Notes under the pieces: model-generated
What the model saw: only the letters and a program-made list of their open reading frames with translations
Told to the model about the DNA's origin: nothing
Database searches by the model: none
Position numbers and translations under genes: made by a program
Assembly (NCBI RefSeq): GCF_009388985.1
Contig: NZ_CP036422.1
Span: 3,238,501 to 3,302,500, forward strand
DNA: 64,000 nucleotides
Direction: 5' to 3'
Source: Halioglobus maricola
GTDB taxonomy: Bacteria; Pseudomonadota; Gammaproteobacteria; Pseudomonadales; Halieaceae
Shown here: one piece after another, positions 1 through 64,000 of the stretch
Position numbering within the stretch: the stretch's first letter is position 1
Layout: every line of letters begins with the position of its first letter

Positions 1-188
1 GCGTCATAGGCCTGCTGGTAGGCCGGCTCGGCCATCAACCGCTTGGTGGACACCGCATTTTGCTTTTCTACCCAGGCCAGGGCTTTCTCACCCTGGACAT
101 CTTCCAGCCAGATAAAGGGATCTTCATTCGCGGTCACCACAATCGGCACCACCAGCACAGCGGCCAGCAGCAGAGGTTTGAACGTCAT
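1..188 (-). CDS. Prolyl oligopeptidase family (S9A) peptidase, N-terminal fragment
   Basis: Only the first 62 codons lie in the window; the gene continues past the left edge. The protein starts MTFKPLLLAAVLVVPIVVTA, a clear Sec signal peptide, followed by NEDPFIWLEDVQGEKALAWV, which is the typical opening of the S9A propeller domain (Peptidase_S9_N). It is therefore probably an exported serine peptidase that cuts short peptides after proline or basic residues. The catalytic domain is not visible. A second S9A-type peptidase lies 1.4 kb away on the same strand. The family call is firm, the exact specificity is not. Confidence 0.8.
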   Translation of the reverse strand, partial: MTFKPLLLAAVLVVPIVVTANEDPFIWLEDVQGEKALAWVEKQNAVSTKRLMAEPAYQQAYD

Positions 189-221
189 GGAATGCTCCCT
201 GTTATTGCACAGTGCCGGGTA

Positions 222-1607
222 TTACTCGCAACTGCGCTGATCGGCCGGGGTATTGAGCAGTTCTTCCAATAGAATCGGCCGGTCTGTCATGATGGCATCC
301 ACTCCGAATGCCATCATGCGCAGCATTTCCTCACAGGTATTAATCGTCCACACCTGTACCGCGAGATTCGCAGCGTGAGCATCTGAGACGAAGTCATCGG
401 TGACTACCTCAAGAAAGAAATCCTCAGGCAACTGGCCCGGGCCGGTGATCTGACTGGTGTCTGGTGGCACCTGGAAAGCCACATGCTCGGGCACGGGAGG
501 TATTACGCCATCGCCGAGTGCACCCAGCACCAGCGCCGAACCCTGGTTCAGGGGGATAGAGGTGTGCACGCAGGGAGCAACAGCCTTGAATGTCATCGCA
601 GCATCATCCACAAACGACGCCGCAATGACATCGGTCTGGCGACCGTAACGTTGCAGCACCTCTGCGATCTGGCTCTCGTAATCACCCTGTCCATCCACAT
701 CGGGCTTCAGCTCCACATTGAGCAGCTTGTGAGGGAAGCGCTGCAGCGCCTCCTCCAGTGTGGGTATGCGAAAGTCCTCAGCGCTATAGCCCGGGGGGGG
801 CGGAATATCGCCGGTGGCTACACCGCGATAAACATAGTCCTCGTCGGGTCGGTCGTGGGGCGTACCCTCGCCCGGCACAAACCAGTAGGCAGCATCCAAT
901 TGGCGCAGTTCGGCCAGGGTAAGGTCAACAACCATGCCCGTGCCATTGGTGGTGCGGTCCACATCGAGATCGTGCAATACCACCAGCTGATTATCGGCCG
1001 TCTGGTAGACATCCATCTCCAGAACGTCCGCTCCCGCCAGTGCCACTTCGCCGTAGGCGAACAGGGTGTTCTCAGGGAAATCAATCACACCACCCCGGTG
1101 CGCATAGTTGAGCGGATCCGCACCGTACACACGCCAGGGGTTTTCGGTATAGCTGTAAGGGGCATCGCAGGCCGTATCGTCGTTCGAGATCGTGCCCGTG
1201 GTCGTCTCGGAATAGAGCCTCGCGTTACCAGCCACCGACAGCTCCAGGGCAAAGGTTTCAGCGGGCTCTTCATCGGCGTCGCCAAATAACTCAACCGGGA
1301 TCGAGGCTGCCAGCGTACCTGCGGTAATCACCACCTCCCCCGAGGTGTGCAGGTAGTCATCCCCATCTGTGGCCGTCTGCGCTACCGTGCTGTAATTCAG
1401 GGTGACATCCCGGGGCTGGGGAACATCCAGCATGGCGCGGAATGTGAGCACCGGCATTTCCCCTGGCGCGCCCTCGGGGTAGGCCACCGGCATAACACTG
1501 AGCAGGGAAGGATCGACCGCGGGCCGCGGGTTGCTGTCGGAACAACCCACCAGCAGCGGCGCGGCGATGCAGGCGATGCCCAACCCGAGAGATTTAAAAC
1601 TAATCAA
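222..1607 (-). CDS. Calx-beta / glycerophosphodiester phosphodiesterase lipoprotein
   Basis: This 461-residue protein has a lipoprotein signal ending in LLVGC (Cys22), so it should be membrane-anchored and outside the cytoplasm. Residues about 35-145 look like a Calx-beta domain (DGDDYLHTSG ... DADEEPAETFALELS), a calcium-binding beta-sandwich. Residues about 165-455 are a GDPD domain with the family's catalytic and metal residues: His170-Arg171, Glu179-Asn180, Glu197, Asp199 and His212-Asp213. The expected reaction is hydrolysis of glycerophosphodiesters to glycerol-3-phosphate and an alcohol, a way to use phospholipid headgroups. It lies 17 bases downstream of the S9A gene on the same strand. 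The Calx-beta fusion is less usual for GDPD enzymes and may help with surface or calcium binding. Confidence 0.88.
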   Translation of the reverse strand: MISFKSLGLGIACIAAPLLVGCSDSNPRPAVDPSLLSVMPVAYPEGAPGEMPVLTFRAMLDVPQPRDVTLNYSTVAQTATDGDDYLHTSGEVVITAGTLAASIPVELFGDADEEPAETFALELSVAGNARLYSETTTGTISNDDTACDAPYSYTENPWRVYGADPLNYAHRGGVIDFPENTLFAYGEVALAGADVLEMDVYQTADNQLVVLHDLDVDRTTNGTGMVVDLTLAELRQLDAAYWFVPGEGTPHDRPDEDYVYRGVATGDIPPPPGYSAEDFRIPTLEEALQRFPHKLLNVELKPDVDGQGDYESQIAEVLQRYGRQTDVIAASFVDDAAMTFKAVAPCVHTSIPLNQGSALVLGALGDGVIPPVPEHVAFQVPPDTSQITGPGQLPEDFFLEVVTDDFVSDAHAANLAVQVWTINTCEEMLRMMAFGVDAIMTDRPILLEELLNTPADQRSCE

Positions 1608-1624
1608 CTTGGACTCCGTAAAAA

Positions 1625-3778
1625 TCAGTGCGAGGCATTGGGTGTCTCAACACCGAGTTGCGTCAATATGAACGAATATTCCTCCGCCCATTCGTACAGG
1701 GATGCATAGCGACCCGTCTTGCCCTTGTGGCCCGCGCCCATATTGATCTTCATGATCAGCTCGTTGTCATCAGTTTTCAGGGCGCGCATTTTCGCAGTCC
1801 ACTTGGCGGGTTCCCAGTAAGTGACTCGCGGGTCATTGATACCACCAGAGACCATCATCGCCGGGTAGTCGCGAGCTTCAATATTGTCGTAAGGGCTGTA
1901 AGACTGGATCAGCTCAAAGGCGTCCTTCGATTCGATCGGGTTGCCCCACTCCAGCCACTCTGGGGGCGTCAGTGGCAGGGTGTCATCCAGCATGGTGTTT
2001 AGCACGTCGACAAAGGGCACCGCCAGAATCGCCGCCTGATACAACTCGGGTGCCTGGATAATCGCTGCACCCACCAGTTCGCCACCCGCACTGCCACCCA
2101 TGATCGCCAGGCGATCGGGATTGGTATATTTGTTGTCGATCAGATAACGACTCACGTCGACAAAATCGTTGAAGGTATTGGTCCGCTTCTCCAGCTTGCC
2201 ATCCAGGTACCATTGATAGCCCATTGCGCTGCCGCCGCGGATATGGGCGATCGCCCAGATCACGCCGCGGTCAAGCAGGCTGGAGCGCAGGGTCGAAAAG
2301 GTTGGGTCAATCGTATGACTGTAAGCGCCGTAACCGTAGAGCAAGACAGGTGCATTGCCATCCATCTTCACGTCTTTGTGATGCACTATGGATACCGGCA
2401 CTTGAACCCCGTCTCGCGCGGGCACCCAGATGCGGCTGGTGACATACCGTGACTTGTCGTAGCCACTGGGGATCTTTTGCTGACGCCGCTCTGCCAGGTT
2501 TTTCTTCACCGGGTTGTAGTCGTACACCGTCTTGGGCGTAATCATCGACTGGTAGTTCACGCGCAGAAACTGGGAATTGATGTCTGAATTGGTGCCAATC
2601 GAAGCGGTGTAAACGTCCTCAGCAAAGCTCACATAGTGTTCGTCGCCGGCATTGGTGCGAACCCGCACACGGCTGAGGCCTTCAGAGGTTTCTTCCACCG
2701 CGACAAAATCGCGGAAAATGACAAAGTCGCGGTAATAGACATCGTCGGACGGGGGAAAGAGGTTTTTCCAGTTGCCCTGCTCCGGGTCAGATTCGGGCGC
2801 TGTGACGATGCGAAAATTCACATGCTGGTCGTTTGTACGGATATAGAATTGGCCATTGGCGTGGTCAGCGAAATAGCGCACACCTTCACGGATTGGGCTC
2901 ACCAGTGCAGGCTTCGCATCGCTGGCCGCCGTGGAAAATTGGTAGGTATAGGTGGTGGTGCGATTGTCCATGGTAATCAGGACATATTCACGCGACGTGC
3001 TCTCTCTGAGACTGAGAAACTGCCCACGGTCGGGATTGTAGAAGATTTCGCGGTCCGCACTGGCAGGCGTGCCTATCACATGCTGCTTAACCCTGAGTGT
3101 GTGCCAGCTCTCCTCCTCGACTTCCCCGTAATACAGCGACTCGCCGTCCGCCGCCCACGCCAGGTCACTGGCTGCAACCCGTTCGAGACCATCATCAAAA
3201 CGTTCGCCTGAGACGAGGTCATCGACAATCAGGCGCTCGCGCTCGGAGCCATTGAAATCTGCGCTCCAGGCCAGGCGCTTGCCGTCGGGGCTGATCCTGA
3301 AGTTCCCGCGGGAGAAAAATTCCCGGCCCTCAGCTTCCTTCGCCTCGTCGAGGATCGTGACATACTGATCCGAATCCAGCGCGCGGCGCTCCCACAGCTT
3401 GTACTCGGAACCCGGGATATAGCGCCAGCGGTATTCGTAGCCACCATCAACCCAAGGCACCTCGGCGAGGTCCTCTTCCATGCGCCCTTTCATTTCTTCA
3501 AAGAGGGTCTCGACCAACTCGTGACGCGGTGCCATCTGCTGCGCGTACCAGTTGTTCTCGGCCTTGAGATAGTCCAGCACATCCTCGTCGTCAGTCTCGG
3601 GATAAGACGGGTCTTTAAGCCAGAAATAATCGTCGTGCAGGGTGATACCGTGGTAGTTCCGCTCGGTAGGGCGGACATCCGCAGACGGAGGGCTGGTAAG
3701 GGCTTCGGTGTCAGACATATTTTGGCAAGCAGAGATAAGTGGCAGTGCCAGCAGCACTGCAGAAAGTGTCTTGTACAT
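1625..3778 (-). CDS. Oligopeptidase B-like S9A serine peptidase, lipoprotein
   Basis: A 717-residue prolyl-oligopeptidase family enzyme. I start it at the ATG ending at 3778 because the protein then opens MYKTLSAVLLALPLISAC, a lipoprotein signal with its Cys at residue 18. A longer reading from 3832 would overlap the upstream gene. The N-terminal propeller begins with GITLHDDYFWLKDPSYPETD, the pattern of oligopeptidase B. The catalytic Ser is in GGSAGGELVG (about residue 563), the Asp in GGINDPRV (about 649) and the His in GAGHKGKTGR (about 684). It should cleave short peptides after basic residues in the periplasm or at the outer membrane. Oligopeptidase B is often cytoplasmic, so the lipobox is a notable difference. 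Confidence 0.88.
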   Translation of the reverse strand: MYKTLSAVLLALPLISACQNMSDTEALTSPPSADVRPTERNYHGITLHDDYFWLKDPSYPETDDEDVLDYLKAENNWYAQQMAPRHELVETLFEEMKGRMEEDLAEVPWVDGGYEYRWRYIPGSEYKLWERRALDSDQYVTILDEAKEAEGREFFSRGNFRISPDGKRLAWSADFNGSERERLIVDDLVSGERFDDGLERVAASDLAWAADGESLYYGEVEEESWHTLRVKQHVIGTPASADREIFYNPDRGQFLSLRESTSREYVLITMDNRTTTYTYQFSTAASDAKPALVSPIREGVRYFADHANGQFYIRTNDQHVNFRIVTAPESDPEQGNWKNLFPPSDDVYYRDFVIFRDFVAVEETSEGLSRVRVRTNAGDEHYVSFAEDVYTASIGTNSDINSQFLRVNYQSMITPKTVYDYNPVKKNLAERRQQKIPSGYDKSRYVTSRIWVPARDGVQVPVSIVHHKDVKMDGNAPVLLYGYGAYSHTIDPTFSTLRSSLLDRGVIWAIAHIRGGSAMGYQWYLDGKLEKRTNTFNDFVDVSRYLIDNKYTNPDRLAIMGGSAGGELVGAAIIQAPELYQAAILAVPFVDVLNTMLDDTLPLTPPEWLEWGNPIESKDAFELIQSYSPYDNIEARDYPAMMVSGGINDPRVTYWEPAKWTAKMRALKTDDNELIMKINMGAGHKGKTGRYASLYEWAEEYSFILTQLGVETPNASH

Positions 3779-3812
3779 AGATGGAGTCAGGCCAGGGTTT
3801 CTTAAAGCGCCA

Positions 3813-4172
3813 TCATGCGCGAAGTTGGGCACTCAACTCAAGCAGTGAATCCCAATCACCATTGGAGGCTGCTTCAGCCTCCACTGCCTCTACCATGGCC
3901 AGGCGGGTGCGCGGCATTTCGCGGCGAGCTTGATCGAGCTCCCAGCGCAGTTGGGCCAGCAGCCAGAACTCGGCACTGTACTCACCGTCAGTGGCGCGCT
4001 CGAGTAGCAATGCCATCTTAGGCGTAATACCCCGTTTGCCTTTGACCAACTCGTTCACCGGCTGCGGCTGATTAAAACCCAACTGGCGGGCGAGCATGGA
4101 CTGGGAGATTCCCGCTGGCTCAAGAATGAGCGCGGGGATCAGGCTGCCGGGATGGACCGTGTGCTTGCTCAT
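3813..4172 (-). CDS. HigA-like XRE-family protein (orphan antitoxin type)
   Basis: This 119-residue protein begins MSKHTVHPGSLIPALILEPA and has a helix-turn-helix at about residues 20-60 (SQSMLARQLGFNQPQPVNEL). That layout is typical of HigA/VapI antitoxins. No HigB-type toxin is visible on either side. Its ATG overlaps the stop of the upstream stomatin gene (ATGA, 4169-4172), so it is translated with a membrane-protein operon. The C-terminal half (YSAEFWLLAQLRWELDQARR) matches the HigA family tail. It could be an antitoxin that lost its toxin, or a DNA-binding regulator of the operon. Confidence 0.75.
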   Translation of the reverse strand: MSKHTVHPGSLIPALILEPAGISQSMLARQLGFNQPQPVNELVKGKRGITPKMALLLERATDGEYSAEFWLLAQLRWELDQARREMPRTRLAMVEAVEAEAASNGDWDSLLELSAQLRA

Positions 4173-5167
4173 GTGGCCTCAGGTGTTTTCGGCGCATCTG
4201 GCGCCGTCCCCAGCAGGGCTTTGTAGCCGCCAATAAACGAGCCCAGGTCGGTAGCGGAGTGCGGCATCCACACTACGTTCTGGTTGCCAGCCATCTGGTC
4301 GAGGGTCTGCATATAGCGCATACCGATCAGGTAATCGCCCGTGGTATCACCCAAGGCTTCCTGCACTCGCTGTAACTTGGCTTTCTCGGCATCGGCAAGT
4401 CGTTCGATAGCCTGGGCCGCACCTTCCGCCTCGCGGATGGCCGCTTCTCTTTCACCGTCGGCCTCGGCGATACGGGCATCGCGTTCACCCTCTGCGCGCA
4501 GCACCGCAGCGCTCTTAAAGCCCTCAGCCTCGGTCACACGCGCGCGGCGCTCACGCTCGGCCTTCATCTGCTGCTCCATTGAAGCCAACACATCCTGCGG
4601 CGGTGTAATGTCCTGCACTTCCACCCGATTCACCTTTACACCCCAGGCCTGAGCCGCGCCATCGATGGTTTCCACGAGGCTGGCGTTAATGGTCTCGCGG
4701 GAAGTGAGCGTGTCATCCAAATCCATTTCGCCGATCACGTTCCGCAAAGTGGTCTGGGTCAGCGTCTCCAGCGCAATAGGCAAGTTGGAGATCTCGTAGA
4801 CAGATTTCTGCGGATGCGTGATCTGGAAATACACCACCGCATCTACCTGAATACCCACATTGTCACGGGTAATCACCGACTGGCTGGGAAAGTCATACAC
4901 TTGCTCACGCAGGTCCAGGTTAGTGATATTCGATACCACATAGAATTTCTGGCCGGCATCTTTCACCGTGGTGCGCCAGGGCACACTGCGGGGCTTGTCT
5001 ATTACTGGAATGATAATGTTAAGACCCGCATCCAGCTGGGTGCGAAACTTACCCAGACGCTCGATCATCACCGCCGACTGCTCCGGCACAATGCGAATGC
5101 CCTTGACCAAAAGGGTGACAACGAACACCCCGATCGCGGCAATTACTACCATTACTGCTTCAGTCAT
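4169..5167 (-). CDS. SPFH/band 7 stomatin-like membrane protein
   Basis: A 332-residue stomatin-family protein. An N-terminal membrane segment lies at about residues 5-22 (VMVVIAAIGVFVVTLLVKGI). The SPFH domain follows at about 25-190 (VPEQSAVMIERLGKF), then a long Ala/Glu/Arg-rich coiled coil at about 200-270 (AERERRARVTEAEGFKSAAV). Proteins of this type form ring-like assemblies in membrane microdomains and pair with NfeD-like proteins. The nfeD-like gene lies 13 bases upstream on the same strand, so this is the usual two-gene arrangement. A role in membrane quality control is inferred from the family. Confidence 0.9.
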   Translation of the reverse strand: MTEAVMVVIAAIGVFVVTLLVKGIRIVPEQSAVMIERLGKFRTQLDAGLNIIIPVIDKPRSVPWRTTVKDAGQKFYVVSNITNLDLREQVYDFPSQSVITRDNVGIQVDAVVYFQITHPQKSVYEISNLPIALETLTQTTLRNVIGEMDLDDTLTSRETINASLVETIDGAAQAWGVKVNRVEVQDITPPQDVLASMEQQMKAERERRARVTEAEGFKSAAVLRAEGERDARIAEADGEREAAIREAEGAAQAIERLADAEKAKLQRVQEALGDTTGDYLIGMRYMQTLDQMAGNQNVVWMPHSATDLGSFIGGYKALLGTAPDAPKTPEAT

Positions 5168-5180
5168 ATCTGTTACTCCG

Positions 5181-5624
5181 TTAACGGTTAATGCGCTTCA
5201 CCACCAGCACAGTGGATTTAACCTCAATAATTTCAGCCTCGTCCCCTTCCATAAGATCGTCGGCCGATTGAACATTCCAATGGGTGTCGCGAAACGTGGT
5301 TTGCAAATCGCCGCCCATGTCGGGGCTGTCGCTGATCGTGACACGCTTGCCAATCATTGCGTTGACCCCAAAGGGAGAGGGCTTGTCATCCATAAAAGTT
5401 TTCAGGGCGAGGGGGCGTATGCCGAAGAAGAACACCAACGCGCCGGCAGAGAAAGCCGCCAGCGCCCAACCGGTGCTACCGGTGATGAGCTGGGCGATAC
5501 CGGCCACCATGGCGGCAAAACCCAGCCCGGCGAGAACAAATCCAGGCACCAGAATTTCAGCAGTCAACAGTACCGCGCCGACTATCAGCCAGAGATGCCA
5601 CAGTTCAAAGCCGCTCGTTTCCAT
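5181..5624 (-). CDS. NfeD-like membrane protein (stomatin partner)
   Basis: A 147-residue protein with two or three membrane segments in the first 75 residues (WLIVGAVLLTAEILVPGFVL, then AALAAFSAGALVFFFGI-type sequence). A small OB-fold-like domain follows (residues about 85-145, ending EGDEAEIIEVKSTVLVVKRI). This is the short NfeD form that is usually encoded beside stomatin-like proteins. It is the first gene of the nfeD-stomatin-higA run on the minus strand. It probably helps assemble or anchor the SPFH protein. Confidence 0.88.
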   Translation of the reverse strand: METSGFELWHLWLIVGAVLLTAEILVPGFVLAGLGFAAMVAGIAQLITGSTGWALAAFSAGALVFFFGIRPLALKTFMDDKPSPFGVNAMIGKRVTISDSPDMGGDLQTTFRDTHWNVQSADDLMEGDEAEIIEVKSTVLVVKRINR

Positions 5625-5748
5625 ACTCGCACTACCCTTACATATTGCTCATGTAAGAGTAATCCATGAAAACACGGTTAATGTCAAATCAAAGATTGGG
5701 GGTGCAGCACGTCCGGGACAGAAAATGCCGCCCATTCAGATATGACGA

Positions 5749-6282
5749 TCAGTCCTGAACCTCAAGACTCGCCGCCAGGCTGTCGAGCTGCTCCTGCTGA
5801 ACCCCGGCAACGATGGGGGCGAGTTCTTCAAGATTCATTTGGGTAAAACCTGTGACACGGTAATCGTGCACCACCCGGGTTCGCCCATCGCCCAGGTCTG
5901 CAAAGGTGAACACCGCCGGGCCGCTGAGGCCAAGTGCCTGCAGTGGCCCGAGGCCACCCAGCATGATTATTTTCTCTCCCGGCACCACAGTGGAGACGGT
6001 CAGGTGAAGCACTGATTTGTCGCCTAGAATTTCGCAGAAGCAGCCCCCCGCCACCGGATCCAGGCTGAAGTTTTTGCGACTGCCAAACCAGGTATGTCCT
6101 TCGCTCCACCAGCGCTCCGGGTGGATGAATTGCTCCCAGGCAGCATCCTTGGAAACCGGCAGATCCACCTGCACCCGGATATGGAAACCCGAGTCCCCGA
6201 CCGCAACGACTTCAGCGAACGCTCCAGGTGAAATCAAAAAAATGAGGGCAAGCAGTGCTTGCTTGAACCAGGAAGATCTCAT
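5749..6282 (-). CDS. Exported SRPBCC-fold protein
   Basis: A 177-residue protein with a signal peptide (MRSSWFKQALLALIFLISPG, likely cut after GAFA). The rest looks like a START/Bet v1 (SRPBCC) fold: VDLPVSKDAAWEQFIHPERW near the start, a strand pattern in the middle and a long C-terminal helix (EELAPIVAGVQQEQLDSLAA). Such proteins bind small hydrophobic ligands. The export signal is uncommon for this fold. It lies 18 bases downstream of the dehydratase gene and may share its transcript. No specific ligand can be named. Confidence 0.7.
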   Translation of the reverse strand: MRSSWFKQALLALIFLISPGAFAEVVAVGDSGFHIRVQVDLPVSKDAAWEQFIHPERWWSEGHTWFGSRKNFSLDPVAGGCFCEILGDKSVLHLTVSTVVPGEKIIMLGGLGPLQALGLSGPAVFTFADLGDGRTRVVHDYRVTGFTQMNLEELAPIVAGVQQEQLDSLAASLEVQD

Positions 6283-6300
6283 ACTTCGTGTCTCGGACTG

Positions 6301-7257
6301 TCAGGGCAACACCTGTTGGTATAGCACGGAATCGACATTGCCGCCGGTGAGCACCAGGCCCAACTTGCGACCGGCGTTGTCCTCGCGCTCACTCAATGCG
6401 GCGGCCAGGGCAGCGGCTCCCGCGCCCTCGGCGATATTGTGCGTGTCCTCAAAATAGTGAGACATCGCCGCTTTAACCTCATCGTCAGTCACGGCGACAA
6501 TACGCGAGACACTGCCCTGCATCATGGCCAGTGCCTCCGGATTAGGTACGCGAACAGCCATCCCGTCGGCGAGGGTATTTGCACTGGCGGTACTGACACA
6601 CTCACCCGCTGCCAGGGACTGCTGGTAGCAGGTGGCCTCACTGGAGACCACACCGATCACCTCGGTGTTCAAACCCAGAGCGTCGCGGGCACTGATCACG
6701 CCGCAGATCCCGGAACCGAGCCCGATGGACACATACACGCGCTCAAGCGTCGGCTGAGCGCGAAACATTTCCAGTGCGTAACTGCCCACACCACACACCA
6801 GATCGGCATGGAATGACGGAATGCGATGCAGGCCCTGCTCCTGCTCCAAGTGCAGGGAATGCTCTACCGCCACATCGAAATCGCGGCCATGCACCACCAA
6901 TTCACAACCCAGCGCTTCCATCGCCCGGTTCTTCGACTCGCTGTTCCCTTCGGGCACAACTACCACTGCACGCAGGCCCACCAGGCGCGCTGCAAGCGCG
7001 ATACTCTGGCCGTGATTGCCGCGAGTGGCCGTCACCACGCCTGGGCAATCGGGCTCGCGCTCTTGCAAACGCTGCAGATAGACAAGACCACCGCGTACCT
7101 TGAAAGCACCGGTAGGATTGTGATTCTCATGTTTCACCCAGGCCTCGCAACCCAGACGGCTATCCAGCAGCGGCCAACGCAATAACGGGCTTGCCTGCAT
7201 GTGCGGATAGACAAGCGCCGCCGCTGCCTCGAGCTCCTCGAGAGAAAATTCCGCCAT
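6301..7257 (-). CDS. PLP-dependent serine/threonine dehydratase-family enzyme
   Basis: A 318-residue fold-type II PLP enzyme. The cofactor lysine is Lys53 in NHNPTGAFKVRGG. The phosphate-binding glycine loop GLGSGICG is in the second half, and LGLVLTGGNVDS is near the C-terminus. The length fits catabolic, single-domain threonine/serine dehydratases without an ACT regulatory domain. These deaminate threonine or serine to 2-oxobutyrate or pyruvate plus ammonia in the cytoplasm. A close relative such as hydroxy-aspartate dehydratase cannot be excluded. It is separated by 2 bases from the next upstream gene. Confidence 0.85.
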   Translation of the reverse strand: MAEFSLEELEAAAALVYPHMQASPLLRWPLLDSRLGCEAWVKHENHNPTGAFKVRGGLVYLQRLQEREPDCPGVVTATRGNHGQSIALAARLVGLRAVVVVPEGNSESKNRAMEALGCELVVHGRDFDVAVEHSLHLEQEQGLHRIPSFHADLVCGVGSYALEMFRAQPTLERVYVSIGLGSGICGVISARDALGLNTEVIGVVSSEATCYQQSLAAGECVSTASANTLADGMAVRVPNPEALAMMQGSVSRIVAVTDDEVKAAMSHYFEDTHNIAEGAGAAALAAALSEREDNAGRKLGLVLTGGNVDSVLYQQVLP

Positions 7258-7259
7258 GC

Positions 7260-7634
7260 TTATTCGTCAGCCATCGCCTTTTCCGCCCGCTCTGCGTAAT
7301 CCGTGCACGCAGGGGTCTGGAAGCTCTCTTCGTTCTGGTAATCCTCGCAGCTGAGTTCGGCCATGCTGCGCATGCAGGCCACGGCTGGCTGGTACAACTC
7401 GTGATTGTTGGGCACTTCCTTAACGCCTGCGCGCATGGCGTCGCACATGCCGTTAATCATGGGCTCCATCATGGCGCGTATTTCCGGTGTCATTTGCGAT
7501 TGGTCAATTTGCGACAGGGTGCACTGCTTCACTTTTTCACACACCTGATTGGCAGCGTCGGTGAGTTCATCGGCCTGGGCGAGCGTGGAGGACAGCGCGA
7601 ATACGACCGTCGCAATCATGGAGTACTTCATCAT
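7260..7634 (-). CDS. Small secreted cysteine-containing protein, function unknown
   Basis: I start this 124-residue protein at the ATG ending at 7634, which has GAGG eight bases upstream. It then reads MMKYSMIATVVFALSSTLAQ, a signal peptide. The mature part has six cysteines (VCEK, KQC, GMCD, VACM, LSCE, PACT), enough for three disulfides, and a helical, Met-rich stretch (MTPEIRAMMEPMINGMCDAM). I do not recognise the family. It is in tandem with the dehydratase gene but there is no evident functional link. Confidence 0.65.
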   Translation of the reverse strand: MMKYSMIATVVFALSSTLAQADELTDAANQVCEKVKQCTLSQIDQSQMTPEIRAMMEPMINGMCDAMRAGVKEVPNNHELYQPAVACMRSMAELSCEDYQNEESFQTPACTDYAERAEKAMADE

Positions 7635-7665
7635 ATGGGTAACCTCGATATACATTCAGGCCCGG

Positions 7666-8601
7666 CTACATCACCTGGCCATTGAGAGTGAATTCTACTT
7701 GATGGGCGATCAAGTGCTCGCCGCATTCGTTGCAACAGACGCGGGCTCGCACGCGCTTGCCACAGTTTACATGGTTGACCAACATGGGAGCGCCACCGGC
7801 TTTTGCATCACACCACTTGTCGCCCCATTGCAACAGGGCCAGGAACCACGGAAAAAGATCGCGCCCCTTGTCAGTTAACTGGTACTCCTGCCGCATGGGC
7901 CGCTGCTGATATTCCACTTGCACAAACACGCCCTGCTCCACCAACAGGCGGAGGCGGTCAGCAAGAATATTGGTCGCGACCGGCAGCTCCCGGTGAAATT
8001 CCTCGAAGCGCGTGATGCCGTGATAGGCCAGCGCGATGACATTCGCCGTCCAGCGATCACCCACCAGATTGATCAGGTTTCGATAGAGCGCGCGCTTACT
8101 GGGAATCTCCGAACTGTCAATGGAAGACCGCCGTCGCACTTTCTTTTCGCGCACATCACGTGTTGCGCCGGGGCCTGGCTTATAAGTGACCTCGCCAAAC
8201 ACAACCTGCTCTCGGCAGCTGCCGCACTGCATCTCCGGCTGAAAGACTTTGCCGCATTTCAGGTGCACAAGCTCGACGGTGTCCAGCTGCGGGTTATCGA
8301 ACCAATTCCGCTCCCAGCGATTAGCCATCAAGGCGCAATCGTAGAGGTCGATGGATTTGCTGGTGAGGTGGTAAGTCGGTTTACGGCCAGCGTCGTCAGT
8401 CTCACGGCGCAGGCAATCGATCTCCTGCATCCATTTCAGGCGATTGGACAACACGCCGCGAGAGACACCCATAGCCTCCATCATTTCGTTGAAAGTATTA
8501 ATGCCCCACAAGACTTCCTGGATAATCAGCAGGCACCACTTGTCACCGATCTGGTCCAGGGCGCGGTTAATGGAACTGGCCCGCGTAATAAGTTCAGCCA
8601 T
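7666..8601 (-). CDS. Tandem HxlR-type transcriptional regulator with Cys motifs
   Basis: This 311-residue protein contains two HxlR winged-helix domains. The first is at about residues 8-95 (ALDQIGDKWCLLIIQEVLWG), the second at about 165-255 (LVGDRWTANVIALAYHGITR). Each is followed by a similar cysteine-bearing stretch: HLKCGKVFQPEMQCGSC and HVNCGKRVRARVCCNEC. These look like small zinc-ribbon-like modules. Ordinary HxlR proteins have a single domain of about 110 residues and work as dimers, so this is a fused pseudo-dimer. Its ATG abuts the stop codon of fhs (8601/8602), which implies co-transcription with the folate gene. The signal it senses is unknown. Confidence 0.8.
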   Translation of the reverse strand: MAELITRASSINRALDQIGDKWCLLIIQEVLWGINTFNEMMEAMGVSRGVLSNRLKWMQEIDCLRRETDDAGRKPTYHLTSKSIDLYDCALMANRWERNWFDNPQLDTVELVHLKCGKVFQPEMQCGSCREQVVFGEVTYKPGPGATRDVREKKVRRRSSIDSSEIPSKRALYRNLINLVGDRWTANVIALAYHGITRFEEFHRELPVATNILADRLRLLVEQGVFVQVEYQQRPMRQEYQLTDKGRDLFPWFLALLQWGDKWCDAKAGGAPMLVNHVNCGKRVRARVCCNECGEHLIAHQVEFTLNGQVM

Positions 8602-10272
8602 TCAAAACAATCCTTCGATCTGTCCCCGCGCATTGACAGAAATATTGTTGGCGGCAGGCACCCGGGGCAAACCCGGCATACGCATGATATCGCCACAGAC
8701 CACAACAAGGAACTCAGCACCGGTCGCCAGCGACACTTCACGTACTTTTACCCGGTGATTACTCGGCGCACCCATCAGGGCCGGATCCGTGGAGAAACTG
8801 TATTGTGTCTTGGCCATACACACTGGAAAGTGGCCATATCCCTGCTGTTCGAAAAGCTCAAACTGGTCGCGGATTTTCTGGTCCGCCTCAAGATCGTCCG
8901 CGCCGTACATCTGGCGCGCCACCGTTCTGGCTTTTCCCCACAGGGGCATATCGTCATCGTATAGCGTGCGAAACTGGGATTGGCCGCTGTCTGCCAGCTG
9001 TGCCACCGCATCGGCCAGATCAGTAGCACCGGCACCCCCTTGAGCATGGTGGTTACAGAGGTGTGCTTCCAAGCCTCGTTCGCCGACATAATCCTGTACC
9101 AGTTTAATCTCGGCAGCTGTGTCAGAAGCAAACTGATTGATCGCCACGGTCATCGGCACGCCGTACTGACCGACATTGCGAATATGCCTGCCGAGGTTCT
9201 CTAACCCCGTCTGCAGGGCATCGAGATTTTCAGCCTCCAGGGCACTGCGCGCCACACCGCCGTGCATCTTCAAAGCGCGCACAGTCGCTACGATGACGAC
9301 AGCATCCGGCGCCAGGCCCGACTTGCGACATTTGATGTTGAAGAACTTCTCAGCCCCAAGGTCAGCACCGAAACCTGCCTCAGTAACAACGTAGTCGGAC
9401 AAACGCAGCGCTGTCTCGGTGGCGATCACCGAGTTGCAGCCGTGCGCGATATTGGCAAAGGGCCCGCCGTGAACAAACGCGGGGTTATTCTCCAGCGTCT
9501 GCACCAGGTTGGGAGCCAGAGCGTCTCGCAACAGCGCGGTCATTGCCCCGGGGGCCTGCACCTGGGCAGCGGTGACCGGTTCCTTGTCGCGAGTATAACC
9601 AATCAGGATTCGCCCCAGGCGCTGCTGCAAATCCTGCAAATTGCGGGCGAGACAAAAGATCGCCATCACTTCAGAAGCCACGGTAATGTCGAACCCGCCC
9701 TCCATCGGAAACCCGTTGGCGGGGCCGCCGGCGCCGGTAATGATCTGCCGCAACTGGCGGTCATTCATGTCCACCACCCGCCGCCAGGTAACACGGCGCA
9801 GGTCCAGGCGAACCTCGTTGCTCCAGTGGATATAGTTATCGATCATCGCGGCGAGCAGGTTGTGGGCGGCGCCGATCGCGTGCATATCGCCAGTGAAATG
9901 CAGATTGATATCCTCCATGGGTACCACCTGCGCAAAGCCGCCGCCCGCGGCACCTCCCTTGAGACCGAAACAAGGCCCAAGGCTGGGTTCGCGCAGACAA
10001 ACAGACGCACGTTTGCCGCGTTGGTTCATGGCATCGGTCAGGCCAATGGCAACCGTTGTCTTGCCTTCACCCGCGGGTGTGGGGCTCATGGCAGTCACCA
10101 GTACCAACTTCCCCTTGGTCCTATCCGCAAGCGAGGCAACATAATCCATACCCAGTTTGGCCTTGCTGTGGCCGTAGGGCACGAGATGTTCACCCTCTAT
10201 TCCCAGCTCAGCGGCTACTTCTACGATAGGTTTTATGTTTGCGTCGCGGGCAATTTCGATATCGCTCTGCAT
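8602..10272 (-). CDS. fhs: Formate-tetrahydrofolate ligase
   Basis: A 556-residue protein matching the full family length. The P-loop is [16 protein letters not shown] (about residues 63-78), followed by [20 protein letters not shown], both hallmark segments of Fhs. The enzyme makes 10-formyl-THF from formate, ATP and THF, supplying one-carbon units for purines and formyl-Met or scavenging formate. AGGAGAA lies upstream of the ATG. The HxlR regulator follows with no gap. A 353-base gap separates it from the divergent MFS gene. Confidence 0.97.
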
Positions 10273-10384
10273 GGCCGTTCTCCTCTACTTATTATTCCAA
10301 CCCCGTAACTATTTCACAGATGGCTGGCGTTCCATTGACCAAGCTCAAGTACAGGCGCAGTATAGGCGCTTAATTCAGAGCGCA

Positions 10385-10572
10385 GCACAAGCTGTGCGAA
10401 AAAGGCAGATTGATGACCATCCTCACTCAGACATATTCGGAAAAACGCAGCGGCATGCATGCCGTCGCGCCCGTGTGTCTATGGACACGCAGGATGGTTT
10501 GAGGAAGCACTTGAGTTAATCAAGAATTTAAAAAAGGCCTCCGAGAACCCTGATTCCGGAGGCCTTTTTTCT
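10385..10572 (+). ncRNA. Candidate structured RNA with intrinsic terminator
   Basis: This gap between fhs and the MFS gene can fold into a compact three-way junction. Outer stem P1 pairs 10415-10423 (GACCATCCT) with 10491-10499 (AGGATGGTT). P2 pairs 10446-10455 with 10460-10469 around a TGCA loop, with one mismatch. P3 pairs 10473-10479 with 10484-10490 around a TATG loop. A small hairpin (GCACA/TGTGC, 10385-10397) lies before P1 and a strong terminator at 10530-10570 follows. It could be a free small RNA or a leader that controls the MFS gene at 10626. I do not recognise a known riboswitch class. The pairings are direct; the function is inference. Confidence 0.4.
10530..10570 (+). terminator. 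Strong intrinsic terminator upstream of the MFS gene
   Basis: A near-perfect 14-bp stem: AAAAAAGGCCTCCG (10530-10543) pairs with CGGAGGCCTTTTTT (10557-10570), with a 13-base loop and a T-run. No protein gene that I can support ends just upstream on the plus strand. It therefore ends either an unannotated RNA or an attenuated leader of the MFS gene. The A-run on the other side would also allow activity in the minus direction. Confidence 0.85.
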
Positions 10573-10625
10573 ATCTACTAAAAAAGATCTTCGACAGGGT
10601 TCTCCCACTACTAGGGATAGGAACC

Positions 10626-11864
10626 GTGAAAAGGTCACTCGAAAACAATATCAAGGCAATCTACCTCATGGGGTTCTTCCAGGGCTTCCTGGTGGTCGTA
10701 CCTGTGTTCGTGCCACTGTTGCAGGGACACGGCCTCAGCATGAGCGAGGTGCTGCAAACCCAGGCACTGTTCGCACTCACTATCGCGCTGTGCGAAGTTC
10801 CCTCCGGTTATGTTGCGGACATCTGGGGCCGACGCAATGCCATTCTGCTCGGCTCTGGCCTGAACGCATTGGGTTTCCTCTCGTTGCTGTGGGCGGACAC
10901 CTTTGTCGACTTCCTCATCTACGAAGCGATTCTGGGCGTGGGCTTCAGCCTGATATCCGGAGCGGACCTCGCCTTGCTGTACGACACGGAGGTGTATCTT
11001 CGCAAAATTGGCAAACGAGGTGCCGGTGCAAGCAAATCCCTGAGCCGGTTAATTTCGGTGGAAGCCGCTGCCTCGGGCACCGCAGGCATTGGTGCAAGCC
11101 TGTTGCTGATGTGGTCCATGGACTGGGTGGTCACGGTGCAGGCCTTCACCGGCTTCGCGCCTTTCCTGCTCGGCCTGCTGGTCGTGGAAGCGCCGCGCCC
11201 GGGGGACACCGCGCGCGACACCGACCATGGTGCCAATGCCCGGCATATTCTGGACCTGCTGTTGTTTGGAAAACCAGTGGTTCTCTGGACTGCATTTGCG
11301 ATCGCCGTGTTCGGCCTCTTGGCCGTGTATGTATTCTGGGTTTACCAGAAATACTGGGAAATCCAGGGCGTACCGCTGGCGTGGTTCGGCTACATCTGGG
11401 CAGCATTTGCGCTGACGGTCAGCCTTGCTGCGCGCTACGCTGAGGCGCTGGAGAAATTTCTCGGCTACCGTAAGTTGCTGGTGTTAATTGCCGCGCTGCC
11501 GCTGTTAGGGCTTTTCGGGATGGCGTTCGGTGTTGGCTGGTGGGGTGTTATCTGCGGTTTCGCGGTACAGATATCTCGCGGGCTATCCATGACGATATTC
11601 TACGAAGCCCTGAACAGTCGTGTGCCCGGAGACTTCCGCGCCACCGTTAACTCTCTGGTCAGCCTGGGTGTGCGGGGAATCTTCATCGTCACCGGGCCTG
11701 TGTTGGGCATCGCGCTGGACAGCTACGGCGTAAGTGCGACGCTTATCGGCCTGGCGGTGCTGTTCGCCCCACTCATGGGTCTGGTGCTGATCCCGCTGGT
11801 GGTGCGTATACGTCGAGAGGAAGCAGAGGACACACTGCAGCCTGAGCCTGCCGCCGCCCTGTAG
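10626..11864 (+). CDS. MFS transporter
   Basis: A 412-residue protein with about 12 hydrophobic segments, starting at GTG with GGATAGG a few bases upstream. The MFS loop 2-3 signature is present near residue 70 in modified form (GYVADIWGRRNAILLGSGLN). The substrate is not clear; the family includes sugar, drug and metabolite exporters. A structured RNA candidate and terminator lie just upstream, and its own terminator overlaps the stop codon. It precedes the nag regulon but has no GACAACGTTGTC site of its own, so I do not assign it to GlcNAc uptake. Confidence 0.85.
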   Translation: MKRSLENNIKAIYLMGFFQGFLVVVPVFVPLLQGHGLSMSEVLQTQALFALTIALCEVPSGYVADIWGRRNAILLGSGLNALGFLSLLWADTFVDFLIYEAILGVGFSLISGADLALLYDTEVYLRKIGKRGAGASKSLSRLISVEAAASGTAGIGASLLLMWSMDWVVTVQAFTGFAPFLLGLLVVEAPRPGDTARDTDHGANARHILDLLLFGKPVVLWTAFAIAVFGLLAVYVFWVYQKYWEIQGVPLAWFGYIWAAFALTVSLAARYAEALEKFLGYRKLLVLIAALPLLGLFGMAFGVGWWGVICGFAVQISRGLSMTIFYEALNSRVPGDFRATVNSLVSLGVRGIFIVTGPVLGIALDSYGVSATLIGLAVLFAPLMGLVLIPLVVRIRREEAEDTLQPEPAAAL

Positions 11865-11882
11865 ATGGCGGCGGCTTTTTTC
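11850..11882 (+). terminator. Intrinsic terminator of the MFS gene
   Basis: GCCGCCGCC pairs with GGCGGCGGC, followed by a run of six T with a C after it. The stem begins inside the last codons of the MFS gene and spans its TAG stop. It separates the MFS gene from the nagR promoter. Confidence 0.85.
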
Positions 11883-11901
11883 TGGACAGCAAGCAAACCA
11901 A

Positions 11902-11937
11902 GACAACGTTGTCTCGAGGCGAATATCAGGGTAGGAT
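11902..11937 (+). promoter_or_regulatory. nagR promoter with NagR-type operator
   Basis: The perfect palindrome GACAACGTTGTC lies at 11902-11913 (AGACAACGTTGTCT when extended). It overlaps a plausible -35 box TTGTCT (11909-11914), which is 17 bases from a plausible -10 box TAGGAT (11932-11937). The nagR ATG follows at 11969. The position over the -35 box suggests autorepression. The same 12-mer occurs at four other places, all at control regions of GlcNAc-related genes. Confidence 0.75.
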
Positions 11938-11968
11938 TAGGTCAAAGCCTGACATAAAGCCTCGCCCA

Positions 11969-12997
11969 ATGAAAGCAACCATCAAAGACGTGGCCAAACT
12001 CGCCGGCGTTTCCTTCAAAACCGTCTCCCGGGTCATCAACCGGGAACCCTCGGTGGGTGAGGAATTACAGGCCAAGGTGTGGAAAGCCATTGAAGAGCTC
12101 AACTACCAGCCGAACCTGTCTGCCCGGCAGTTGCGCGGCACCCCCAGCTTTATTGCATTTATCTACGACAACCCTAACAGCCACTATGTGGTTGAGATGC
12201 AGCACGGCATTCTCGAGGAGTGCAAGCGCCAGGGTTTCGAGCTGTTGATCCACCCGGTGTCCTCAGCAGAGGAAGACCATATCGATGAAGTGAAGAAGCT
12301 GCTCAGCAACGGCCATATCGCTGGCCTGGTGCTGACCCCACCCTTCTCCGAATCCGCTGAGTTGATCGACGTGCTCAACAGCCGCGATATGGCGCATGTC
12401 CGCATACTCTCCAGCGATAGCAGTTCCGAATACGAGGGCCCCTGCGTCCTGATTGACGACTATAACGCTGCCTTCGACATCACCCGGTACCTGGTTGGGC
12501 TGGGCCATCGCGATATCGCATTCCTCGGTGGCCATCAGGAGCGCGACTCTTCCAGCGAACAGCGCCTTGGGGGTTATCTGGCAGCACTGGAAGAGGCCGG
12601 TCTCTCCCGCCAGGACGAGCTGATTTTGTCCGGGGAGTACAGTTTCGACTCCGGCAGTGAGCGCACGACCAAATTACTTGGCCTCGATGCATCACCTACA
12701 GCGATTTTTGCCTGCAACGACGAGATTGCTGCCGGCGCGCTGTTTGCGGCCCGGATTCAACAGGTAGCCGTGCCACAGCAACTGTCGATTATTGGTTTCG
12801 AGGACAGCCCTTTCTCGCGCCAGAGTTGGCCCAAGCTAACCACCGCGCACCAGCCGAATAGCGAGATCGCGGCCGGAGCAGCGCGTATTCTTACCGAGAA
12901 CATTCGCTCCTCACGTCAAGGCAAGCAGAGCGAAAAGCCCGCGGTTCTGGAGTTCAAACCCGAACTGGTGGTAAGGGATTCAACATGCCCAGCGTAA
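11969..12997 (+). CDS. nagR: LacI-family regulator of GlcNAc utilisation
   Basis: I start at the ATG at 11969 because the protein then opens directly with the LacI headpiece: MKATIKDVAKLAGVSFKTVS, then VINREPSVGEELQAKVWKAI. The resulting 342 residues are the usual LacI length. A periplasmic-binding-like ligand domain follows from about residue 60 (GTPSFIAFIYDNPNSHYVVE). It overlaps nagA by 13 bases and is preceded by the GACAACGTTGTC operator. LacI-type NagR repressors of nag genes are known in Shewanella and Xanthomonas. The role here follows from that precedent and from the shared operators; the inducer is probably GlcNAc or GlcNAc-6-P. Confidence 0.88.
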   Translation: MKATIKDVAKLAGVSFKTVSRVINREPSVGEELQAKVWKAIEELNYQPNLSARQLRGTPSFIAFIYDNPNSHYVVEMQHGILEECKRQGFELLIHPVSSAEEDHIDEVKKLLSNGHIAGLVLTPPFSESAELIDVLNSRDMAHVRILSSDSSSEYEGPCVLIDDYNAAFDITRYLVGLGHRDIAFLGGHQERDSSSEQRLGGYLAALEEAGLSRQDELILSGEYSFDSGSERTTKLLGLDASPTAIFACNDEIAAGALFAARIQQVAVPQQLSIIGFEDSPFSRQSWPKLTTAHQPNSEIAAGAARILTENIRSSRQGKQSEKPAVLEFKPELVVRDSTCPA

Positions 12998-14157
12998 ACC
13001 CCGGCACGGTTACCGCGCGCCGTATCTTCGACGGCGAACAGTTTCTCGAAGGCCACGGACTGATCCTCAACGGCGAGGTAATAGAGGCGATTGTTCCTGC
13101 GGGACAGCTGCCCAGCGACACCGCCCACTGTGATCTCGGTGACGCTACCCTGGCGCCTGGCCTGATCGACATTCAGGTCAATGGCGGCGGCGGTGTAATG
13201 CTGAACAACGCGCCCTGCGTAGAAAGCGTTATACGCATGGCCAGCGCTCATCGTCGCTTCGGCACCACAGGCCTTGCACCCACGATCATCAGCGACACAC
13301 CGGAAGTCCTCAAGGCCGCCGCGGAGGCGGTCAGCGCAGCCCGGGACGGCGGCGCCGCAGAAGTGCTGGCACTGCATATTGAAGGCCCCCACTTCGACAT
13401 GGCTCGCAGAGGTACCCACAAGGCGGACATGATTCGGCCACTGAACAGTGCCGACATGGCCTGGCTGTGCAGCCTGCAATCCCTGCCAGTGATCCTCACC
13501 CTGGCGCCGGAACACACCCAGCCCGGGCAGTTGCGTGCACTCGCCGAAGCCGGACTGCTGCTATGCGCCGGCCACACTGACGCGAGTTACGAGCGCATAC
13601 AGGAAGCGCTGGCAGAGGGCCTGCGCGGCTTCACCCACCTGTTCAATGCCATGAGCCCTTTAGCTTCGCGCGCGCCGGGCACAGTGGGCGCGGCACTGGA
13701 CGCGGACAACGCCTGGGCCGGCATTATCGCTGACGGCCATCACGTCCACCCCGCCGCAATTCGCGCGGCCCATCGCGCCAAGGCGGCGGGCAAGTTGCTA
13801 CTGGTCAGCGATGCTATGGCTACCGTGGATGGGCCCGATAGTTTTGAGATTTATGGCGAGACAATCACCGTACGCAATGGTGCGCTGATCAATGCCGAGG
13901 GCAGCCTGGCGGGAAGCGCCATCGCCCTGATCGATGCCGTGCGCATCAGCCACCACCAGGTCGGCCTCGAACTTTCCGAGTGCCTGCGAATGGCCTCGCT
14001 CTATCCGGCAACTTTCCTCAAGCTCGACGATCAACTCGGCCGGCTGCGACCGGGCTATCGCGCAGACCTCGTGGCTTTCAACGAAGATTTTAACGTCAGT
14101 GACACCTGGGTTGCTGGCCAGCACCAACACCACGCCACAACGGAGCCCCGCACATGA
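12985..14157 (+). CDS. nagA: N-acetylglucosamine-6-phosphate deacetylase
   Basis: A 390-residue amidohydrolase of normal NagA length. Metal and catalytic residues sit in the expected motifs: LHIEGPHFD (Glu), CAGHTDASY and GFTHLFNAM (His ligands), and LLVSDAMAT (catalytic Asp). It removes acetate from GlcNAc-6-P in the cytoplasm to give glucosamine-6-P. The ATG overlaps the end of nagR by 13 bases and its own TGA overlaps the nagB ATG (ATGA), so the three genes form a translationally coupled operon. Confidence 0.96.
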
Positions 14158-14951
14158 AGGTCGTCATTCTGGAAGATGCAGCAGCTGTCGCACATTACGG
14201 CGCAGACATCTTCCGCGAGCAACTGGGCAAAAAGCCCGCGTCTGTATTCGGCCTGGCGACGGGCTCCACACCCCTCAGTCTCTATCGTGAATTAATCCGC
14301 AGTAATCAGCAGGGCGATATCTCGTTCGCACAGGTACAGAGCTTTAATCTCGACGAATACATGGACCTGGCGCCGGATCACCCCCAGAGCTATCGCCATT
14401 TCATGAACCGCGAGTTTTTTGACCATATCGATATCGACCCGGCGCGCACGCATGTGCCACCGGGGAACGCGCCGAACCCTCTCACTGCCTGCGACGAGTA
14501 CGAGACGGCGATCGCTGCCGCGGGGGGCATCGACATCCAACTGCTGGGCATAGGCCGCAATGGGCATATCGGGTTCAATGAACCCACCTCCTGCCTGAGC
14601 TCACGCACACGGGTTAAAACCCTCACCCGCGAGACCATAGAAGACAACGCGCGCTTCTTTAGCGCAGATGAGCACCAGCCCCAGTTGTCCATTACCATGG
14701 GCATCGGCACTATCATGGAAGCCAAATTGGTGGTGCTGTTAGCCACTGGCGCCAGCAAGGCAGAGGCGATTCGCGCCATGGTAGAGGGACCGGTAGCGGC
14801 CTGGTGCCCTGCCTCCGCCCTGCAGATGCACCCCTCCACTGTCGTCATCGTCGACGAGGAGGCCGCGTCAGGGCTTACCAACCCGGGCTTCTTCAAGCAT
14901 ATTGAAGAGCAGAATCAGGCCCTACTGGCCCGTCTGAAGGCGCAGGGCTAA
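14154..14951 (+). CDS. nagB: Glucosamine-6-phosphate deaminase (NagB type I)
   Basis: A 265-residue protein with NagB signatures: [12 protein letters not shown] near the start, [10 protein letters not shown] (catalytic Asp region), and [13 protein letters not shown]. It converts glucosamine-6-P to fructose-6-P and ammonia, the last dedicated step of the pathway. Shewanella often uses the unrelated SIS-type NagB-II, but this is the classical form. The start overlaps nagA by four bases. The 3' end overlaps the convergent nagK gene by 30 bases. Confidence 0.96.
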
Positions 14952-15809
14952 ACGCACAGCGCCCTCTTCCGACTGTGCCAGCGCCGGCGCCAGGCGCTCT
15001 TTTACAGGCTTCGACATGCGAGCCGCCATGATGTTGGCGAGGCCACCCAGCAGGCTCAAGCGCTCCGCACCCGCAGCCAGCATCTTCATTGCCATCGCAT
15101 CCAGATAGGCAGCACCCTCGTCCAGAATGGACCGGGCGACCTCATCGCCCTCTTCGGCGGCCGCGATCACCAGTGGCGCAAACGCACCGAACTCCCTCGA
15201 GGAAGCTGCCGACATCACGTCCACTACCTCAAGGCCAGACACACCCAGTTGCGCCTGCGCCAATCCAGTGAGCTGCGTCGCTGGCCCCAGCTCATCCCCC
15301 GCAAGCATCACCGCCTGCAATGCTCGCCGGCCCAGCCAGGCCCCACTGCCCTGATCTCCCAGAGTGAAGCCATGACCGCCGTAACTGTGGCCCTTGCCGT
15401 CTACCAGGTTGTAGCCCACCGACCCTGTGCCCACCACGATGATCGCGCCCTCGCCGCCGTGGGCCGCCACACAGGCGATATGAATGTCAGTGAACACCTC
15501 GAAACGGGCAAAGGGGTGACTCCACTGCGTCATCGCGCTGTGGCAGCGAGGGACGTTTACCCCGGCTAATCCGGCCACCACTACCAGTTCATCCAAACGC
15601 TCGGCGGCAATGCCTGCGCTGGCCAGCGCTGCTTCGGCACAGTTCACGATTGAGGCGCGGGTGCCCTGGAGGTTCTGGAAGGCATTGGCGGAGCCGGCCA
15701 GGCCCTCTCCCAGGACCCTGCCAGAAGCATCTACCAGGCGGCCAAGACACTTGGTACCGCCCCCATCAATGCCGAGAAATAGACTCTGGTGCGGGCCTGT
15801 TTCACTCAT
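14922..15809 (-). CDS. nagK: N-acetylglucosamine kinase, BadF/BcrAD family
   Basis: I start at the ATG ending at 15809 ([20 protein letters not shown]), seven bases after an AGAGA motif; an extra Met codon lies just before it. The long upstream extension of the frame is not protein-like and runs through the operators. The 295 residues contain the phosphate-1 motif GIDGGGTKC and the phosphate-2 region [11 protein letters not shown]. This matches the eukaryote-like GlcNAc kinases found in marine gammaproteobacteria. It would phosphorylate imported or released GlcNAc to GlcNAc-6-P. It is divergent from the GH20 gene and controlled by two GACAACGTTGTC operators. Confidence 0.9.
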
Positions 15810-15857
15810 CATTCTGTCTCTTGTTGTGCGAGAAATTTGCATTCCCGATGAATCTAT

Positions 15858-15904
15858 GACAACGTTGTCCCAAATAACGTACCCAGAGATGACAACGTTG
15901 TCAA
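15858..15904 (-). promoter_or_regulatory. nagK promoter with two NagR-type operators
   Basis: Two perfect GACAACGTTGTC palindromes lie at 15858-15869 and 15891-15902, 33 bases apart. On the minus strand a consensus -35 box TTGACA (15899-15904) overlaps the distal operator. Seventeen bases later comes a -10 box TACGTT (15876-15881), with the second operator just beyond it. This is the same geometry as at the TonB receptor gene. The operators also occupy the 5' end of the GH20 reading frame on the plus strand, so both genes could be repressed together. Confidence 0.82.
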
Positions 15905-17805
15905 TTTGTTCCTCAAAAACGCCTGAGAATCCACTGGTCCTGCACCTCGACATACAGCGAGCCGACAATGCCGGGCGCCTGGCATTCAAGCTGCACAACC
16001 CAATGGCAATACCCCTGCAGCAATGGCACCTGCATATGGACCTGCAGCGCCAGCTCACGGCGGCCGACGGTACGGTGCTGGAGCGCGAGGGCAGTCATCT
16101 CCGCCTCCGGCCTGCTCAGGAGCATGTGCTGGCGCCTGGCGGCCACTGCGAGCTGGCACTGCTCGTCGCCCCCACTGCGCTGCAGCGCCACAGCGACCTG
16201 CCATCCGGCTGCTATCTGGAGAGTGAAGGTGCGATTTATCCCGTGACCCTGGCCACTCACAATCTGCCAGCAGCTAAGGAAATCCCACTGGATAGCGAGC
16301 CCGTGAAACAACTGCCAGCGCTCGCCACCCTGCTGCCCACACCACGGCATGCGGTTCAGGCTGACGCTGTTCGCCATTGGCCAGAAATCCCGGTGTGGAC
16401 TGGTCCCGAAACCTGCGCAGGCGCCCTCAAGTGGGTCCAGCAGATGTTGGGACAGTCCTGGCGCTTCCAGCACAGCGCCGAGAAAGCCGACCTGGTTTGC
16501 AGCGAAAACCCGGGCCTCGGGCCAGAGGCATTTGAGCTCAACACCCTCGTTTCTCCGGCAACGCTGCAAGCTGCGGATGCCGAGGGCTTCTGCCGCGGCG
16601 CAGCCACCCTGCTCCAGATGCTGCATGCCACCCCCGGCGAGCTGCCCGCACTGAACATCGAGGAGGGCCCACACTACAGCTACCGCGGCCTGATGCTCGA
16701 TTGCGCGCGCCACTTCCATTCGGTGGAGACCCTCATCGATGTACTGGACTGGATGGCCCTCTACAAGCTCAACCACTTTCACTGGCACCTTACCGACGAT
16801 GAGGCCTGGCGCCTTGAAATACCCGCCCTGCCCGAGCTGACCAGAGTGGGCGCCTGGCGCGGCCACGGGCTCACCCTGTCGCCCCAGCTGGGCAGCGGCC
16901 CAGAGCCCTACGGTGGCTCTTATAGTCGGACCGATGTGCAGCGCGTGATAGCAGCGGCAGCACAACGCGGTATTACCGTGGTACCGGAAATCGACATACC
17001 CGGTCACTGTCGCGCAGCGATTCATGCCCTGCCGGACTTGTTGCGGGAAGCGGAGGATCAATCTGCCTATGAATCTGTCCAGTTCTTTGACGACAACGTG
17101 CTGAACCCGGCCCTGCCCGGCACCTATGAATTCCTGGACAAAGTGCTGAAAGAAATCTGCACCTTGTTCCCCGGCGACAAAATCCACATGGGCTGCGACG
17201 AAGTCCCGAGTGGCGCGTGGCGCCATTCACCTGCCTGTCAGGCACTGATGGAGCAGGAAGGCTATACCAGCCCAACGCAACTACAGGGCCATCTACTGCG
17301 CTATGCGCAGGACTTTCTCGCCGCACAGGGATGCACCCTGGTTGGCTGGGAAGAAGCCGCACAGGGCGATATTCTCCCCACACGCACACCTATGTGTGTG
17401 TGGAGCAGTGAGGAGATGATCCAGCAGGTGGCGGCGCAGGGTTACCCGGTCATCAGCTGTGCAGCGCCCCGCGCTTATCTCGACCTCGCCTGGAGCGATG
17501 ACCCCGCGGAGCCCGGTTTGCATTGGGCCGGCACCGTTAATCTGCGCCAGAGCTACGAGACGCCGCCCTTCCCCGCCGGCATGGCCGGTGGCCTCGGGGT
17601 GCAGGCGAATTTATGGGGCGAACTCATTAACAGCCGCGAAAAACTGGAATACATGTTGTTTCCGCGCCTGCTGGCAACGGCTGAGTGGGGCTGGTGTGGG
17701 CAGGCAGGAGAGGCATGGCCGGAGTTTCGCGCTCGTGTCGCCGCGCAACTGGAGACTCTGCGCGGGATGGGGCTGTCGCCCAGGTCACTCGACCAAGAGC
17801 CCTGA
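15889..17805 (+). CDS. Cytoplasmic GH20 beta-N-acetylhexosaminidase
   Basis: The protein is a full GH20 enzyme (638 residues from this start). An N-terminal beta domain spans about the first 150 residues. The catalytic barrel has HWHLTDDEAWRLEIPALPEL, DIPGHC, the Asp-Glu catalytic pair in HMGCDEVP, and VGWEEA. It releases terminal GlcNAc from chitooligosaccharides. No signal peptide is seen, so it should act in the cytoplasm on imported oligomers. The start is uncertain: ATGs at 15856 and 15889 are each fused to an operator copy and have weak ribosome sites. It ends 17 bases from the convergent symporter gene. Confidence 0.88.
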   Translation: MTTLSICSSKTPENPLVLHLDIQRADNAGRLAFKLHNPMAIPLQQWHLHMDLQRQLTAADGTVLEREGSHLRLRPAQEHVLAPGGHCELALLVAPTALQRHSDLPSGCYLESEGAIYPVTLATHNLPAAKEIPLDSEPVKQLPALATLLPTPRHAVQADAVRHWPEIPVWTGPETCAGALKWVQQMLGQSWRFQHSAEKADLVCSENPGLGPEAFELNTLVSPATLQAADAEGFCRGAATLLQMLHATPGELPALNIEEGPHYSYRGLMLDCARHFHSVETLIDVLDWMALYKLNHFHWHLTDDEAWRLEIPALPELTRVGAWRGHGLTLSPQLGSGPEPYGGSYSRTDVQRVIAAAAQRGITVVPEIDIPGHCRAAIHALPDLLREAEDQSAYESVQFFDDNVLNPALPGTYEFLDKVLKEICTLFPGDKIHMGCDEVPSGAWRHSPACQALMEQEGYTSPTQLQGHLLRYAQDFLAAQGCTLVGWEEAAQGDILPTRTPMCVWSSEEMIQQVAAQGYPVISCAAPRAYLDLAWSDDPAEPGLHWAGTVNLRQSYETPPFPAGMAGGLGVQANLWGELINSREKLEYMLFPRLLATAEWGWCGQAGEAWPEFRARVAAQLETLRGMGLSPRSLDQEP

Positions 17806-17822
17806 TCCGCCGTTCACAGCTG

Positions 17823-19883
17823 CTACCGCTCGGCGTCAACCCGGGCCATACCGCGCACCACGATAAACAAGCTCACCGCACACACCAGCAACAGCCCTAC
17901 ACCCATCGCTGTCTGCAGGCGCAGCAAATACCCCACCCCGAACATGCCCGCATAGATAGAAAGGCCTGCCATAGCAAAGTACAGCAGCGACTGGGCGAAC
18001 CCTCGCTCGGGGGTATGGTTACCCGCAAACCGGCCCCACCAACCCATAGGCCGAATGCGGCGGGTGAACTCACGCAGCAGTGCGTCGTCAACCGGCGGGG
18101 TGGCAAGTGTTGCCGCGATCGAAGCGATGGCAGCGATCAGGGAAATCCAGCAGATAACATGAATCGCATGGTTTGCCATAAACGCAGGGAAGATCGACAT
18201 CTGCCCCGGCGGCAACCAGCCCTGCTGACTGGATACGTAGTTCACCAGGGCCAGGGTAAAGCCGGTGAGCATGCCCGCGATTTCGGTCCAGGCATTGGCG
18301 CGCCACCACAGCCAGCGCATCAAGTGAGGCAAGCCCAGGCCTGCCATCATGCCGCCGTACAGCTCCCACATGGAGCCAATATTTTTGACCGTACTCGCAA
18401 CCACCACGGCAATGGCTGCAATCACAAGCGTCGCCAGGCGGCTCACTCTCGTCAACTGCTTTGCCGAAGCATCGCGATTGATAAAGCGGGCGTAGAAGTC
18501 GTTGGCGAGATAGGACGCCCCCCAGTTGATATGGGTAGACACGGTGGACATAAACGCCGCCATCAGGGAAGCGAGCATCAGGCCCATCAATCCCGCCGGC
18601 AATAACTCGCGAATCAGCGCCGGATAGCCGCGCTCGCGGTCTTCACGAAACGCCGGTGCAGCAGCGGTGGCATCGTCCTCTCGCACTAACAGGGTGTATT
18701 CGGGGATGGCACATTGATAGCGGTTGTCGAGGCACTGCCTCATCTCCTGGGTACACACCGCTTCGTCCTGCACACACAGGCTAAAGTCCTGTGCCGCCTG
18801 ATCGACATCCATGCGCGGAAAGATCACCAGCGCAGCCACACCCGCTATGGCCCAGGGCCAGGAGCGCAACATAAAGTTGGCAAAGCTATACCAGAGCGCG
18901 CCCTTCTCCGCTTCTCCCGCATCTGCTGCCGTATACAGGCGCTGGGCCATAAACCCGGAACCGTCCACCGTCCCGCTGGACCACCACATGACCCCGAGGG
19001 TCAGCACAAAGGCTGTAAAAGGTATGCCGAGAGAGCCAACCACACCCTCCCCAAAGTCCGGCGCAAAAGCTCGCACCCGCTCGTGGGTGAGGTAGGGCTC
19101 GCCCGCAAGACTGGTCGCAGAACCATCCGCCGGATAGAGCGTGGCGAGCCCGCTCCACATGGCGTCCAGGCCGCCAAGGTGGCTCACCGCCAAAACGGTG
19201 AGCAGAATGGACATGCCCATGGCCAACGCAAATTGCACCAAGTCGGTAATGATCACGGCACGCATACCACCGAGCGCCGAGTAGGCCAGGGTAACCGCGA
19301 CCAGCACGGCGATAGTGAGTGTATTATCGAAGCTGCCAAACAGCAGCACCTCCGGATAGGCGCCAGCCAGTGAATCGTAGAAACCGGGGCCAAGTAGCCA
19401 GCGCCAGTCCATGAACGATTCGGAGATCTTCGACATACCGGCGAATACCCAGCCGAGAATAATGCAGTTCACCAGAGTAGCGTTGATAAACGCTTTCACT
19501 GAACGCAGGGTAGCGGCTGGTTTACCGCCGTAACGCAGTTCGATCAGCTCAACATCCGTCACCACGCCCGAGTTGCGCCAGGTACGCGCAAAGAACACGG
19601 TCATCGCCACCGAGCCCAGCACTCCGCCCCACCAGAACCAGTTACCGGCAATGCCGTACTGGGCAATCCAGCCGGTAATCGCAAGCGGTGTATCAGAAGC
19701 GAATGTAGTCGCGACAATTGAAGTCCCCAGCAACCACCACTTCATCCGCCGGCCGGCAGTGAAGAAGCCCTCGACCCCACCTTCACTGGCACTGTCCCTG
19801 ACCATGAAGCCTACCAGCAGCGAAAAGCTGAGCATGGCGGCAATGATTAGCCAGTCAATTGGAGCGAGAACTGTCTCAGGCAC
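17823..19883 (-). CDS. Sodium:solute symporter (SSS family), probable GlcNAc/chitooligosaccharide uptake
   Basis: A 686-residue membrane protein of the SSS/SLC5 type with about 13-14 hydrophobic segments, for example IDWLIIAAMLSFSLLVGFMV at the start and TGWIAQYGIAGNWFWWGG. A hydrophilic insert at about residues 370-430 contains several cysteines (FSLCVQDEAVCTQEMRQC), unusual for the family. The next upstream gene on the same strand is the TonB receptor, with a terminator between them. The neighbourhood implies sodium-driven import of GlcNAc or chitobiose, but the substrate is inferred from context. Confidence 0.85.
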   Translation of the reverse strand: MPETVLAPIDWLIIAAMLSFSLLVGFMVRDSASEGGVEGFFTAGRRMKWWLLGTSIVATTFASDTPLAITGWIAQYGIAGNWFWWGGVLGSVAMTVFFARTWRNSGVVTDVELIELRYGGKPAATLRSVKAFINATLVNCIILGWVFAGMSKISESFMDWRWLLGPGFYDSLAGAYPEVLLFGSFDNTLTIAVLVAVTLAYSALGGMRAVIITDLVQFALAMGMSILLTVLAVSHLGGLDAMWSGLATLYPADGSATSLAGEPYLTHERVRAFAPDFGEGVVGSLGIPFTAFVLTLGVMWWSSGTVDGSGFMAQRLYTAADAGEAEKGALWYSFANFMLRSWPWAIAGVAALVIFPRMDVDQAAQDFSLCVQDEAVCTQEMRQCLDNRYQCAIPEYTLLVREDDATAAAPAFREDRERGYPALIRELLPAGLMGLMLASLMAAFMSTVSTHINWGASYLANDFYARFINRDASAKQLTRVSRLATLVIAAIAVVVASTVKNIGSMWELYGGMMAGLGLPHLMRWLWWRANAWTEIAGMLTGFTLALVNYVSSQQGWLPPGQMSIFPAFMANHAIHVICWISLIAAIASIAATLATPPVDDALLREFTRRIRPMGWWGRFAGNHTPERGFAQSLLYFAMAGLSIYAGMFGVGYLLRLQTAMGVGLLLVCAVSLFIVVRGMARVDAER

Positions 19884-19904
19884 TGGGTGGGAACCTCAAC
19901 TTAG

Positions 19905-19940
19905 TAAAAAAAAGGGCCGGTACTTTTGGTACCGACCCTT
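19905..19940 (-). terminator. Intrinsic terminator between TonB receptor and symporter
   Basis: The stem pairs 19912-19923 with 19929-19940 (AAGGG.CGGTAC-type arms with one mismatch and a 5-base loop). On the minus strand it is followed by a run of T (plus-strand A-run 19906-19913). It lies after the TonB receptor gene and only 22 bases before the symporter ATG. It may partly insulate the symporter from receptor transcription. Confidence 0.75.
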
Positions 19941-20003
19941 AAAGGGTATCAGAGAAAACTCGTCACCCACTGCAGGGGCGTCACCGCAACGCCCGACACA
20001 CAA

Positions 20004-22724
20004 TCAGAAGTGATAATTAAAGCCAATCACGTAGCGAGCACCGTTGTCGTAGAGGCGCGCGGGGCGGCCGTCATCGATGTGGTACTGCTCCTGTTCTTCA
20101 CCGGTAATGTTGATGCCTTCGAGTACGATGTCCCAGCTCTCACCGACACCGAATACCACGCTGGTGTCCAGCTGGCCGTAGTCGTCGACATACATTTCGG
20201 AACCGAACTCAGACAGGCCGTCGTACCACTCGGAACGCCAGTTGTAGGACAGGCGAGCACTCAGCCAATCGTTTTCGTAGAAGCCTGTCAGGTTGGTCAT
20301 GTGCTCGGAAGCACCCACCACCAGGCCCGAACCCGGGTTGTTAACGGCGTCGCGATCGTCCTTGCTGTCAGCATCGGTGTAGGTGTAGTTGGCGATCACA
20401 CCAAAGTTACCGAAATTCTGCTGGTAGCTGAATTCCAGGCCCTGTACTTCGGCGCCCTTGCCGTTTTCAGGCTGCACAAACAGTACGTCAACCTGCTGAC
20501 CGGTGCGGTCGTTGGTGCGCTTCTCAACCGAGGTGCTGTTGATAATGCTGTCGCTGATGTCCTTGTTGAAGTAGGTCACGGCCAGCAGCGCTGCATCCGC
20601 GAAGTACCACTCGTAGGCGACATCAAACTGATTGGCCGTTTCTGGATCCAGCTCAGGGTTGCCCCGGGTGCCGGAGGCCGTGTCGATGTTGTAGCCTTCC
20701 TGGTTCGCAATCTTGATGTAGTCAGGACGCGCCATTACCTTGGCGGCGGAGAAGCGCAGCACGCTGTCTTCGCTCATATCCATGGACAGATTCAGGTTGG
20801 GCAGGACTTCCGTGTAGTCGTGATCCACAGTCTCCTGGCGCACATTGAAATCGTCGCGTGGGTCGAAGAGATCAACCAGCAGGTCGTAACCGCCAACCAT
20901 ATCCAGGCTGGCAGCTACCCAGTCGCCTTCCCAGTTGTAACCGGTGGAGGCCACGTCGGTTTGCACCACGCGGACACCGAAGTTACCGCGAATTGCGTCC
21001 GCCTCGAAATCAGCCTTGAAATAGGCCGCCATGATTTCCTCGTTCACATCCCAGGTGTCTGGCAGGAACTGGAAAACAGTGGCATTTTCGTATGCTTCGG
21101 TGGGGTAAATCACTGAATTAGCGCGACCCAGATCCATCAACGGGAACGGTGCACCGTCGCGGCCACGGGTGTAGTCACCCAGGGTGCCTGCGTTCAGGTT
21201 GCCCCACAGCCAGCGATCCCACCCGGAGGTGTCGGAACCGCCGCTGTACTCGGTGGCATCGTCAGAATGCATGGCGTCAGACAGGAAGTGGAAACGTGTT
21301 CCGTCCTGGTCCTGGCTCTTGTCGTGGTCACGGTACATTGCACCGACCTTGATGGCGTTGACCACACCCCACTCCAGGGGGATTTCGAAATCGGCAGACG
21401 CGTAGTCTTCCTCGTCTTGCATGATGCGCGAGCCTTCCATCATCCAGCCCAGGCCGCGAGTCTCAAGTGCCGCGTCATCTTCAACTGAACCTTCCCAGTA
21501 AGGGGTGTGGCTCAAGCCATTGAAATCTGAGCCGTCCAGGAAACGGTCGAAACCGTAATGACGGTCACGCTCGGTGCCGCCCTCAGCTTCAGTGTGACCG
21601 ACACGCAGGTCCATTGTGACGCTGTCAAAGGTGTGGCTGTACTGCAGGTCGAGCGACTCGGTCTCACTGTAGGAGACACGATCAATGACGTAGTACTCGG
21701 CATAGTTGTTTTCCACGCTGCCGGCAACAACACCGCTGCCAACGCGAGTAGCCGTTGTTGGGTCGATCGTGCCGCCACCCGCCTGGCCGTTGAACCACTC
21801 ATAGCGGTTGTAGTTGGTGTTGTCGGCCTCGAGTTCGGAGTTCAGGTAAGTCAGGGTCAGCTCGCCTGCATCGGTGGGGCGCCACTGGCCTGTAAAGAGC
21901 GCAGTTTCACGCTCACGCTCCTGCAGGAAGTGGGCGTCGCCAATGGCGCGGGGCGTCCACAGAGGTGACATACCGAAATCCTGGAACTGGTAGCCCAGTA
22001 CTTCCTGACCTTCACGCAGCATCGTGCGATCCTGCTTGGTCAGCGAGATATTGAAGCCCAGGGTCTCGGCATCGTTCTTCCAGGAGTACAGGGCGGAGAC
22101 ATTCGGATCCCACTCCTCGGAAGTTTCAGAGTACATGCCCTGCACCTGGATCACACCACTGTTCGCATCCATATCCAGTGGACGACGGGTGCGCAGCATT
22201 ACAGTGCCACCGAGGGAGCCTTCCTGAATGTCAGCCTGTGGTGATTTGTAGACCTCAAGGGCGGACACAATCGTGGAAGGCAACAATGTGTAGTTGAATG
22301 CGCGAGACGGGTTGTCCAGTACAAACCAGTCAGCAGAGCCCACGGCTGCGCCGTTGAGCAAGGTGCGGTTCTGGTCAGGAGAGGTGCCGCGTACAGCGAT
22401 CTTCTCGCCTTCGCCGAAACCGCGAGTCACAGAGACACCGGTAATGCGCGCCAGAGAATCTGCCACGTTCTTGTCGGGGAACTTACCCAGATCTTCAGCG
22501 GTGATCGCGTCTACCACCGAGTCGGCGTAACGCTTGGTATCCAGAGACTCCATCAGGCTGCTGCGGATGCCGGTCACGACAACCTCTTCAAGTGCCTGCT
22601 CTCCCTGGGCAACGGCCTGCACTGAACCCAATGCACCGCTGAGAGCGAGCACGCCCACAGAGCTGTGCAGGAACGTACGCTGGTTGCTGCTGAACTTACG
22701 AATACTGGAAGTGATGCTATTCAC
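20004..22724 (-). CDS. TonB-dependent receptor, probable chitooligosaccharide uptake
   Basis: A 906-residue outer-membrane receptor. The N-terminal signal region ends near GSVQAVAQ and is followed by a TonB-box-like LEEVVVTG. The plug domain follows (DLGKFPDKNVADSLARITGV and GTSPDQNRTLLNGAAVGS), and then a long beta-barrel ending in the terminal aromatic VIGFNYHF. This subtype, with KFPDKNVADSLARITGVSV, is typical of carbohydrate-related receptors in marine gammaproteobacteria. Two GACAACGTTGTC operators sit on its promoter, which ties it to GlcNAc or chitin oligomers. The ligand is therefore inferred from regulation. Confidence 0.92.
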   Translation of the reverse strand: MNSITSSIRKFSSNQRTFLHSSVGVLALSGALGSVQAVAQGEQALEEVVVTGIRSSLMESLDTKRYADSVVDAITAEDLGKFPDKNVADSLARITGVSVTRGFGEGEKIAVRGTSPDQNRTLLNGAAVGSADWFVLDNPSRAFNYTLLPSTIVSALEVYKSPQADIQEGSLGGTVMLRTRRPLDMDANSGVIQVQGMYSETSEEWDPNVSALYSWKNDAETLGFNISLTKQDRTMLREGQEVLGYQFQDFGMSPLWTPRAIGDAHFLQERERETALFTGQWRPTDAGELTLTYLNSELEADNTNYNRYEWFNGQAGGGTIDPTTATRVGSGVVAGSVENNYAEYYVIDRVSYSETESLDLQYSHTFDSVTMDLRVGHTEAEGGTERDRHYGFDRFLDGSDFNGLSHTPYWEGSVEDDAALETRGLGWMMEGSRIMQDEEDYASADFEIPLEWGVVNAIKVGAMYRDHDKSQDQDGTRFHFLSDAMHSDDATEYSGGSDTSGWDRWLWGNLNAGTLGDYTRGRDGAPFPLMDLGRANSVIYPTEAYENATVFQFLPDTWDVNEEIMAAYFKADFEADAIRGNFGVRVVQTDVASTGYNWEGDWVAASLDMVGGYDLLVDLFDPRDDFNVRQETVDHDYTEVLPNLNLSMDMSEDSVLRFSAAKVMARPDYIKIANQEGYNIDTASGTRGNPELDPETANQFDVAYEWYFADAALLAVTYFNKDISDSIINSTSVEKRTNDRTGQQVDVLFVQPENGKGAEVQGLEFSYQQNFGNFGVIANYTYTDADSKDDRDAVNNPGSGLVVGASEHMTNLTGFYENDWLSARLSYNWRSEWYDGLSEFGSEMYVDDYGQLDTSVVFGVGESWDIVLEGINITGEEQEQYHIDDGRPARLYDNGARYVIGFNYHF

Positions 22725-22805
22725 GGTTATCCCTCTTTGGCGTTGTTATCGTGGCGCTTTTTCGCGCATTTCGCTATCTCCGATTACATTTGCTCACACG
22801 ATCGG

Positions 22806-22853
22806 GACAACGTTGTCGCAGATAACACTATGTTCGCAGGACAACGTTGTCAA
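22806..22853 (-). promoter_or_regulatory. TonB receptor promoter with two NagR-type operators
   Basis: Perfect GACAACGTTGTC palindromes at 22806-22817 and 22840-22851 are 34 bases apart. On the minus strand, TTGACA (22848-22853) overlaps the distal operator. Exactly 17 bases later comes TAGTGT (22825-22830), and the second operator follows. The match in layout with the nagK promoter is close and supports common repression by the LacI-type regulator. Confidence 0.85.
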
Positions 22854-23000
22854 CGATTTTTTTCAACAACACCAACCCGGGGGCACTGCCAGTACCAGGC
22901 GATTAGCCCTAAGCCCCTGAGTTCACTGGAAAAGCGGTTTGACGCGGCAGGCAAAAAACGCAATGCTGATTGGCCCTATAACAAGAGTCAGGAACGACCT

Positions 23001-24422
23001 ATGCAACAACTCTCCGGCCAGGACGCCATGTTCCTGCACGCAGAAATCGACGGTTTGCCCCAACACATTGGTGGGGTCAGCATTTACGATCAGTCCACTG
23101 CCCCGGGCGGCAAAGTCCGATTCAAGCAAATCCTGGAGATGCTGGAGCGGCGCAAACACCTCTCTCCCATCTTCCGCCGCAAGCTGCAGTTCGTGCCAGG
23201 CGGTGTAGGCCGGCCCTACTGGGTGGAGGATCCGGATTTCGACATGGAGTACCACGTACGCCACATCGCCCTGCCCAAGCCCGGCGACTGGCGCCAGCTG
23301 TGCATTCTCGCATCGCGCATTCACTCTGTGCCGCTGCGACGCGACAAGCCTATGTGGGAAATCTACGTGATCGAGGGGCTGAACAATGTCGAGGGTTACC
23401 CCCCTGGCTGTTTTGCCCTGCTGCTGAAAGTGCACCATTGTGCAATGGACGGCGCCACTGGCACCCAATTCATGAATATCGTCCACGACCTCACGCCTGA
23501 AATAAGCGATCCGGGCGAGGCACCCCCGTGGATAGTCGAACGCCCATCGAAGGCCCGCATGCTCGGCAAGGCCTACATTGATGCCTGGAAGAAGCCTGGG
23601 CGCGCCATAAAGTTTTTCCGCGACAGTCTCCCGGCTGTCGGCCGCATTCGCGCTGGGCGCAAGGCGGGCAACTTCGAGGAGATGAACGAGCGCCAGACCA
23701 CGCGTTTCCAGGGCAAGATATCCCGACACAGAGTTATCGACGCATGCAGGTTCGATTTTGAAGACGTGCGAGCGATCAAGAATGCCAGCCCCGGCGCCAC
23801 TATTAACGATGCGATGCTGGCGATCGTGGGCGGAGGCATGCGCAAGTATCTCGACGCCAAGGGCGAGTCGCCCGATGAGAGCCTGATCACAGGCTGCCCC
23901 ATCGACGTTCGGACACCCGAGGAGCGCGCCGCCGGCGGGAATATGGTGGGCTTCATGAACGTGAGTATGCACACTGACATCGAGCAACCCGGTGAACGTC
24001 TGGGCGCCATTCACAATGCCACCCAAGCGGCCAAATCTTACGCCGAGGCACTCGGGCCGCGCTTCGCGGTAGACCTGACCGACGTACTCCCGGGAAATGT
24101 GCTGTCGCTGGCGATTCGCACAGCTGCTGCGACCGGTCTCTCTGAGGCGAGCACGATGTTTAATACGATCGTGACCAACGTGCCCGGAGCCCCATTTCAG
24201 CTGTATATGTGTGGCGCCGAACTCATCGACTCGATCAGCCTGGGGCCCTGCCTGCCCAATGTCGGCCTGTTCCACATTGTGTACAGCTCAGTCCAGAACA
24301 AGAAGGGCTCAATCACCCTGTCGTTCACGGCGTGCCGCGACATGCTGCCCGACCCCGCGTTTTACGCGGAGTGTCTGCAGGCAGCGTTCGATGAGTTGTA
24401 CGCGGAAACGGTGGGCAAATAG
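23001..24422 (+). CDS. WS/DGAT-family O-acyltransferase (wax ester/triacylglycerol synthase)
   Basis: I start at the ATG at 23001 (MQQLSGQDAMFLHAEIDGLP), which has AGGA upstream and matches the usual start of the family; the longer frame upstream runs through the TonB receptor promoter. The 473-residue protein has the catalytic HHxxxDG motif in LLKVHHCAMDGATG and a downstream NVPGAPFQLYMCGAEL block. The enzyme esterifies fatty acyl-CoA to fatty alcohols or diacylglycerol at the inner membrane, building storage lipid. It is divergent from the TonB receptor and convergent with the AarF genes. Confidence 0.93.
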   Translation: MQQLSGQDAMFLHAEIDGLPQHIGGVSIYDQSTAPGGKVRFKQILEMLERRKHLSPIFRRKLQFVPGGVGRPYWVEDPDFDMEYHVRHIALPKPGDWRQLCILASRIHSVPLRRDKPMWEIYVIEGLNNVEGYPPGCFALLLKVHHCAMDGATGTQFMNIVHDLTPEISDPGEAPPWIVERPSKARMLGKAYIDAWKKPGRAIKFFRDSLPAVGRIRAGRKAGNFEEMNERQTTRFQGKISRHRVIDACRFDFEDVRAIKNASPGATINDAMLAIVGGGMRKYLDAKGESPDESLITGCPIDVRTPEERAAGGNMVGFMNVSMHTDIEQPGERLGAIHNATQAAKSYAEALGPRFAVDLTDVLPGNVLSLAIRTAAATGLSEASTMFNTIVTNVPGAPFQLYMCGAELIDSISLGPCLPNVGLFHIVYSSVQNKKGSITLSFTACRDMLPDPAFYAECLQAAFDELYAETVGK

Positions 24423-24424
24423 CG

Positions 24425-25750
24425 CTACAGGAACTGCTGTAAAAGCTGCTGTACGTCGACTCGCGCCTTGAGCCTGCTCGCGAGCATGAACATCCCTCCC
24501 AGTTTGCGGTGAAAATACACCGCATCGGTGGGGGGCGTTCTCCAGAAATCCTTATAATTGGTGATCTCTTCCGCCATCTCTGACATTCTCGCCGCCATAT
24601 CGGAGCGGGCGAAATCGTAAGGGCCATCGTGCTGCAGCGGTTCCAGTGCCACGAAAAACAGATCGAGAATCATCGCGCGGTATTCACTGTCTTCATCACC
24701 AACGGCGTAGCCAATTTTTTCTGCCGCCGCCAGCAAGCGTTTCTCGTTCCCGGCAATTGCCGCTTTTGCCAGGCTGCGATAATTATTGACGAACCCTGCC
24801 TTAAAGCGGCGGGTAGCACCAAAATCCAGCAGCACGATCTTGCCGCTGGATCGGTTGTACTGATAATTGGCGAAGTTGGGGTCGGTCTGCACCATGCGCA
24901 GTTCGAATAACTCCCGGAACATCAGCTCTACCAACGCCGTCATCACCGCGTCCCGCTCCGCCTGCGGCAAAGTGGCAATTGACTCTATGTCCGCGCCCTC
25001 CACATAGGTCATGGCCAGCACGGTTTTGCGGGTCAGGTCGGGAAGAAGCTCGGGCACCACGAAACGGTCGTCATCCGCCAGCAGGTCGCCGAAGGCCGCG
25101 AGGAACTCGGCCTCCTTGTTGTAGTCTGCCTCGTCGTGAAGCTGCGCTTTGGCATCTTCCAACAGCGGCTGGATTTCCAATTCCGCTGGCAGCAAGCCTG
25201 AAAGTTTCAGCAACGATGCGATATTGTCCACATCGGAATTGATACTGGTCGCCACCCCCGGATACTGCACCTTGAGGACAATCTCGCGCCCGTCCGGCGA
25301 CATCGTTTTGTGTACCTGACCGATGGAGGCCGCCGCCAGCGGCCTGTGCTCGAAGCCATAAAACAGCGCCTCCCAGTCCTCGCCATAGGCGTCACTCATG
25401 ACCTGATCAAGCTGGCCCGGAGGCATGTAGCGCGCGTCTGAGCGCAGGCGAGCCAGAATGTCGGCGAGTTCACGCGGCAGGAAATCGCCCGTATCCATGG
25501 ACAGAATTTGCCCAACTTTCATCGCCGCGCCGCGCATGGTGGCCAACTGATCGGCAACCCGGCGGGCATTCCCCGGCGTGAGCAGCATGTCGCGAGCCTT
25601 GGGCCGTTTGCCGGCCTTCAGCTGGCGGGTGCCCTCGGCGATCATCCCACCGGCCACCCCCCCGGCCATTTTTGCCACGCGCGCAAACCGCCCTACACGG
25701 CTGGTAGGTATGGCTTTGTGGTCGTCATCTGATGGTTTGCGGCCGGCCAC
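24425..25750 (-). CDS. AarF/UbiB-family atypical kinase (second copy of a pair)
   Basis: A 441-residue ABC1/UbiB-type protein with a GTG start one base from the upstream homologue's stop. Family features are visible: PLAAASIGQVHKTM (the A-rich loop and KxGQ-like region), VLKVQYPGV (Lys of the ATP site), and VLLDFGATRRFKAG (DFG-like metal-binding motif). Members act as ATPases or kinases in ubiquinone or lipid homeostasis. There is no obvious transmembrane C-terminus as in UbiB. Two adjacent members suggest paralogues from tandem duplication. Confidence 0.85.
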   Translation of the reverse strand: MAGRKPSDDDHKAIPTSRVGRFARVAKMAGGVAGGMIAEGTRQLKAGKRPKARDMLLTPGNARRVADQLATMRGAAMKVGQILSMDTGDFLPRELADILARLRSDARYMPPGQLDQVMSDAYGEDWEALFYGFEHRPLAAASIGQVHKTMSPDGREIVLKVQYPGVATSINSDVDNIASLLKLSGLLPAELEIQPLLEDAKAQLHDEADYNKEAEFLAAFGDLLADDDRFVVPELLPDLTRKTVLAMTYVEGADIESIATLPQAERDAVMTALVELMFRELFELRMVQTDPNFANYQYNRSSGKIVLLDFGATRRFKAGFVNNYRSLAKAAIAGNEKRLLAAAEKIGYAVGDEDSEYRAMILDLFFVALEPLQHDGPYDFARSDMAARMSEMAEEITNYKDFWRTPPTDAVYFHRKLGGMFMLASRLKARVDVQQLLQQFL

Positions 25751-25751
25751 G

Positions 25752-27146
25752 CTATTCGCGCTCCTGCCAGGCGGCGATATGTGCTTCGATCATGTCACAG
25801 GCATTGAACTGGGCATCCAGTACGGAGATAAAGTTAAATACGCCGGTAAGCTTGCGGGCGATCAGTGCAAAATCACGCGAGGGCGCAGTAAAGTGCCGGC
25901 TTGTCGTGGATGCCGCGGCCTGCTTGCCCGCCCGCCGCATCAGCCGGGACGTACCCCAGCAGTATTCGCCCGCCTCATTGAGGTGCTCAGGCGGCAAGGC
26001 ATGCGCCGGACGCAACGGTTCCAGCAGATTGAGACAGAAATCAGCAAACATCTGTCGGCCCTCTTCACTGGCATCCGGGGTCAGGCAGCCCAGGCCAATC
26101 AGCCCCTCCACTATCGCCGGCACGTCCTGGCGCTGGCTCGCGGCAATGGTGTGCCTCAGGTGAAACAGGAATTCATCGGAGCAATCGAGCACGGAGCCGA
26201 AGTCCAGCAAGGCAAGCTCGTCTGCCGCTTCGCGCTTGCGCCGATCATCCAGCCTTAGCAGATAGTTGCCGAAATTCGGGTCGGTCTGCAGCATGCCCCA
26301 GTCGTACAGTTCATAGAAAAACAGTTCCAGCATTGCCTTGCCAAGTGCATTGCGACGCTGCTGCGACAGGCCAGCAACCTCGTCGTCAATGACTGACGAC
26401 CCCTCGATAAACTCCATCGCCAGCACATCGTGGGTACAGTAGTCGCGATACAGCTCAGGTACTTTATAGCTCACTCCTTCAGTCCTGACACCTGCAACGA
26501 GCCTGCCCATCTCCTCTGTCAGGGACGCCTCTCGGTGATAGTCAATTTCATTGTGCAGATGAGAGCGCAGCGACTGCATCCAGTGATCGAGGTCGCGGCC
26601 GGACTTCACCCAGCGCGCCAGAACCAACATCTTGATGACGGCATCAAAGTCGCTGTCGATCATCTCAGCCAGCCCCGGGTACTGCACCTTGATGCAGATC
26701 CATTCTCCGGTAGCGCGCACCTGGGCAAGATGCACCTGAGCGAGCGAAGCCGCGGCAATTGCCTCGGGGTCGATATCCAGCTCGTCGAAACGTTCACCGA
26801 GAGAACCGCGCACAAACGACTCCAGCGCGTCCCAGTGCAGGGGCTCAGTCTGATCAGACAGATCGCGTAGCGCATCAACCAGCACTGGCGGCAGAAAGTG
26901 CTCGCCAAACAAGGCGAGCATCTGGCCGATTTTTACATAGGTGCCCTTGAGCCGGCCGAGTTCGGCCGCAAAGCGCTGTGCCTCTCGGCGGGCAAATTCG
27001 GATTGGGGATCGTCCTCACTCTTGCCCATCAAGCGGGATACGGCACCGTCGACGGCAAGGGCACTGCCAGCGCGCACGCCGGCCATGGAAACACTCAAAC
27101 TACGGCGCAGGGCGCCGGTGGAAAACGTGGGCTTCTTTTTCGCCAC
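25752..27146 (-). CDS. AarF/UbiB-family atypical kinase (first copy of a pair)
   Basis: A 464-residue ABC1/UbiB homologue, first gene of the two-gene unit. Features: LKGTYVKIGQMLALFGEHFL (KxGQ motif), AAASLAQVHLAQV, WICIKVQYPGLAEM and LALLDFGSVLDCSDE. It is clearly related to the downstream copy but has diverged well beyond recent duplication. A role linked to quinones or to the neighbouring acyltransferase is possible but not shown. The promoter region should lie in the 263-base gap upstream. Confidence 0.85.
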   Translation of the reverse strand: MAKKKPTFSTGALRRSLSVSMAGVRAGSALAVDGAVSRLMGKSEDDPQSEFARREAQRFAAELGRLKGTYVKIGQMLALFGEHFLPPVLVDALRDLSDQTEPLHWDALESFVRGSLGERFDELDIDPEAIAAASLAQVHLAQVRATGEWICIKVQYPGLAEMIDSDFDAVIKMLVLARWVKSGRDLDHWMQSLRSHLHNEIDYHREASLTEEMGRLVAGVRTEGVSYKVPELYRDYCTHDVLAMEFIEGSSVIDDEVAGLSQQRRNALGKAMLELFFYELYDWGMLQTDPNFGNYLLRLDDRRKREAADELALLDFGSVLDCSDEFLFHLRHTIAASQRQDVPAIVEGLIGLGCLTPDASEEGRQMFADFCLNLLEPLRPAHALPPEHLNEAGEYCWGTSRLMRRAGKQAAASTTSRHFTAPSRDFALIARKLTGVFNFISVLDAQFNACDMIEAHIAAWQERE

Positions 27147-27358
27147 GACTACCTCTTCTCTAACACCGGGATCACCGGTTACAACATTAGTAATTATTAT
27201 CGACCGCGGATACTACCGGAGAGTTTCACTGCTTGAGAAGTGCGACAGGTCAAGTAAATCGTGGTAAGGGGGTGGGCCCATCGTTGCGCTGCCCGCAGCG
27301 ATCGGGGCTGTGCCTGAGGTCGGCCTGGGGCCCCTAGTCCAGGCGCAGATCGGCCAGC

Positions 27359-27386
27359 AAAAAAAAGCGCCGCTAAAGCGGCGCCC
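27359..27386 (-). terminator. Intrinsic terminator of the HAO-like/NapC operon
   Basis: GCGCCGC (27367-27373) pairs with GCGGCGC (27378-27384) around a short TAAA loop. On the minus strand it is followed by a run of T (plus-strand A-run up to 27366). It lies 24 bases after the octaheme cytochrome gene. The rest of the 27147-27409 gap shows no further gene. Confidence 0.85.
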
Positions 27387-27409
27387 AGGTATTCAGAGCA
27401 ACTCGAAGA

Positions 27410-28747
27410 TCAGTGCTTCTTGGCCGAAGGGGCATCTGCCTCGATCTCGCCAGACGCCAAGCGCTTCGCATGTATCAACTCCAGCTTGTACAGATCCTGC
27501 TGCAACTCGAAGAACCCATGCCAGTGCGCGTAATCCGCAGCACCCATCATGGCGCCCTGACGCGCACGGCGGCCCTCGTGGTGCCAGAGGTAGTAGTAGG
27601 TGATCTGGAACTCATCTGCCCAGGGGTTTTCCTTGAGCAGGCCCTTCTCCTTGAGCTCATCCAACATGGCGGTCGCTGGCTTGTAATAGGCCTCGTTGTA
27701 CAGCATCACCGCCTTGTCACCCTGGGCGAAGAAGCCATTGGTGTGGGTAGTGCTGTGGCAGTTGTTACAGACCTGCTTCATTTTTTCGCGCCCGGCAGGG
27801 CCGTCGCCGTGCCTGATGTCATACATATCGTCAGAGCCGCGCACCGGGGAGTACTTGGCCCAAAGGTTCCAGTACAGGCGCTCGGTGACGTTGTGCGTCA
27901 CGGAGAGGTCGCCGATGCCGCTCATATGGCAAGTGGCACAGGTCGGCGCGCGGTAATCACCGGGCTCCCAGGCATCCGGGGCTGTGTCCATCTTGTAGGT
28001 GTGGCCCTCGGTATTGAACACGTGGCCGTGCTTGGAATTGTTGAATATCTCGATATTCGGATGGTCCGGGCCAAGGTGACAGGAGGCGCAGGCGTTGGGG
28101 TTGCGAGCCTCAGCGATAGAAAACTTGTGACGGCTGTGGCACGCGGTACAGCTGCCGGTTGAGCCATCCGGGTACACATTGCCCATACCGTTGTTGGGCC
28201 AGGTCTCAGGCGTGGGGCGGTTGCTCTCGTCCAGTTTGATTTCGGTGCCATGGCACTGCATACAGCCGGTTTCATTCGGCGCGTCGCCATACTCCTCGTG
28301 GCTACGCCCCTCATGCACCATTGTCAGGGCGTGCAGGCTGTCTTTGGGAATAATCTGGCGATAGGCGCGGAAGTGACCGGACTGCTCGAACTGTTCCTTG
28401 GCGGCAACGTGACAGCGCCCACACACCTTGGGCGATACCAGCGGCGATACGAACACCGGGGTATCTTCCACATTGGCGTGGCGGGCAGCGTGGGGTGCAT
28501 CCTCGGGCACCGCGTGGCAATCGATGCATGACACACCTGCATGCGCGTGGCGGCTCTCGCGCCAGTCAGCTACCTGGCCGGGTGTTATCTGTTGGTGACA
28601 GGTAATACAGGCTTTACCTTCCGTACTCAGGTCGCGATTGATCTTTAGTGTTTTCACCGGCGCGATACTGATCGAAGTGTCAGCAGCTACCAAAGATGCA
28701 AAACCCATTGCGGCCAATACAAGCCCTAGCTTGATAACACGCTTCAT
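27410..28747 (-). CDS. HAO-like octaheme cytochrome c
   Basis: A 445-residue exported protein with a signal peptide (LVLAAMGFASLVAADTS) and eight CXXCH haem sites: CITCH, CIDCH, CGRCH, CMQCH, CTACH, CASCH, CATCH and CNNCH. The tail RRARQGAMMGAADYAHWHGF resembles the hydroxylamine oxidoreductase family. With a NapC partner, HAO-like proteins of epsilonproteobacteria act as reductases (nitrite or hydroxylamine to ammonia) rather than oxidases. Whether the HAO tyrosine crosslink residue is present cannot be judged here. The ATG overlaps the NapC-type gene's stop (ATGA). It could instead be an electron relay for the divergent Mtr-type genes. Confidence 0.85.
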   Translation of the reverse strand: MKRVIKLGLVLAAMGFASLVAADTSISIAPVKTLKINRDLSTEGKACITCHQQITPGQVADWRESRHAHAGVSCIDCHAVPEDAPHAARHANVEDTPVFVSPLVSPKVCGRCHVAAKEQFEQSGHFRAYRQIIPKDSLHALTMVHEGRSHEEYGDAPNETGCMQCHGTEIKLDESNRPTPETWPNNGMGNVYPDGSTGSCTACHSRHKFSIAEARNPNACASCHLGPDHPNIEIFNNSKHGHVFNTEGHTYKMDTAPDAWEPGDYRAPTCATCHMSGIGDLSVTHNVTERLYWNLWAKYSPVRGSDDMYDIRHGDGPAGREKMKQVCNNCHSTTHTNGFFAQGDKAVMLYNEAYYKPATAMLDELKEKGLLKENPWADEFQITYYYLWHHEGRRARQGAMMGAADYAHWHGFFELQQDLYKLELIHAKRLASGEIEADAPSAKKH

Positions 28748-29301
28748 TCTGCTTCTCCTTCGGCTTCAGGCTTCGGCCAGCCCATTTCTTCGAGGTGATA
28801 ACCCAGACGATTGTGGCCCACATTCTCGTGACACTCGACACAGCTGTAGTCGTCTGGATCATTGAAGTACCGGCGGTGCGAACGGAAAGCCCGGCGGTTG
28901 CCTTCTGTAGCCTCTTGTAAATAAAGATGGCAGCTCAGGCACCCTGAATCGTAAACAAACTCTGTCCGTCGTTCGCGATTGCCATGCCAGTCAATATCGT
29001 AAGGATCCTTGAGGAGCTCCATGGTGGGATCAACTATCCCATGCATGCCTTTTACCCACAGATACTTGAGGGCATTGCCCTGAGGGATATGGCACTGGGA
29101 ACAGGTAGCGCGCCAGCCGGCTTCGTTATTGCCACCGTGCAGATCTTCGCGGTAAGCGGCGCTCATTGGCTCAAGAGAGTGGCAGGAGCCACAAAAAGCG
29201 TCATCGCCGGTGGCATGAATCATGGTGTCCATCACCGCCCAACTGGCGGCTACGCCCAGGCCGAGACCTGCGAGCACTAGCGCGATCTTAAGAAATTTCA
29301 C
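28744..29301 (-). CDS. NapC/NirT/CymA-type tetraheme quinol dehydrogenase
   Basis: A 185-residue protein with a GTG start and GGGGAAG nine bases upstream. One N-terminal membrane anchor (FLKIALVLAGLGLGVAASWA) is followed by four CXXCH sites: CGSCH, CSQCH, CLSCH and CVECH. This is the NapC/CymA layout: it oxidises membrane quinol and passes electrons to periplasmic cytochromes. It is coupled to the HAO-like gene and divergent from the Mtr-like genes. In Shewanella CymA feeds MtrA, so it might serve both branches. Confidence 0.92.
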   Translation of the reverse strand: MKFLKIALVLAGLGLGVAASWAVMDTMIHATGDDAFCGSCHSLEPMSAAYREDLHGGNNEAGWRATCSQCHIPQGNALKYLWVKGMHGIVDPTMELLKDPYDIDWHGNRERRTEFVYDSGCLSCHLYLQEATEGNRRAFRSHRRYFNDPDDYSCVECHENVGHNRLGYHLEEMGWPKPEAEGEAE

Positions 29302-29376
29302 GATTCAATCTTCCCCTACGACTGAGAATTGCTCTCAATACCAGTACATTTTGTATGACTATGATATTAGCAAAGG

Positions 29377-29392
29377 ATTGCGACTGTGCAAT
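29377..29392. promoter_or_regulatory. Inverted repeat in the divergent cytochrome control region
   Basis: ATTGC-N6-GCAAT lies in the 192-base gap between the NapC-type gene and the UbiA-type gene. It is the cleanest symmetric site I see there. It may be an operator for one or both directions. No regulator family can be named from the sequence. Confidence 0.25.
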
Positions 29393-29493
29393 TCGATCAA
29401 GGCCCGGCAAACACCGAAATAGTAACGAAAATTCGCAGGCGAGAAGAAATAGGTTACTCTCACAATCAAAGCAGCGGATGTGAACAGGCACAG

Positions 29494-30486
29494 ATGATCG
29501 ATGTAAAAATGTGGGGCCACGCCCTCAACCGCATGCCCAAGCTCTCCCAGAGTGAATGGCAGGCGCTGGACCCGGTGGCCAAGTGGCTCATAGCCTCCCG
29601 CGCTTCCGTTCTGTTCATGACATTCACCGCCGCCGCCCTCGGAGGCCTGATGGCCTGGCGCGCCGGCGTCTTTCAATGGGACCTGTGGCTCGCCACCGTG
29701 TTCGGTTTGATGTTCGCTCATGCCACGAACAACCTGCTCAACGACTACACCGATTCTCGTCGCGGCATCGACAAGGAAAACTACTACCGCAATCAATACG
29801 GCGTGCATGTGCTCGAAGACGGCTTGATGGACGAGCCCCAGTTCTGGCGCTATGTCGGGGTCACTGCCGGTATCGCCCTGGCTCTCGGTGGCTGGTTGGT
29901 TTACCAGCGCAGTGGTCTCACTTTTGACCTGATGCTGGCGGGCGCCTTTTTTGTGCTCTTTTACACTTGGCCGCTTAAATACTACGGCCTGGGCGAGCCC
30001 GCAGTCTTGCTGGTTTGGGGCCCGCTGATGGTTGGCGGAAGTTTCTATGTGCTCGCCGGTTTCTGGAGCTGGGATGTCACCTGGCTCAGCCTCGTGTTCG
30101 CCCTGGGACCCACCACGGTACTGTTCGGTAAACACACCGATAAGCTGGACGCCGATAAGGCCAAGGGTGTGAATACCCTGCCAGTGATTCTGGGCGAGAA
30201 GATTTCCCGCTACGCGGTACTGGCGATGATGGTGGCGCAATATCTGCTGTGCATCGGTCTGGTGGTCACAGGCAGCTTCGCGTGGCCTTTGCTGCTGGTA
30301 TTGGCCAGCCTCAACAGCATGCCCCGCCTGTTCAGTCTGTACTCTGAACCCAAGCCTGAAGAACCCCCTCAGAACTACCCCGAGGGCATCTGGCCCCTGT
30401 GGTTTTCAGCCCAGGCGTTCCGCCATACCCGGCGCTTTACCTCGCTGTTCCTGGTTGGGGTTATTCTGGATACCTTGATCGCGTGA
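29494..30486 (+). CDS. UbiA-family prenyltransferase in the electron-transfer operon
   Basis: From the ATG at 29494 the protein is 330 residues with about eight hydrophobic segments. The UbiA signatures are NNLLNDYTDSRRGID (first Asp-rich motif) and HTDKLDADKAKGVNTLPV (second). It should attach a polyprenyl chain to an aromatic acceptor, as MenA or UbiA do. The stop overlaps the GTG of the octaheme cytochrome gene (GTGA), so it belongs to the cytochrome operon. That suggests a quinone made for this electron path. A longer in-frame start at 29386 is possible but the extension is not membrane-protein-like. The aromatic substrate is unknown. Confidence 0.82.
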   Translation: MIDVKMWGHALNRMPKLSQSEWQALDPVAKWLIASRASVLFMTFTAAALGGLMAWRAGVFQWDLWLATVFGLMFAHATNNLLNDYTDSRRGIDKENYYRNQYGVHVLEDGLMDEPQFWRYVGVTAGIALALGGWLVYQRSGLTFDLMLAGAFFVLFYTWPLKYYGLGEPAVLLVWGPLMVGGSFYVLAGFWSWDVTWLSLVFALGPTTVLFGKHTDKLDADKAKGVNTLPVILGEKISRYAVLAMMVAQYLLCIGLVVTGSFAWPLLLVLASLNSMPRLFSLYSEPKPEEPPQNYPEGIWPLWFSAQAFRHTRRFTSLFLVGVILDTLIA

Positions 30487-31244
30487 AAATATTTGTAACG
30501 ATTTGCCTGCTGCTACTTCCAGCTCTCGCAATGGCCGCGACCGACAACGTCGATCCGGCGACGGCTTCTGCCATCCAGGTGTGCCTGGACTGTCACGACT
30601 ACGGCGACGACGCACCAGTGCACCAGGTATTACAGGGCTCCCACGGTATTGAAGGTGACCCGGAGGATATCGCCGGGCGTCGCGCCTGCCTCGATTGCCA
30701 TGGCGAAAGCGAGGCCCATATTGCAGCGCCAAAGAAAATGGCACCGGACCGCAGCTTCGGCCCCCGCTGGCCCAGCGAAGCAGGTGAACAGGATCGCCCC
30801 TGCCTCGACTGCCACGAGGACAATACCGCCGAGAACTGGCGCAATGCATTGCATATGGTGAATGGCCTCACTTGCGTTACCTGCCACGACATTCACGCCG
30901 AGGTTGACCCGGTACTATCCCACCAGGATCAACAAAAGGTCTGCACAGATTGCCACGAGAGCCTGAAAGAGGGCATTCACGAGCTTGGCGGCATGGGCGA
31001 CACCGATCCGCCCTGTAGCGCATGTCACAACCCCCACGATCACGAGCAAGCAGAGCCGCGCATGCGAGCTAACCAGAGTGCCGGGTGCGTGTTCTGCCAC
31101 AACGGTGAAGAGATGGAAGCCATCGGCGCTTTCAACAGCAAAGCGGCGAAATACCACGGCGTGCTGGGACGCAGCGAACGCAGCTGTATCGACTGCCACC
31201 AGAGCATTCCCCATGCTCCGCTTCCGGCCGACCCCGACGAGTAA
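30483..31244 (+). CDS. Periplasmic octaheme c-type cytochrome
   Basis: A 253-residue protein starting at the GTG that overlaps the prenyltransferase stop. Signal peptide: VKIFVTICLLLLPALAMA. It carries eight CXXCH sites: CLDCH (three times), CVTCH, CTDCH, CSACH, CVFCH and CIDCH. Spacing and the repeated HE/HD residues resemble the DmsE/MtrA/NrfB group, and the sequence resembles the first part of the next gene, the decaheme. It probably carries electrons through the periplasm. It may be a duplicated, shortened MtrA. Confidence 0.85.
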   Translation: MKIFVTICLLLLPALAMAATDNVDPATASAIQVCLDCHDYGDDAPVHQVLQGSHGIEGDPEDIAGRRACLDCHGESEAHIAAPKKMAPDRSFGPRWPSEAGEQDRPCLDCHEDNTAENWRNALHMVNGLTCVTCHDIHAEVDPVLSHQDQQKVCTDCHESLKEGIHELGGMGDTDPPCSACHNPHDHEQAEPRMRANQSAGCVFCHNGEEMEAIGAFNSKAAKYHGVLGRSERSCIDCHQSIPHAPLPADPDE

Positions 31245-31263
31245 ATAAGTTCCCCGGGCTTTG

Positions 31264-31277
31264 TTGACTCAAGTCAA
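31264..31277. promoter_or_regulatory. FNR/CRP-family-like site upstream of the mtrA homologue
   Basis: TTGACTCAAGTCAA is a perfect 5-4-5 palindrome (TTGAC-N4-GTCAA) in the 135-base gap before the mtrA-like gene, 103 bases from its ATG. The FNR consensus is TTGAT-N4-ATCAA, so both TTGA/TCAA cores match and one symmetric base differs. It suggests oxygen- or nitric-oxide-responsive control of the mtrA-B-C part. Confidence 0.45.
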
Positions 31278-31379
31278 GAAAGCCCATAGTTTCGAAGTTT
31301 GCGGATGGTACCCTCAGCTCGCTTCATCAATAATGCAATAGGGTTGTTGTTCGTTTCGCCTGCTCACGGAAGCGCAGCC

Positions 31380-32258
31380 ATGATAAGAAAGCAGTTACAG
31401 TTCGCCATAATCGCACTATGTAGCCTCGCCCTGCCGGCGCTAGCGCAAGATGAGCCCGGCTGCCTGGACTGCCACGCGCAGGAAGACTCTCCGGAGCTGC
31501 ATCAGGTGTTTAACAGTGCTCACGGCGACGTGAATGGCGGTGGCGCAGCGGCCTGCACCGCATGCCACGGTCCAAGCGAGGCCCATGATCGCCGTGGCCG
31601 CCGCGTCTCCCCCGATATCAGCTTTGGCCCCAAGTGGGGGTCCGAACCCGCAGCACAGAACGATAGCTGCCTCGCTTGCCACGAGAGCACCGGTGGCAAA
31701 CTCGCCTGGCTCGGCAGCGAGCACGAGCAGGAAAACATGGTGTGTGCCGACTGCCACGACTCACACACGACCCGTGACCCAGTGATGGAGGTGGAGACCG
31801 CACAGACTCAGTGCCTCACCTGCCACAGCCGCCAACGCGCGGAGTTGAACATGCCGTCGCGCCACCCGATTGCTGAGGGCAAGACCGCCTGCACCGATTG
31901 CCACAACCCCCACGGCAGCACCACCCACGCCGCGCTGCATCAGGTCACCCTGAATGAAAACTGCTACAGCTGCCACGAGGAAAAGCGCGGCCCAATGCTG
32001 TGGGAGCACGAACCGGTCACTGAAGACTGCGCCAATTGCCACACCCCTCACGGCTCAGTACACGACAACCTGCTCACCGCGCGAGGCCCGGCCCAGTGCC
32101 AGCAGTGCCACTCTGCCGCCTTCCACCCCAGCGTGCCCTATGGCGGTGAAGGCCTCAGCGGCAGCATGAATGCCAACGTTGCCGGCAAAAACTGCATGAA
32201 TTGCCACAGCCAGGTTCACGGCTCCAACCACCCATCCGGAGCGAGGCTGACACGATGA
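31380..32258 (+). CDS. mtrA: MtrA/DmsE-like decaheme cytochrome c
   Basis: I start at the ATG at 31380 (signal peptide MIRKQLQFAIIALCSLALPA), giving 292 residues. Ten CXXCH sites are present: CLDCH, CTACH, CLACH, CADCH, CLTCH, CTDCH, CYSCH, CANCH, CQQCH and CMNCH. That count and size match MtrA/DmsE/PioA, the periplasmic wire that threads an outer-membrane barrel. The next gene encodes that barrel and overlaps by four bases (ATGA). It receives electrons from periplasmic or inner-membrane cytochromes and passes them outward, or the reverse in iron oxidisers. Confidence 0.92.
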   Translation: MIRKQLQFAIIALCSLALPALAQDEPGCLDCHAQEDSPELHQVFNSAHGDVNGGGAAACTACHGPSEAHDRRGRRVSPDISFGPKWGSEPAAQNDSCLACHESTGGKLAWLGSEHEQENMVCADCHDSHTTRDPVMEVETAQTQCLTCHSRQRAELNMPSRHPIAEGKTACTDCHNPHGSTTHAALHQVTLNENCYSCHEEKRGPMLWEHEPVTEDCANCHTPHGSVHDNLLTARGPAQCQQCHSAAFHPSVPYGGEGLSGSMNANVAGKNCMNCHSQVHGSNHPSGARLTR

Positions 32259-34516
32259 CCCAACGCTCGCAGATACCCTTTCGCCTCAGCGCTATCGCCG
32301 CGTTGGTGTTGGCGGCAAGCACTGCCCTGGCGCAGGACAAAGCTGAACCGGAAGAAGAAGCCATTTACCGCCCACTGCAAGTGACCGCGCTGGCGTCTCC
32401 CGACGTACTGCTGAGCGAGTATCGAGGCACGGTTGAGCTTGGGCTGGGTTACACCTCAGACGACAACTTTATGTTCGGCCGCTACAACGGGCTGCAGGAA
32501 GATGGCGCCACACTGATCGGCAACCTGAACTGGCAGGATTTCAGTGGTGACAGCAACTGGCGCGTAACGTTGTCTGATCTGGGTCTGGACACCCGAGAGG
32601 GCGAAGTGACATGGCAGAACAAGAATGCTTTCAAACTGAGCCTGGGCTTCGACTCACAACAGCAGGTCAACAATAACAGTGGCGCAACGCCCTTCCGCGG
32701 CAGCGGCACCCTCACCCTGCCAGACGAATGGGTATACGGCTCCACCACGGGCGACTTCAGCGAACTACAGGCATCACTGAATTACTTCGATCAGGAAATT
32801 ACCCGCGACAAACTGTTCGCCAATCTCTCCACCCGGCTGGGCGACCGCTGGCACCTGAGCGGTGGCCTCAGTTACGAACAAAAAGAAGGCACCGGCGATA
32901 TCAGCGGTGCCATGTACACGGACGCAGCTTCCGGCGATGCCGCCTACCTGCCCATGGACATCGACTACGAAACAACGGAGTTCGATATCGGCCTGAGTTA
33001 TGCAGCCACCGGGCTCAATCTTGAAGCACGCCTGGACTATTCTGATTTCAACAATCAGGACGACATTCTCATCTGGGAAAATCCCTATCGCTCCCGCACC
33101 CCGGACTCCATGGGTGGCATGAGCCTCGCGCCAGACAACGACCAGTTGCAGGGGCGTATCACTGGCCAGTACATCATTACCCCGACAGCTCGCCTGCAGT
33201 TCGACGGCAGCTACGCGGTAGCATCGCAAGACAACGACTACCTTGCCTACAGCGTGAATCCCAATGCAGTGGTCACAACCCCCCTGCCCCGTGAGTCTTT
33301 CGATGGTGAAGCGCAGACCGGCACCCTGAATGCCAAGCTGTGGCTGCGGCCGATCAACAAACTGGACGTAGAGCTGTTCTATAAAGGCCGCGAGCGCGAC
33401 TACGATAACCCGCGCGATGGCTATACCTATATTCGGGGCGACGGCCTGTCACAACCGCGCGATGAACTGACGGTGTACAACACGTCACACCATTATCAAT
33501 CGCAGATTATCGGCCTGGAGACCACCTGGCGTTTGCCCAAGCGCACCCGCTTCACCTTTGAATATGAGTACGAAAAGGAAGAGCGCGAGAATGCGGCGGT
33601 GGAAGAAACAGAAGAAGATCGCGTCGTGCTCGGCTTGCGGGCACAGCCGCTGGACGGGCTGACTGCGCGACTGGAATTTGGCTACGCTAACCGGGCTGCA
33701 GACACTTACAACTGGGATCAGCGCTACTACGCCCTGCTGGATGTGGAACTCATCAACGCCACGCCTGACAGCCAGCGCTATATCAATCATCCCGAGCTCA
33801 GTCAGTACCACCTGTCGAACCGTGAGCGCACCCACGGCAAACTGGATCTGAGCTGGCTGCCGACCGACAACTGGCTCCTCAATTTCAACATGCTGTTGCA
33901 GGCGGACGACTACGACAAGAGCTATCTGGGCCTGCGTGACGCCGCCTGGGAACGCTACCATCTCAGCGCTAGCTACACGGCAGTCAAGGATGTGACCGCC
34001 ACACTCTATGGCGGCTTCGACCGCTACGAGACAGAGCAGATGGGCCGCGCATTCCGTGGCGGCGCCGAGAAGAATGCTTTTGAAATTTACCAGCCTCTGC
34101 CCCAGGCCAGCGACCCCGATCGCGACTGGCAGCTGGATGCGGGCAACGACGCCATCACAGTTGGCGCCAATATTCAGTGGATGGTGGCAGACGACCTCAA
34201 AATCGAAGCGGACTACAGCTACGTGGACACCGAGGGTGACCAGACCTTCAAGACCTACGGCGCAGCGGACCTCAACCCCGAGGATCTGCCCACGGTGGAG
34301 ACGACCCTCCATCACCTGAACGCGAGCGGCACCTGGCATATGCGCAAGGATCTGTCGTTCAAGCTGCAATACCAGTACTACAACTACGAGTCCAATGACT
34401 GGGCGCTCGAAGGTGTGGCGCTAGATAGCATCGATAATGTACTTACTTTCGGGGCATATAACCCCGACGAAGATATTCACTACGTGGGTGTGTCAGCGCT
34501 TTACCGCTGGCAGTAA
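32255..34516 (+). CDS. mtrB: MtrB/PioB-like outer-membrane barrel
   Basis: From the ATG at 32255 (MTQRSQIPFRLSAIAALVLA, a signal peptide cut near STALAQ) the protein is 753 residues. It consists of alternating amphipathic strands with many Tyr/Asp-rich turns, and ends in an aromatic strand (VGVSALYRWQ), as expected of a large beta-barrel. It is the sheath holding the MtrA-type decaheme across the outer membrane. I see no Cys in the mature part, so the N-terminal CXXC reported for Shewanella MtrB is absent. The order A-B-C differs from Shewanella, where mtrC comes first. Confidence 0.88.
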   Translation: MTQRSQIPFRLSAIAALVLAASTALAQDKAEPEEEAIYRPLQVTALASPDVLLSEYRGTVELGLGYTSDDNFMFGRYNGLQEDGATLIGNLNWQDFSGDSNWRVTLSDLGLDTREGEVTWQNKNAFKLSLGFDSQQQVNNNSGATPFRGSGTLTLPDEWVYGSTTGDFSELQASLNYFDQEITRDKLFANLSTRLGDRWHLSGGLSYEQKEGTGDISGAMYTDAASGDAAYLPMDIDYETTEFDIGLSYAATGLNLEARLDYSDFNNQDDILIWENPYRSRTPDSMGGMSLAPDNDQLQGRITGQYIITPTARLQFDGSYAVASQDNDYLAYSVNPNAVVTTPLPRESFDGEAQTGTLNAKLWLRPINKLDVELFYKGRERDYDNPRDGYTYIRGDGLSQPRDELTVYNTSHHYQSQIIGLETTWRLPKRTRFTFEYEYEKEERENAAVEETEEDRVVLGLRAQPLDGLTARLEFGYANRAADTYNWDQRYYALLDVELINATPDSQRYINHPELSQYHLSNRERTHGKLDLSWLPTDNWLLNFNMLLQADDYDKSYLGLRDAAWERYHLSASYTAVKDVTATLYGGFDRYETEQMGRAFRGGAEKNAFEIYQPLPQASDPDRDWQLDAGNDAITVGANIQWMVADDLKIEADYSYVDTEGDQTFKTYGAADLNPEDLPTVETTLHHLNASGTWHMRKDLSFKLQYQYYNYESNDWALEGVALDSIDNVLTFGAYNPDEDIHYVGVSALYRWQ

Positions 34517-34535
34517 CACCAGGGAGACGGGAACC

Positions 34536-36785
34536 ATGCTAAGGACAACAAGGAACTGGCTTACAGCTGCGTCCATCGGGCTGTTAGTGGCCTGCGGCGG
34601 CGGTGGCGGCGGTGATCGCGCGGAGGGCGTCGAGCCGGGCGATGGCGGCGGCAGTATCGTTGTACCGCCACCGGTCGTACCGGACCCCACACCTGCTCCC
34701 TACGTAGAAGCGGAAGAACTGCTGGCCACCATCACCTCGATAACCCTTGATGGTGAGAACCGTGCAATCGTTGAATTCCAGCTTACCAACGGCTCCGGCA
34801 CCGCCATCGTCGACCTCGAGATCGACAATCTGCGGTTCGTGATTTCCAAACTTCAGGTGAGCCCGCTGGGCAATCTGACCGGCACCTGGCAATCCTATGT
34901 CAATGTAGTAGCTTCACCCGAGGTTGGCACCGGCACTGAGCCGAGACTGCAGGCGACGTACGAACGCGGCGAGAACTTCGTCAACAACCAGGACGGCACC
35001 TACCAGTACACCTTCGACCAGAGCCTGACAGACATTCCTGCAGACGTGCTGGCACAGGCAGAAACCGAGGGCCTGGATCTTTCCTACGACGCGAATCTCA
35101 CGCACCGGGTTGCAATGCAGTTCGATGGCAACCCCAACACCACCGCCAACCCCTTCTACGACTGGGTACCGGCTAACGGCGCGACCAGTGCGATCTTCAC
35201 CATGGATATCGCCGCTACCGCTAACTGTAATAACTGCCACGACCCACTGGGGATCCACGGCGGTAATCGCCGCGAAATACAGTACTGCGTGACCTGCCAT
35301 AACGCAGGCTCAACTGATCCGGACAGCACCAACACCGTGGACATGAAGGTGATGATTCACAAGATCCACATGGGCAAGAACCTCCCCAGCGTGCAGGAAG
35401 GGGGCCAGTACGTGATTTACGGTTTCCGCAACAGCCCGCATGACTACTCCGAGCTGGGCTATCCGCAGGACATTCGCAACTGCGTTAATTGCCACGCGGG
35501 CCCCATCACAGGTGAGGGCCGCGATGACCTCGTGCTGACCGCACAGGGTGACAACTGGTCTGAATACGGTTCTACCGCCGCCTGTGGCAGCTGCCACGAG
35601 AACGCCACCGGCCATATGGAAGCCAACGGCGACGAAAACTGCGCCAGCTGCCACTCCAGCGGCGGCGCCGCGGGCAGCATCGCCCAGAGCCATGTCAATC
35701 TGGTCACCGAAGCCGGCCAGATGTTCGCCTCGAAAATCGAGGGCGTAAGCAACACCATGCCGGGTGAGTTCCCCGCGGTAAATGTCAGGATCAGCAACCC
35801 CGAGACGGGTGAAGACTACGACCTGCTCAGTGACCCGGTCATGGCAGGAATGCGTGTCACACTCGGCTGGGATACCAGGGATTACACCAATACTGGCGCG
35901 GGTGGCGACAATGCCAGCACCGTATCAGTGGGTATTCCAGATAACGCCAGCGCCAACGGCGATGGCAGCTTCACCGTCACCTCGCCCACCGCTATTCCCG
36001 ACGGCAGCGAGGCTCCGGGCATTGCTGCCAGTGGCAGTGGCGCGGCCACCGTCGAAGGTCATCCCGACATGGATGTCGACGGAGACGGCGAAACGGAAAG
36101 TATCCCTGTGACCAATGTTTCCATGGCGTTCTCCATCAATGAAGCTGACGGCGCAGCGGTAGATCGTCGCACCTCGGTGACGATAGAACAGTGCAACGCC
36201 TGTCACAGTTCCCTGGTGCTGCACGGCGGCAATCGCACCGACGACATCGGCACCTGTGTCACCTGTCACAACCCGCGCAATACCGATGCACGCGTACGTG
36301 AAGTGGCTATGGATCCTCCCACCGACGGCAAGGATGAGGAATCCATCGACTTCAAAACCATGGTGCACGGTATCCACGCCCCTTCCATGCGTGAGAACGC
36401 CCTGGAAATCGTCGGCTTCCGCGGCTTCAGCACTCACCGCTACGACGAAGAGCACGTGCACTACCCGGGCGATCTGTCCAATTGCACCAGCTGTCACGTC
36501 GACGGCGGCTTCACCCTGCCGCTGGCAGACGGTGTGCTGGGCACCAGCATCGACACCGGCGAGAATCGGGCCGATCCAACCGACGACACCGTGGTGAGCC
36601 CGGCCTCTGCGGTGTGTTCAAGCTGTCACGATGACGCCGTTGCGCAGTCTCATATGACGTCCAATGGCGGTAACTTCGCCACTACCCAGGCCGCGCTCGA
36701 TGCCGGTGAAGTGGTAGAGGAGTGCTCCGTGTGTCACAAAGAAGGCGCTACTGCGGCCGTGTCCGACGTGCATAACCCGCACTGA
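34536..36785 (+). CDS. mtrC: OmcA/MtrC-family decaheme surface lipoprotein
   Basis: The ATG at 34536 follows GGGAGACGGG and gives a lipoprotein signal ending in LLVACGGGGGG. The 749-residue protein has two pentaheme domains separated by beta-rich domains. The first has CNNCH, CVTCH, CVNCH, CGSCH and CASCH; the second has CNACH, CVTCH, CTSCH, CSSCH and CSVCH. This is the MtrC/OmcA plan of an outer-surface terminal reductase that passes electrons to minerals, soluble shuttles or partners. GNR-containing repeats (LHGGNR/IHGGNR) flank haems 1-2 and 6-7, showing that the halves arose by duplication. A terminator follows. Confidence 0.93.
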   Translation: MLRTTRNWLTAASIGLLVACGGGGGGDRAEGVEPGDGGGSIVVPPPVVPDPTPAPYVEAEELLATITSITLDGENRAIVEFQLTNGSGTAIVDLEIDNLRFVISKLQVSPLGNLTGTWQSYVNVVASPEVGTGTEPRLQATYERGENFVNNQDGTYQYTFDQSLTDIPADVLAQAETEGLDLSYDANLTHRVAMQFDGNPNTTANPFYDWVPANGATSAIFTMDIAATANCNNCHDPLGIHGGNRREIQYCVTCHNAGSTDPDSTNTVDMKVMIHKIHMGKNLPSVQEGGQYVIYGFRNSPHDYSELGYPQDIRNCVNCHAGPITGEGRDDLVLTAQGDNWSEYGSTAACGSCHENATGHMEANGDENCASCHSSGGAAGSIAQSHVNLVTEAGQMFASKIEGVSNTMPGEFPAVNVRISNPETGEDYDLLSDPVMAGMRVTLGWDTRDYTNTGAGGDNASTVSVGIPDNASANGDGSFTVTSPTAIPDGSEAPGIAASGSGAATVEGHPDMDVDGDGETESIPVTNVSMAFSINEADGAAVDRRTSVTIEQCNACHSSLVLHGGNRTDDIGTCVTCHNPRNTDARVREVAMDPPTDGKDEESIDFKTMVHGIHAPSMRENALEIVGFRGFSTHRYDEEHVHYPGDLSNCTSCHVDGGFTLPLADGVLGTSIDTGENRADPTDDTVVSPASAVCSSCHDDAVAQSHMTSNGGNFATTQAALDAGEVVEECSVCHKEGATAAVSDVHNPH

Positions 36786-36810
36786 GCCGCACTCACAGGC
36801 AGTGACTGAC

Positions 36811-36840
36811 CAGGGGCCGCGACTAGGCCCCTTTTCTTTT
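36811..36840 (+). terminator. Intrinsic terminator after the mtrC homologue
   Basis: GGGGCC (36813-36818) pairs with GGCCCC (36826-36831) around a 7-base loop, then TTTTCTTTT. It ends the cytochrome operon and separates it from hemH. Confidence 0.85.
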
Positions 36841-36859
36841 CAAAAAAACAATCCACCCC

Positions 36860-36888
36860 TTGGCGACCAGCGTATCCACACGTATATT
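36860..36888 (+). promoter_or_regulatory. Predicted hemH promoter, possibly leaderless
   Basis: TTGGCG (36860-36865), a 17-base spacer and TATATT (36883-36888) form a plausible promoter. The hemH ATG begins only 8 bases after the -10 box, so transcription would start at or beside the start codon. No ribosome-binding site is seen, which fits a leaderless message. Confidence 0.5.
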
Positions 36889-36896
36889 GGCGCCCC

Positions 36897-37931
36897 ATGG
36901 ACAAGAGCAGTACTACAGTGACCGATTCACAACGCCCACGGACTGGTATTCTTCTCACCAATCTGGGCACTCCCGATGCGCCTGATAAGGCGGCAGTAAA
37001 ACGCTACCTGAAGGAATTCCTCTCCGACTACAGAGTGGTCGACCTGCCGCGCTGGCTGTGGATACCGCTTCTCAATGGCGTCATCCTCAATATTCGCCCG
37101 GCGAGATCCGCGGCAGCCTACTCCACCGTCTGGACTGAAGAAGGCTCGCCCCTGATGGTTCACACGCGCGCCCAGGCTCAGGCGGTCGCCAAAATCATGG
37201 AGGAGCGTCACGGCAGTGAAGTCGTCGTCGACTTTGCGATGCGCTATGGCAATCCCTCTATCGCGAGCGTCGTGGACAGAATGCTGGAGCAAGGCGTCGA
37301 GCAGTTGCTCGTGCTGCCGCTATTCCCCCAGTACAGCGGAGCAACGGTGGCCTCCACATCCGATGCCCTGAATCACTATCTCGAAACGCGCCGCTCCATG
37401 CCTGCCATCCGGTTTATATCCGGCTACAGCGACAACGCCGACTACATAGCCGCCCTGGCGCTCAGCATCAGGAGCTATCAAGCTGAACACGGTGTTCCAC
37501 AGGAATTGATTTTTTCCTACCACGGCATTCCCCAACGCTACTGCGATGAGGGAGACCCCTACGAGCAGCAGTGCCACCGCACCACACAGCTGGTGGTGGA
37601 ACTCCTTGGCCTCAAGGAAGGCCAATACCGAACTGTGTTCCAGTCGCGTTTCGGAAGAGAACCCTGGCTCAAGCCCTACGCAGACGAAACCCTGGCCGAG
37701 CTGCCCGGCAATGGCGTTGAGTCAATTCAGGTGATTTGCCCGGGCTTTTCAGCTGACTGCCTCGAGACGATCGAAGAAATGGGCGAAGAAAACCGCGACG
37801 TCTTTCTCGACGCCGGCGGTGATAAGTACGGTTTCATTCCCTGCCTGAACAGTAGCCCTGAGCACATTGCTGCGCTGACCCAGCTAATTGATGAACAGTT
37901 GGCAGGATGGGTGGAAGAACCTCTGGGCTAG
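36897..37931 (+). CDS. hemH: Ferrochelatase
   Basis: A 344-residue protein of normal HemH length. It begins the domain with GILLTNLGTPDAPDKAAVKR and has the catalytic His in FSYHGIPQRY and the conserved Glu in CPGFSADCLETIEEM. It inserts ferrous iron into protoporphyrin IX to make haem. Its place directly after a decaheme operon fits a high local need for haem. It has its own promoter and no clear Shine-Dalgarno; a later GTG at 36918 is a less likely alternative start. Confidence 0.95.
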   Translation: MDKSSTTVTDSQRPRTGILLTNLGTPDAPDKAAVKRYLKEFLSDYRVVDLPRWLWIPLLNGVILNIRPARSAAAYSTVWTEEGSPLMVHTRAQAQAVAKIMEERHGSEVVVDFAMRYGNPSIASVVDRMLEQGVEQLLVLPLFPQYSGATVASTSDALNHYLETRRSMPAIRFISGYSDNADYIAALALSIRSYQAEHGVPQELIFSYHGIPQRYCDEGDPYEQQCHRTTQLVVELLGLKEGQYRTVFQSRFGREPWLKPYADETLAELPGNGVESIQVICPGFSADCLETIEEMGEENRDVFLDAGGDKYGFIPCLNSSPEHIAALTQLIDEQLAGWVEEPLG

Positions 37932-37941
37932 CGCCCCCACA

Positions 37942-38181
37942 TCACTCCGCGAGCAACGTTGCGATAATAGCTTTCAGCTGATCTTCGTTGAAATCAGCGT
38001 TGTCCGCATGGCGCTTGATGCTGGTGTCAGAGGCTGTCGCCAGAACTTCTTCAGCACTCATGCCTTCCCAATCTTCTGAAGGCACATGGCAATCCAGGCA
38101 CAGTTCCTCGTCACCCGAGAAAGCAGGCGCGGCTACAGCAAGACAGGTGGCAGAAACGAGAATCGCGAGTTGGCGTCTCAT
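37942..38181 (-). CDS. Small monoheme c-type cytochrome
   Basis: A 79-residue exported protein: signal peptide MRRQLAILVSATCLAVAAPA, then a single CLDCH haem motif and a helical tail (FNEDQLKAIIATLLAE). The size is that of a short class I cytochrome. It is convergent with hemH and lies next to the cytochrome locus, so it may shuttle electrons in the same network. The sixth ligand is not obvious. Confidence 0.75.
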   Translation of the reverse strand: MRRQLAILVSATCLAVAAPAFSGDEELCLDCHVPSEDWEGMSAEEVLATASDTSIKRHADNADFNEDQLKAIIATLLAE

Positions 38182-38279
38182 GGCATCACTCCTTTGTGGT
38201 TAGTGGGTACAATATAGCCATATCCTGGCCAGCTGTCCCGCACAGGCCCGGGAAAAAATCACTATCGAGGCAACTTATT

Positions 38280-38687
38280 ATGCTCAGATCACTCAGCTTC
38301 TTACTCATGCTCATCGCCCTGCCGGCCTTCGCCCAGGCGCCTGTGTGGATTGATGTGCGCACGCCCGCCGAATTCAATACCGACCACCTGGAGGGTGCTC
38401 ACCACATTCCGTTCGACCAGATCGAGGCGGGGATCATGAGCCTGGCTCTATCCAAAGACAGCGAAATTTACGTGTACTGCGCAGTCGGTGGCAGAGCAGA
38501 GGTAGCGAAAGAAAGCCTCGAACGGCGAGGTTATACCCGGGTTGTGAATGTCGGGAGTCTGGAAAACGCCCGCACGGTAGCAGGGACTCTGGAGCGATGC
38601 GCTAAATCCAGCGACGCACCCGGCTGCAATAAGCCGGGAACTCCTCAGGAAACAACTCCCGCAGCATCTGTTCCTCGGGAAGGATAA
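38280..38687 (+). CDS. Exported rhodanese-domain protein
   Basis: The ATG at 38280 gives 135 residues with a signal peptide (MLRSLSFLLMLIALPAFAQA). One rhodanese domain follows: WIDVRTPAEFNTDHLEGAHH and the active-site loop YCAVGGRAE with its Cys. Periplasmic rhodaneses move sulfane sulfur. The 3' end overlaps the convergent methyltransferase gene by 86 bases, so its last 28 codons lie inside that gene. Confidence 0.82.
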   Translation: MLRSLSFLLMLIALPAFAQAPVWIDVRTPAEFNTDHLEGAHHIPFDQIEAGIMSLALSKDSEIYVYCAVGGRAEVAKESLERRGYTRVVNVGSLENARTVAGTLERCAKSSDAPGCNKPGTPQETTPAASVPREG

Positions 38688-39057
38688 AGCGTACGTGAAT
38701 AATCGCCATGAAGATCGGCGGCACAAGGTAAGCGCTGGCGGCACCCACCGTAACTGCACAGCCAAGTAGCACCAGTGCCATCCCCAGGTACATTGGATTG
38801 CGGGTGTAGCGATACACGCCAGTCGTCACCAGAGCGCTGACATTCTTGAATGGGATCAGGTCCGTATCGGCCTGCTTGAACAAGCCGCCGGCGATAACCA
38901 ACAGCGCCAGGCCGATAACCAGAATAACCCCACCGATCATCTGCCCAGCCACTGAGGCGAAGCTCGCAATCGGGAAATATTCGTTACAGACAAACTGCAC
39001 AATAACGCCGATCGCCAGCCACACCGGCGGGTAAATAATCCGTTTAACGCTGGCCAT
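38602..39057 (-). CDS. Isoprenylcysteine methyltransferase-like (ICMT/PEMT) membrane protein
   Basis: A 151-residue membrane protein with about four hydrophobic segments. The family motif is clear: GVYRYTRNPMYLGMALVLLG, followed by EEQMLRELFPEEFPAYCSRV near the C-terminus. These proteins use S-adenosylmethionine to methylate lipids or thiols at the membrane. The bacterial substrate is generally unknown. It overlaps the convergent rhodanese gene. Confidence 0.85.
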   Translation of the reverse strand: MASVKRIIYPPVWLAIGVIVQFVCNEYFPIASFASVAGQMIGGVILVIGLALLVIAGGLFKQADTDLIPFKNVSALVTTGVYRYTRNPMYLGMALVLLGCAVTVGAASAYLVPPIFMAIIHVRFILPEEQMLRELFPEEFPAYCSRVRRWI

Positions 39058-39078
39058 ACTGTTCTTCTCCTATAGGGT

Positions 39079-39948
39079 TTAGCCGCGATGCAGCGACGCG
39101 GGTTCAATTGAACCGATACCGTACGCGATGACAATACCCAGCAGAAACACGAGGGTCAATTTGCCCCGATCGTGGCTATGAAAATGCACTTCCGGCAGCA
39201 AATCACTCAGCGCAATACAGATAAACGCACCGGCGGAAAAGGCCAGGGCCGCGGCCACTATCAGGTCCTGCGACCCCGTCAGCAGATCTACGCCAAAGTA
39301 GAAGGCCAGCGCACCCAGGGGACACATCAGCGCGAAAGCGAGATTGGCCAACCAGCGAGAACGCAAACTCCAACCGCCCGCCTCCATGATGGTTGTGATG
39401 GACATGGCGTCCAGCGGCTTGTGCAGCAGGATAGCCAGGAAGACACCAAAACCGGCCAGGGTCACGTGCGCGTGACCACTCACCCCGCCCAGCATCACAG
39501 CACCGAGGGCTACCCCATCGATCATGGTGTGAACACCCAGGCCTAGCGCAATCCCTACCCAGCTGAGCTTGTGCACGCCATTATTCTGGTGATTGTGGTC
39601 GTGGTGATTGTGGTCGTGGTGTACCTCTTCCTCGCCACTAAAGTCGTGCTGATGGAAGTGGAACATACGCAACATCAAGAACATGCCAATCAAGCCCAGC
39701 ATCAACCACCAGACCGAGCGATCTACATCGCCGTGTTCCATGGTGATGCTGTGCGGCAATAGATGATAGAAGGCCACGCCCAGCATAAGGCCCGAGACAA
39801 AACTCATCACCAATTGGGTGCGGGTGTGAGTCATCTTCACCCAGTTCGGCAACTGCCCGCCGGCCAGCGAGAAGCAGGCGATGGCGAAGCAGTAGAACAA
39901 TAGCAGTAGTACGGGTGAGCCCGTCATAGTAGGAAAGTGCCCAGACAT
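39079..39948 (-). CDS. ZIP-family metal transporter
   Basis: A 289-residue protein with about eight hydrophobic segments and a His/Asp-rich loop near residue 120 (EEVHHDHNHHDHNHQNNG). Helices carry the expected metal-site residues (GLGVHTMIDGVALGAV and FLAILLHKPLDAMSI). ZIP proteins bring zinc, iron or similar divalent ions into the cytoplasm. With the haem-rich locus nearby an iron role is possible, but the sequence does not settle the ion. Confidence 0.88.
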   Translation of the reverse strand: MSGHFPTMTGSPVLLLLFYCFAIACFSLAGGQLPNWVKMTHTRTQLVMSFVSGLMLGVAFYHLLPHSITMEHGDVDRSVWWLMLGLIGMFLMLRMFHFHQHDFSGEEEVHHDHNHHDHNHQNNGVHKLSWVGIALGLGVHTMIDGVALGAVMLGGVSGHAHVTLAGFGVFLAILLHKPLDAMSITTIMEAGGWSLRSRWLANLAFALMCPLGALAFYFGVDLLTGSQDLIVAAALAFSAGAFICIALSDLLPEVHFHSHDRGKLTLVFLLGIVIAYGIGSIEPASLHRG

Positions 39949-40096
39949 GGAAACCGCGCATTATTCCACATTCAGCCCGGCACCGCACCGCACTGATCGT
40001 TTTCATCACTGCCGGCGAACTTAGAAGACATTGACGGCCAGACTAATGCCCATTAGTTTGACATGATCAACAAGCCAATTATCAGTGGAGCACCGC

Positions 40097-41638
40097 ATGT
40101 CTCTCTACGAGCCGATCGAATCTGACGACGCCCGCCGCCACCTGCAACTGCGCAGCCCGGCCACCCTCGAGCCCACAGGTGTACTCGTGTGCGCCAATGT
40201 TGAGGACGTGACCGCTGCAATCAGCAAGGCGCGAGCGGCACAGCCGGCCTGGGCCGCCACCAGCATGAAAGAGCGCGCGGCGATCGTTGAACGTGCCCTC
40301 AAGGTGCTGCTGGCGCGCCAGGACGAGGTTATCGACACGGTCGTTGGCGAAACAGGCAAGGCGCCCACAGACGCCATGAGCATGGAAGTGTTCTCAGTCG
40401 CTGACCAGTTGTGCTACTACGCCAAGAACGCCGAAAAGTTCCTGGCTCCTCGCAAACGCAAGGTGCATGGCCTGCTGGGGCTCATGAAACAGCTGCGTAT
40501 CGTGTATAAGCCACTGGGGGTGGTCGGCCTGATCACACCCTGGAACGGCCCCTTTGTGCTACTGATGAACCAGGCGGCCCAGGCGATCCTGGCGGGCAAC
40601 ACGGTAGTCGCCAAGGGCTCCGAGGTTACCCCCTATTCGGCCAAATTGGCGGAGGACATCTTCCGCGAGGCCGGCCTGCCCGACGGTGTACTGCAAGTCA
40701 TGCTGGGCGACGGCGACACTGGCGCGGCGATTGTCAGGGGCGGCGTCGACAAGGTGTCGTTCACGGGCAGTGTGGCCACCGGCAAGAATGTGGCCATGGC
40801 CTGCGCAGAGCAACTGATACCTTGCTCACTGGAGCTGGGCGGTAACGATGCCATGATTGTCTGCGCCGACGCCGATCTCGACCGGGCAGCCGACGGCGCC
40901 TGGGTCGGCTCCTGCATGAACACCGGCCACTACTGCTGCGGCACCGAACGTATCTATGTGGTGAAGGAGGTCTACGACGAGTTCCTCAAACTGGTGATGG
41001 AGAAAGGCCAGGGCCTGCGCCAGGGACAGGAACATGGCTGGGACGAGGACATAGGCGCCGTGTTCTGGGATCGCCAGATGGCCATTATCGAAGCCCATGT
41101 CGAGGACGCCCGGGCCAAGGGTGCAAACATCCTCATGGGCGGCAAGCGCAACCCCGACCTGCCCGGTCTCTACTACGAGCCCACTGTGATAACCGAGGTG
41201 GATAACAGCATGGACATCATGTTGCTGGAAACCTTCGGCCCGGTGCTCTGCATCCAGAAGGTCGACAGTGAAGAGGAGGCCCTGCGCCTTGCCAACGACT
41301 CTGAATTCGGCCTCAACGGCAATGTCTGGACGCAGGACAAAGACAAGGGCTATCGCCTCGCGACCGCCATCGATACCGGCGCCTGTTCAATCAATGACAT
41401 GGCGGTGAGCTACGGTATTCCGGCAGCGCCTTTTGGCGGCAAGAAAAACTCCGGCCTGGGCCAGGTGAACGGCAAGAAAGGCCTGCGCGGCTACACCCAC
41501 GAAATGCCCATCGTCATCGACCGCTTCGGTGGCAAAATGCAGAATGGCTACCCCTATAGCGCCAAAAGCGCCGAAGGCATGAAAAAATTAATGAATTTCC
41601 TCTGGGTGAAGACACCGCTGGGCAAGTGGATGAGCTAA
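40097..41638 (+). CDS. NAD(P)-dependent aldehyde dehydrogenase
   Basis: From the ATG at 40097 (after GTGGAG) the protein has 513 residues. It has the ALDH signatures: LITPWNGPFVLLMNQAAQAI, LELGGNDAMIV with the general-base Glu, and NTGHYCCGTERIYV with the catalytic Cys. It oxidises an aldehyde to the acid in the cytoplasm. The subgroup resembles succinate-semialdehyde or benzaldehyde dehydrogenases, but I would not name the substrate. It is convergent with the outer-membrane protein gene. Confidence 0.92.
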   Translation: MSLYEPIESDDARRHLQLRSPATLEPTGVLVCANVEDVTAAISKARAAQPAWAATSMKERAAIVERALKVLLARQDEVIDTVVGETGKAPTDAMSMEVFSVADQLCYYAKNAEKFLAPRKRKVHGLLGLMKQLRIVYKPLGVVGLITPWNGPFVLLMNQAAQAILAGNTVVAKGSEVTPYSAKLAEDIFREAGLPDGVLQVMLGDGDTGAAIVRGGVDKVSFTGSVATGKNVAMACAEQLIPCSLELGGNDAMIVCADADLDRAADGAWVGSCMNTGHYCCGTERIYVVKEVYDEFLKLVMEKGQGLRQGQEHGWDEDIGAVFWDRQMAIIEAHVEDARAKGANILMGGKRNPDLPGLYYEPTVITEVDNSMDIMLLETFGPVLCIQKVDSEEEALRLANDSEFGLNGNVWTQDKDKGYRLATAIDTGACSINDMAVSYGIPAAPFGGKKNSGLGQVNGKKGLRGYTHEMPIVIDRFGGKMQNGYPYSAKSAEGMKKLMNFLWVKTPLGKWMS

Positions 41639-41641
41639 CAG

Positions 41642-42538
41642 CTAGAACAAGCGCTGATAGCTGATCGAGTAGATATTGAAGCTCTCGTCGGAATCGTTGA
41701 CCGAGCCGGTCGCCCAGCTCGCCTTCAGGCCGTGGCCCCTGGCGAGAGGAAACACCGCGGTCAGGCCAAGCTTGGAATCCCGCTGCAGGTCGTCGAGGCG
41801 CACGTCATCCAGAGTACTGCGCCCCCCCTTATAGGCGGTCATGTCAACCGACACCCAAAAGCCGGGTGAAAAACGATGCACCAGATGCGCTTGCGCACTG
41901 TAGATATCGTTCTGCTCCTTGGTCAGTCCCAGAAAATCGTCGTTGTCCCCGAACAGCCAAACCCCCGCATGGAGTTCCAGCAGCCAGCGTGGTGCCAGCA
42001 ATGCGATGTAACCCAGTTCCGCCTTGGCAGCCCAGCGGTTGGCGCCCACATTGAGAACTTTGTCATCCTCATATTCACCGGTGGGGGCCACCACTTTGAG
42101 GCTGGCACCCAACACGGGCTTGGGATCATGCCGGAACTGACTGAAATCCGCCTTGGTCATCGCAGGCGCGCCCATCAGGTTGACTGAAACTGTCGCCGCG
42201 ATATCCCCAAGGCCACGATAATCCCGTTCGACCAGGCCCAGCTCGGAGTGCTCTACTTCAGACGTGCCGTTGGAGTAAGGTACTTCAAGAATGAAATTGG
42301 CCGAGCGACCAAACAGGCTCATGGAGCGTAAATAGCCGAGCAAGCCGGTGGCAATTTTCGAATCGAGCCCCGTCACAGGCAGGGAAGGATCCGGCACGAT
42401 ATCACCGGTGGTATATAGTGCACCCACGGTTAATACCTGGGTTTCCAGCGGAATTGGCCAGTACGCCCGGGGGGTCATTTCCTGGGCAGTCAGAGGCGCG
42501 CCTATCAGCAGCCCAAGACAGAGCAGAAGTATTCTCAT
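41642..42538 (-). CDS. Outer-membrane channel-like protein (phenol-degradation MetA type)
   Basis: I start at the ATG ending at 42538, giving a signal peptide (MRILLLCLGLLIGAPLTAQE) and 298 residues in total. The rest is beta-strand-rich with repeated aromatic and Gly residues and ends in YSISYQRLF, as in outer-membrane barrels. The pattern VVAPTGEYEDDKVLNVGANR is typical of the MetA-pathway phenol-degradation family. Members are thought to admit hydrophobic substrates. The neighbour is an aldehyde dehydrogenase, which is compatible but not proof. Confidence 0.75.
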   Translation of the reverse strand: MRILLLCLGLLIGAPLTAQEMTPRAYWPIPLETQVLTVGALYTTGDIVPDPSLPVTGLDSKIATGLLGYLRSMSLFGRSANFILEVPYSNGTSEVEHSELGLVERDYRGLGDIAATVSVNLMGAPAMTKADFSQFRHDPKPVLGASLKVVAPTGEYEDDKVLNVGANRWAAKAELGYIALLAPRWLLELHAGVWLFGDNDDFLGLTKEQNDIYSAQAHLVHRFSPGFWVSVDMTAYKGGRSTLDDVRLDDLQRDSKLGLTAVFPLARGHGLKASWATGSVNDSDESFNIYSISYQRLF

Positions 42539-42576
42539 GCCGAAATTATCGGCCTGTAACCACTGCTTGGCAATCC

Positions 42577-43383
42577 TCACGCCCTACTTTGAATTAGCTC
42601 GCGCAATCCCCTGATCTCGTCGCGCAACTCGCTCAGGGTAGGTTCACCGGCAGCCAGAGCCTCTTCCCGGGCCTGGGCCTGGTGCTCCTCTTCCAGCACG
42701 TTGACCACAATGCCGATAATCATATTGAGGAAAGCAAAGGCCGACAGGAAAATGAAGCTAAGGTAGTAGGCCCAGCTCAGCGGATGCACAGCCATGGTTT
42801 CATACATGACATCTGTCCAGTCCTCGAAAGTCATAATCCGAAACAAGGTCAGCATACTGATCGCAATATCGCCCCACAGCGCGGGGTTAATCTCTGCAAA
42901 GAAGGTGCTACCCACGGCGGCATATATGTAGAAGATGATAAACATCATCAACATCACATAGCCCAACTGTGGCAGCGCCTTGAGCAGGGAGTTCAGCAAG
43001 GTGCGCAACTCGGGAATGATCGACACCATCCGCAGCACCCGGAATATCCGCACCAGACGCCCCACCAGCGCCAGTTCCGAATCCTCGATGGGAATCAGGC
43101 TCACCACCACGATCAAGGTATCGAACACATTCCATCCACTGCGGAAAAAACGCCGTTTTTCTGTCTCCCCCAGAAACCTCACCGAGATTTCCACCAGGAA
43201 GAACAGGGTAATACCCCAATCCATAACCACGATGGCCTTGGTCGCCAGCGGCGGCAATGGATAGGTATTTACGCCGATCATCAACGCCGACACCAGGATG
43301 ACGCTGATCACCAGAATTTCAAATAACTTGTTGCTGCGCAGGCGCTCAAACTTTGCCTGCCAGACATCCGTCCGGGCACTCAT
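42577..43383 (-). CDS. NaChBac-type voltage-gated cation channel
   Basis: From the ATG ending at 43383 the protein has 268 residues and the single-domain six-helix plan. S4 carries four regularly spaced arginines (GRLVRIFRVLRMVS). The pore loop reads RIMTFEDWTDVMYE. The C-terminal helix continues into a coiled coil (EEEHQAQAREEALAAGEPTL). NavAb-type sodium channels have TLESWS in the filter; here it is TFEDWTD, more acidic and closer to the calcium-selective engineered filter TLDDWSD. It forms tetramers in the inner membrane. Ion choice is inferred from the filter. Confidence 0.88.
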   Translation of the reverse strand: MSARTDVWQAKFERLRSNKLFEILVISVILVSALMIGVNTYPLPPLATKAIVVMDWGITLFFLVEISVRFLGETEKRRFFRSGWNVFDTLIVVVSLIPIEDSELALVGRLVRIFRVLRMVSIIPELRTLLNSLLKALPQLGYVMLMMFIIFYIYAAVGSTFFAEINPALWGDIAISMLTLFRIMTFEDWTDVMYETMAVHPLSWAYYLSFIFLSAFAFLNMIIGIVVNVLEEEHQAQAREEALAAGEPTLSELRDEIRGLRELIQSRA

Positions 43384-43496
43384 ATTGGGGGGAATCTCTC
43401 GCTCAAAAAAAAGGGGGATTGTCGAAGCCCGCCATTCTAATGAAATTTGAGCGTAACTGCATCGACACAAACTGTTAACCAATTCGTCACCCAGGA

Positions 43497-43545
43497 GACA
43501 CAGAAGTGTCAAACATCAGGAGTAGCTTTGAGTGTTTAAACACTC
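43497..43545 (+). promoter_or_regulatory. Two palindromes upstream of the beta-helix gene
   Basis: A 16-bp perfect palindrome GAGTGTTTAAACACTC lies at 43530-43545, 25 bases before the chosen start codon. A second repeat, GACAC-N4-GTGTC, lies at 43497-43510. Both share the GTGT/ACAC core. They are good operator candidates between the divergent channel gene and this gene. Confidence 0.45.
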
Positions 43546-43570
43546 ACCAATGAAAAAAGGAATCTTGCAC

Positions 43571-44848
43571 ATGCCTTCCACTCTCAAAGCCCTCGCGAGC
43601 GCAATCACATTGATGGCCGTTGCCAGCACAGCGCACGCTGCCCCGTTCAGAGTTACCAGCAATGCGGACAGCGGTGCCGGTTCACTGCGCGCTGCCCTGG
43701 CCAGTGGTGCTACACATATCACCATCCCCGATACCGTCGGTGACATCAGCATTAGCGACACACTGGTCTACGAGCACACTGATGCCCTGACTATCGTCGG
43801 CAATGGCCAGACGATTTCCGGCGGTGGTGCGGGCAACACCCTGCTGCTCATCAGTCAGGGGGCGGACCTCAGCGTCTCTGGCCTCAACTTCGATGACATG
43901 CGCGAGGGCGGCTGGCAGATTATGCAGGGCGGCGGCAACGGCATCCTGGTGGATGTTCCCATCACTCGCGAAGGCATGGTGTCAGTATCTCTGGCTAACG
44001 TCTCCGTCAGCCACACCGGCGACCATGGAGTGCACGTATTTGATTGCGACCTGGCTGACTGCGGCGCCGGTGGCGGCGGCGGTGGCAACGGTTCACCCGC
44101 CTCTGTGAGCGTTACCCTGTCGGGCGTCAATATCGACTCTGTAGGCACTGGCCAGTTTGATGCCGATGGCGTGCGCGTTGACGAGCGTGGAGAAGGCAGC
44201 ATCTACTTCCAGGCACAAAACTCGAGCTTCGTTAATGTCGGAGCCGACGGTATCGAACTGGATGAAGGCGATGAGGGTGACGTGCAAATCGCCGCCCAGT
44301 GGCTCACCTTGCGTGGTAACGGCCACTACTGTGCCGTGATCGAGGATCTGGAGAACCCTGAGGACCCTACTTGTGTTGAAGATGACGACGGCGAGCTGGT
44401 GCTCGACCTGGACGATGGTTTCGACATCGACGAAGCGGGCCCTGGGTCCATCGTGGGCCAGATCGGCAACAGCACCCTGAGCTTCAACCTCGATGAAGGC
44501 CTCGACCTCGACGAGGAAGGCCCTGGCGGCTTCGACATCAGCGTGCAGCGTGTTCGCGCATTCGGCAACTACGACGAGGGCGTAAAAATGAGCGAAGCGG
44601 ACGAGGGCGACCTTGTGGCCTATCTGCGCCGTGTCGTGATCGTCGACTCGAATGACGATGGTGCCCAGATCGAAGAGGAAGGCGCCGGGAGTCTCGATGT
44701 CACGATTCTCGGCTCTCTCTCCGCGGAAAACGCAAAAGAAGACTTCAAAGTCACCCAGGAAACCGTGGATGGCGATGCCAACGGCACGCTGGAGCTGCGC
44801 AATAGTATCTTCGATAACCTGGACCTGGAAAACGTCGTCCAGCTGTAA
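43571..44848 (+). CDS. Secreted acidic right-handed beta-helix protein with ~26-residue repeats
   Basis: I start at the ATG at 43571, which has AAGG ten bases upstream; the protein then opens with a signal peptide (MPSTLKALASAITLMAVAST, cut near AHA). The 425 residues show a beta-helix pattern. From about residue 195 there are at least five acidic repeats of the form (D/E)G-hydrophobic-x-hydrophobic-(D/E)-E-x-G-x-G, such as DGVRVDERGEGSIYFQAQ, DGFDIDEAGPGSIVGQIG and EGLDLDEEGPGGFDISVQ. The charge suggests calcium binding. I recognise no named family. A polysaccharide-binding or lyase role is possible for the fold. Confidence 0.75.
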   Translation: MPSTLKALASAITLMAVASTAHAAPFRVTSNADSGAGSLRAALASGATHITIPDTVGDISISDTLVYEHTDALTIVGNGQTISGGGAGNTLLLISQGADLSVSGLNFDDMREGGWQIMQGGGNGILVDVPITREGMVSVSLANVSVSHTGDHGVHVFDCDLADCGAGGGGGGNGSPASVSVTLSGVNIDSVGTGQFDADGVRVDERGEGSIYFQAQNSSFVNVGADGIELDEGDEGDVQIAAQWLTLRGNGHYCAVIEDLENPEDPTCVEDDDGELVLDLDDGFDIDEAGPGSIVGQIGNSTLSFNLDEGLDLDEEGPGGFDISVQRVRAFGNYDEGVKMSEADEGDLVAYLRRVVIVDSNDDGAQIEEEGAGSLDVTILGSLSAENAKEDFKVTQETVDGDANGTLELRNSIFDNLDLENVVQL

Positions 44849-44854
44849 GCCTGT

Positions 44855-44886
44855 GCGGGGGAGCCCGAGGCTCTCCCGCCCTTTTT
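44855..44886 (+). terminator. Intrinsic terminator after the beta-helix gene
   Basis: An 11-bp stem with one G-T pair (GCGGGGGAGCC with GGCTCTCCCGC, 44855-44879, loop CGA) followed by CCTTTTT. It lies 6 bases after the stop codon. Confidence 0.88.
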
Positions 44887-44951
44887 AGCCATTCTCGCCA
44901 CAAATACTGACCTTTCCTGGCCTGTCCCTGCGACCCGGTGCGATCTAGACT

Positions 44952-44970
44952 GTTTGCAATACCAGCAAAC
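44952..44970 (+). promoter_or_regulatory. Inverted repeat before the enoyl-CoA hydratase gene
   Basis: GTTTGC-N7-GCAAAC lies 12 bases before the ATG at 44982, overlapping the likely leader. A TetR regulator is encoded just downstream of the hydratase, so this may be its site. The evidence is only the symmetry and position. Confidence 0.3.
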
Positions 44971-44981
44971 GGGAACACCAC

Positions 44982-45785
44982 ATGTCCTTTGTCAAAGTCG
45001 AGTACCCCCGTGACGGGGTTTGCCTGATCACTCTCAACCGCCCGGAACGCATGAACGCGATGGCGTTCGATGTGATGGTGCCCTTCAAGGAAGCCCTCGA
45101 GGAGGTCAGCTTCAACAACGAGATCCGCGCGGTCATCGTTACCGGCGAGGGAGAAGGCTTCTGTGCCGGCGCCGACCTGGAAGACCCGGGCTGGCTTGAT
45201 ATCTTCGACGGCCTCACCATGCCCGGTATTGCCCGCCGTGCGATGAAAATACTCGAAGATGTCGTGCGCACCATTCAGGAAATGCACCAGCCAGTGATCG
45301 GCGCCATCAACGGTGCAGCCATCGGCGGCGGTTTCTGTCTCGCCATGTCGACTGACATCCGGGTGGCGTCCGAGAAAGCCTTCTTCCGCCCCGCCGGCAT
45401 TAACAATGGCCTCACCTCGGGTGAACTGGGTCTTAGCTATCTGCTCCCGCGCGCCATTGGCACCAGCCGCGCCTTCGAAATCATGCTCACTGGCCGCGAT
45501 GTGGATGCGGCCGAAGCGGCCAATCTGGGCATCGTATCGCGCACGGTACCCCAGGAGGACCTGCTGGAAGAGTGTTATGCCATGGCTGATCGGATCTGCG
45601 GGTTCAGCCGGCTGGGAGTGGAGTTAAGCAAGCAAATGCTCTGGGCCGGTGTTGACGCGGGCAGCCTTCATACCCACATGAATCACGAGAGCCACGCCCA
45701 GCTGTTCGTGCGCATGACAACGCAGAATTTCGAGGAAGCCATTCGCGCCCGCAAGGAGGGGCGCAGCCCGGAGTACAAAGACTAG
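44982..45785 (+). CDS. Enoyl-CoA hydratase/isomerase family protein
   Basis: A 267-residue crotonase-fold protein. The oxyanion-hole segments are GEGEGFCAGADLEDPG and GAAIGGGFCLAMSTDIRVAS. It hydrates or isomerises enoyl-CoA in fatty-acid or related catabolism. The usual catalytic Glu pair of true hydratases is not clearly in place, so it may be a different crotonase-family reaction. The TetR-type regulator gene starts 90 bases after its stop. Confidence 0.85.
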   Translation: MSFVKVEYPRDGVCLITLNRPERMNAMAFDVMVPFKEALEEVSFNNEIRAVIVTGEGEGFCAGADLEDPGWLDIFDGLTMPGIARRAMKILEDVVRTIQEMHQPVIGAINGAAIGGGFCLAMSTDIRVASEKAFFRPAGINNGLTSGELGLSYLLPRAIGTSRAFEIMLTGRDVDAAEAANLGIVSRTVPQEDLLEECYAMADRICGFSRLGVELSKQMLWAGVDAGSLHTHMNHESHAQLFVRMTTQNFEEAIRARKEGRSPEYKD

Positions 45786-45875
45786 CGCCCGTCGACCAAT
45801 TGCACAGGTGAATGAACGAACCGCTTGCCTTACACTGCTAACAGCCTGAACCCACCGAATAAAAGGGAAAAGACC

Positions 45876-46559
45876 GTGGCAGGAGCACCAGCAAGCAAAT
45901 CGGCCCGCCGCAGCCATGCGGAAAAGCGCCAGGAAACCCGCGGCAAGATCCTCCATGCCGCGCTCGATATCATCGTCGAGGAAGGCATTCGCAGCGTGCG
46001 CAATCGTGCTGTGGCAAAACGTGCAGGTGTTTCGCTGGGTAGCACCACCTACCATTTCAGCAGTATCGAAGAGCTCATCGTCAGTGCCTTTCACTTCTGG
46101 CGCGACAACATCCTGATCACTGAGAATCCATTTTTTGGCCAGCTGATCGAAGTGTTCCTGCCCTATGGTGATGGCTCAGTACCCCCCAAACAACGACCGA
46201 AAGTCGCCGCCAAGCTGTGGCAGATCTCATCCAACTACCTATGCGACCAACTGCAAGGCGAGCGCAGGGACCGGCTGCTTGAACTGGCGTTTTACCACGA
46301 GTCGGTCCGCTATCCGGCGCTTCGAGAAATGATCAACCGGGAATGGCAGGCACAACTGGATATCCTCGCGGACGTACACAGTGCAATGGGCTCCGACGAC
46401 CCGGATACCGATGCCCTGCTCACTGCAGCTGTCTTTCGTCACCTTGAGCGCAGCATCACCCTGAGTGAACATGCCAAGGTCGACACCATATTGATCGCCG
46501 TTACTACAAGGCGCCACCTGAGCCAGTGCTTCGGCTTCGACATCCCTGAACCAGACTAA
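45876..46559 (+). CDS. TetR-family transcriptional regulator
   Basis: I prefer the GTG at 45876, seven bases after AAAAGGGA, over the upstream ATG at 45825, because the first residues of the longer form look unstructured. The helix-turn-helix is at about residues 25-70 (ETRGKILHAALDIIVEEGIR, then VAKRAGVSLGSTTYHFSS). The C-terminal ligand domain is helical. It probably controls the neighbouring enoyl-CoA hydratase and responds to an acyl-CoA-like ligand, by analogy with many TetR regulators beside CoA genes. Confidence 0.85.
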   Translation: MAGAPASKSARRSHAEKRQETRGKILHAALDIIVEEGIRSVRNRAVAKRAGVSLGSTTYHFSSIEELIVSAFHFWRDNILITENPFFGQLIEVFLPYGDGSVPPKQRPKVAAKLWQISSNYLCDQLQGERRDRLLELAFYHESVRYPALREMINREWQAQLDILADVHSAMGSDDPDTDALLTAAVFRHLERSITLSEHAKVDTILIAVTTRRHLSQCFGFDIPEPD

Positions 46560-46560
46560 C

Positions 46561-48513
46561 TCAGCGGCTGCCTGACGCTCGCACGCGGTTATAGAAATCC
46601 AGATCGAGAAACTGACCGCCGTACTCTATCCGCAGCGTCTCAGGTTTCCGCGGTGCCTGCACGTAAGGTGAATCGAAGCGCGGATACTCGAGGTCCTGTA
46701 TTTCACCATCGATGGTGAAATCACCCTGGAAACGCAGCACATATTCGCGGCCGCTGCTGCTGTAGCTGAGCTCACCATCGGCGTAGCCCACCGCATTCGC
46801 CTTCACTCGTGCAATGAAAGCATCAAAACTGCCGTCGTCGGCTGCACTGCCCGCCTCGAACACCCAGAACGCGTCCCGTCCCGGCTGTACCAGATCGTCA
46901 CTGCTGTCTTCGTGGTAGTGCAGCGGATTGAGAGCGACAAAGGCACCGAAAGTGTGTCCGGTGCGACCAAACGCATAACGGCCGTCCAGTCTCACTTCAT
47001 CAAACCGCTCCTGCGGGAAATGTGCGTGCGTGTAGTCCTGAATACTCTTTTCCATAAAGCCGGTTTCGCTGGGAATACGAAAGATATTCAGCACCACATT
47101 GCGGTCTTGCACGACGTGGGGGAAGCGACCACTACCCACCCAGTAACCCGGCGAACCAGAGAGCGCACCCTTGTCTGAAAGCGGCTTGGCCGGATGCGTG
47201 GTGAACACGCTCACCTGGCGCGACAACACGGCATTCCACAAGTGCTGCTGATCGCCATAAGTACCCGGATGATATGCCTGAGCTGTTGCTACCATGTAGT
47301 CCGGCGTCTTGTAGGTATAGGTGTTGGCGCGCTGAATGGCCGTGCCATTGGTGACCGGATTCAGGAGCCGGCTGATGGCCGGAAGCCCATTGGTGTAACG
47401 CAATACTGCCAGGTTGAATGGGTTCAAATCATGCAGAAACTCGTTCGACAGCATATTGTGGGTGCGCATATAGCGGACCGTATTATCAATAATAATGTCG
47501 TTACTGAAGGCCTCGATTGCCCACTGCATCATAATCTGTCGATCTTCAAGACCAATCAGGTCTTCTGCGGCTAATTCATCCAGGTTCAGCCCGGTTGAGG
47601 CTTTGATCACCGTGCCCTCTTCCACGTCCTCGCCAATAGCTTTGAGTACCGCCGGCACTTCATAGTTATTGATATAAACGAAGTTGATGTCCATGCCCAC
47701 TCGCTTGCTGGGTTCACGACCCCAGGGCGCCGGATCCCAAATAGAGTCGATCACTGCCTGCATGGAGTTGCGCTCAGGATAGCGTTTGCCGTTAGCGTAC
47801 ATGCGGCCACTGGAAGAGATAAAGCTACCCTGGTGGGACTGTGTGGCCACATCGTAGAGCAGCAGATCCATGATGATCTGTGACTTGATCACAATCTCCG
47901 GATCTTCTGCGAAGTCAATCAGGTTGGCCAGCGGTGCAATATCTTCGACGTAATAGGTATTGGAGTACCACTCGGTAAAACCATACAGCCAGCGTTGTTC
48001 TAGCCAGGTAAGAATTCGCTCGCGCGCCATCGCAAGGTGTTCGCTACCGGTCTGGCCACTATTACTGAATACCTCGTCCGGCCAGTACTGCCCAGCGAGA
48101 TATTCGGATGCGGCAAACAGCAACTGATGGTTCTCAGACCAGTAACACATGCTGTCGCTGCCAGGCTGGTCCATCCAGTACTTGAAGCCAAGGAAGGTTT
48201 CGGCAATGGTCTGGTAGTCTGCATCAGTGATGCTGTCGCGGTAATCATAGAGAATACGCGCCAGGCTCTGCAGGCGGAAATCAGACGCATCGTACCGGCG
48301 GCTTACCCAGGTGTAGGTGTTGTCAATAACGGATGAATCATAATCGCGACCCTGCTCAAGATCGTGCAGCACCCTACTATTGTTTACATCCAATTTTAGG
48401 CTGTGGTCGCGCGCTGGTATTTTTGCCACGGCCGCGTTGCGCTGAACCTCGTACGCGGTGAAACCGCCCACCACAACAAGGGCTACAAGGAACGCTTTCA
48501 GGAGATTCTTCAT
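46561..48513 (-). CDS. Secreted/anchored alpha-helical-toroid-like protein, putative polysaccharide enzyme
   Basis: I start at the ATG ending at 48513 (a TTG two codons earlier is the alternative). The 650-residue protein has an N-terminal hydrophobic signal or anchor (LLKAFLVALVVVGGFTAY). The first two thirds are alpha-helical with conserved-looking aromatic and acid motifs: MCYWSENHQLLFAASEYLAG, GFTEWYSNTYYVEDIAPLAN and THNMLSNEFLHDLNPFN. The last third is beta-rich (LRFQGDFTIDGEIQDLEYPR). An alpha toroid plus beta-sandwich is the plan of several polysaccharide lyase families. It sits beside a GPH symporter and a GH88/GH105 enzyme, which use the unsaturated products of lyases. I do not recognise the family. 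Confidence 0.65.
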   Translation of the reverse strand: MKNLLKAFLVALVVVGGFTAYEVQRNAAVAKIPARDHSLKLDVNNSRVLHDLEQGRDYDSSVIDNTYTWVSRRYDASDFRLQSLARILYDYRDSITDADYQTIAETFLGFKYWMDQPGSDSMCYWSENHQLLFAASEYLAGQYWPDEVFSNSGQTGSEHLAMARERILTWLEQRWLYGFTEWYSNTYYVEDIAPLANLIDFAEDPEIVIKSQIIMDLLLYDVATQSHQGSFISSSGRMYANGKRYPERNSMQAVIDSIWDPAPWGREPSKRVGMDINFVYINNYEVPAVLKAIGEDVEEGTVIKASTGLNLDELAAEDLIGLEDRQIMMQWAIEAFSNDIIIDNTVRYMRTHNMLSNEFLHDLNPFNLAVLRYTNGLPAISRLLNPVTNGTAIQRANTYTYKTPDYMVATAQAYHPGTYGDQQHLWNAVLSRQVSVFTTHPAKPLSDKGALSGSPGYWVGSGRFPHVVQDRNVVLNIFRIPSETGFMEKSIQDYTHAHFPQERFDEVRLDGRYAFGRTGHTFGAFVALNPLHYHEDSSDDLVQPGRDAFWVFEAGSAADDGSFDAFIARVKANAVGYADGELSYSSSGREYVLRFQGDFTIDGEIQDLEYPRFDSPYVQAPRKPETLRIEYGGQFLDLDFYNRVRASGSR

Positions 48514-48527
48514 CGGCAATACCCGGT

Positions 48528-49970
48528 TTATATCAACAGGCGCTTCATGGATTCCAATTCCTCGTCATCGAGATTGGATTCCTCACGCTGGCCGCGGCGG
48601 TACTCGAGGTATTCACGCAGACGGCCGTGTATCACTTTGTCGAGGGGGTAGGTTCGGGCAGCGAAAAACGCCGGAATCAACAACAGCATAGGCACCAGGA
48701 ACACGATTAACTGCAACGCAGTAATCACGCTATCGGGCTGGGCTTGCAGGGTCTCAACATAGCGGCCCTCCTCCATTGTTTTTAGCGGCGGCAGGTAACC
48801 GGAGAACTCGAGAATCATACCCACTGTGAATATGCCAATGGCGCCGGAGAACTTGCGAGAGAACGTCATGACCCCACTGAACGAGCCCGCTATGCGGTAG
48901 CCATAGCGCAACTCACCGACGTCGGTCACATCAGGGAAAATCGACCAGGGCATGACAACACACCCCACCACGCCGGACCCAACCAATGCAGCAATCATAT
49001 AGATGGCGTAATCAGGCCAGTCTTTCTGGTACATCGCCATCAGGCAAGCGCCGGCAAGCCACAACAAAATGGAATAGCGATAAACCTCTGCCTTGCCCCA
49101 CCGATTGGCCGCCGCAACGACCGCCGGGATTAACACGATCTGAGTGATCAACATGGTACCAATCACAAGGTCGGCCTCGTTTTTTCGATCCAGATAGTAG
49201 TACATGTAGTACTGGAATACGGCGGCTACAACATCCATGGAGAGATAGGCCAGGAAGTACATCACAATGAGCTTACGAAAGGTACGCACCTGAAAGGGCC
49301 GCAAAAAAGAGTGCAGGCTGAAGCTCGAACGCTCCTTTCCCAACGGCACCCGCTCGTGGGTGAAGAAGAACATCGCCATCCAGGGAATCGCGTAAAAGAT
49401 CGAGAATAACACCGCCATCGTCAGCCAACCCATGCTTGGGTCATCAAACATATCCACGATGGTCAGTGGCAGCACCGCCGCCAGCAGGGAAGAAACCTGG
49501 GAGAAAAACAGGCGCATCCCATTGATGGTGTTGCGCTCCTCGTAATCGGTACTGATCTCGCTACTCATGGAGGAGTAAGGCACCAGGCACACCGTGGATA
49601 CCGTTGAGAAGTAAATATAAGTGAGCAGCACATAGACGAACTTTTTCGTTTCGGACTCAAACCCCACCGGGTACCAGAGCATGACAAACGAAGTGAGAAT
49701 GCCGAAGAAAGCGAGTACAAACCAGGGCTTGCGCCGCCCCCAACGGGTGCGGGTATTATCGGTGAGCACACCCATCAACGGATCGGACACGGCATCCCAG
49801 ATTTTGGATACCAACACCACGGTGCCCGCCAGGGCCGGGGATATCTGCACCACATCAGTCAGAAAACGCAGATAGTAAAACGCCATGATCACCTGGGAGC
49901 CGCCGATAAAGATATCGCCGGAGCCGAAGATTAGCTTCTCTCGCAGGGTGATGGGCGGCGGCTGGTTCAC
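48528..49970 (-). CDS. GPH-family (glycoside-pentoside-hexuronide) symporter
   Basis: A 480-residue membrane protein with about 12 hydrophobic segments. The family motif is plain: KIWDAVSDPLMGVLTDNTRT followed by RWGRRKPWF. GPH symporters move sugars or uronides with sodium or protons. It overlaps the GH88/GH105 gene by four bases and is followed by the unrecognised secreted protein. The operon therefore likely imports unsaturated oligosaccharides from an acidic polymer. The sugar is inferred from the neighbours. Confidence 0.9.
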   Translation of the reverse strand: MNQPPPITLREKLIFGSGDIFIGGSQVIMAFYYLRFLTDVVQISPALAGTVVLVSKIWDAVSDPLMGVLTDNTRTRWGRRKPWFVLAFFGILTSFVMLWYPVGFESETKKFVYVLLTYIYFSTVSTVCLVPYSSMSSEISTDYEERNTINGMRLFFSQVSSLLAAVLPLTIVDMFDDPSMGWLTMAVLFSIFYAIPWMAMFFFTHERVPLGKERSSFSLHSFLRPFQVRTFRKLIVMYFLAYLSMDVVAAVFQYYMYYYLDRKNEADLVIGTMLITQIVLIPAVVAAANRWGKAEVYRYSILLWLAGACLMAMYQKDWPDYAIYMIAALVGSGVVGCVVMPWSIFPDVTDVGELRYGYRIAGSFSGVMTFSRKFSGAIGIFTVGMILEFSGYLPPLKTMEEGRYVETLQAQPDSVITALQLIVFLVPMLLLIPAFFAARTYPLDKVIHGRLREYLEYRRGQREESNLDDEELESMKRLLI

Positions 49971-51043
49971 GACAGCAGGCCCCGCTGTTCCAACTTGCGG
50001 TAATTGATGCCGGCAAAGAACAGTGACGCCAGGCCGTAGGTCCAGTCGTTGCCTCGGGGAGTGTACTTGTAGCCCAGGTAGGGAATAAGCTGAATGGCGA
50101 TAGTCGGCGCGCTGATAAGCGGCATACTGAGCAGCCCATCTTTCATCTCGAGGCTATTGACCACCGCCTCGAAGGCGCGAAGACCAGGCTCCAGATAACG
50201 CTTGTCGAGATAACCCTCGGCGACCCCCTGCATCCAGCCACTGGCGATAAGCGCCGTGGCACTGCTTTCGATGTAGGTCTTGCCAGGGCGATTAAACACT
50301 GTCTCGAAGAAGCCATCATCGCGCTGGTAAGGCAGCAATGCCGCAGAGGTCTCCTGCAAAATTTCAATAGCATGAGCGCGCTCTGGACTGTCGTGCCTGA
50401 AATGCTCCAATGCCATCGGCAGGCCCGCGATCACCCAGCCATTGCCCCGCCCCCAGAACACTTTGTTGCGCGGGTATGTGTGGCCGGCCTTCGCCCAGTA
50501 GCAGTGGTAAAAGAGTTTGTCTTCGGGGTCCTGCAGGTACTTCGCAAACAGCTCTGGTTGGCGACGAGCAAAATCATAAATCGCTTCATCACCGGCTTCG
50601 CGACCGTACCAACTGGCGTACACGCCGTACATCATGACCGAATCGACCCACACACTCTTCGGGTAAAGACGGCCCTCCGGCGAAGTGCCCAGGTGATTGG
50701 GCATGTAATCGAGCACCCTATCAGCAGTCTTGAGATACCTGGTCACACGATCGACCACATTCTGATAGCGCGCTTCACGGGTCTTGCGCAGCATGGCGTA
50801 CGCCGTGAGACCCGGTGCCATGGTATCGGACTGATCTACCCGATAGCCCTTCTCGATGTGAGCATCCAGCCAGGCGCAATTGAACGACTGATAACGATCT
50901 TCGCCCAGTTCATTGTCCAGCAGGTCCAGCGCATAGGTATACAGGGCCTCGCCCCACATCCACTTCAGGCTGGCGGGGTCGTAGCGCTCGACAGAGGCGT
51001 CCGCCAGGTCGATAACCCGGTCAAACAGGTTTGCTGCAGCCAT
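49967..51043 (-). CDS. GH88/GH105-family unsaturated glycuronyl/rhamnogalacturonyl hydrolase
   Basis: I start at the ATG ending at 51043 (MAAANLFDRVIDLADASVER). The longer start at 51088 would place a promoter and operator inside the gene. The 358-residue protein has the alpha/alpha-barrel landmarks: WMWGEALYTYAL, YRVDQSDTMAPGLTAYAML, the catalytic-Asp segment SVWVDSVMMYG, and VFWGRGNGWVIAGLPMALEH. These enzymes remove the unsaturated uronic acid that lyases leave at chain ends. No signal peptide is seen, so it should work in the cytoplasm after uptake by the neighbouring symporter. Confidence 0.88.
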   Translation of the reverse strand: MAAANLFDRVIDLADASVERYDPASLKWMWGEALYTYALDLLDNELGEDRYQSFNCAWLDAHIEKGYRVDQSDTMAPGLTAYAMLRKTREARYQNVVDRVTRYLKTADRVLDYMPNHLGTSPEGRLYPKSVWVDSVMMYGVYASWYGREAGDEAIYDFARRQPELFAKYLQDPEDKLFYHCYWAKAGHTYPRNKVFWGRGNGWVIAGLPMALEHFRHDSPERAHAIEILQETSAALLPYQRDDGFFETVFNRPGKTYIESSATALIASGWMQGVAEGYLDKRYLEPGLRAFEAVVNSLEMKDGLLSMPLISAPTIAIQLIPYLGYKYTPRGNDWTYGLASLFFAGINYRKLEQRGLLS

Positions 51044-51067
51044 TAGATGCCACTCGTTAAAATCATA

Positions 51068-51104
51068 TGCTGTACCATGGTACAACAAATGAATTGTAGG
51101 TCAA
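51068..51104 (-). promoter_or_regulatory. Promoter and palindromic operator of the GH105 operon
   Basis: The perfect 14-mer TGTACCATGGTACA is at 51071-51084, inside a 20-base near-palindrome (51068-51087). On the minus strand TTGACC (51099-51104) is 16 bases from TACCAT (51077-51082), and this -10 box lies within the palindrome. It fits repression by a GntR- or LacI-type regulator; no such gene is adjacent. Confidence 0.6.
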
Positions 51105-51174
51105 TCCATTCGCGGCTAGTATCCTGAGCCGCGGATGGGCAGAGGGATTCGACACACGACCTCAGGGACTGAGT

Positions 51175-52668
51175 ATGACCAGAAATACAGCGATCACAAT
51201 CCTTCTGGCCGTGCTTGGCCTCTGGCTGGGCTGGCGTTATCTCAATGCCGGACTGGACCGACCTACTCCCACCACCGAGGCAGACGTACCCGCCTTTATT
51301 GGCAGCCCTGCACACCCCCGCCCCATCGCACCAGCGTACGATCGTGAACAACACCCCTTTCTGGCGCCCATTGGCCGCAACAGCATGCACAACGACGCAG
51401 CCCAGAGCGATAGCTATACCTGGGCCGGCCCTCTGGGACAGTCAGCTGAAGTGAGCACCCAGCAGTTCCACCGCATACTGGGCAGCTGTGTCGCCCAGTC
51501 CTTCGCCAGCAATGGCTTGATGTACGGCACCTGTGTCACCCCCTTCGGCGTCACTCTCGTGGCACGCAGGCCAGACACACTGGAAATAGTGGCGCGTCAG
51601 CTCATCACCCGCTGGCTGCCCATTGGCCAGAAGTTTAGCGGCGGCGTCTACTTCCACCTCGACGAACAGGACCGGGTGTTGCTCGCCAGCAACGACCTGT
51701 CTATCCAGCGCTGGCAGCTACAGGCTCAAGGCTCGAACTATCGCTGGCAGCTGGAGGCGGACTTTCCGGTCGGGGACATATTGGACGCTGCTGGCCCCGG
51801 GCCCCATCGCATCATCGATACCATGCCCGACTGGGAGGGCAACTACTGGGTTATCACCCGTGCAGGCCTGGTAGGTGTGGTCGATAGCGAGGGCAACAAT
51901 GGCAGGGCCATCGAGCTGACTGACGAGGGCATAGACAACGCAATGGCCGTCGGTCGCAACGGCCTGTTCGTCGTTTCCGATCATGCGATGTACAGTTTCA
52001 AACGCGCCAAGGATGGCAGCATCGAGGTGCAATGGCGCGAAGCCTATGACCGAGGCAGCGCTCCAAAGGAAGGCACCATGGGCTGGGGGTCTGGCACAAC
52101 CCCTACCCTGATTGGCAGCGAGTACGTGGCCGTGACAGACAACGCCGATGGCAGAATCAATGTCATGGTATACGCACAGACCCCACGCAGCGGCTCCCAG
52201 CAAGTCTGCAAACATCCCATTTTCCCGGCTAACCGGGGCACCACTGAAAACTCGCTGGCGGCAGTGGGTTATTCGCTGATCGCAGAAAACAACTACGGCT
52301 ACTCAGGCCCCAGGAACGTACCCCAATCAGCGCCCGGCCTTACCCGCGTGGATATCGTTCCGAACGGCGCAGGCTGCACGACTGCGTGGGAAAACCTGAC
52401 CATCACCTCGCCCTCGGCGGTTCCCAAAGTCTCCGAGGCCAATGGCCTGATTTACCTGTATACAAGAGACAAAGGCAACCCGGCAGACTTACACGCCTGG
52501 TACTTCACCGCCGTTGATTTTCACTCCGGCGAACTTGTCTACAAGCAACTGACAGGCACCGGCTGGCTGTTCAATAATCACTACGGGTCTATATCAATCA
52601 GCCCGGAGGGGGCCGCCTATGTCGGGATGATGGGAGGCGTGGTAAAAATCGTCGACGGAGCCCCCTGA
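51175..52668 (+). CDS. Membrane-anchored beta-propeller-like protein, unknown function
   Basis: A 497-residue protein with one N-terminal membrane segment (AITILLAVLGLWLGWRYL) and an exported remainder. The rest is beta-rich with recurring blade-like units such as DWEGNYWVITRAGLVGVVDS, GRNGLFVVSDHAMYSFKRA and NHYGSISISPEGAAYVGMMG. This looks like a PQQ-type or WD-type propeller, but I see no PQQ-binding motif or catalytic signature. It is divergent from the GH105 operon by 130 bases and could belong to the same system. A paired cysteine arrangement (ILGSCV ... MYGTCV) may form a disulfide. Confidence 0.6.
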   Translation: MTRNTAITILLAVLGLWLGWRYLNAGLDRPTPTTEADVPAFIGSPAHPRPIAPAYDREQHPFLAPIGRNSMHNDAAQSDSYTWAGPLGQSAEVSTQQFHRILGSCVAQSFASNGLMYGTCVTPFGVTLVARRPDTLEIVARQLITRWLPIGQKFSGGVYFHLDEQDRVLLASNDLSIQRWQLQAQGSNYRWQLEADFPVGDILDAAGPGPHRIIDTMPDWEGNYWVITRAGLVGVVDSEGNNGRAIELTDEGIDNAMAVGRNGLFVVSDHAMYSFKRAKDGSIEVQWREAYDRGSAPKEGTMGWGSGTTPTLIGSEYVAVTDNADGRINVMVYAQTPRSGSQQVCKHPIFPANRGTTENSLAAVGYSLIAENNYGYSGPRNVPQSAPGLTRVDIVPNGAGCTTAWENLTITSPSAVPKVSEANGLIYLYTRDKGNPADLHAWYFTAVDFHSGELVYKQLTGTGWLFNNHYGSISISPEGAAYVGMMGGVVKIVDGAP

Positions 52669-52752
52669 AAAACGGCCACAGTTGCACGAAGCAGAACTCC
52701 CGGGATTTATTGACCCGGCACTACAGAATCAGCCAACGTCCGGAGTTTTACC

Positions 52753-53997
52753 ATGACGGAAAGATTGCCTCTCGCGATTCGCGCCCTTAACAGCGCGTTC
52801 GACCTCACCGGCCCGGTGGGTCGGCGGATTGCCCGACTGGACCCTGACAAATTCATCAAATCTGCCCAGCGAGATACTGGCCTCACTGACTTTGGCTCTG
52901 ATTATTTTCGCGAACCACTCAGGCGCTTGTGCAAGTCCCTGGAAGAAGACGCCCACCTGAGCGCACTGGGCCGCATCATCGCGCGCCAGGATATCTCGCG
53001 CCTGCTCAGCAATCGTCTGAAATTTATCGACCTCTTCAAGCAGCACCCGGAGATTGCCGACACCCCCATCAACCAGCCCATTTTTATTCTTGGCATGCCG
53101 CGCACCGGAACCACCAGCCTGCACGAGCTGGTCGCACTGGACCCACAATTCCGGGTGCCCATGAGTTGGGAGGTGGCGCACCCATTCCCGCCACCGGAAC
53201 TGGCGAGCTACAACAGCGACCCGCGCATCGCCGAGGTAGATGCAGAGCTGGCACAGATCGATCGCCTGCTGCCCAATTTCAAGCACATGCACCCCATGGG
53301 TGCGCAATTACCACAGGAGTGCGTGGGTCTGTTTGCCTACGACTTCGCCTCCATGATGTTCGATGTTCAGTTCAGGCTGGACCAGTACCAACAGTGGCTG
53401 CTGCAGGAAGACATGACCGAGGTATTCCACAATCACCGTCGTTGGCTGCAGTTGCTGCAATGGAAGTGCCCCGCCGATACCTGGGTGCTGAAGTCACCGC
53501 AGTACCTGTGGAATATCGAAGATATGCTGAAAGAGTACCCCGACGCCCGTATCATCCAGACCCATCGCGACCCCGTCAGGGTCGCCATGTCGATTGGCAG
53601 CCTGACTGCCACCCTGCGCGGCCTTGGTTCAAATAAAGTGGAGCTGGCTGAGGTGACCCGTGAATACGCGGACCTACTGCACTACGGCGTAGGCAAGACC
53701 ATGAGCGCCCGGGAGCGTGGATTACTCGGCAAAGAGCGCGTTTACGACGTGCAATTCAAGGACTTCCGCCAGGACCCCCTGGCGACTGTAGAAAAAATGT
53801 ATGCCCAATTCGACTATCAACTGTCACCCGCTGTAAGCGAGCGCATGGGTGAGTTCCTGGCGGCGGGCAGCGGGGAAAAGCGCCACGGCCAGCACGGCTA
53901 CACATTGGAGGATTCTGGCCTGGACCTGGCTGTTGAACGCCAACGCTTCGCGGCCTATCAGGCCGCTTACGGGATAGAACTGGAGGAAGTTTCCTAG
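52753..53997 (+). CDS. Sulfotransferase-family protein
   Basis: A 414-residue protein with the PAPS-binding 5' loop FILGMPRTGTTSLHELVALD at about residue 115, and the second motif in YPDARIIQTHRDPVRVAMSI with its conserved Arg and Ser. It belongs to the large cytoplasmic group common in marine bacteria. It would move sulfate from PAPS to a hydroxyl on a lipid, steroid or sugar. The acceptor is unknown. It is convergent with an SDR gene, with a 58-base gap. Confidence 0.85.
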   Translation: MTERLPLAIRALNSAFDLTGPVGRRIARLDPDKFIKSAQRDTGLTDFGSDYFREPLRRLCKSLEEDAHLSALGRIIARQDISRLLSNRLKFIDLFKQHPEIADTPINQPIFILGMPRTGTTSLHELVALDPQFRVPMSWEVAHPFPPPELASYNSDPRIAEVDAELAQIDRLLPNFKHMHPMGAQLPQECVGLFAYDFASMMFDVQFRLDQYQQWLLQEDMTEVFHNHRRWLQLLQWKCPADTWVLKSPQYLWNIEDMLKEYPDARIIQTHRDPVRVAMSIGSLTATLRGLGSNKVELAEVTREYADLLHYGVGKTMSARERGLLGKERVYDVQFKDFRQDPLATVEKMYAQFDYQLSPAVSERMGEFLAAGSGEKRHGQHGYTLEDSGLDLAVERQRFAAYQAAYGIELEEVS

Positions 53998-54055
53998 CGA
54001 CGCGGCGGCGCCACAGCAATGATAACGGATGCCGCCAAGGCGCAGGATACGCTCC

Positions 54056-54796
54056 CTACCAGGGGATAGACTCACCCTGGTAATCATAGAACCGGCCGTT
54101 GTCGTCGGGGCTGAGACCCGCGAAAACATCGAGCATACCCTTAACGCTTACCTCAGCGGTAATAGCGGCATCAGGCCCACCCATTCGGGTCTGGACCCAC
54201 CCTGGATGCATCACAACGCAGGTGTAGCCCTCTTTGCCCAGCTCCTGGGCGAGCGACTTGTTCATCATGTTAAGCGCTGCCTTGCTGGCCCGATAACCGT
54301 AGTAGCCGCCACGGTTTTTCTCGATACTACCCATCACGCTACTGATATGAACAACCGTTTTTTGCTGACCAGCATCCAGATTGTCGATGAGGGCCTGAGT
54401 GACCCGCATGGGCCCGAGTGTATTCACCTCAAAGGTCCAATCAATCGCAGCAAAATCGGTGTCCCTGAAGCTCTCCGGCGCCTGACCACCAACACCGGCG
54501 TTGTTGACCAGCATGTCGATTTTTACCCCCTTGAGGGTCTCGGCAAGGGCCGCCAATGAGTCGGCGTCGGTCACATCCAGCTGCTCAACCCTGGCCCCGG
54601 TGGCGCGCAATTCATCCGCCTCGGCAGGTTTGCGTGCAGTACCAATGACATCCAGGCCGCGAGCTTTCATTTGCTTCACCATTTCGAGGCCGATACCACG
54701 GTTGGCACCAGTGACCAGTACGGTCATCACCGTGGCCGCACTTGCGGAGACACTGGTCAGACTGACCAGCACAAACAGAACTATTGATTTGAGCAC
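54056..54796 (-). CDS. SDR-family oxidoreductase with an export-like N-terminus
   Basis: A 246-residue short-chain dehydrogenase: cofactor motif TVLVTGANRGIGLEM, NNAGVGG, and catalytic GYYGYRASKAAL (YxxxK). The GTG start has AGGTG upstream and gives a signal-like leader (MLKSIVLFVLVSLTSVSASA). SDRs need NAD(P) and are normally cytoplasmic, so the leader is odd. A second Met (ATG ending at 54727) would remove it, but no ribosome site is seen there. The substrate is unknown. Confidence 0.8.
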   Translation of the reverse strand: MLKSIVLFVLVSLTSVSASAATVMTVLVTGANRGIGLEMVKQMKARGLDVIGTARKPAEADELRATGARVEQLDVTDADSLAALAETLKGVKIDMLVNNAGVGGQAPESFRDTDFAAIDWTFEVNTLGPMRVTQALIDNLDAGQQKTVVHISSVMGSIEKNRGGYYGYRASKAALNMMNKSLAQELGKEGYTCVVMHPGWVQTRMGGPDAAITAEVSVKGMLDVFAGLSPDDNGRFYDYQGESIPW

Positions 54797-54895
54797 AGCA
54801 GGACACCTCTATCGATTAGACTCTCTCGACTAGTCTAGCAGCTCATGCGAGCTGTCTCCCGCGATTTGGTTCGAACAATCCGGGTAACGCAGACT

Positions 54896-55687
54896 TTATA
54901 CGTAGGCCACCGCACCGCCATCTATGCGAATGTTCTGGCCATTAATGAAGGCAGCCTGTTCACTGCACAGAAATACCACCAGATCCGCGACCTCCTGACG
55001 CGTGGCCAGCCGGCCGCAGGGGTTCGGAAAATCCTCAGCTACGATGTGCCTGAGAATGTTGTCCCAGTCTTCACCCCAACCTTTCTTCTGCGCTTTCAGG
55101 CGATAGCCCGCCTCCAATTCAGGCGTGTGAATCAAGCCCGGTGAAACCGTGTTTACCGTGACCCCTGTGCTGGCAAGCTCCTGCATCAGGCTGACACCGA
55201 GCGTGGCAAGCGCGCCCTTGGCACCGTAATAATGCGGCATCAGGTGACCTGGGGTATGTGAACCCACCGTGCCCAGATTCACAATTCGCCCCCAGCCGCG
55301 CGCCACCATGTCGGGTGTGAGCCCTCTTACCAGGCGCGCCATCGACAACACATTTTTCTGGTACATATCCAACCAGTCGTCTTCGTCTGCTGTTTGCCAC
55401 TTTCCCCGGGATGCGGTGCCGTAGTTGTTGACCAGCACATCGACAGCCAGCCCCGCCGACGCCACCTGCGACAGCACCTCGGTGCAACCGCTGGACGTGG
55501 CAATGTCGCCCACCACCGCATATGCCTGCTCGACATCCGCTGCGGCGGCCTGGGCAGAACCGTCATCTTCATTGCTGTGTACAATCACTCTGGCACCTGC
55601 AGACGCGAGTGTCCGAGCGATCACTTCACCGGTATTGCGTGAAGAGCCAGTCACCAGGGCCGTGCGCCCCTCAAGTTCAATATCCAT
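54896..55687 (-). CDS. SDR-family oxidoreductase
   Basis: I start at the ATG ending at 55687 (MDIELEGRTALVTGSSRNTG), with GGAA upstream; the longer frame adds 19 residues that do not look like part of the fold. The 263-residue protein has the cofactor loop TGSSRNTGEVIA, VNNYG and the catalytic YYGAKGAL. It resembles FabG-type 3-oxoacyl reductases and related alcohol dehydrogenases. The substrate cannot be named. It is 99 bases upstream of the other SDR gene on the same strand. Confidence 0.85.
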   Translation of the reverse strand: MDIELEGRTALVTGSSRNTGEVIARTLASAGARVIVHSNEDDGSAQAAAADVEQAYAVVGDIATSSGCTEVLSQVASAGLAVDVLVNNYGTASRGKWQTADEDDWLDMYQKNVLSMARLVRGLTPDMVARGWGRIVNLGTVGSHTPGHLMPHYYGAKGALATLGVSLMQELASTGVTVNTVSPGLIHTPELEAGYRLKAQKKGWGEDWDNILRHIVAEDFPNPCGRLATRQEVADLVVFLCSEQAAFINGQNIRIDGGAVAYV

Positions 55688-55869
55688 CGTTTCCGGGATT
55701 CCTGCATGGGAGTTAGCTGCGTATTTATACTTGGATAGCGGCACAGCCGAAAGCGCTGGTCCAGCCGATCTTCTGAACTAAATTAACAAAATTAGTGATA
55801 ACTCTTTTATCTGCCAGCGTGAATCGTTACGCTGCCTCATTGAAATTCATTCCGTTACTGAGGATCACC

Positions 55870-56664
55870 ATGCTACGCCATCTTGCTTGCAGCGCCGCCT
55901 GCGTTGCCGCGACATTATTTTCGCTGTCCGCCACAGCCCAGACCACGGTCGTCGACCCAGACAACCTCGGTGATTGGCTGATATTTCCCACTGGGCCAGT
56001 GCCTGTGGAATTCAACACCGACCAGGCCAGTACCGGCGCTGGCAGCCTCGCCTTTGGCCCTGTCTCCAGCACGCCCGAAGACAAGTTCCTGATGGCACCG
56101 CCCTATGGCACCGCAGACTTCATTGCCGCGGGGGGGCCTGATCCACTACTTAGCGAGTTCGTCAGCTTCGTCTACGACTTCTATCCCAGCGCGGGTTCGG
56201 CTGACAACTTCTATCTCAATGTCTATGTCGACATCGACGGCGACGGCCCGGCAGTCTCATTTTACGATTGCCGCTATGACTACGTCCCCAGCGGCACGAC
56301 CGGCGCCTGGAATACTTTCACGGTGAACACTGCCACCGCACCAACATTGGTGACTGCGCAGGGCGGATCAACCTGCCCCGCCGACCTGGGCGGCGCTGGC
56401 GTCAATGACGTTATTCTCTATATGGTCATGAATGGCGGCCAGTCCACCGCTGCCGACGCAGGACTTACGGGCTCCTGGGACAACGTCCAGCTGACCGTAG
56501 GTGGAACCACTACGACATGGGATTTCGAGCCAATAGCGGAGCCCCCTGTCAGCGGTCCAACACCACCAGCAACACCGCCCGCACCCATTCCTGCCGTGCC
56601 TTTCGGTGGCCTGCTGCTGCTGATCGGTGCCCTGGTAGCACTGGGACGTCGTTTCAGCCGCTAA
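55870..56664 (+). CDS. Exported protein with C-terminal sorting signal
   Basis: The ATG at 55870, after GAGG, gives 264 residues with a signal peptide (MLRHLACSAACVAATLFSLS). The body is beta-rich with DNLGDWLIFPTGPVPVEFNT and acidic turns. The C-terminus has a Pro-rich linker, then IPAVPFGGLLLLIGALVALG and the basic tail RRFSR. That pattern (short motif, hydrophobic helix, Arg cluster) is of the exosortase/rhombosortase-type surface-sorting signals. The function is unknown. I see no sorting enzyme in the window. Confidence 0.7.
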   Translation: MLRHLACSAACVAATLFSLSATAQTTVVDPDNLGDWLIFPTGPVPVEFNTDQASTGAGSLAFGPVSSTPEDKFLMAPPYGTADFIAAGGPDPLLSEFVSFVYDFYPSAGSADNFYLNVYVDIDGDGPAVSFYDCRYDYVPSGTTGAWNTFTVNTATAPTLVTAQGGSTCPADLGGAGVNDVILYMVMNGGQSTAADAGLTGSWDNVQLTVGGTTTTWDFEPIAEPPVSGPTPPATPPAPIPAVPFGGLLLLIGALVALGRRFSR

Positions 56665-56850
56665 GCGAGCACACTGTCAAATCGCCGGGGCGCGCTGCAA
56701 TAAGCCCTGGCGACCTGGATAACAATGGTCCTGCCCGAACAGAATAGAACCGGCGCTGAGCCCATAAGTGCCGCTCTGGGCCTTGACTTGACCGGGCAAA
56801 TTCCGGAAAATGCGCGCCTCTTCGGGACAGCCAGTCCCGTTTTAGATTGT

Positions 56851-56927
56851 GGCTACGTAGCTCAGCTGGTTAGAGCACAGCATTCATAATGCTGGGGTCG
56901 GTGGTTCAAGTCCACCCGTAGCTACCA
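56851..56927 (+). tRNA. tRNA-Met (CAT), elongator type
   Basis: A complete 77-base tRNA. Acceptor arm GGCTACG pairs with CGTAGCT (G1-T72 wobble), D-arm GCTCAGCTGGTTAGAGC, anticodon loop TTCATAA within CAGCATTCATAATGCTG, T-arm with GGTTCAAGTCC, and an encoded ACCA end. The G1 pair, rather than C1-A72, marks it as elongator, not initiator. A possible -35 box TTGACT lies at 56783-56788. Small tRNA genes are frequent island insertion points, and base composition changes after it. Confidence 0.95.
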
Positions 56928-57090
56928 CTTCTCTCTGCAATATCAATCACTTACAAGCCTCCAACCGTACCACCCTGATGCTCCCACGCGCGCCAGCCTT
57001 GTGGGCCTCCCCTCACGGTTTTGCTTCTTAGTCAGGTCGATGTCGACCGTGACCAGATCGCCGTGCCTGGCTGACCTCCTTTAGTAAGCC
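56928..57090. other. Gap between tRNA-Met and the hydrolase gene
   Basis: No full gene is visible here. On the minus strand one frame stays open for about 40 codons (57080-56950) without a start; it reads like a coding fragment (HGDLVTVDIDLTKKQNREG). It may be the remnant of a lost gene next to the tRNA. I cannot assign it to a family. Confidence 0.3.
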
Positions 57091-58179
57091 CTAAGCATTC
57101 GTTGGCGAGTTCAATGCCATGAATTTTTCAATATGCTGGAAGGCTTCCTGAGCCTCGGGCATTGCGCCATGAAACATGTGCCACACATGGAGCATGTGAG
57201 GCCAGATTTGAAGAGAAGCGTCAGTACCGCTATCGGTTGCCTTGTTGACATAGCGGCAAGCATCATCGAGAAACATTTCCGCCTGACTGGCGTGGATAAG
57301 AATTGGGGGCAGATTGGACAGGTCACCATGGGCCGGAGACAACCGTGGATCACAAGGGCGCATGCGATTGCTTAAAAAGGCAAACCAGAGAAACAGTCCA
57401 TTGGGGATCGCCAGAATTTTACCTAAACTGGATCCGAGCATTGGATCTGTTAACAGATTCGCCCTGAGGCTGGGACTTGACCAGGTTTCATCAGTCCCAG
57501 GCGAGAGCGCGATAGCCCCATTAGCCGCTTTCAAGCCTTCATCTCGAGCCCAGGCAATAATAGCGAGGGTCAGATTGCCGCCAGCGGAGTCACCAGCCAC
57601 AAAGAACTTTTCTACCGGGCCGGGACCTTCCGGACCATTATCAAGTATCCAGCGGTAGGCTGACTGGCAGTCCGCAAGACAATCGAGACGCGTATTCTCT
57701 GGACACAGTCGATAATCTATGACCAATACGGATGTGCCCTGGGATTTAGCCAATCGAGTAGAAATTGCGCGATGACTGGTGGGACTTCCCGCCATAAATC
57801 CGCCACCATGAAAATAAAGTAGACGCCTATTGGTGTCAGCATCTTCGGCTAAAACCCATTCCGCTGGCACGCCCCCTACGTCAACTTTTTGGATGCGAAT
57901 CCCATCCAGAGAGACGTCTTCACACCACTGGTCCACTTCCGCACGCATGCCCGGTAACAGTTTTTTAAGCGAGCCCTTGGGCCTGTTGCTGTGTAACCCT
58001 CTGAACCGCTCCACAAGTTCATAGTGAACGTTACTGGGCTCACTATCAGCGGGATTCATCAGCGAACCTGAGGCTCGGTCGTAACGACCCAGATTTTCAC
58101 CTCGCAGATAAAAGCGAGTGAATGCCCAGAGCAGAAGAATGGCAATAAAAAGGACTGGTAACAGAGTAGCGAATGGCAT
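57091..58179 (-). CDS. HSL-family alpha/beta hydrolase (esterase/lipase)
   Basis: I start at the ATG ending at 58179, nine bases after GGAG, giving 362 residues with an N-terminal membrane anchor (FATLLPVLFIAILLLWAFTR). The hormone-sensitive-lipase signatures are present: oxyanion motif LYFHGGGFMAGSP, nucleophile Ser in VAGDSAGGNLTL, an Asp in EMFLDD and a His near HVWHMFHG. It should hydrolyse esters at the inner membrane. A TGCAC-type palindrome overlaps its promoter and matches one at the divergent operon, so it likely belongs to the same catabolic system. Confidence 0.88.
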   Translation of the reverse strand: MPFATLLPVLFIAILLLWAFTRFYLRGENLGRYDRASGSLMNPADSEPSNVHYELVERFRGLHSNRPKGSLKKLLPGMRAEVDQWCEDVSLDGIRIQKVDVGGVPAEWVLAEDADTNRRLLYFHGGGFMAGSPTSHRAISTRLAKSQGTSVLVIDYRLCPENTRLDCLADCQSAYRWILDNGPEGPGPVEKFFVAGDSAGGNLTLAIIAWARDEGLKAANGAIALSPGTDETWSSPSLRANLLTDPMLGSSLGKILAIPNGLFLWFAFLSNRMRPCDPRLSPAHGDLSNLPPILIHASQAEMFLDDACRYVNKATDSGTDASLQIWPHMLHVWHMFHGAMPEAQEAFQHIEKFMALNSPTNA

Positions 58180-58207
58180 GCAAAAGCACTCCATTTGAAT
58201 TTGAGCT

Positions 58208-58236
58208 AAAATGCACTCGTGCATTTTAATTGTCAA
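58208..58236 (-). promoter_or_regulatory. Promoter and operator of the HSL hydrolase gene
   Basis: The 20-base palindrome AAAATGCACTCGTGCATTTT (58208-58227) lies just downstream of a consensus -35 box TTGACA (minus strand, 58231-58236). It would cover the spacer and -10 region. A second palindrome with the same ATGCAC-N2-GTGCAT core occurs at 58516-58529. Confidence 0.72.
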
Positions 58237-58242
58237 GCACCT

Positions 58243-58509
58243 ATGTACAACCACCTTATTCACAAAGCCGGGTACCGAATCAAGGACGGCACGACGGCTG
58301 CAGCGACACTGATCCAGCACGTCAAAGCGCCGGATAGACTTGAGTTTGGCGATCTGGAACAACTGCGCTGGCAACTGGTGCATGCGTTACGCGCAGACCT
58401 CCCCCTGGGCACACCCGGACTCGACGAACACGTGAGAGAGACGATGCTCGGCCAGTTGACGATAGATCACCCCCTCTACTTGCGCCTGTTGACTTCCGGC
58501 TCACCTTGA
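58243..58509 (+). CDS. Small protein between two operators, unknown
   Basis: An 88-residue reading frame beginning MYNHLIHKAGYRIKDGTTAA, with no clear ribosome site; a GTG at 58219 inside the operator is a possible longer start. The C-terminal part (GTPGLDEHVRETMLGQLTID) loosely recalls the tail of a DUF6285-type protein, a family often near CoA genes, but I hold this match weakly. It may be a truncated relic. It fills the 300 bases between the two palindromes. Confidence 0.35.
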   Translation: MYNHLIHKAGYRIKDGTTAAATLIQHVKAPDRLEFGDLEQLRWQLVHALRADLPLGTPGLDEHVRETMLGQLTIDHPLYLRLLTSGSP

Positions 58510-58534
58510 ATCAAAATGCACTAGTGCATATCAA
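58506..58534 (+). promoter_or_regulatory. Promoter and operator of the ring-cleavage operon
   Basis: TTGAAT (58506-58511), a 17-base spacer and TATCAA (58529-58534) form a promoter. The spacer is filled by the palindrome ATGCACTAGTGCAT (58516-58529). A bound repressor would block polymerase directly. The first gene starts at 58611, after GGGAGA. Confidence 0.72.
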
Positions 58535-58610
58535 TTTTGACCGCCGGCTGCTGCGTGTTTAAAGCGCAGAACAATCGATCGGTACAACAGAATATTCTAG
58601 GGAGATTGCC

Positions 58611-59720
58611 ATGAAGAACTCGTGGATTCAGAAAGCCAGCGGTGAATATGTTCGTCAGGCGCGCGTGGGTGTCCGTGAGATGAATGAGGAACATATTAGT
58701 CGGGAAGGATTTTTTGGCCCCGCCTCTATGATTTATCACCGCGATGCCGCTGTGGCTCCTAAGCGAGTTGAAGGGGCGCTATCACTGCGAATGGCAAAGA
58801 TGGAACATTTCAACCAGCTCGATGAAAACAGCGATTCAGGCTTGCCGACACTGATGCTGCATAACACAGAAGTCAGGATTTCGCTGAGCCGTCGGGCCGC
58901 TGCCATGCCTTTTCTCTTGCGCAATATCGATGCAGATACATTGATCTACGTGCAATCCGGCAGTGGCACTCTCGCCACCGAATTCGGCCCGCTGGAATAC
59001 ACTGCGGGCGACTACCTTTATGTGCCGAAAAGTATCAGCTACCGCCAGATGCCCTCATCTGAAACTGTGGCGCTAGTGGTTGAATCAATCGCCCCTATCA
59101 GTATTGCCGAGCACACTATGCTGGGTCGTCATACGCCTTTTGATAGCGGTGTTTTGGGGGTTCCCGAAGTGCAGGCATACGACTGGCCCGAACAGGATGA
59201 ATGGGAGCTGAAACTGAAACAGGGGGATGAACTGACGTCGTGGTTTTTCGATGATTTGCCCTTTGACTTGATTGGCTGGAAAGGCGACCTGTTTCCTTTC
59301 CGGCTGAGCGAGAAAGACATTCGTCATGTGAATTCAGAACGCATGCATATCGCGCCAACTTCGTGGTGTATTTTTGAATCTTCCAGTTTCCTCTGTGTTG
59401 CCTTCCGCCCAATGTCGGGTGTTGGCGATGTGGAAGCAGAAGAACTCCCCAGCCGCCATCGCAACGTCGACACCGAAGAAGTGCTGATGATTCGCTCGCT
59501 GTTTGCGGGCATAGAGGCACCCGAATTCTGGCACATGCCACAAGGCGTCACGCATGGGCCACTGGGTGAACATCGCGATTTCTTCGAAGCCTACAGAAAA
59601 CAAGTTGAGGCTGAGGGCGGCAAATTGGAACGCACATTTGATGCAGTCAGTATTGATCCGTTTCGGCGCGTTACGCCTACTCCAGCGTATCTGGCAATGG
59701 TTTCCAGATACCAAGACTGA
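58611..59720 (+). CDS. Homogentisate 1,2-dioxygenase-like ring-cleavage enzyme
   Basis: A 369-residue double-cupin protein, shorter than the roughly 430-residue classical HmgA. DLPFDLIGWKGDLFPFRLSE aligns in pattern with the HmgA family, and the iron ligands appear conserved: His283 and Glu289 in PSRHRNVDTEEVL (spacing of six as in HmgA) and His315 in GVTHGPLG. It should open a hydroquinone-type aromatic ring with oxygen. The rest of the operon (CoA lyase, hydratase, FAH hydrolase) differs from the normal homogentisate pathway, so the substrate is likely a different dihydroxybenzoate-like acid. Confidence 0.8.
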   Translation: MKNSWIQKASGEYVRQARVGVREMNEEHISREGFFGPASMIYHRDAAVAPKRVEGALSLRMAKMEHFNQLDENSDSGLPTLMLHNTEVRISLSRRAAAMPFLLRNIDADTLIYVQSGSGTLATEFGPLEYTAGDYLYVPKSISYRQMPSSETVALVVESIAPISIAEHTMLGRHTPFDSGVLGVPEVQAYDWPEQDEWELKLKQGDELTSWFFDDLPFDLIGWKGDLFPFRLSEKDIRHVNSERMHIAPTSWCIFESSSFLCVAFRPMSGVGDVEAEELPSRHRNVDTEEVLMIRSLFAGIEAPEFWHMPQGVTHGPLGEHRDFFEAYRKQVEAEGGKLERTFDAVSIDPFRRVTPTPAYLAMVSRYQD

Positions 59721-59741
59721 TAAAGCATTGAGGAAAGAACC

Positions 59742-60626
59742 ATGACACAGAGAAAACTGGAGCAAAGCCGCTCGTTTATGTTCGTGCCGGGCAATAAACA
59801 GCGCTTTCTGGAAAAAACTGAAACACTGCCATTGGATGTAGCACTTTTTGATCTGGAAGACGGTGTCTTACCGGAAGAAAAACCACTTGCGCGCGAAATG
59901 GTTATTCCAATTTTGGAGAAGCCTTCCTGGTCAGGTCCGCGTCGTTTTGTTCGCCTGAACGCCCAGACAACACCTTGGTTTGAAGACGATCTTAAAGCGG
60001 TGGTTCGCCCGGGCTTGGAAGGCGTTTGTATGACGAAAGTTAACAGCGTCGCCGAGTTGACCGCGGGTATTGAATCCATCACCAAGCGTGAGCAAGAAGC
60101 CGGCATGGCGCCAGGCACAGTTAGAGTTGTGGCGGCAATAGAAAGCCCTAAAGGCCTCTTGGCGGCAGCCGATATTGCAGCTGCAGACCCTCGTGTTTGT
60201 GCCCTTATTTTTGGCGGCGAAGATTACGCGCTTGAAATCGGCCTGGGTGCCAATCGTGTTGCAGAGGCAGCTGAGATGCTGCACCCACGCAATGTAATTA
60301 TCGTTGCCGCGGCGGCTGCGGGCGTACTGTCTATCGACGGTGTGTTTCCGGACTTGAATAATGAAGAAGGTTGCCTGAAAGACATCTGGCAGGCTCGCCG
60401 CCTCGGGTTTACGTCCAAGTCGACATTCAACCCGCGCCAAGTGGAAATGATCAACGAAATATTTTCGCCTTCAGCAGAAGACATCGACTACGCCAGGAGG
60501 CTGGTTGCTGCATTTGATGAAGGCAAAGCCAGAGGCGATGCGTCAATTGCTTTTGGTGGTCAACTAGTCGATTTACCTATTTTGATGCGTGCTGAGCGCA
60601 TTCTTGAAGATGCTGGAGAGCGATAA
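59742..60626 (+). CDS. HpcH/HpaI-CitE-like CoA lyase
   Basis: A 294-residue TIM-barrel lyase of the CitE/malyl-CoA lyase group: SRSFMFVPGNKQRFLEKTE, the metal-site segment LFDLEDGVLPEEK, the conserved Arg in RRFVRLNA and FGGEDYALEIG. Such enzymes split beta-hydroxyacyl-CoA esters (malyl-, methylmalyl- or citramalyl-CoA). It starts after GAGGAAAG and is 21 bases from the dioxygenase gene. With the following MaoC and CoA-transferase genes it forms the set used for itaconate or mesaconate degradation. Confidence 0.85.
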   Translation: MTQRKLEQSRSFMFVPGNKQRFLEKTETLPLDVALFDLEDGVLPEEKPLAREMVIPILEKPSWSGPRRFVRLNAQTTPWFEDDLKAVVRPGLEGVCMTKVNSVAELTAGIESITKREQEAGMAPGTVRVVAAIESPKGLLAAADIAAADPRVCALIFGGEDYALEIGLGANRVAEAAEMLHPRNVIIVAAAAAGVLSIDGVFPDLNNEEGCLKDIWQARRLGFTSKSTFNPRQVEMINEIFSPSAEDIDYARRLVAAFDEGKARGDASIAFGGQLVDLPILMRAERILEDAGER

Positions 60627-60628
60627 TT

Positions 60629-61132
60629 ATGAGTCAAATTAAAGAAGGTTGGGTGGGTCGCTATTTTGAAGATTTCACCGTGGGTGATATCTATCGCAGT
60701 CGTCTTGGTCGCACCATTACGATGACCGATAACATTCAATTCACCATGATCACTAATAACACCAATCAGCTCCACTTTAATGATCACTATGCCAAGCAAA
60801 CCGAGTTTGGTGCACCGTTGGTAAACAGTGCATTGACCCTATCGGTTGTTGCGGGTCTGGCGGTAGTTGATGTCAGTGAGCATGGTTTTGCGCTTGGCTG
60901 GGATTACATCAAGCTCCCCAACCCTGTATTTCCTGGCGATACGATTTATGCAGAGACTGAAGTACTGGAAACCCGCGAAAGTAAGTCGCGTCCACACCAG
61001 GGCGTTGTGAAAGTCTGCACCCGTGGTATCAACCAGGACGGAAAAGTAGTCATTGACTACGCTCGTTCCGTGATGGTTTGGAAAAAAGAATCCGCACCTG
61101 CAGCTAGCATTTTTCCTGAGCGTGCTGAGTGA
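60629..61132 (+). CDS. MaoC-family enoyl-CoA hydratase
   Basis: A 167-residue hot-dog-fold hydratase, two bases after the lyase gene. The hydratase segment NTNQLHFNDHYAKQTEFGAP follows the family's N-x-N-x-x-H pattern. In the itaconate pathway a MaoC-type hydratase hydrates itaconyl-CoA to citramalyl-CoA; a mesaconyl-CoA hydratase has the same fold. Its stop overlaps the GTG of the CoA-transferase gene. Confidence 0.85.
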   Translation: MSQIKEGWVGRYFEDFTVGDIYRSRLGRTITMTDNIQFTMITNNTNQLHFNDHYAKQTEFGAPLVNSALTLSVVAGLAVVDVSEHGFALGWDYIKLPNPVFPGDTIYAETEVLETRESKSRPHQGVVKVCTRGINQDGKVVIDYARSVMVWKKESAPAASIFPERAE

Positions 61133-62280
61133 ATACCGAGCAGCACTCTGGCAGGCAGCCTCTCGGCCAGCCGCTCAAAGGGGTGACGGTTGTCGCCCTT
61201 GAGCAGGCTGTAGCAATGCCGTACTGCACCTTTGTTATGGCTGAGATGGGTGCGGAGATCATCAAGATCGAGCGCGTCGGTACAGGCGATGTTGTGAGGG
61301 GTTGGGATTCTGCCGTTCACGGTTTGTCGACCGGCTTCGTATGGGTCAACGCTGGCAAGAAAAGTGTTGAGCTAGACCTCAAGTCTGACGAAGGTCGCAG
61401 CGCCTTGCGTGAGCTGATTCGGGGCGCGGACGTTTTTGTTGAAAACCTCGGCCCGGGAGCTGCGGCCCGCATCGGCGCTGGCATAGATGATCTGGCCGAT
61501 CAGCCAGAACTTGTTTACGCCAGCCTCTCTGGCTACGGGCAGGACGGTCCCTATAGGGATGTGAAAGCCTACGACCTTACCATGCAGGGTGAAACAGGCA
61601 TTTTGCTAAGTAACGGCTACCCAGATCAGCCTGCCAAAGTGGGCCTGCCTATTACCGATCTGATCGCCGGTTCCAATGCGGTGATGGGCATCATGATGGC
61701 GCTCTATCAGCGCCATAATACGGGGAAAGGCGCTTACCTGGATGTCGCCATGTTTGATTCGGCATTGCCGTGGCTGGGCTACTTTCCACACCATGCCTGG
61801 CACAGCAGCTCAGAGCCCCCCATGTCAGGTATGCGGCACCAATACATTGTGCCTTACGGGCCTTACCTCGCGCAGGATGATCGATATGTGTCGCTGGTCG
61901 TTGCTGACGATAAAAGCTGGCAACGCTTTTGCGAGCAGGTTGTCGAAAAGCCGCAATGGATTGATGATCCGGTGATGGGAACTATCGCTTCGCGTCGTGA
62001 AAACCGACCGGAGGCGGAGGCTGCTGTTGAAGCCGTGATGGCGTCTCAGCCCAGCAAGGTGTGGAAGGAACGGCTTGATAAGGCAGGTATCCCCTACGGT
62101 GATGTCAACACGATGGCAGATGTCATCAAACATCCGCAGGCGATGGCTCGCGATATGTTTGTCGATACCAGTTCCGAGTTCGGGCCACTTCCCATTGTAC
62201 GTTTTCCGCTCGCTCCCGCAGACAAGGAACGCCATTTGCCAGCCTTGGGTGAACACACTGGGCAGGTGCTAAAGGATTAG
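61129..62280 (+). CDS. Class III (CaiB/BaiF) CoA-transferase
   Basis: A 383-residue family III CoA-transferase starting at the GTG that overlaps the MaoC gene (GTGA). It opens with QPLKGVTVVALEQAVAMPYC and has EIIKIERVGTGDVVRG, VWVNAGKKSVELDLKSDEGR, and the catalytic-Asp region AYLDVAMFDSALPWLG. It would activate a dicarboxylic acid by CoA transfer so that the hydratase and lyase can act. Family III members also include racemases, so the exact reaction is inferred from context. Confidence 0.9.
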   Translation: MNTEQHSGRQPLGQPLKGVTVVALEQAVAMPYCTFVMAEMGAEIIKIERVGTGDVVRGWDSAVHGLSTGFVWVNAGKKSVELDLKSDEGRSALRELIRGADVFVENLGPGAAARIGAGIDDLADQPELVYASLSGYGQDGPYRDVKAYDLTMQGETGILLSNGYPDQPAKVGLPITDLIAGSNAVMGIMMALYQRHNTGKGAYLDVAMFDSALPWLGYFPHHAWHSSSEPPMSGMRHQYIVPYGPYLAQDDRYVSLVVADDKSWQRFCEQVVEKPQWIDDPVMGTIASRRENRPEAEAAVEAVMASQPSKVWKERLDKAGIPYGDVNTMADVIKHPQAMARDMFVDTSSEFGPLPIVRFPLAPADKERHLPALGEHTGQVLKD

Positions 62281-62337
62281 TAGCCCTAATCAGGCTATCT
62301 ATAACGAATGAAATGAAGGATAAGGAAAAGCCTATCT

Positions 62338-63186
62338 ATGAGAACTGAATTTCAGGTCGGAGCAGTACATGGTTACGAATATGCAACCGCAGGAGACGCC
62401 CCCTACAGTCTTCTTATCGCCCACGGAATAGGCGGTCACGGCGGCACCTACGACGTATTTTGCGAGCCTTTGTCTGCACGAGGGGTTCATGTTGTATCCA
62501 TGGATCTTCCTGGGCACGGTTTGGCGCGGTGCAGAGATGGCGAGCGAGGCAACTTTCGTTTTTCTGATTGGCTGGAAGATATTGATGTGGCAGCCCAAGC
62601 TATGGTTGAAAAATTTGGCAAGCCTGTTTACGTGTTGGGCTCAAGTCAGGGAAGTGCTGCTGCCTTCCATTCACTTGCGTTCTCAGACGCTGTGACGGGC
62701 GCAGTGTGCATGAATATTATTTTGACCGAGGTAGAACAAAAAGAAGGTGATCCGCAATTTGAAAATTTTTCGATGATGCGCAGCAAAGATATGATCGAGT
62801 ATGCCGAGAATGTCGGCGATAGCGAGCGCGTTGATCTGTCAACAGCAATAGATTGGAATAAGAACTACTCGGCGGATGACCCCGATATTCTGGCCAAAAA
62901 ACAAGAAGATGACTTGCGTACCTGGAGCTATGGCATCGCCAGCATGATGAGCTACGCGAATTATCAGGCTCAGATTCCCGCAGCAGAAAATGCCAAGCCA
63001 GTCTTGTTAAGTTATGGCTCCGAGGATCCGTTCACCTCCTCTCGCTACATGGAAGCGTGTTTCAAAGCGATTGGTGGGCCGAAAGAGATGGCTGTCATTG
63101 ATGGAGGCTCACATCAGTTGATGCTGTATCACACAGACGAGTACATTGAGATCATCGACAGCTGGATTCGATCGCAGGAGGCGTAG
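62338..63186 (+). CDS. Alpha/beta hydrolase
   Basis: A 282-residue alpha/beta hydrolase. The oxyanion region is IAHGIGGHGGTYDVFCEPLS, the nucleophile Ser lies in VLGSSQGSAAAFH, the acid in LLSYGSEDPFTSS and the His in DGGSHQLMLYH. It could hydrolyse an ester, a lactone or a ring-fission product. It is 57 bases after the CoA-transferase gene and 4 bases from the FAH gene, so it is most likely part of the same operon. Confidence 0.85.
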   Translation: MRTEFQVGAVHGYEYATAGDAPYSLLIAHGIGGHGGTYDVFCEPLSARGVHVVSMDLPGHGLARCRDGERGNFRFSDWLEDIDVAAQAMVEKFGKPVYVLGSSQGSAAAFHSLAFSDAVTGAVCMNIILTEVEQKEGDPQFENFSMMRSKDMIEYAENVGDSERVDLSTAIDWNKNYSADDPDILAKKQEDDLRTWSYGIASMMSYANYQAQIPAAENAKPVLLSYGSEDPFTSSRYMEACFKAIGGPKEMAVIDGGSHQLMLYHTDEYIEIIDSWIRSQEA

Positions 63187-63190
63187 TGAT

Positions 63191-64000
63191 ATGAAGCTGG
63201 TACGAATCGGCCAGCCCGGTGCGGAGCGTGCGGGCATTATTGACGAGGCGGGAAGCGCTCGAGACTTAAGCTCGATTGTCGGTGACATTGACGGAACGGT
63301 ATTCGCCTCATCGGTTATGGCTGAGTTGAAAGCGCTGGATCTCAGCGCGTTGCCGGTACTACCAGATGGCAGGTTTGGCCCCTGTATCACCGGGGTAGGA
63401 AAGATCATCTGCGTGGGGTTGAACTACTATGATCACGCGACAGAGTCAGGCTTCGAGGCGCCAAAAGAACCCGTATTGTTCATGAAAGCCTCAAGCTCGC
63501 TCTGTGGCGCCTATGACACTGTGGAAATGCCGGTAGGTGGTGAGAAGCTGGACTATGAGGTGGAACTGGGCGTGGTCATCGGCGCTACCGCCAAGAACGT
63601 ATCAATCGAAGACGCCGCTGACTGCGTGGGTGGCTATTGTATTTTCAATGATGTGTCTGAGCGAGCCTTTCAACTGGAAGGTACTGGGCAGTGGTTGAAG
63701 GGTAAGAGCTGCGATACCTTTGGCCCTTGCGGCCCCTGGCTGGTTACTCCCGATGAAATCGAAGACATCGCTAACCTCGACTTAACGCTAAAGGTAAACG
63801 ATGAGGTTCGCCAAAAAGCGAACACTCGCGATATGCTGTTTGGGGTGCCCGAATTGATTTCCTACATCAGCCGCTTCATGACCTTGCAGCCGGGTGATCT
63901 GATCGCCAGTGGTACGCCTTCCGGCGTTGCGATGGGTATGAATCCTTCTCGATATCTCAAGCCTGGAGATGCTATGGAATTAACCATAGATAGCCTCGGT
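63191..64000 (+). CDS. Fumarylacetoacetate hydrolase (FAH)-family protein, C-terminus beyond window
   Basis: The ATG at 63191 has GGAGG upstream. The 270 visible codons stay open to the window end. FAH signatures are complete up to there: ICVGLNYYDHATESG, KLDYEVELGVVIG (metal Glu), YCIFNDVSERAFQLEG and ASGTPSGVAMGMNP. The family hydrolyses fumarylpyruvate-like ring-fission products or isomerises related dienes. It fits the dioxygenase at the operon's start. Only about 15-25 residues are probably missing. Confidence 0.9.
   Translation, partial: MKLVRIGQPGAERAGIIDEAGSARDLSSIVGDIDGTVFASSVMAELKALDLSALPVLPDGRFGPCITGVGKIICVGLNYYDHATESGFEAPKEPVLFMKASSSLCGAYDTVEMPVGGEKLDYEVELGVVIGATAKNVSIEDAADCVGGYCIFNDVSERAFQLEGTGQWLKGKSCDTFGPCGPWLVTPDEIEDIANLDLTLKVNDEVRQKANTRDMLFGVPELISYISRFMTLQPGDLIASGTPSGVAMGMNPSRYLKPGDAMELTIDSLG

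Follow-up and report, generated by a model that had tools for sequence, protein, structure and literature searches.

Members of the Halieaceae are marine heterotrophs that are usually regarded as plain aerobes. Baker et al. (2022) found mtrCAB in 148 species, their Group 6 consisting mostly of Halieaceae, and described satellite genes around the core (PMC8805035); a preliminary description of the DNA studied here had placed MtrABC mainly in Shewanella and relatives, a distribution that is too narrow. In Sideroxydans ES-1, which has ubiquinone genes only, the NapC-type protein ImoA is proposed to reduce quinone, and inward electron flow is proposed (PMC13390432). Here, we report a locus in a 64-kb window (the whole stretch of DNA analysed) that, judged by gene content and order, is of the published kind, Halieaceae Group 6 mtrCAB with satellites. 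Added beyond Baker et al. 2022 are a predicted reductive-type octaheme cytochrome (OCC), a shortened MtrA satellite, a single NapC, probable coupling to ubiquinone, and a putative deletion scar in a genome of the same genus (G002).

Gene content and layout of the locus

A six-frame scan of the window gave, at positions 27410-38181, 41 CXXCH sites over six open reading frames (8, 4, 8, 10, 10, and 1), as the preliminary description had counted; the remainder of the window holds the motif only as scattered single matches, with nothing comparable. The features are as follows.

27365..27386, minus strand: terminator-like hairpin 3' of the OCC gene (9-bp stem and T run; consensus match only)
27410..28747, minus strand: OCC, HAO-superfamily octaheme cytochrome (with a signal peptide and 8 CXXCH; distal Asp-His pair kept, and His in place of HAO Tyr467)
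28744..29301, minus strand: NapC/NirT-family membrane-anchored tetraheme cytochrome, CymA/ImoA/NrfH-like (4 CXXCH)
29386..30486, plus strand: prenyltransferase of the UbiA superfamily, opening the rightward unit
30483..31244, plus strand: octaheme MtrA paralogue, periplasmic (8 CXXCH; homologue of mtrA-DOMON without haem 9 and the C-terminal EB_dh/DOMON domain)
31380..32258, plus strand: MtrA, DmsE-family decaheme (signal peptide, 10 CXXCH)
32255..34516, plus strand: MtrB/PioB outer-membrane barrel (26 strands, no Cys)
34536..36785, plus strand: MtrC/OmcA decaheme lipoprotein (10 CXXCH; lipobox LVAC, then poly-Gly)
36812..36832, plus strand: terminator-like hairpin 3' of mtrC (consensus match only)
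36897..37931, plus strand: ferrochelatase HemH, a resident neighbour gene
37942..38181, minus strand: periplasmic monohaem cytochrome, the "mono" of Baker et al. (1 CXXCH)

Family models also name NapC/NirT, multihaem/HAO-like, UbiA superfamily, and ferrochelatase among the window's open reading frames. The octaheme paralogue most likely starts at a GTG at 30483 (read from the sequence), overlapping the UbiA stop, and four-base overlaps join mtrB with mtrA and the OCC start with the napC stop. Two transcription units are likely, a leftward napC-occ and a rightward UbiA-mtrA8-mtrA-mtrB-mtrC that does not include hemH, because terminator-like hairpins stand 3' of the OCC gene and of mtrC. The hairpin scan counted 12 such sites, where 9.2 are expected from shuffled sequence, so that their placement alone is suggestive. 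The ferrochelatase gene, placed earlier "between" the cytochromes, does lie between mtrC and the monohaem gene, and it is not among the core genes. A search for plasmid carriage of the locus gave no good match.

HemH is a resident neighbour, not a part of the conduit; its gene also occupies the same region in mtr-less relatives (PMC8805035). The UbiA gene is likewise counted as a neighbour, because UbiA is present in many mtr-less relatives and the true ubiquinone UbiA is encoded elsewhere in the genome; a role for the window protein in electron transfer is doubtful. MenA was rejected as its role (the genome lacks MenD, and none of the MenA models reached its cut-off). In G002, a C-terminal UbiA piece and two OCC pieces remain between the hemH and ABC1 kinase genes, hemH is kept, and the conduit genes, NapC, and the monohaem gene are missing, the last excluded because only about 34 bases part the HemH and rhodanese matches. 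We read this region as a deletion scar of the locus. Two tandem ABC1/AarF-like kinase genes (window 24425-27146) adjoin the locus, are kept in relatives, and flank the G002 scar.

The conduit and its satellites

All three core proteins score above the cut-offs of their NCBIfam models: MtrA with TIGR03508 (DmsE/MtrA decaheme; 263 bits, cut-off 192), MtrB with TIGR03509 (MtrB/PioB; 325 bits, cut-off 240), and MtrC with TIGR03507 (OmcA/MtrC decaheme; 473 bits, cut-off 209). The best solved match of MtrA is chain A of the Mtr complex (6r2q_A, E 1.5e-73), and MtrC matches MtrF and OmcA. MtrB, modelled as a single chain with 22 relatives (mean pLDDT 67, most strands well above), folded into 26 long strands by our own count, the number in crystal MtrB (PMC7198977), and its top PDB match by Foldseek was 6r2q_B (E 2e-32; next match 3e-10); modelling of the MtrA-MtrB-MtrC complex had been proposed as a check, and as far as a single chain goes, the barrel does model. 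The lipobox of MtrC, LVAC followed by Gly residues, is present in the window and in all relatives examined, which agrees with the lipoprotein nature expected earlier and with a predicted surface location.

MtrC was present in 33 of the 195 genomes searched, the window's own included; named relatives are Pseudohalioglobus, Seongchinamella, Haliea, and Kineobactrum. The fetched loci in other genomes keep the order mtrA-mtrB-mtrC. The view in the preliminary description of a genuine MtrCAB locus with an order unlike that of Shewanella and a divergent NapC/HAO-like pair holds. The locus is real and apparently intact. Two variant loci were seen among relatives: in L050 (G051), the MtrC gene is directly followed by another, divergent one (32% identity), and in L056 (G039, a one-contig genome), mtrB and mtrA-DOMON are each split over two frames by frameshifts or sequencing errors.

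In 16 fetched loci, the homologue of the octaheme MtrA paralogue carries nine haems followed by a further domain at the C terminus; that domain, called EB_dh by Pfam in one of three tested, corresponds to that of Baker's mtrA-DOMON. Homology of the window protein spans eight haems and then stops, so it has neither the ninth haem nor the DOMON domain that define mtrA-DOMON; the protein also ends just past haem 8 in G008 (L044). No DOMON remnant was found 3' of the octaheme gene in the window locus or in G008 (L044). A tree built on the shared part places the window sequence, with full support, among DOMON-bearing members of its genus and L044 apart from them, and the domain was therefore probably lost twice. 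Several fetched loci lack any gene for this paralogue, which is thus accessory.

NapC (PF03264, 95 bits) has four CXXCH sites and an N-terminal membrane anchor read from the sequence, as expected of the NapC/NirT family, and is the sole family member in the genome; the two further PF03264 matches belong to MtrA-type proteins encoded in this locus. Each of the 25 fetched loci uncut by an upstream contig end has one or more genes for a NapC-type tetraheme, whether divergent or co-directed.

OCC is probably the "ohc" of Baker et al. Its profile matched 4qo5 best among solved structures (2e-64), with HAO structures also matched. In an alignment with HAO genes fetched from other genomes (N. europaea HAO numbering), the Asp267-His268 pair is conserved, and the Tyr467 column holds His in the window and in 14 of the 15 relatives aligned, with Gln in the other. 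Tyr at this position is linked to oxidative enzymes and His to reductive ones (PMC12758564). OCC lacks the Tyr467 of oxidative HAO (the P460 cross-link) and combines eight CXXCH sites and an HAO-superfamily match with no cross-link Tyr, as reductive HAO-like proteins do (PMC12758564). We therefore predict, from the His in the Tyr467 column, a reductase of the reductive octaheme type; by analogy with the family, the substrate is likely nitrite or hydroxylamine. The AlphaFold model of OCC was poor (pLDDT 48). A short C-terminal OCC fragment had no PDB match, and a 6h5l fragment used as query found only itself. NapA was not found in this genome, so the source of nitrite is not obvious. Within the genus, NapA occurs in G001, G006, and G007 (no intact OCC) and not in G000 and G003-G005 (with OCC), in small numbers. 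In other Gammaproteobacteria (L119, L121-L126, L128, and L145), a large open reading frame with nine CXXCH sites stands 3' of OCC instead of the NapC gene.

Conceivably, NapC and OCC form a nitrite/hydroxylamine reductase of their own, next to the mtr operon by chance. The pair stands away from mtr in five genomes (G013, G035, G051, G081, and G092), and G064 and G156 carry it but have no MtrC. Gammaproteobacteria widely carry OCC-like genes (52 of 369 genomes). OCC, being often unlinked or missing, may be independent of the conduit. Against an independent pair, five mtr loci that lack OCC still have NapC alongside (G001, with an OCC remnant only, G006, G037, G072, and G090), and almost all OCC-bearing genomes of the family also have MtrC (16 of 17; Fisher p about 1e-8 or lower, for an assumed 96 to 120 genomes in the family and ignoring phylogeny). 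On balance, we think a chance neighbourhood rather unlikely.

The reading that we prefer, and hold to be quite probable, is a Halieaceae-type Group 6 MtrCAB conduit with NapC to the quinone pool and OCC as a separate reductive-type enzyme. With its 10 haems, MtrA would sit within the MtrB barrel and connect the periplasm with MtrC, a lipoprotein of the surface that also has 10 haems. The sole NapC tetraheme would link this conduit with the quinone pool, presumably ubiquinone, and the monohaem protein and octaheme MtrA paralogue would act as periplasmic carriers. OCC would draw on the same NapC node to reduce its putative substrate. Electron flow might be outward, to acceptors of high potential, or inward, from cells or reduced minerals.

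Quinone pool and direction of electron flow

MenD was absent from this genome and from all Halieaceae sampled, by a model that can miss unusual menaquinone routes. The futalosine route was rejected, since the sole match to the MqnC model, which can likewise miss unusual routes, is CofGH of F420 synthesis. This bifunctional FO synthase (G000:C1:2882247-2884523, L201) lies within a longer open frame, in a gammaproteobacterium. Because the menaquinone pathway was not found and the ubiquinone UbiA is present, the conduit is probably coupled to ubiquinone, by analogy with Sideroxydans ImoA.

Electron export under low oxygen, as offered in the preliminary description, was a guess, and with no detectable menaquinone pathway in the genome, export to acceptors of low potential should not be assumed by default. 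Export as in Shewanella would have NapC oxidise ubiquinol or an undetected low-potential quinol and pass the electrons to Mn(IV), Fe(III), humics, or iodate at low oxygen. It fits a full MtrCAB with an OmcA-family MtrC and a NapC/NrfH-type anchor, and ImoA can stand in for CymA in Shewanella (PMC13390432); set against this are the failure to find a menaquinone pathway and the specificity of CymA for menaquinone-7 (reported in the title of a paper cited in PMC5829830). That no menaquinone pathway was found, together with the parallel in ES-1, weakens the case for export, which we regard as a real possibility somewhat short of likely.

Uptake would instead carry electrons from Fe(II), reduced minerals, cathodes, or partner cells through MtrCAB, the monohaem protein, and NapC to ubiquinone and on to oxidases. 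The quinone genes of this genome and of ES-1, where an ImoA is the proposed quinone reducer, argue for it, and a related mtrC is carried by L162, a Haliea MAG titled "Biocath", in which only the record title suggests a cathode source. A full MtrC is, on the other hand, usually tied to exporters, and direction is not inferable for most mtr-bearing organisms of this sort (Baker et al., PMC8805035). We rejected phototrophic uptake of electrons in this genome, in which no PufLM was found, and likewise RuBisCO autotrophy (no RuBisCO found); with neither RuBisCO nor a photosystem, uptake could only add energy. We entertain uptake tentatively and consider it somewhat doubtful.

A broader proposal joins these elements: a ubiquinone-linked, possibly two-way conduit in aerobic marine heterotrophs, with NapC as a hub shared by MtrCAB and a reductive octaheme nitrogen-oxide reductase. 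We rate the whole as rather improbable; if it were true, electrons from outside the cell could feed the respiration of oxygen as well as the reduction of nitrite or hydroxylamine. The conduit category itself is already known, and the ubiquinone link and shared NapC hub are the aspects most worth testing. If MtrCAB is ubiquinone-linked here, its occurrence in cultured close relatives, among them Pseudohalioglobus sediminis NY5 and P. lutimaris HF004, would make the direction of such a conduit testable outside Shewanella, and the locus illustrates how satellites (NapC, OCC, mono, and mtrA-DOMON) are gained, shortened, and lost around a constant core.

Comparison with known systems

Group 6 loci and the present locus share the order mtrA-mtrB-mtrC, a sole mtrC directly 3' of mtrAB, hemH just downstream, and satellites comprising an inner-membrane tetraheme, an octaheme, a monohaem, and MtrA-family proteins. 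They differ in that the MtrA-family satellite of the window lacks haem 9 and the DOMON/EB_dh domain and that its only NapC is divergent, with no co-directed copy.

The Shewanella MtrCAB complex (6r2q) is matched in its MtrA, MtrB, and MtrC homologues, 26-strand barrel, and decaheme counts, whereas the present locus has the order A-B-C, no extra omcA/mtrC copies, a divergent NapC-OCC pair, and a genome in which no menaquinone route was found. With MtoAB/ImoA of Sideroxydans ES-1 (PMC13390432), it shares an MtrAB-type conduit, a NapC-type anchor, and a monohaem carrier, and both genomes have ubiquinone and no menaquinone genes; the MtrC lipoprotein sets the present locus apart, and ES-1 is an iron-oxidising autotroph, in contrast to the window genome, which lacks RuBisCO. 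Like 4qo5 of Ignicoccus hospitalis and reductive HAO-like proteins, OCC has no Tyr at the cross-link column. This column is Thr in 4qo5 (profile alignment) and His in OCC, 4qo5 has Asp-Val where OCC has the Asp-His pair, and OCC, unlike the Ignicoccus and reductive HAO-like proteins, is encoded beside a NapC gene.
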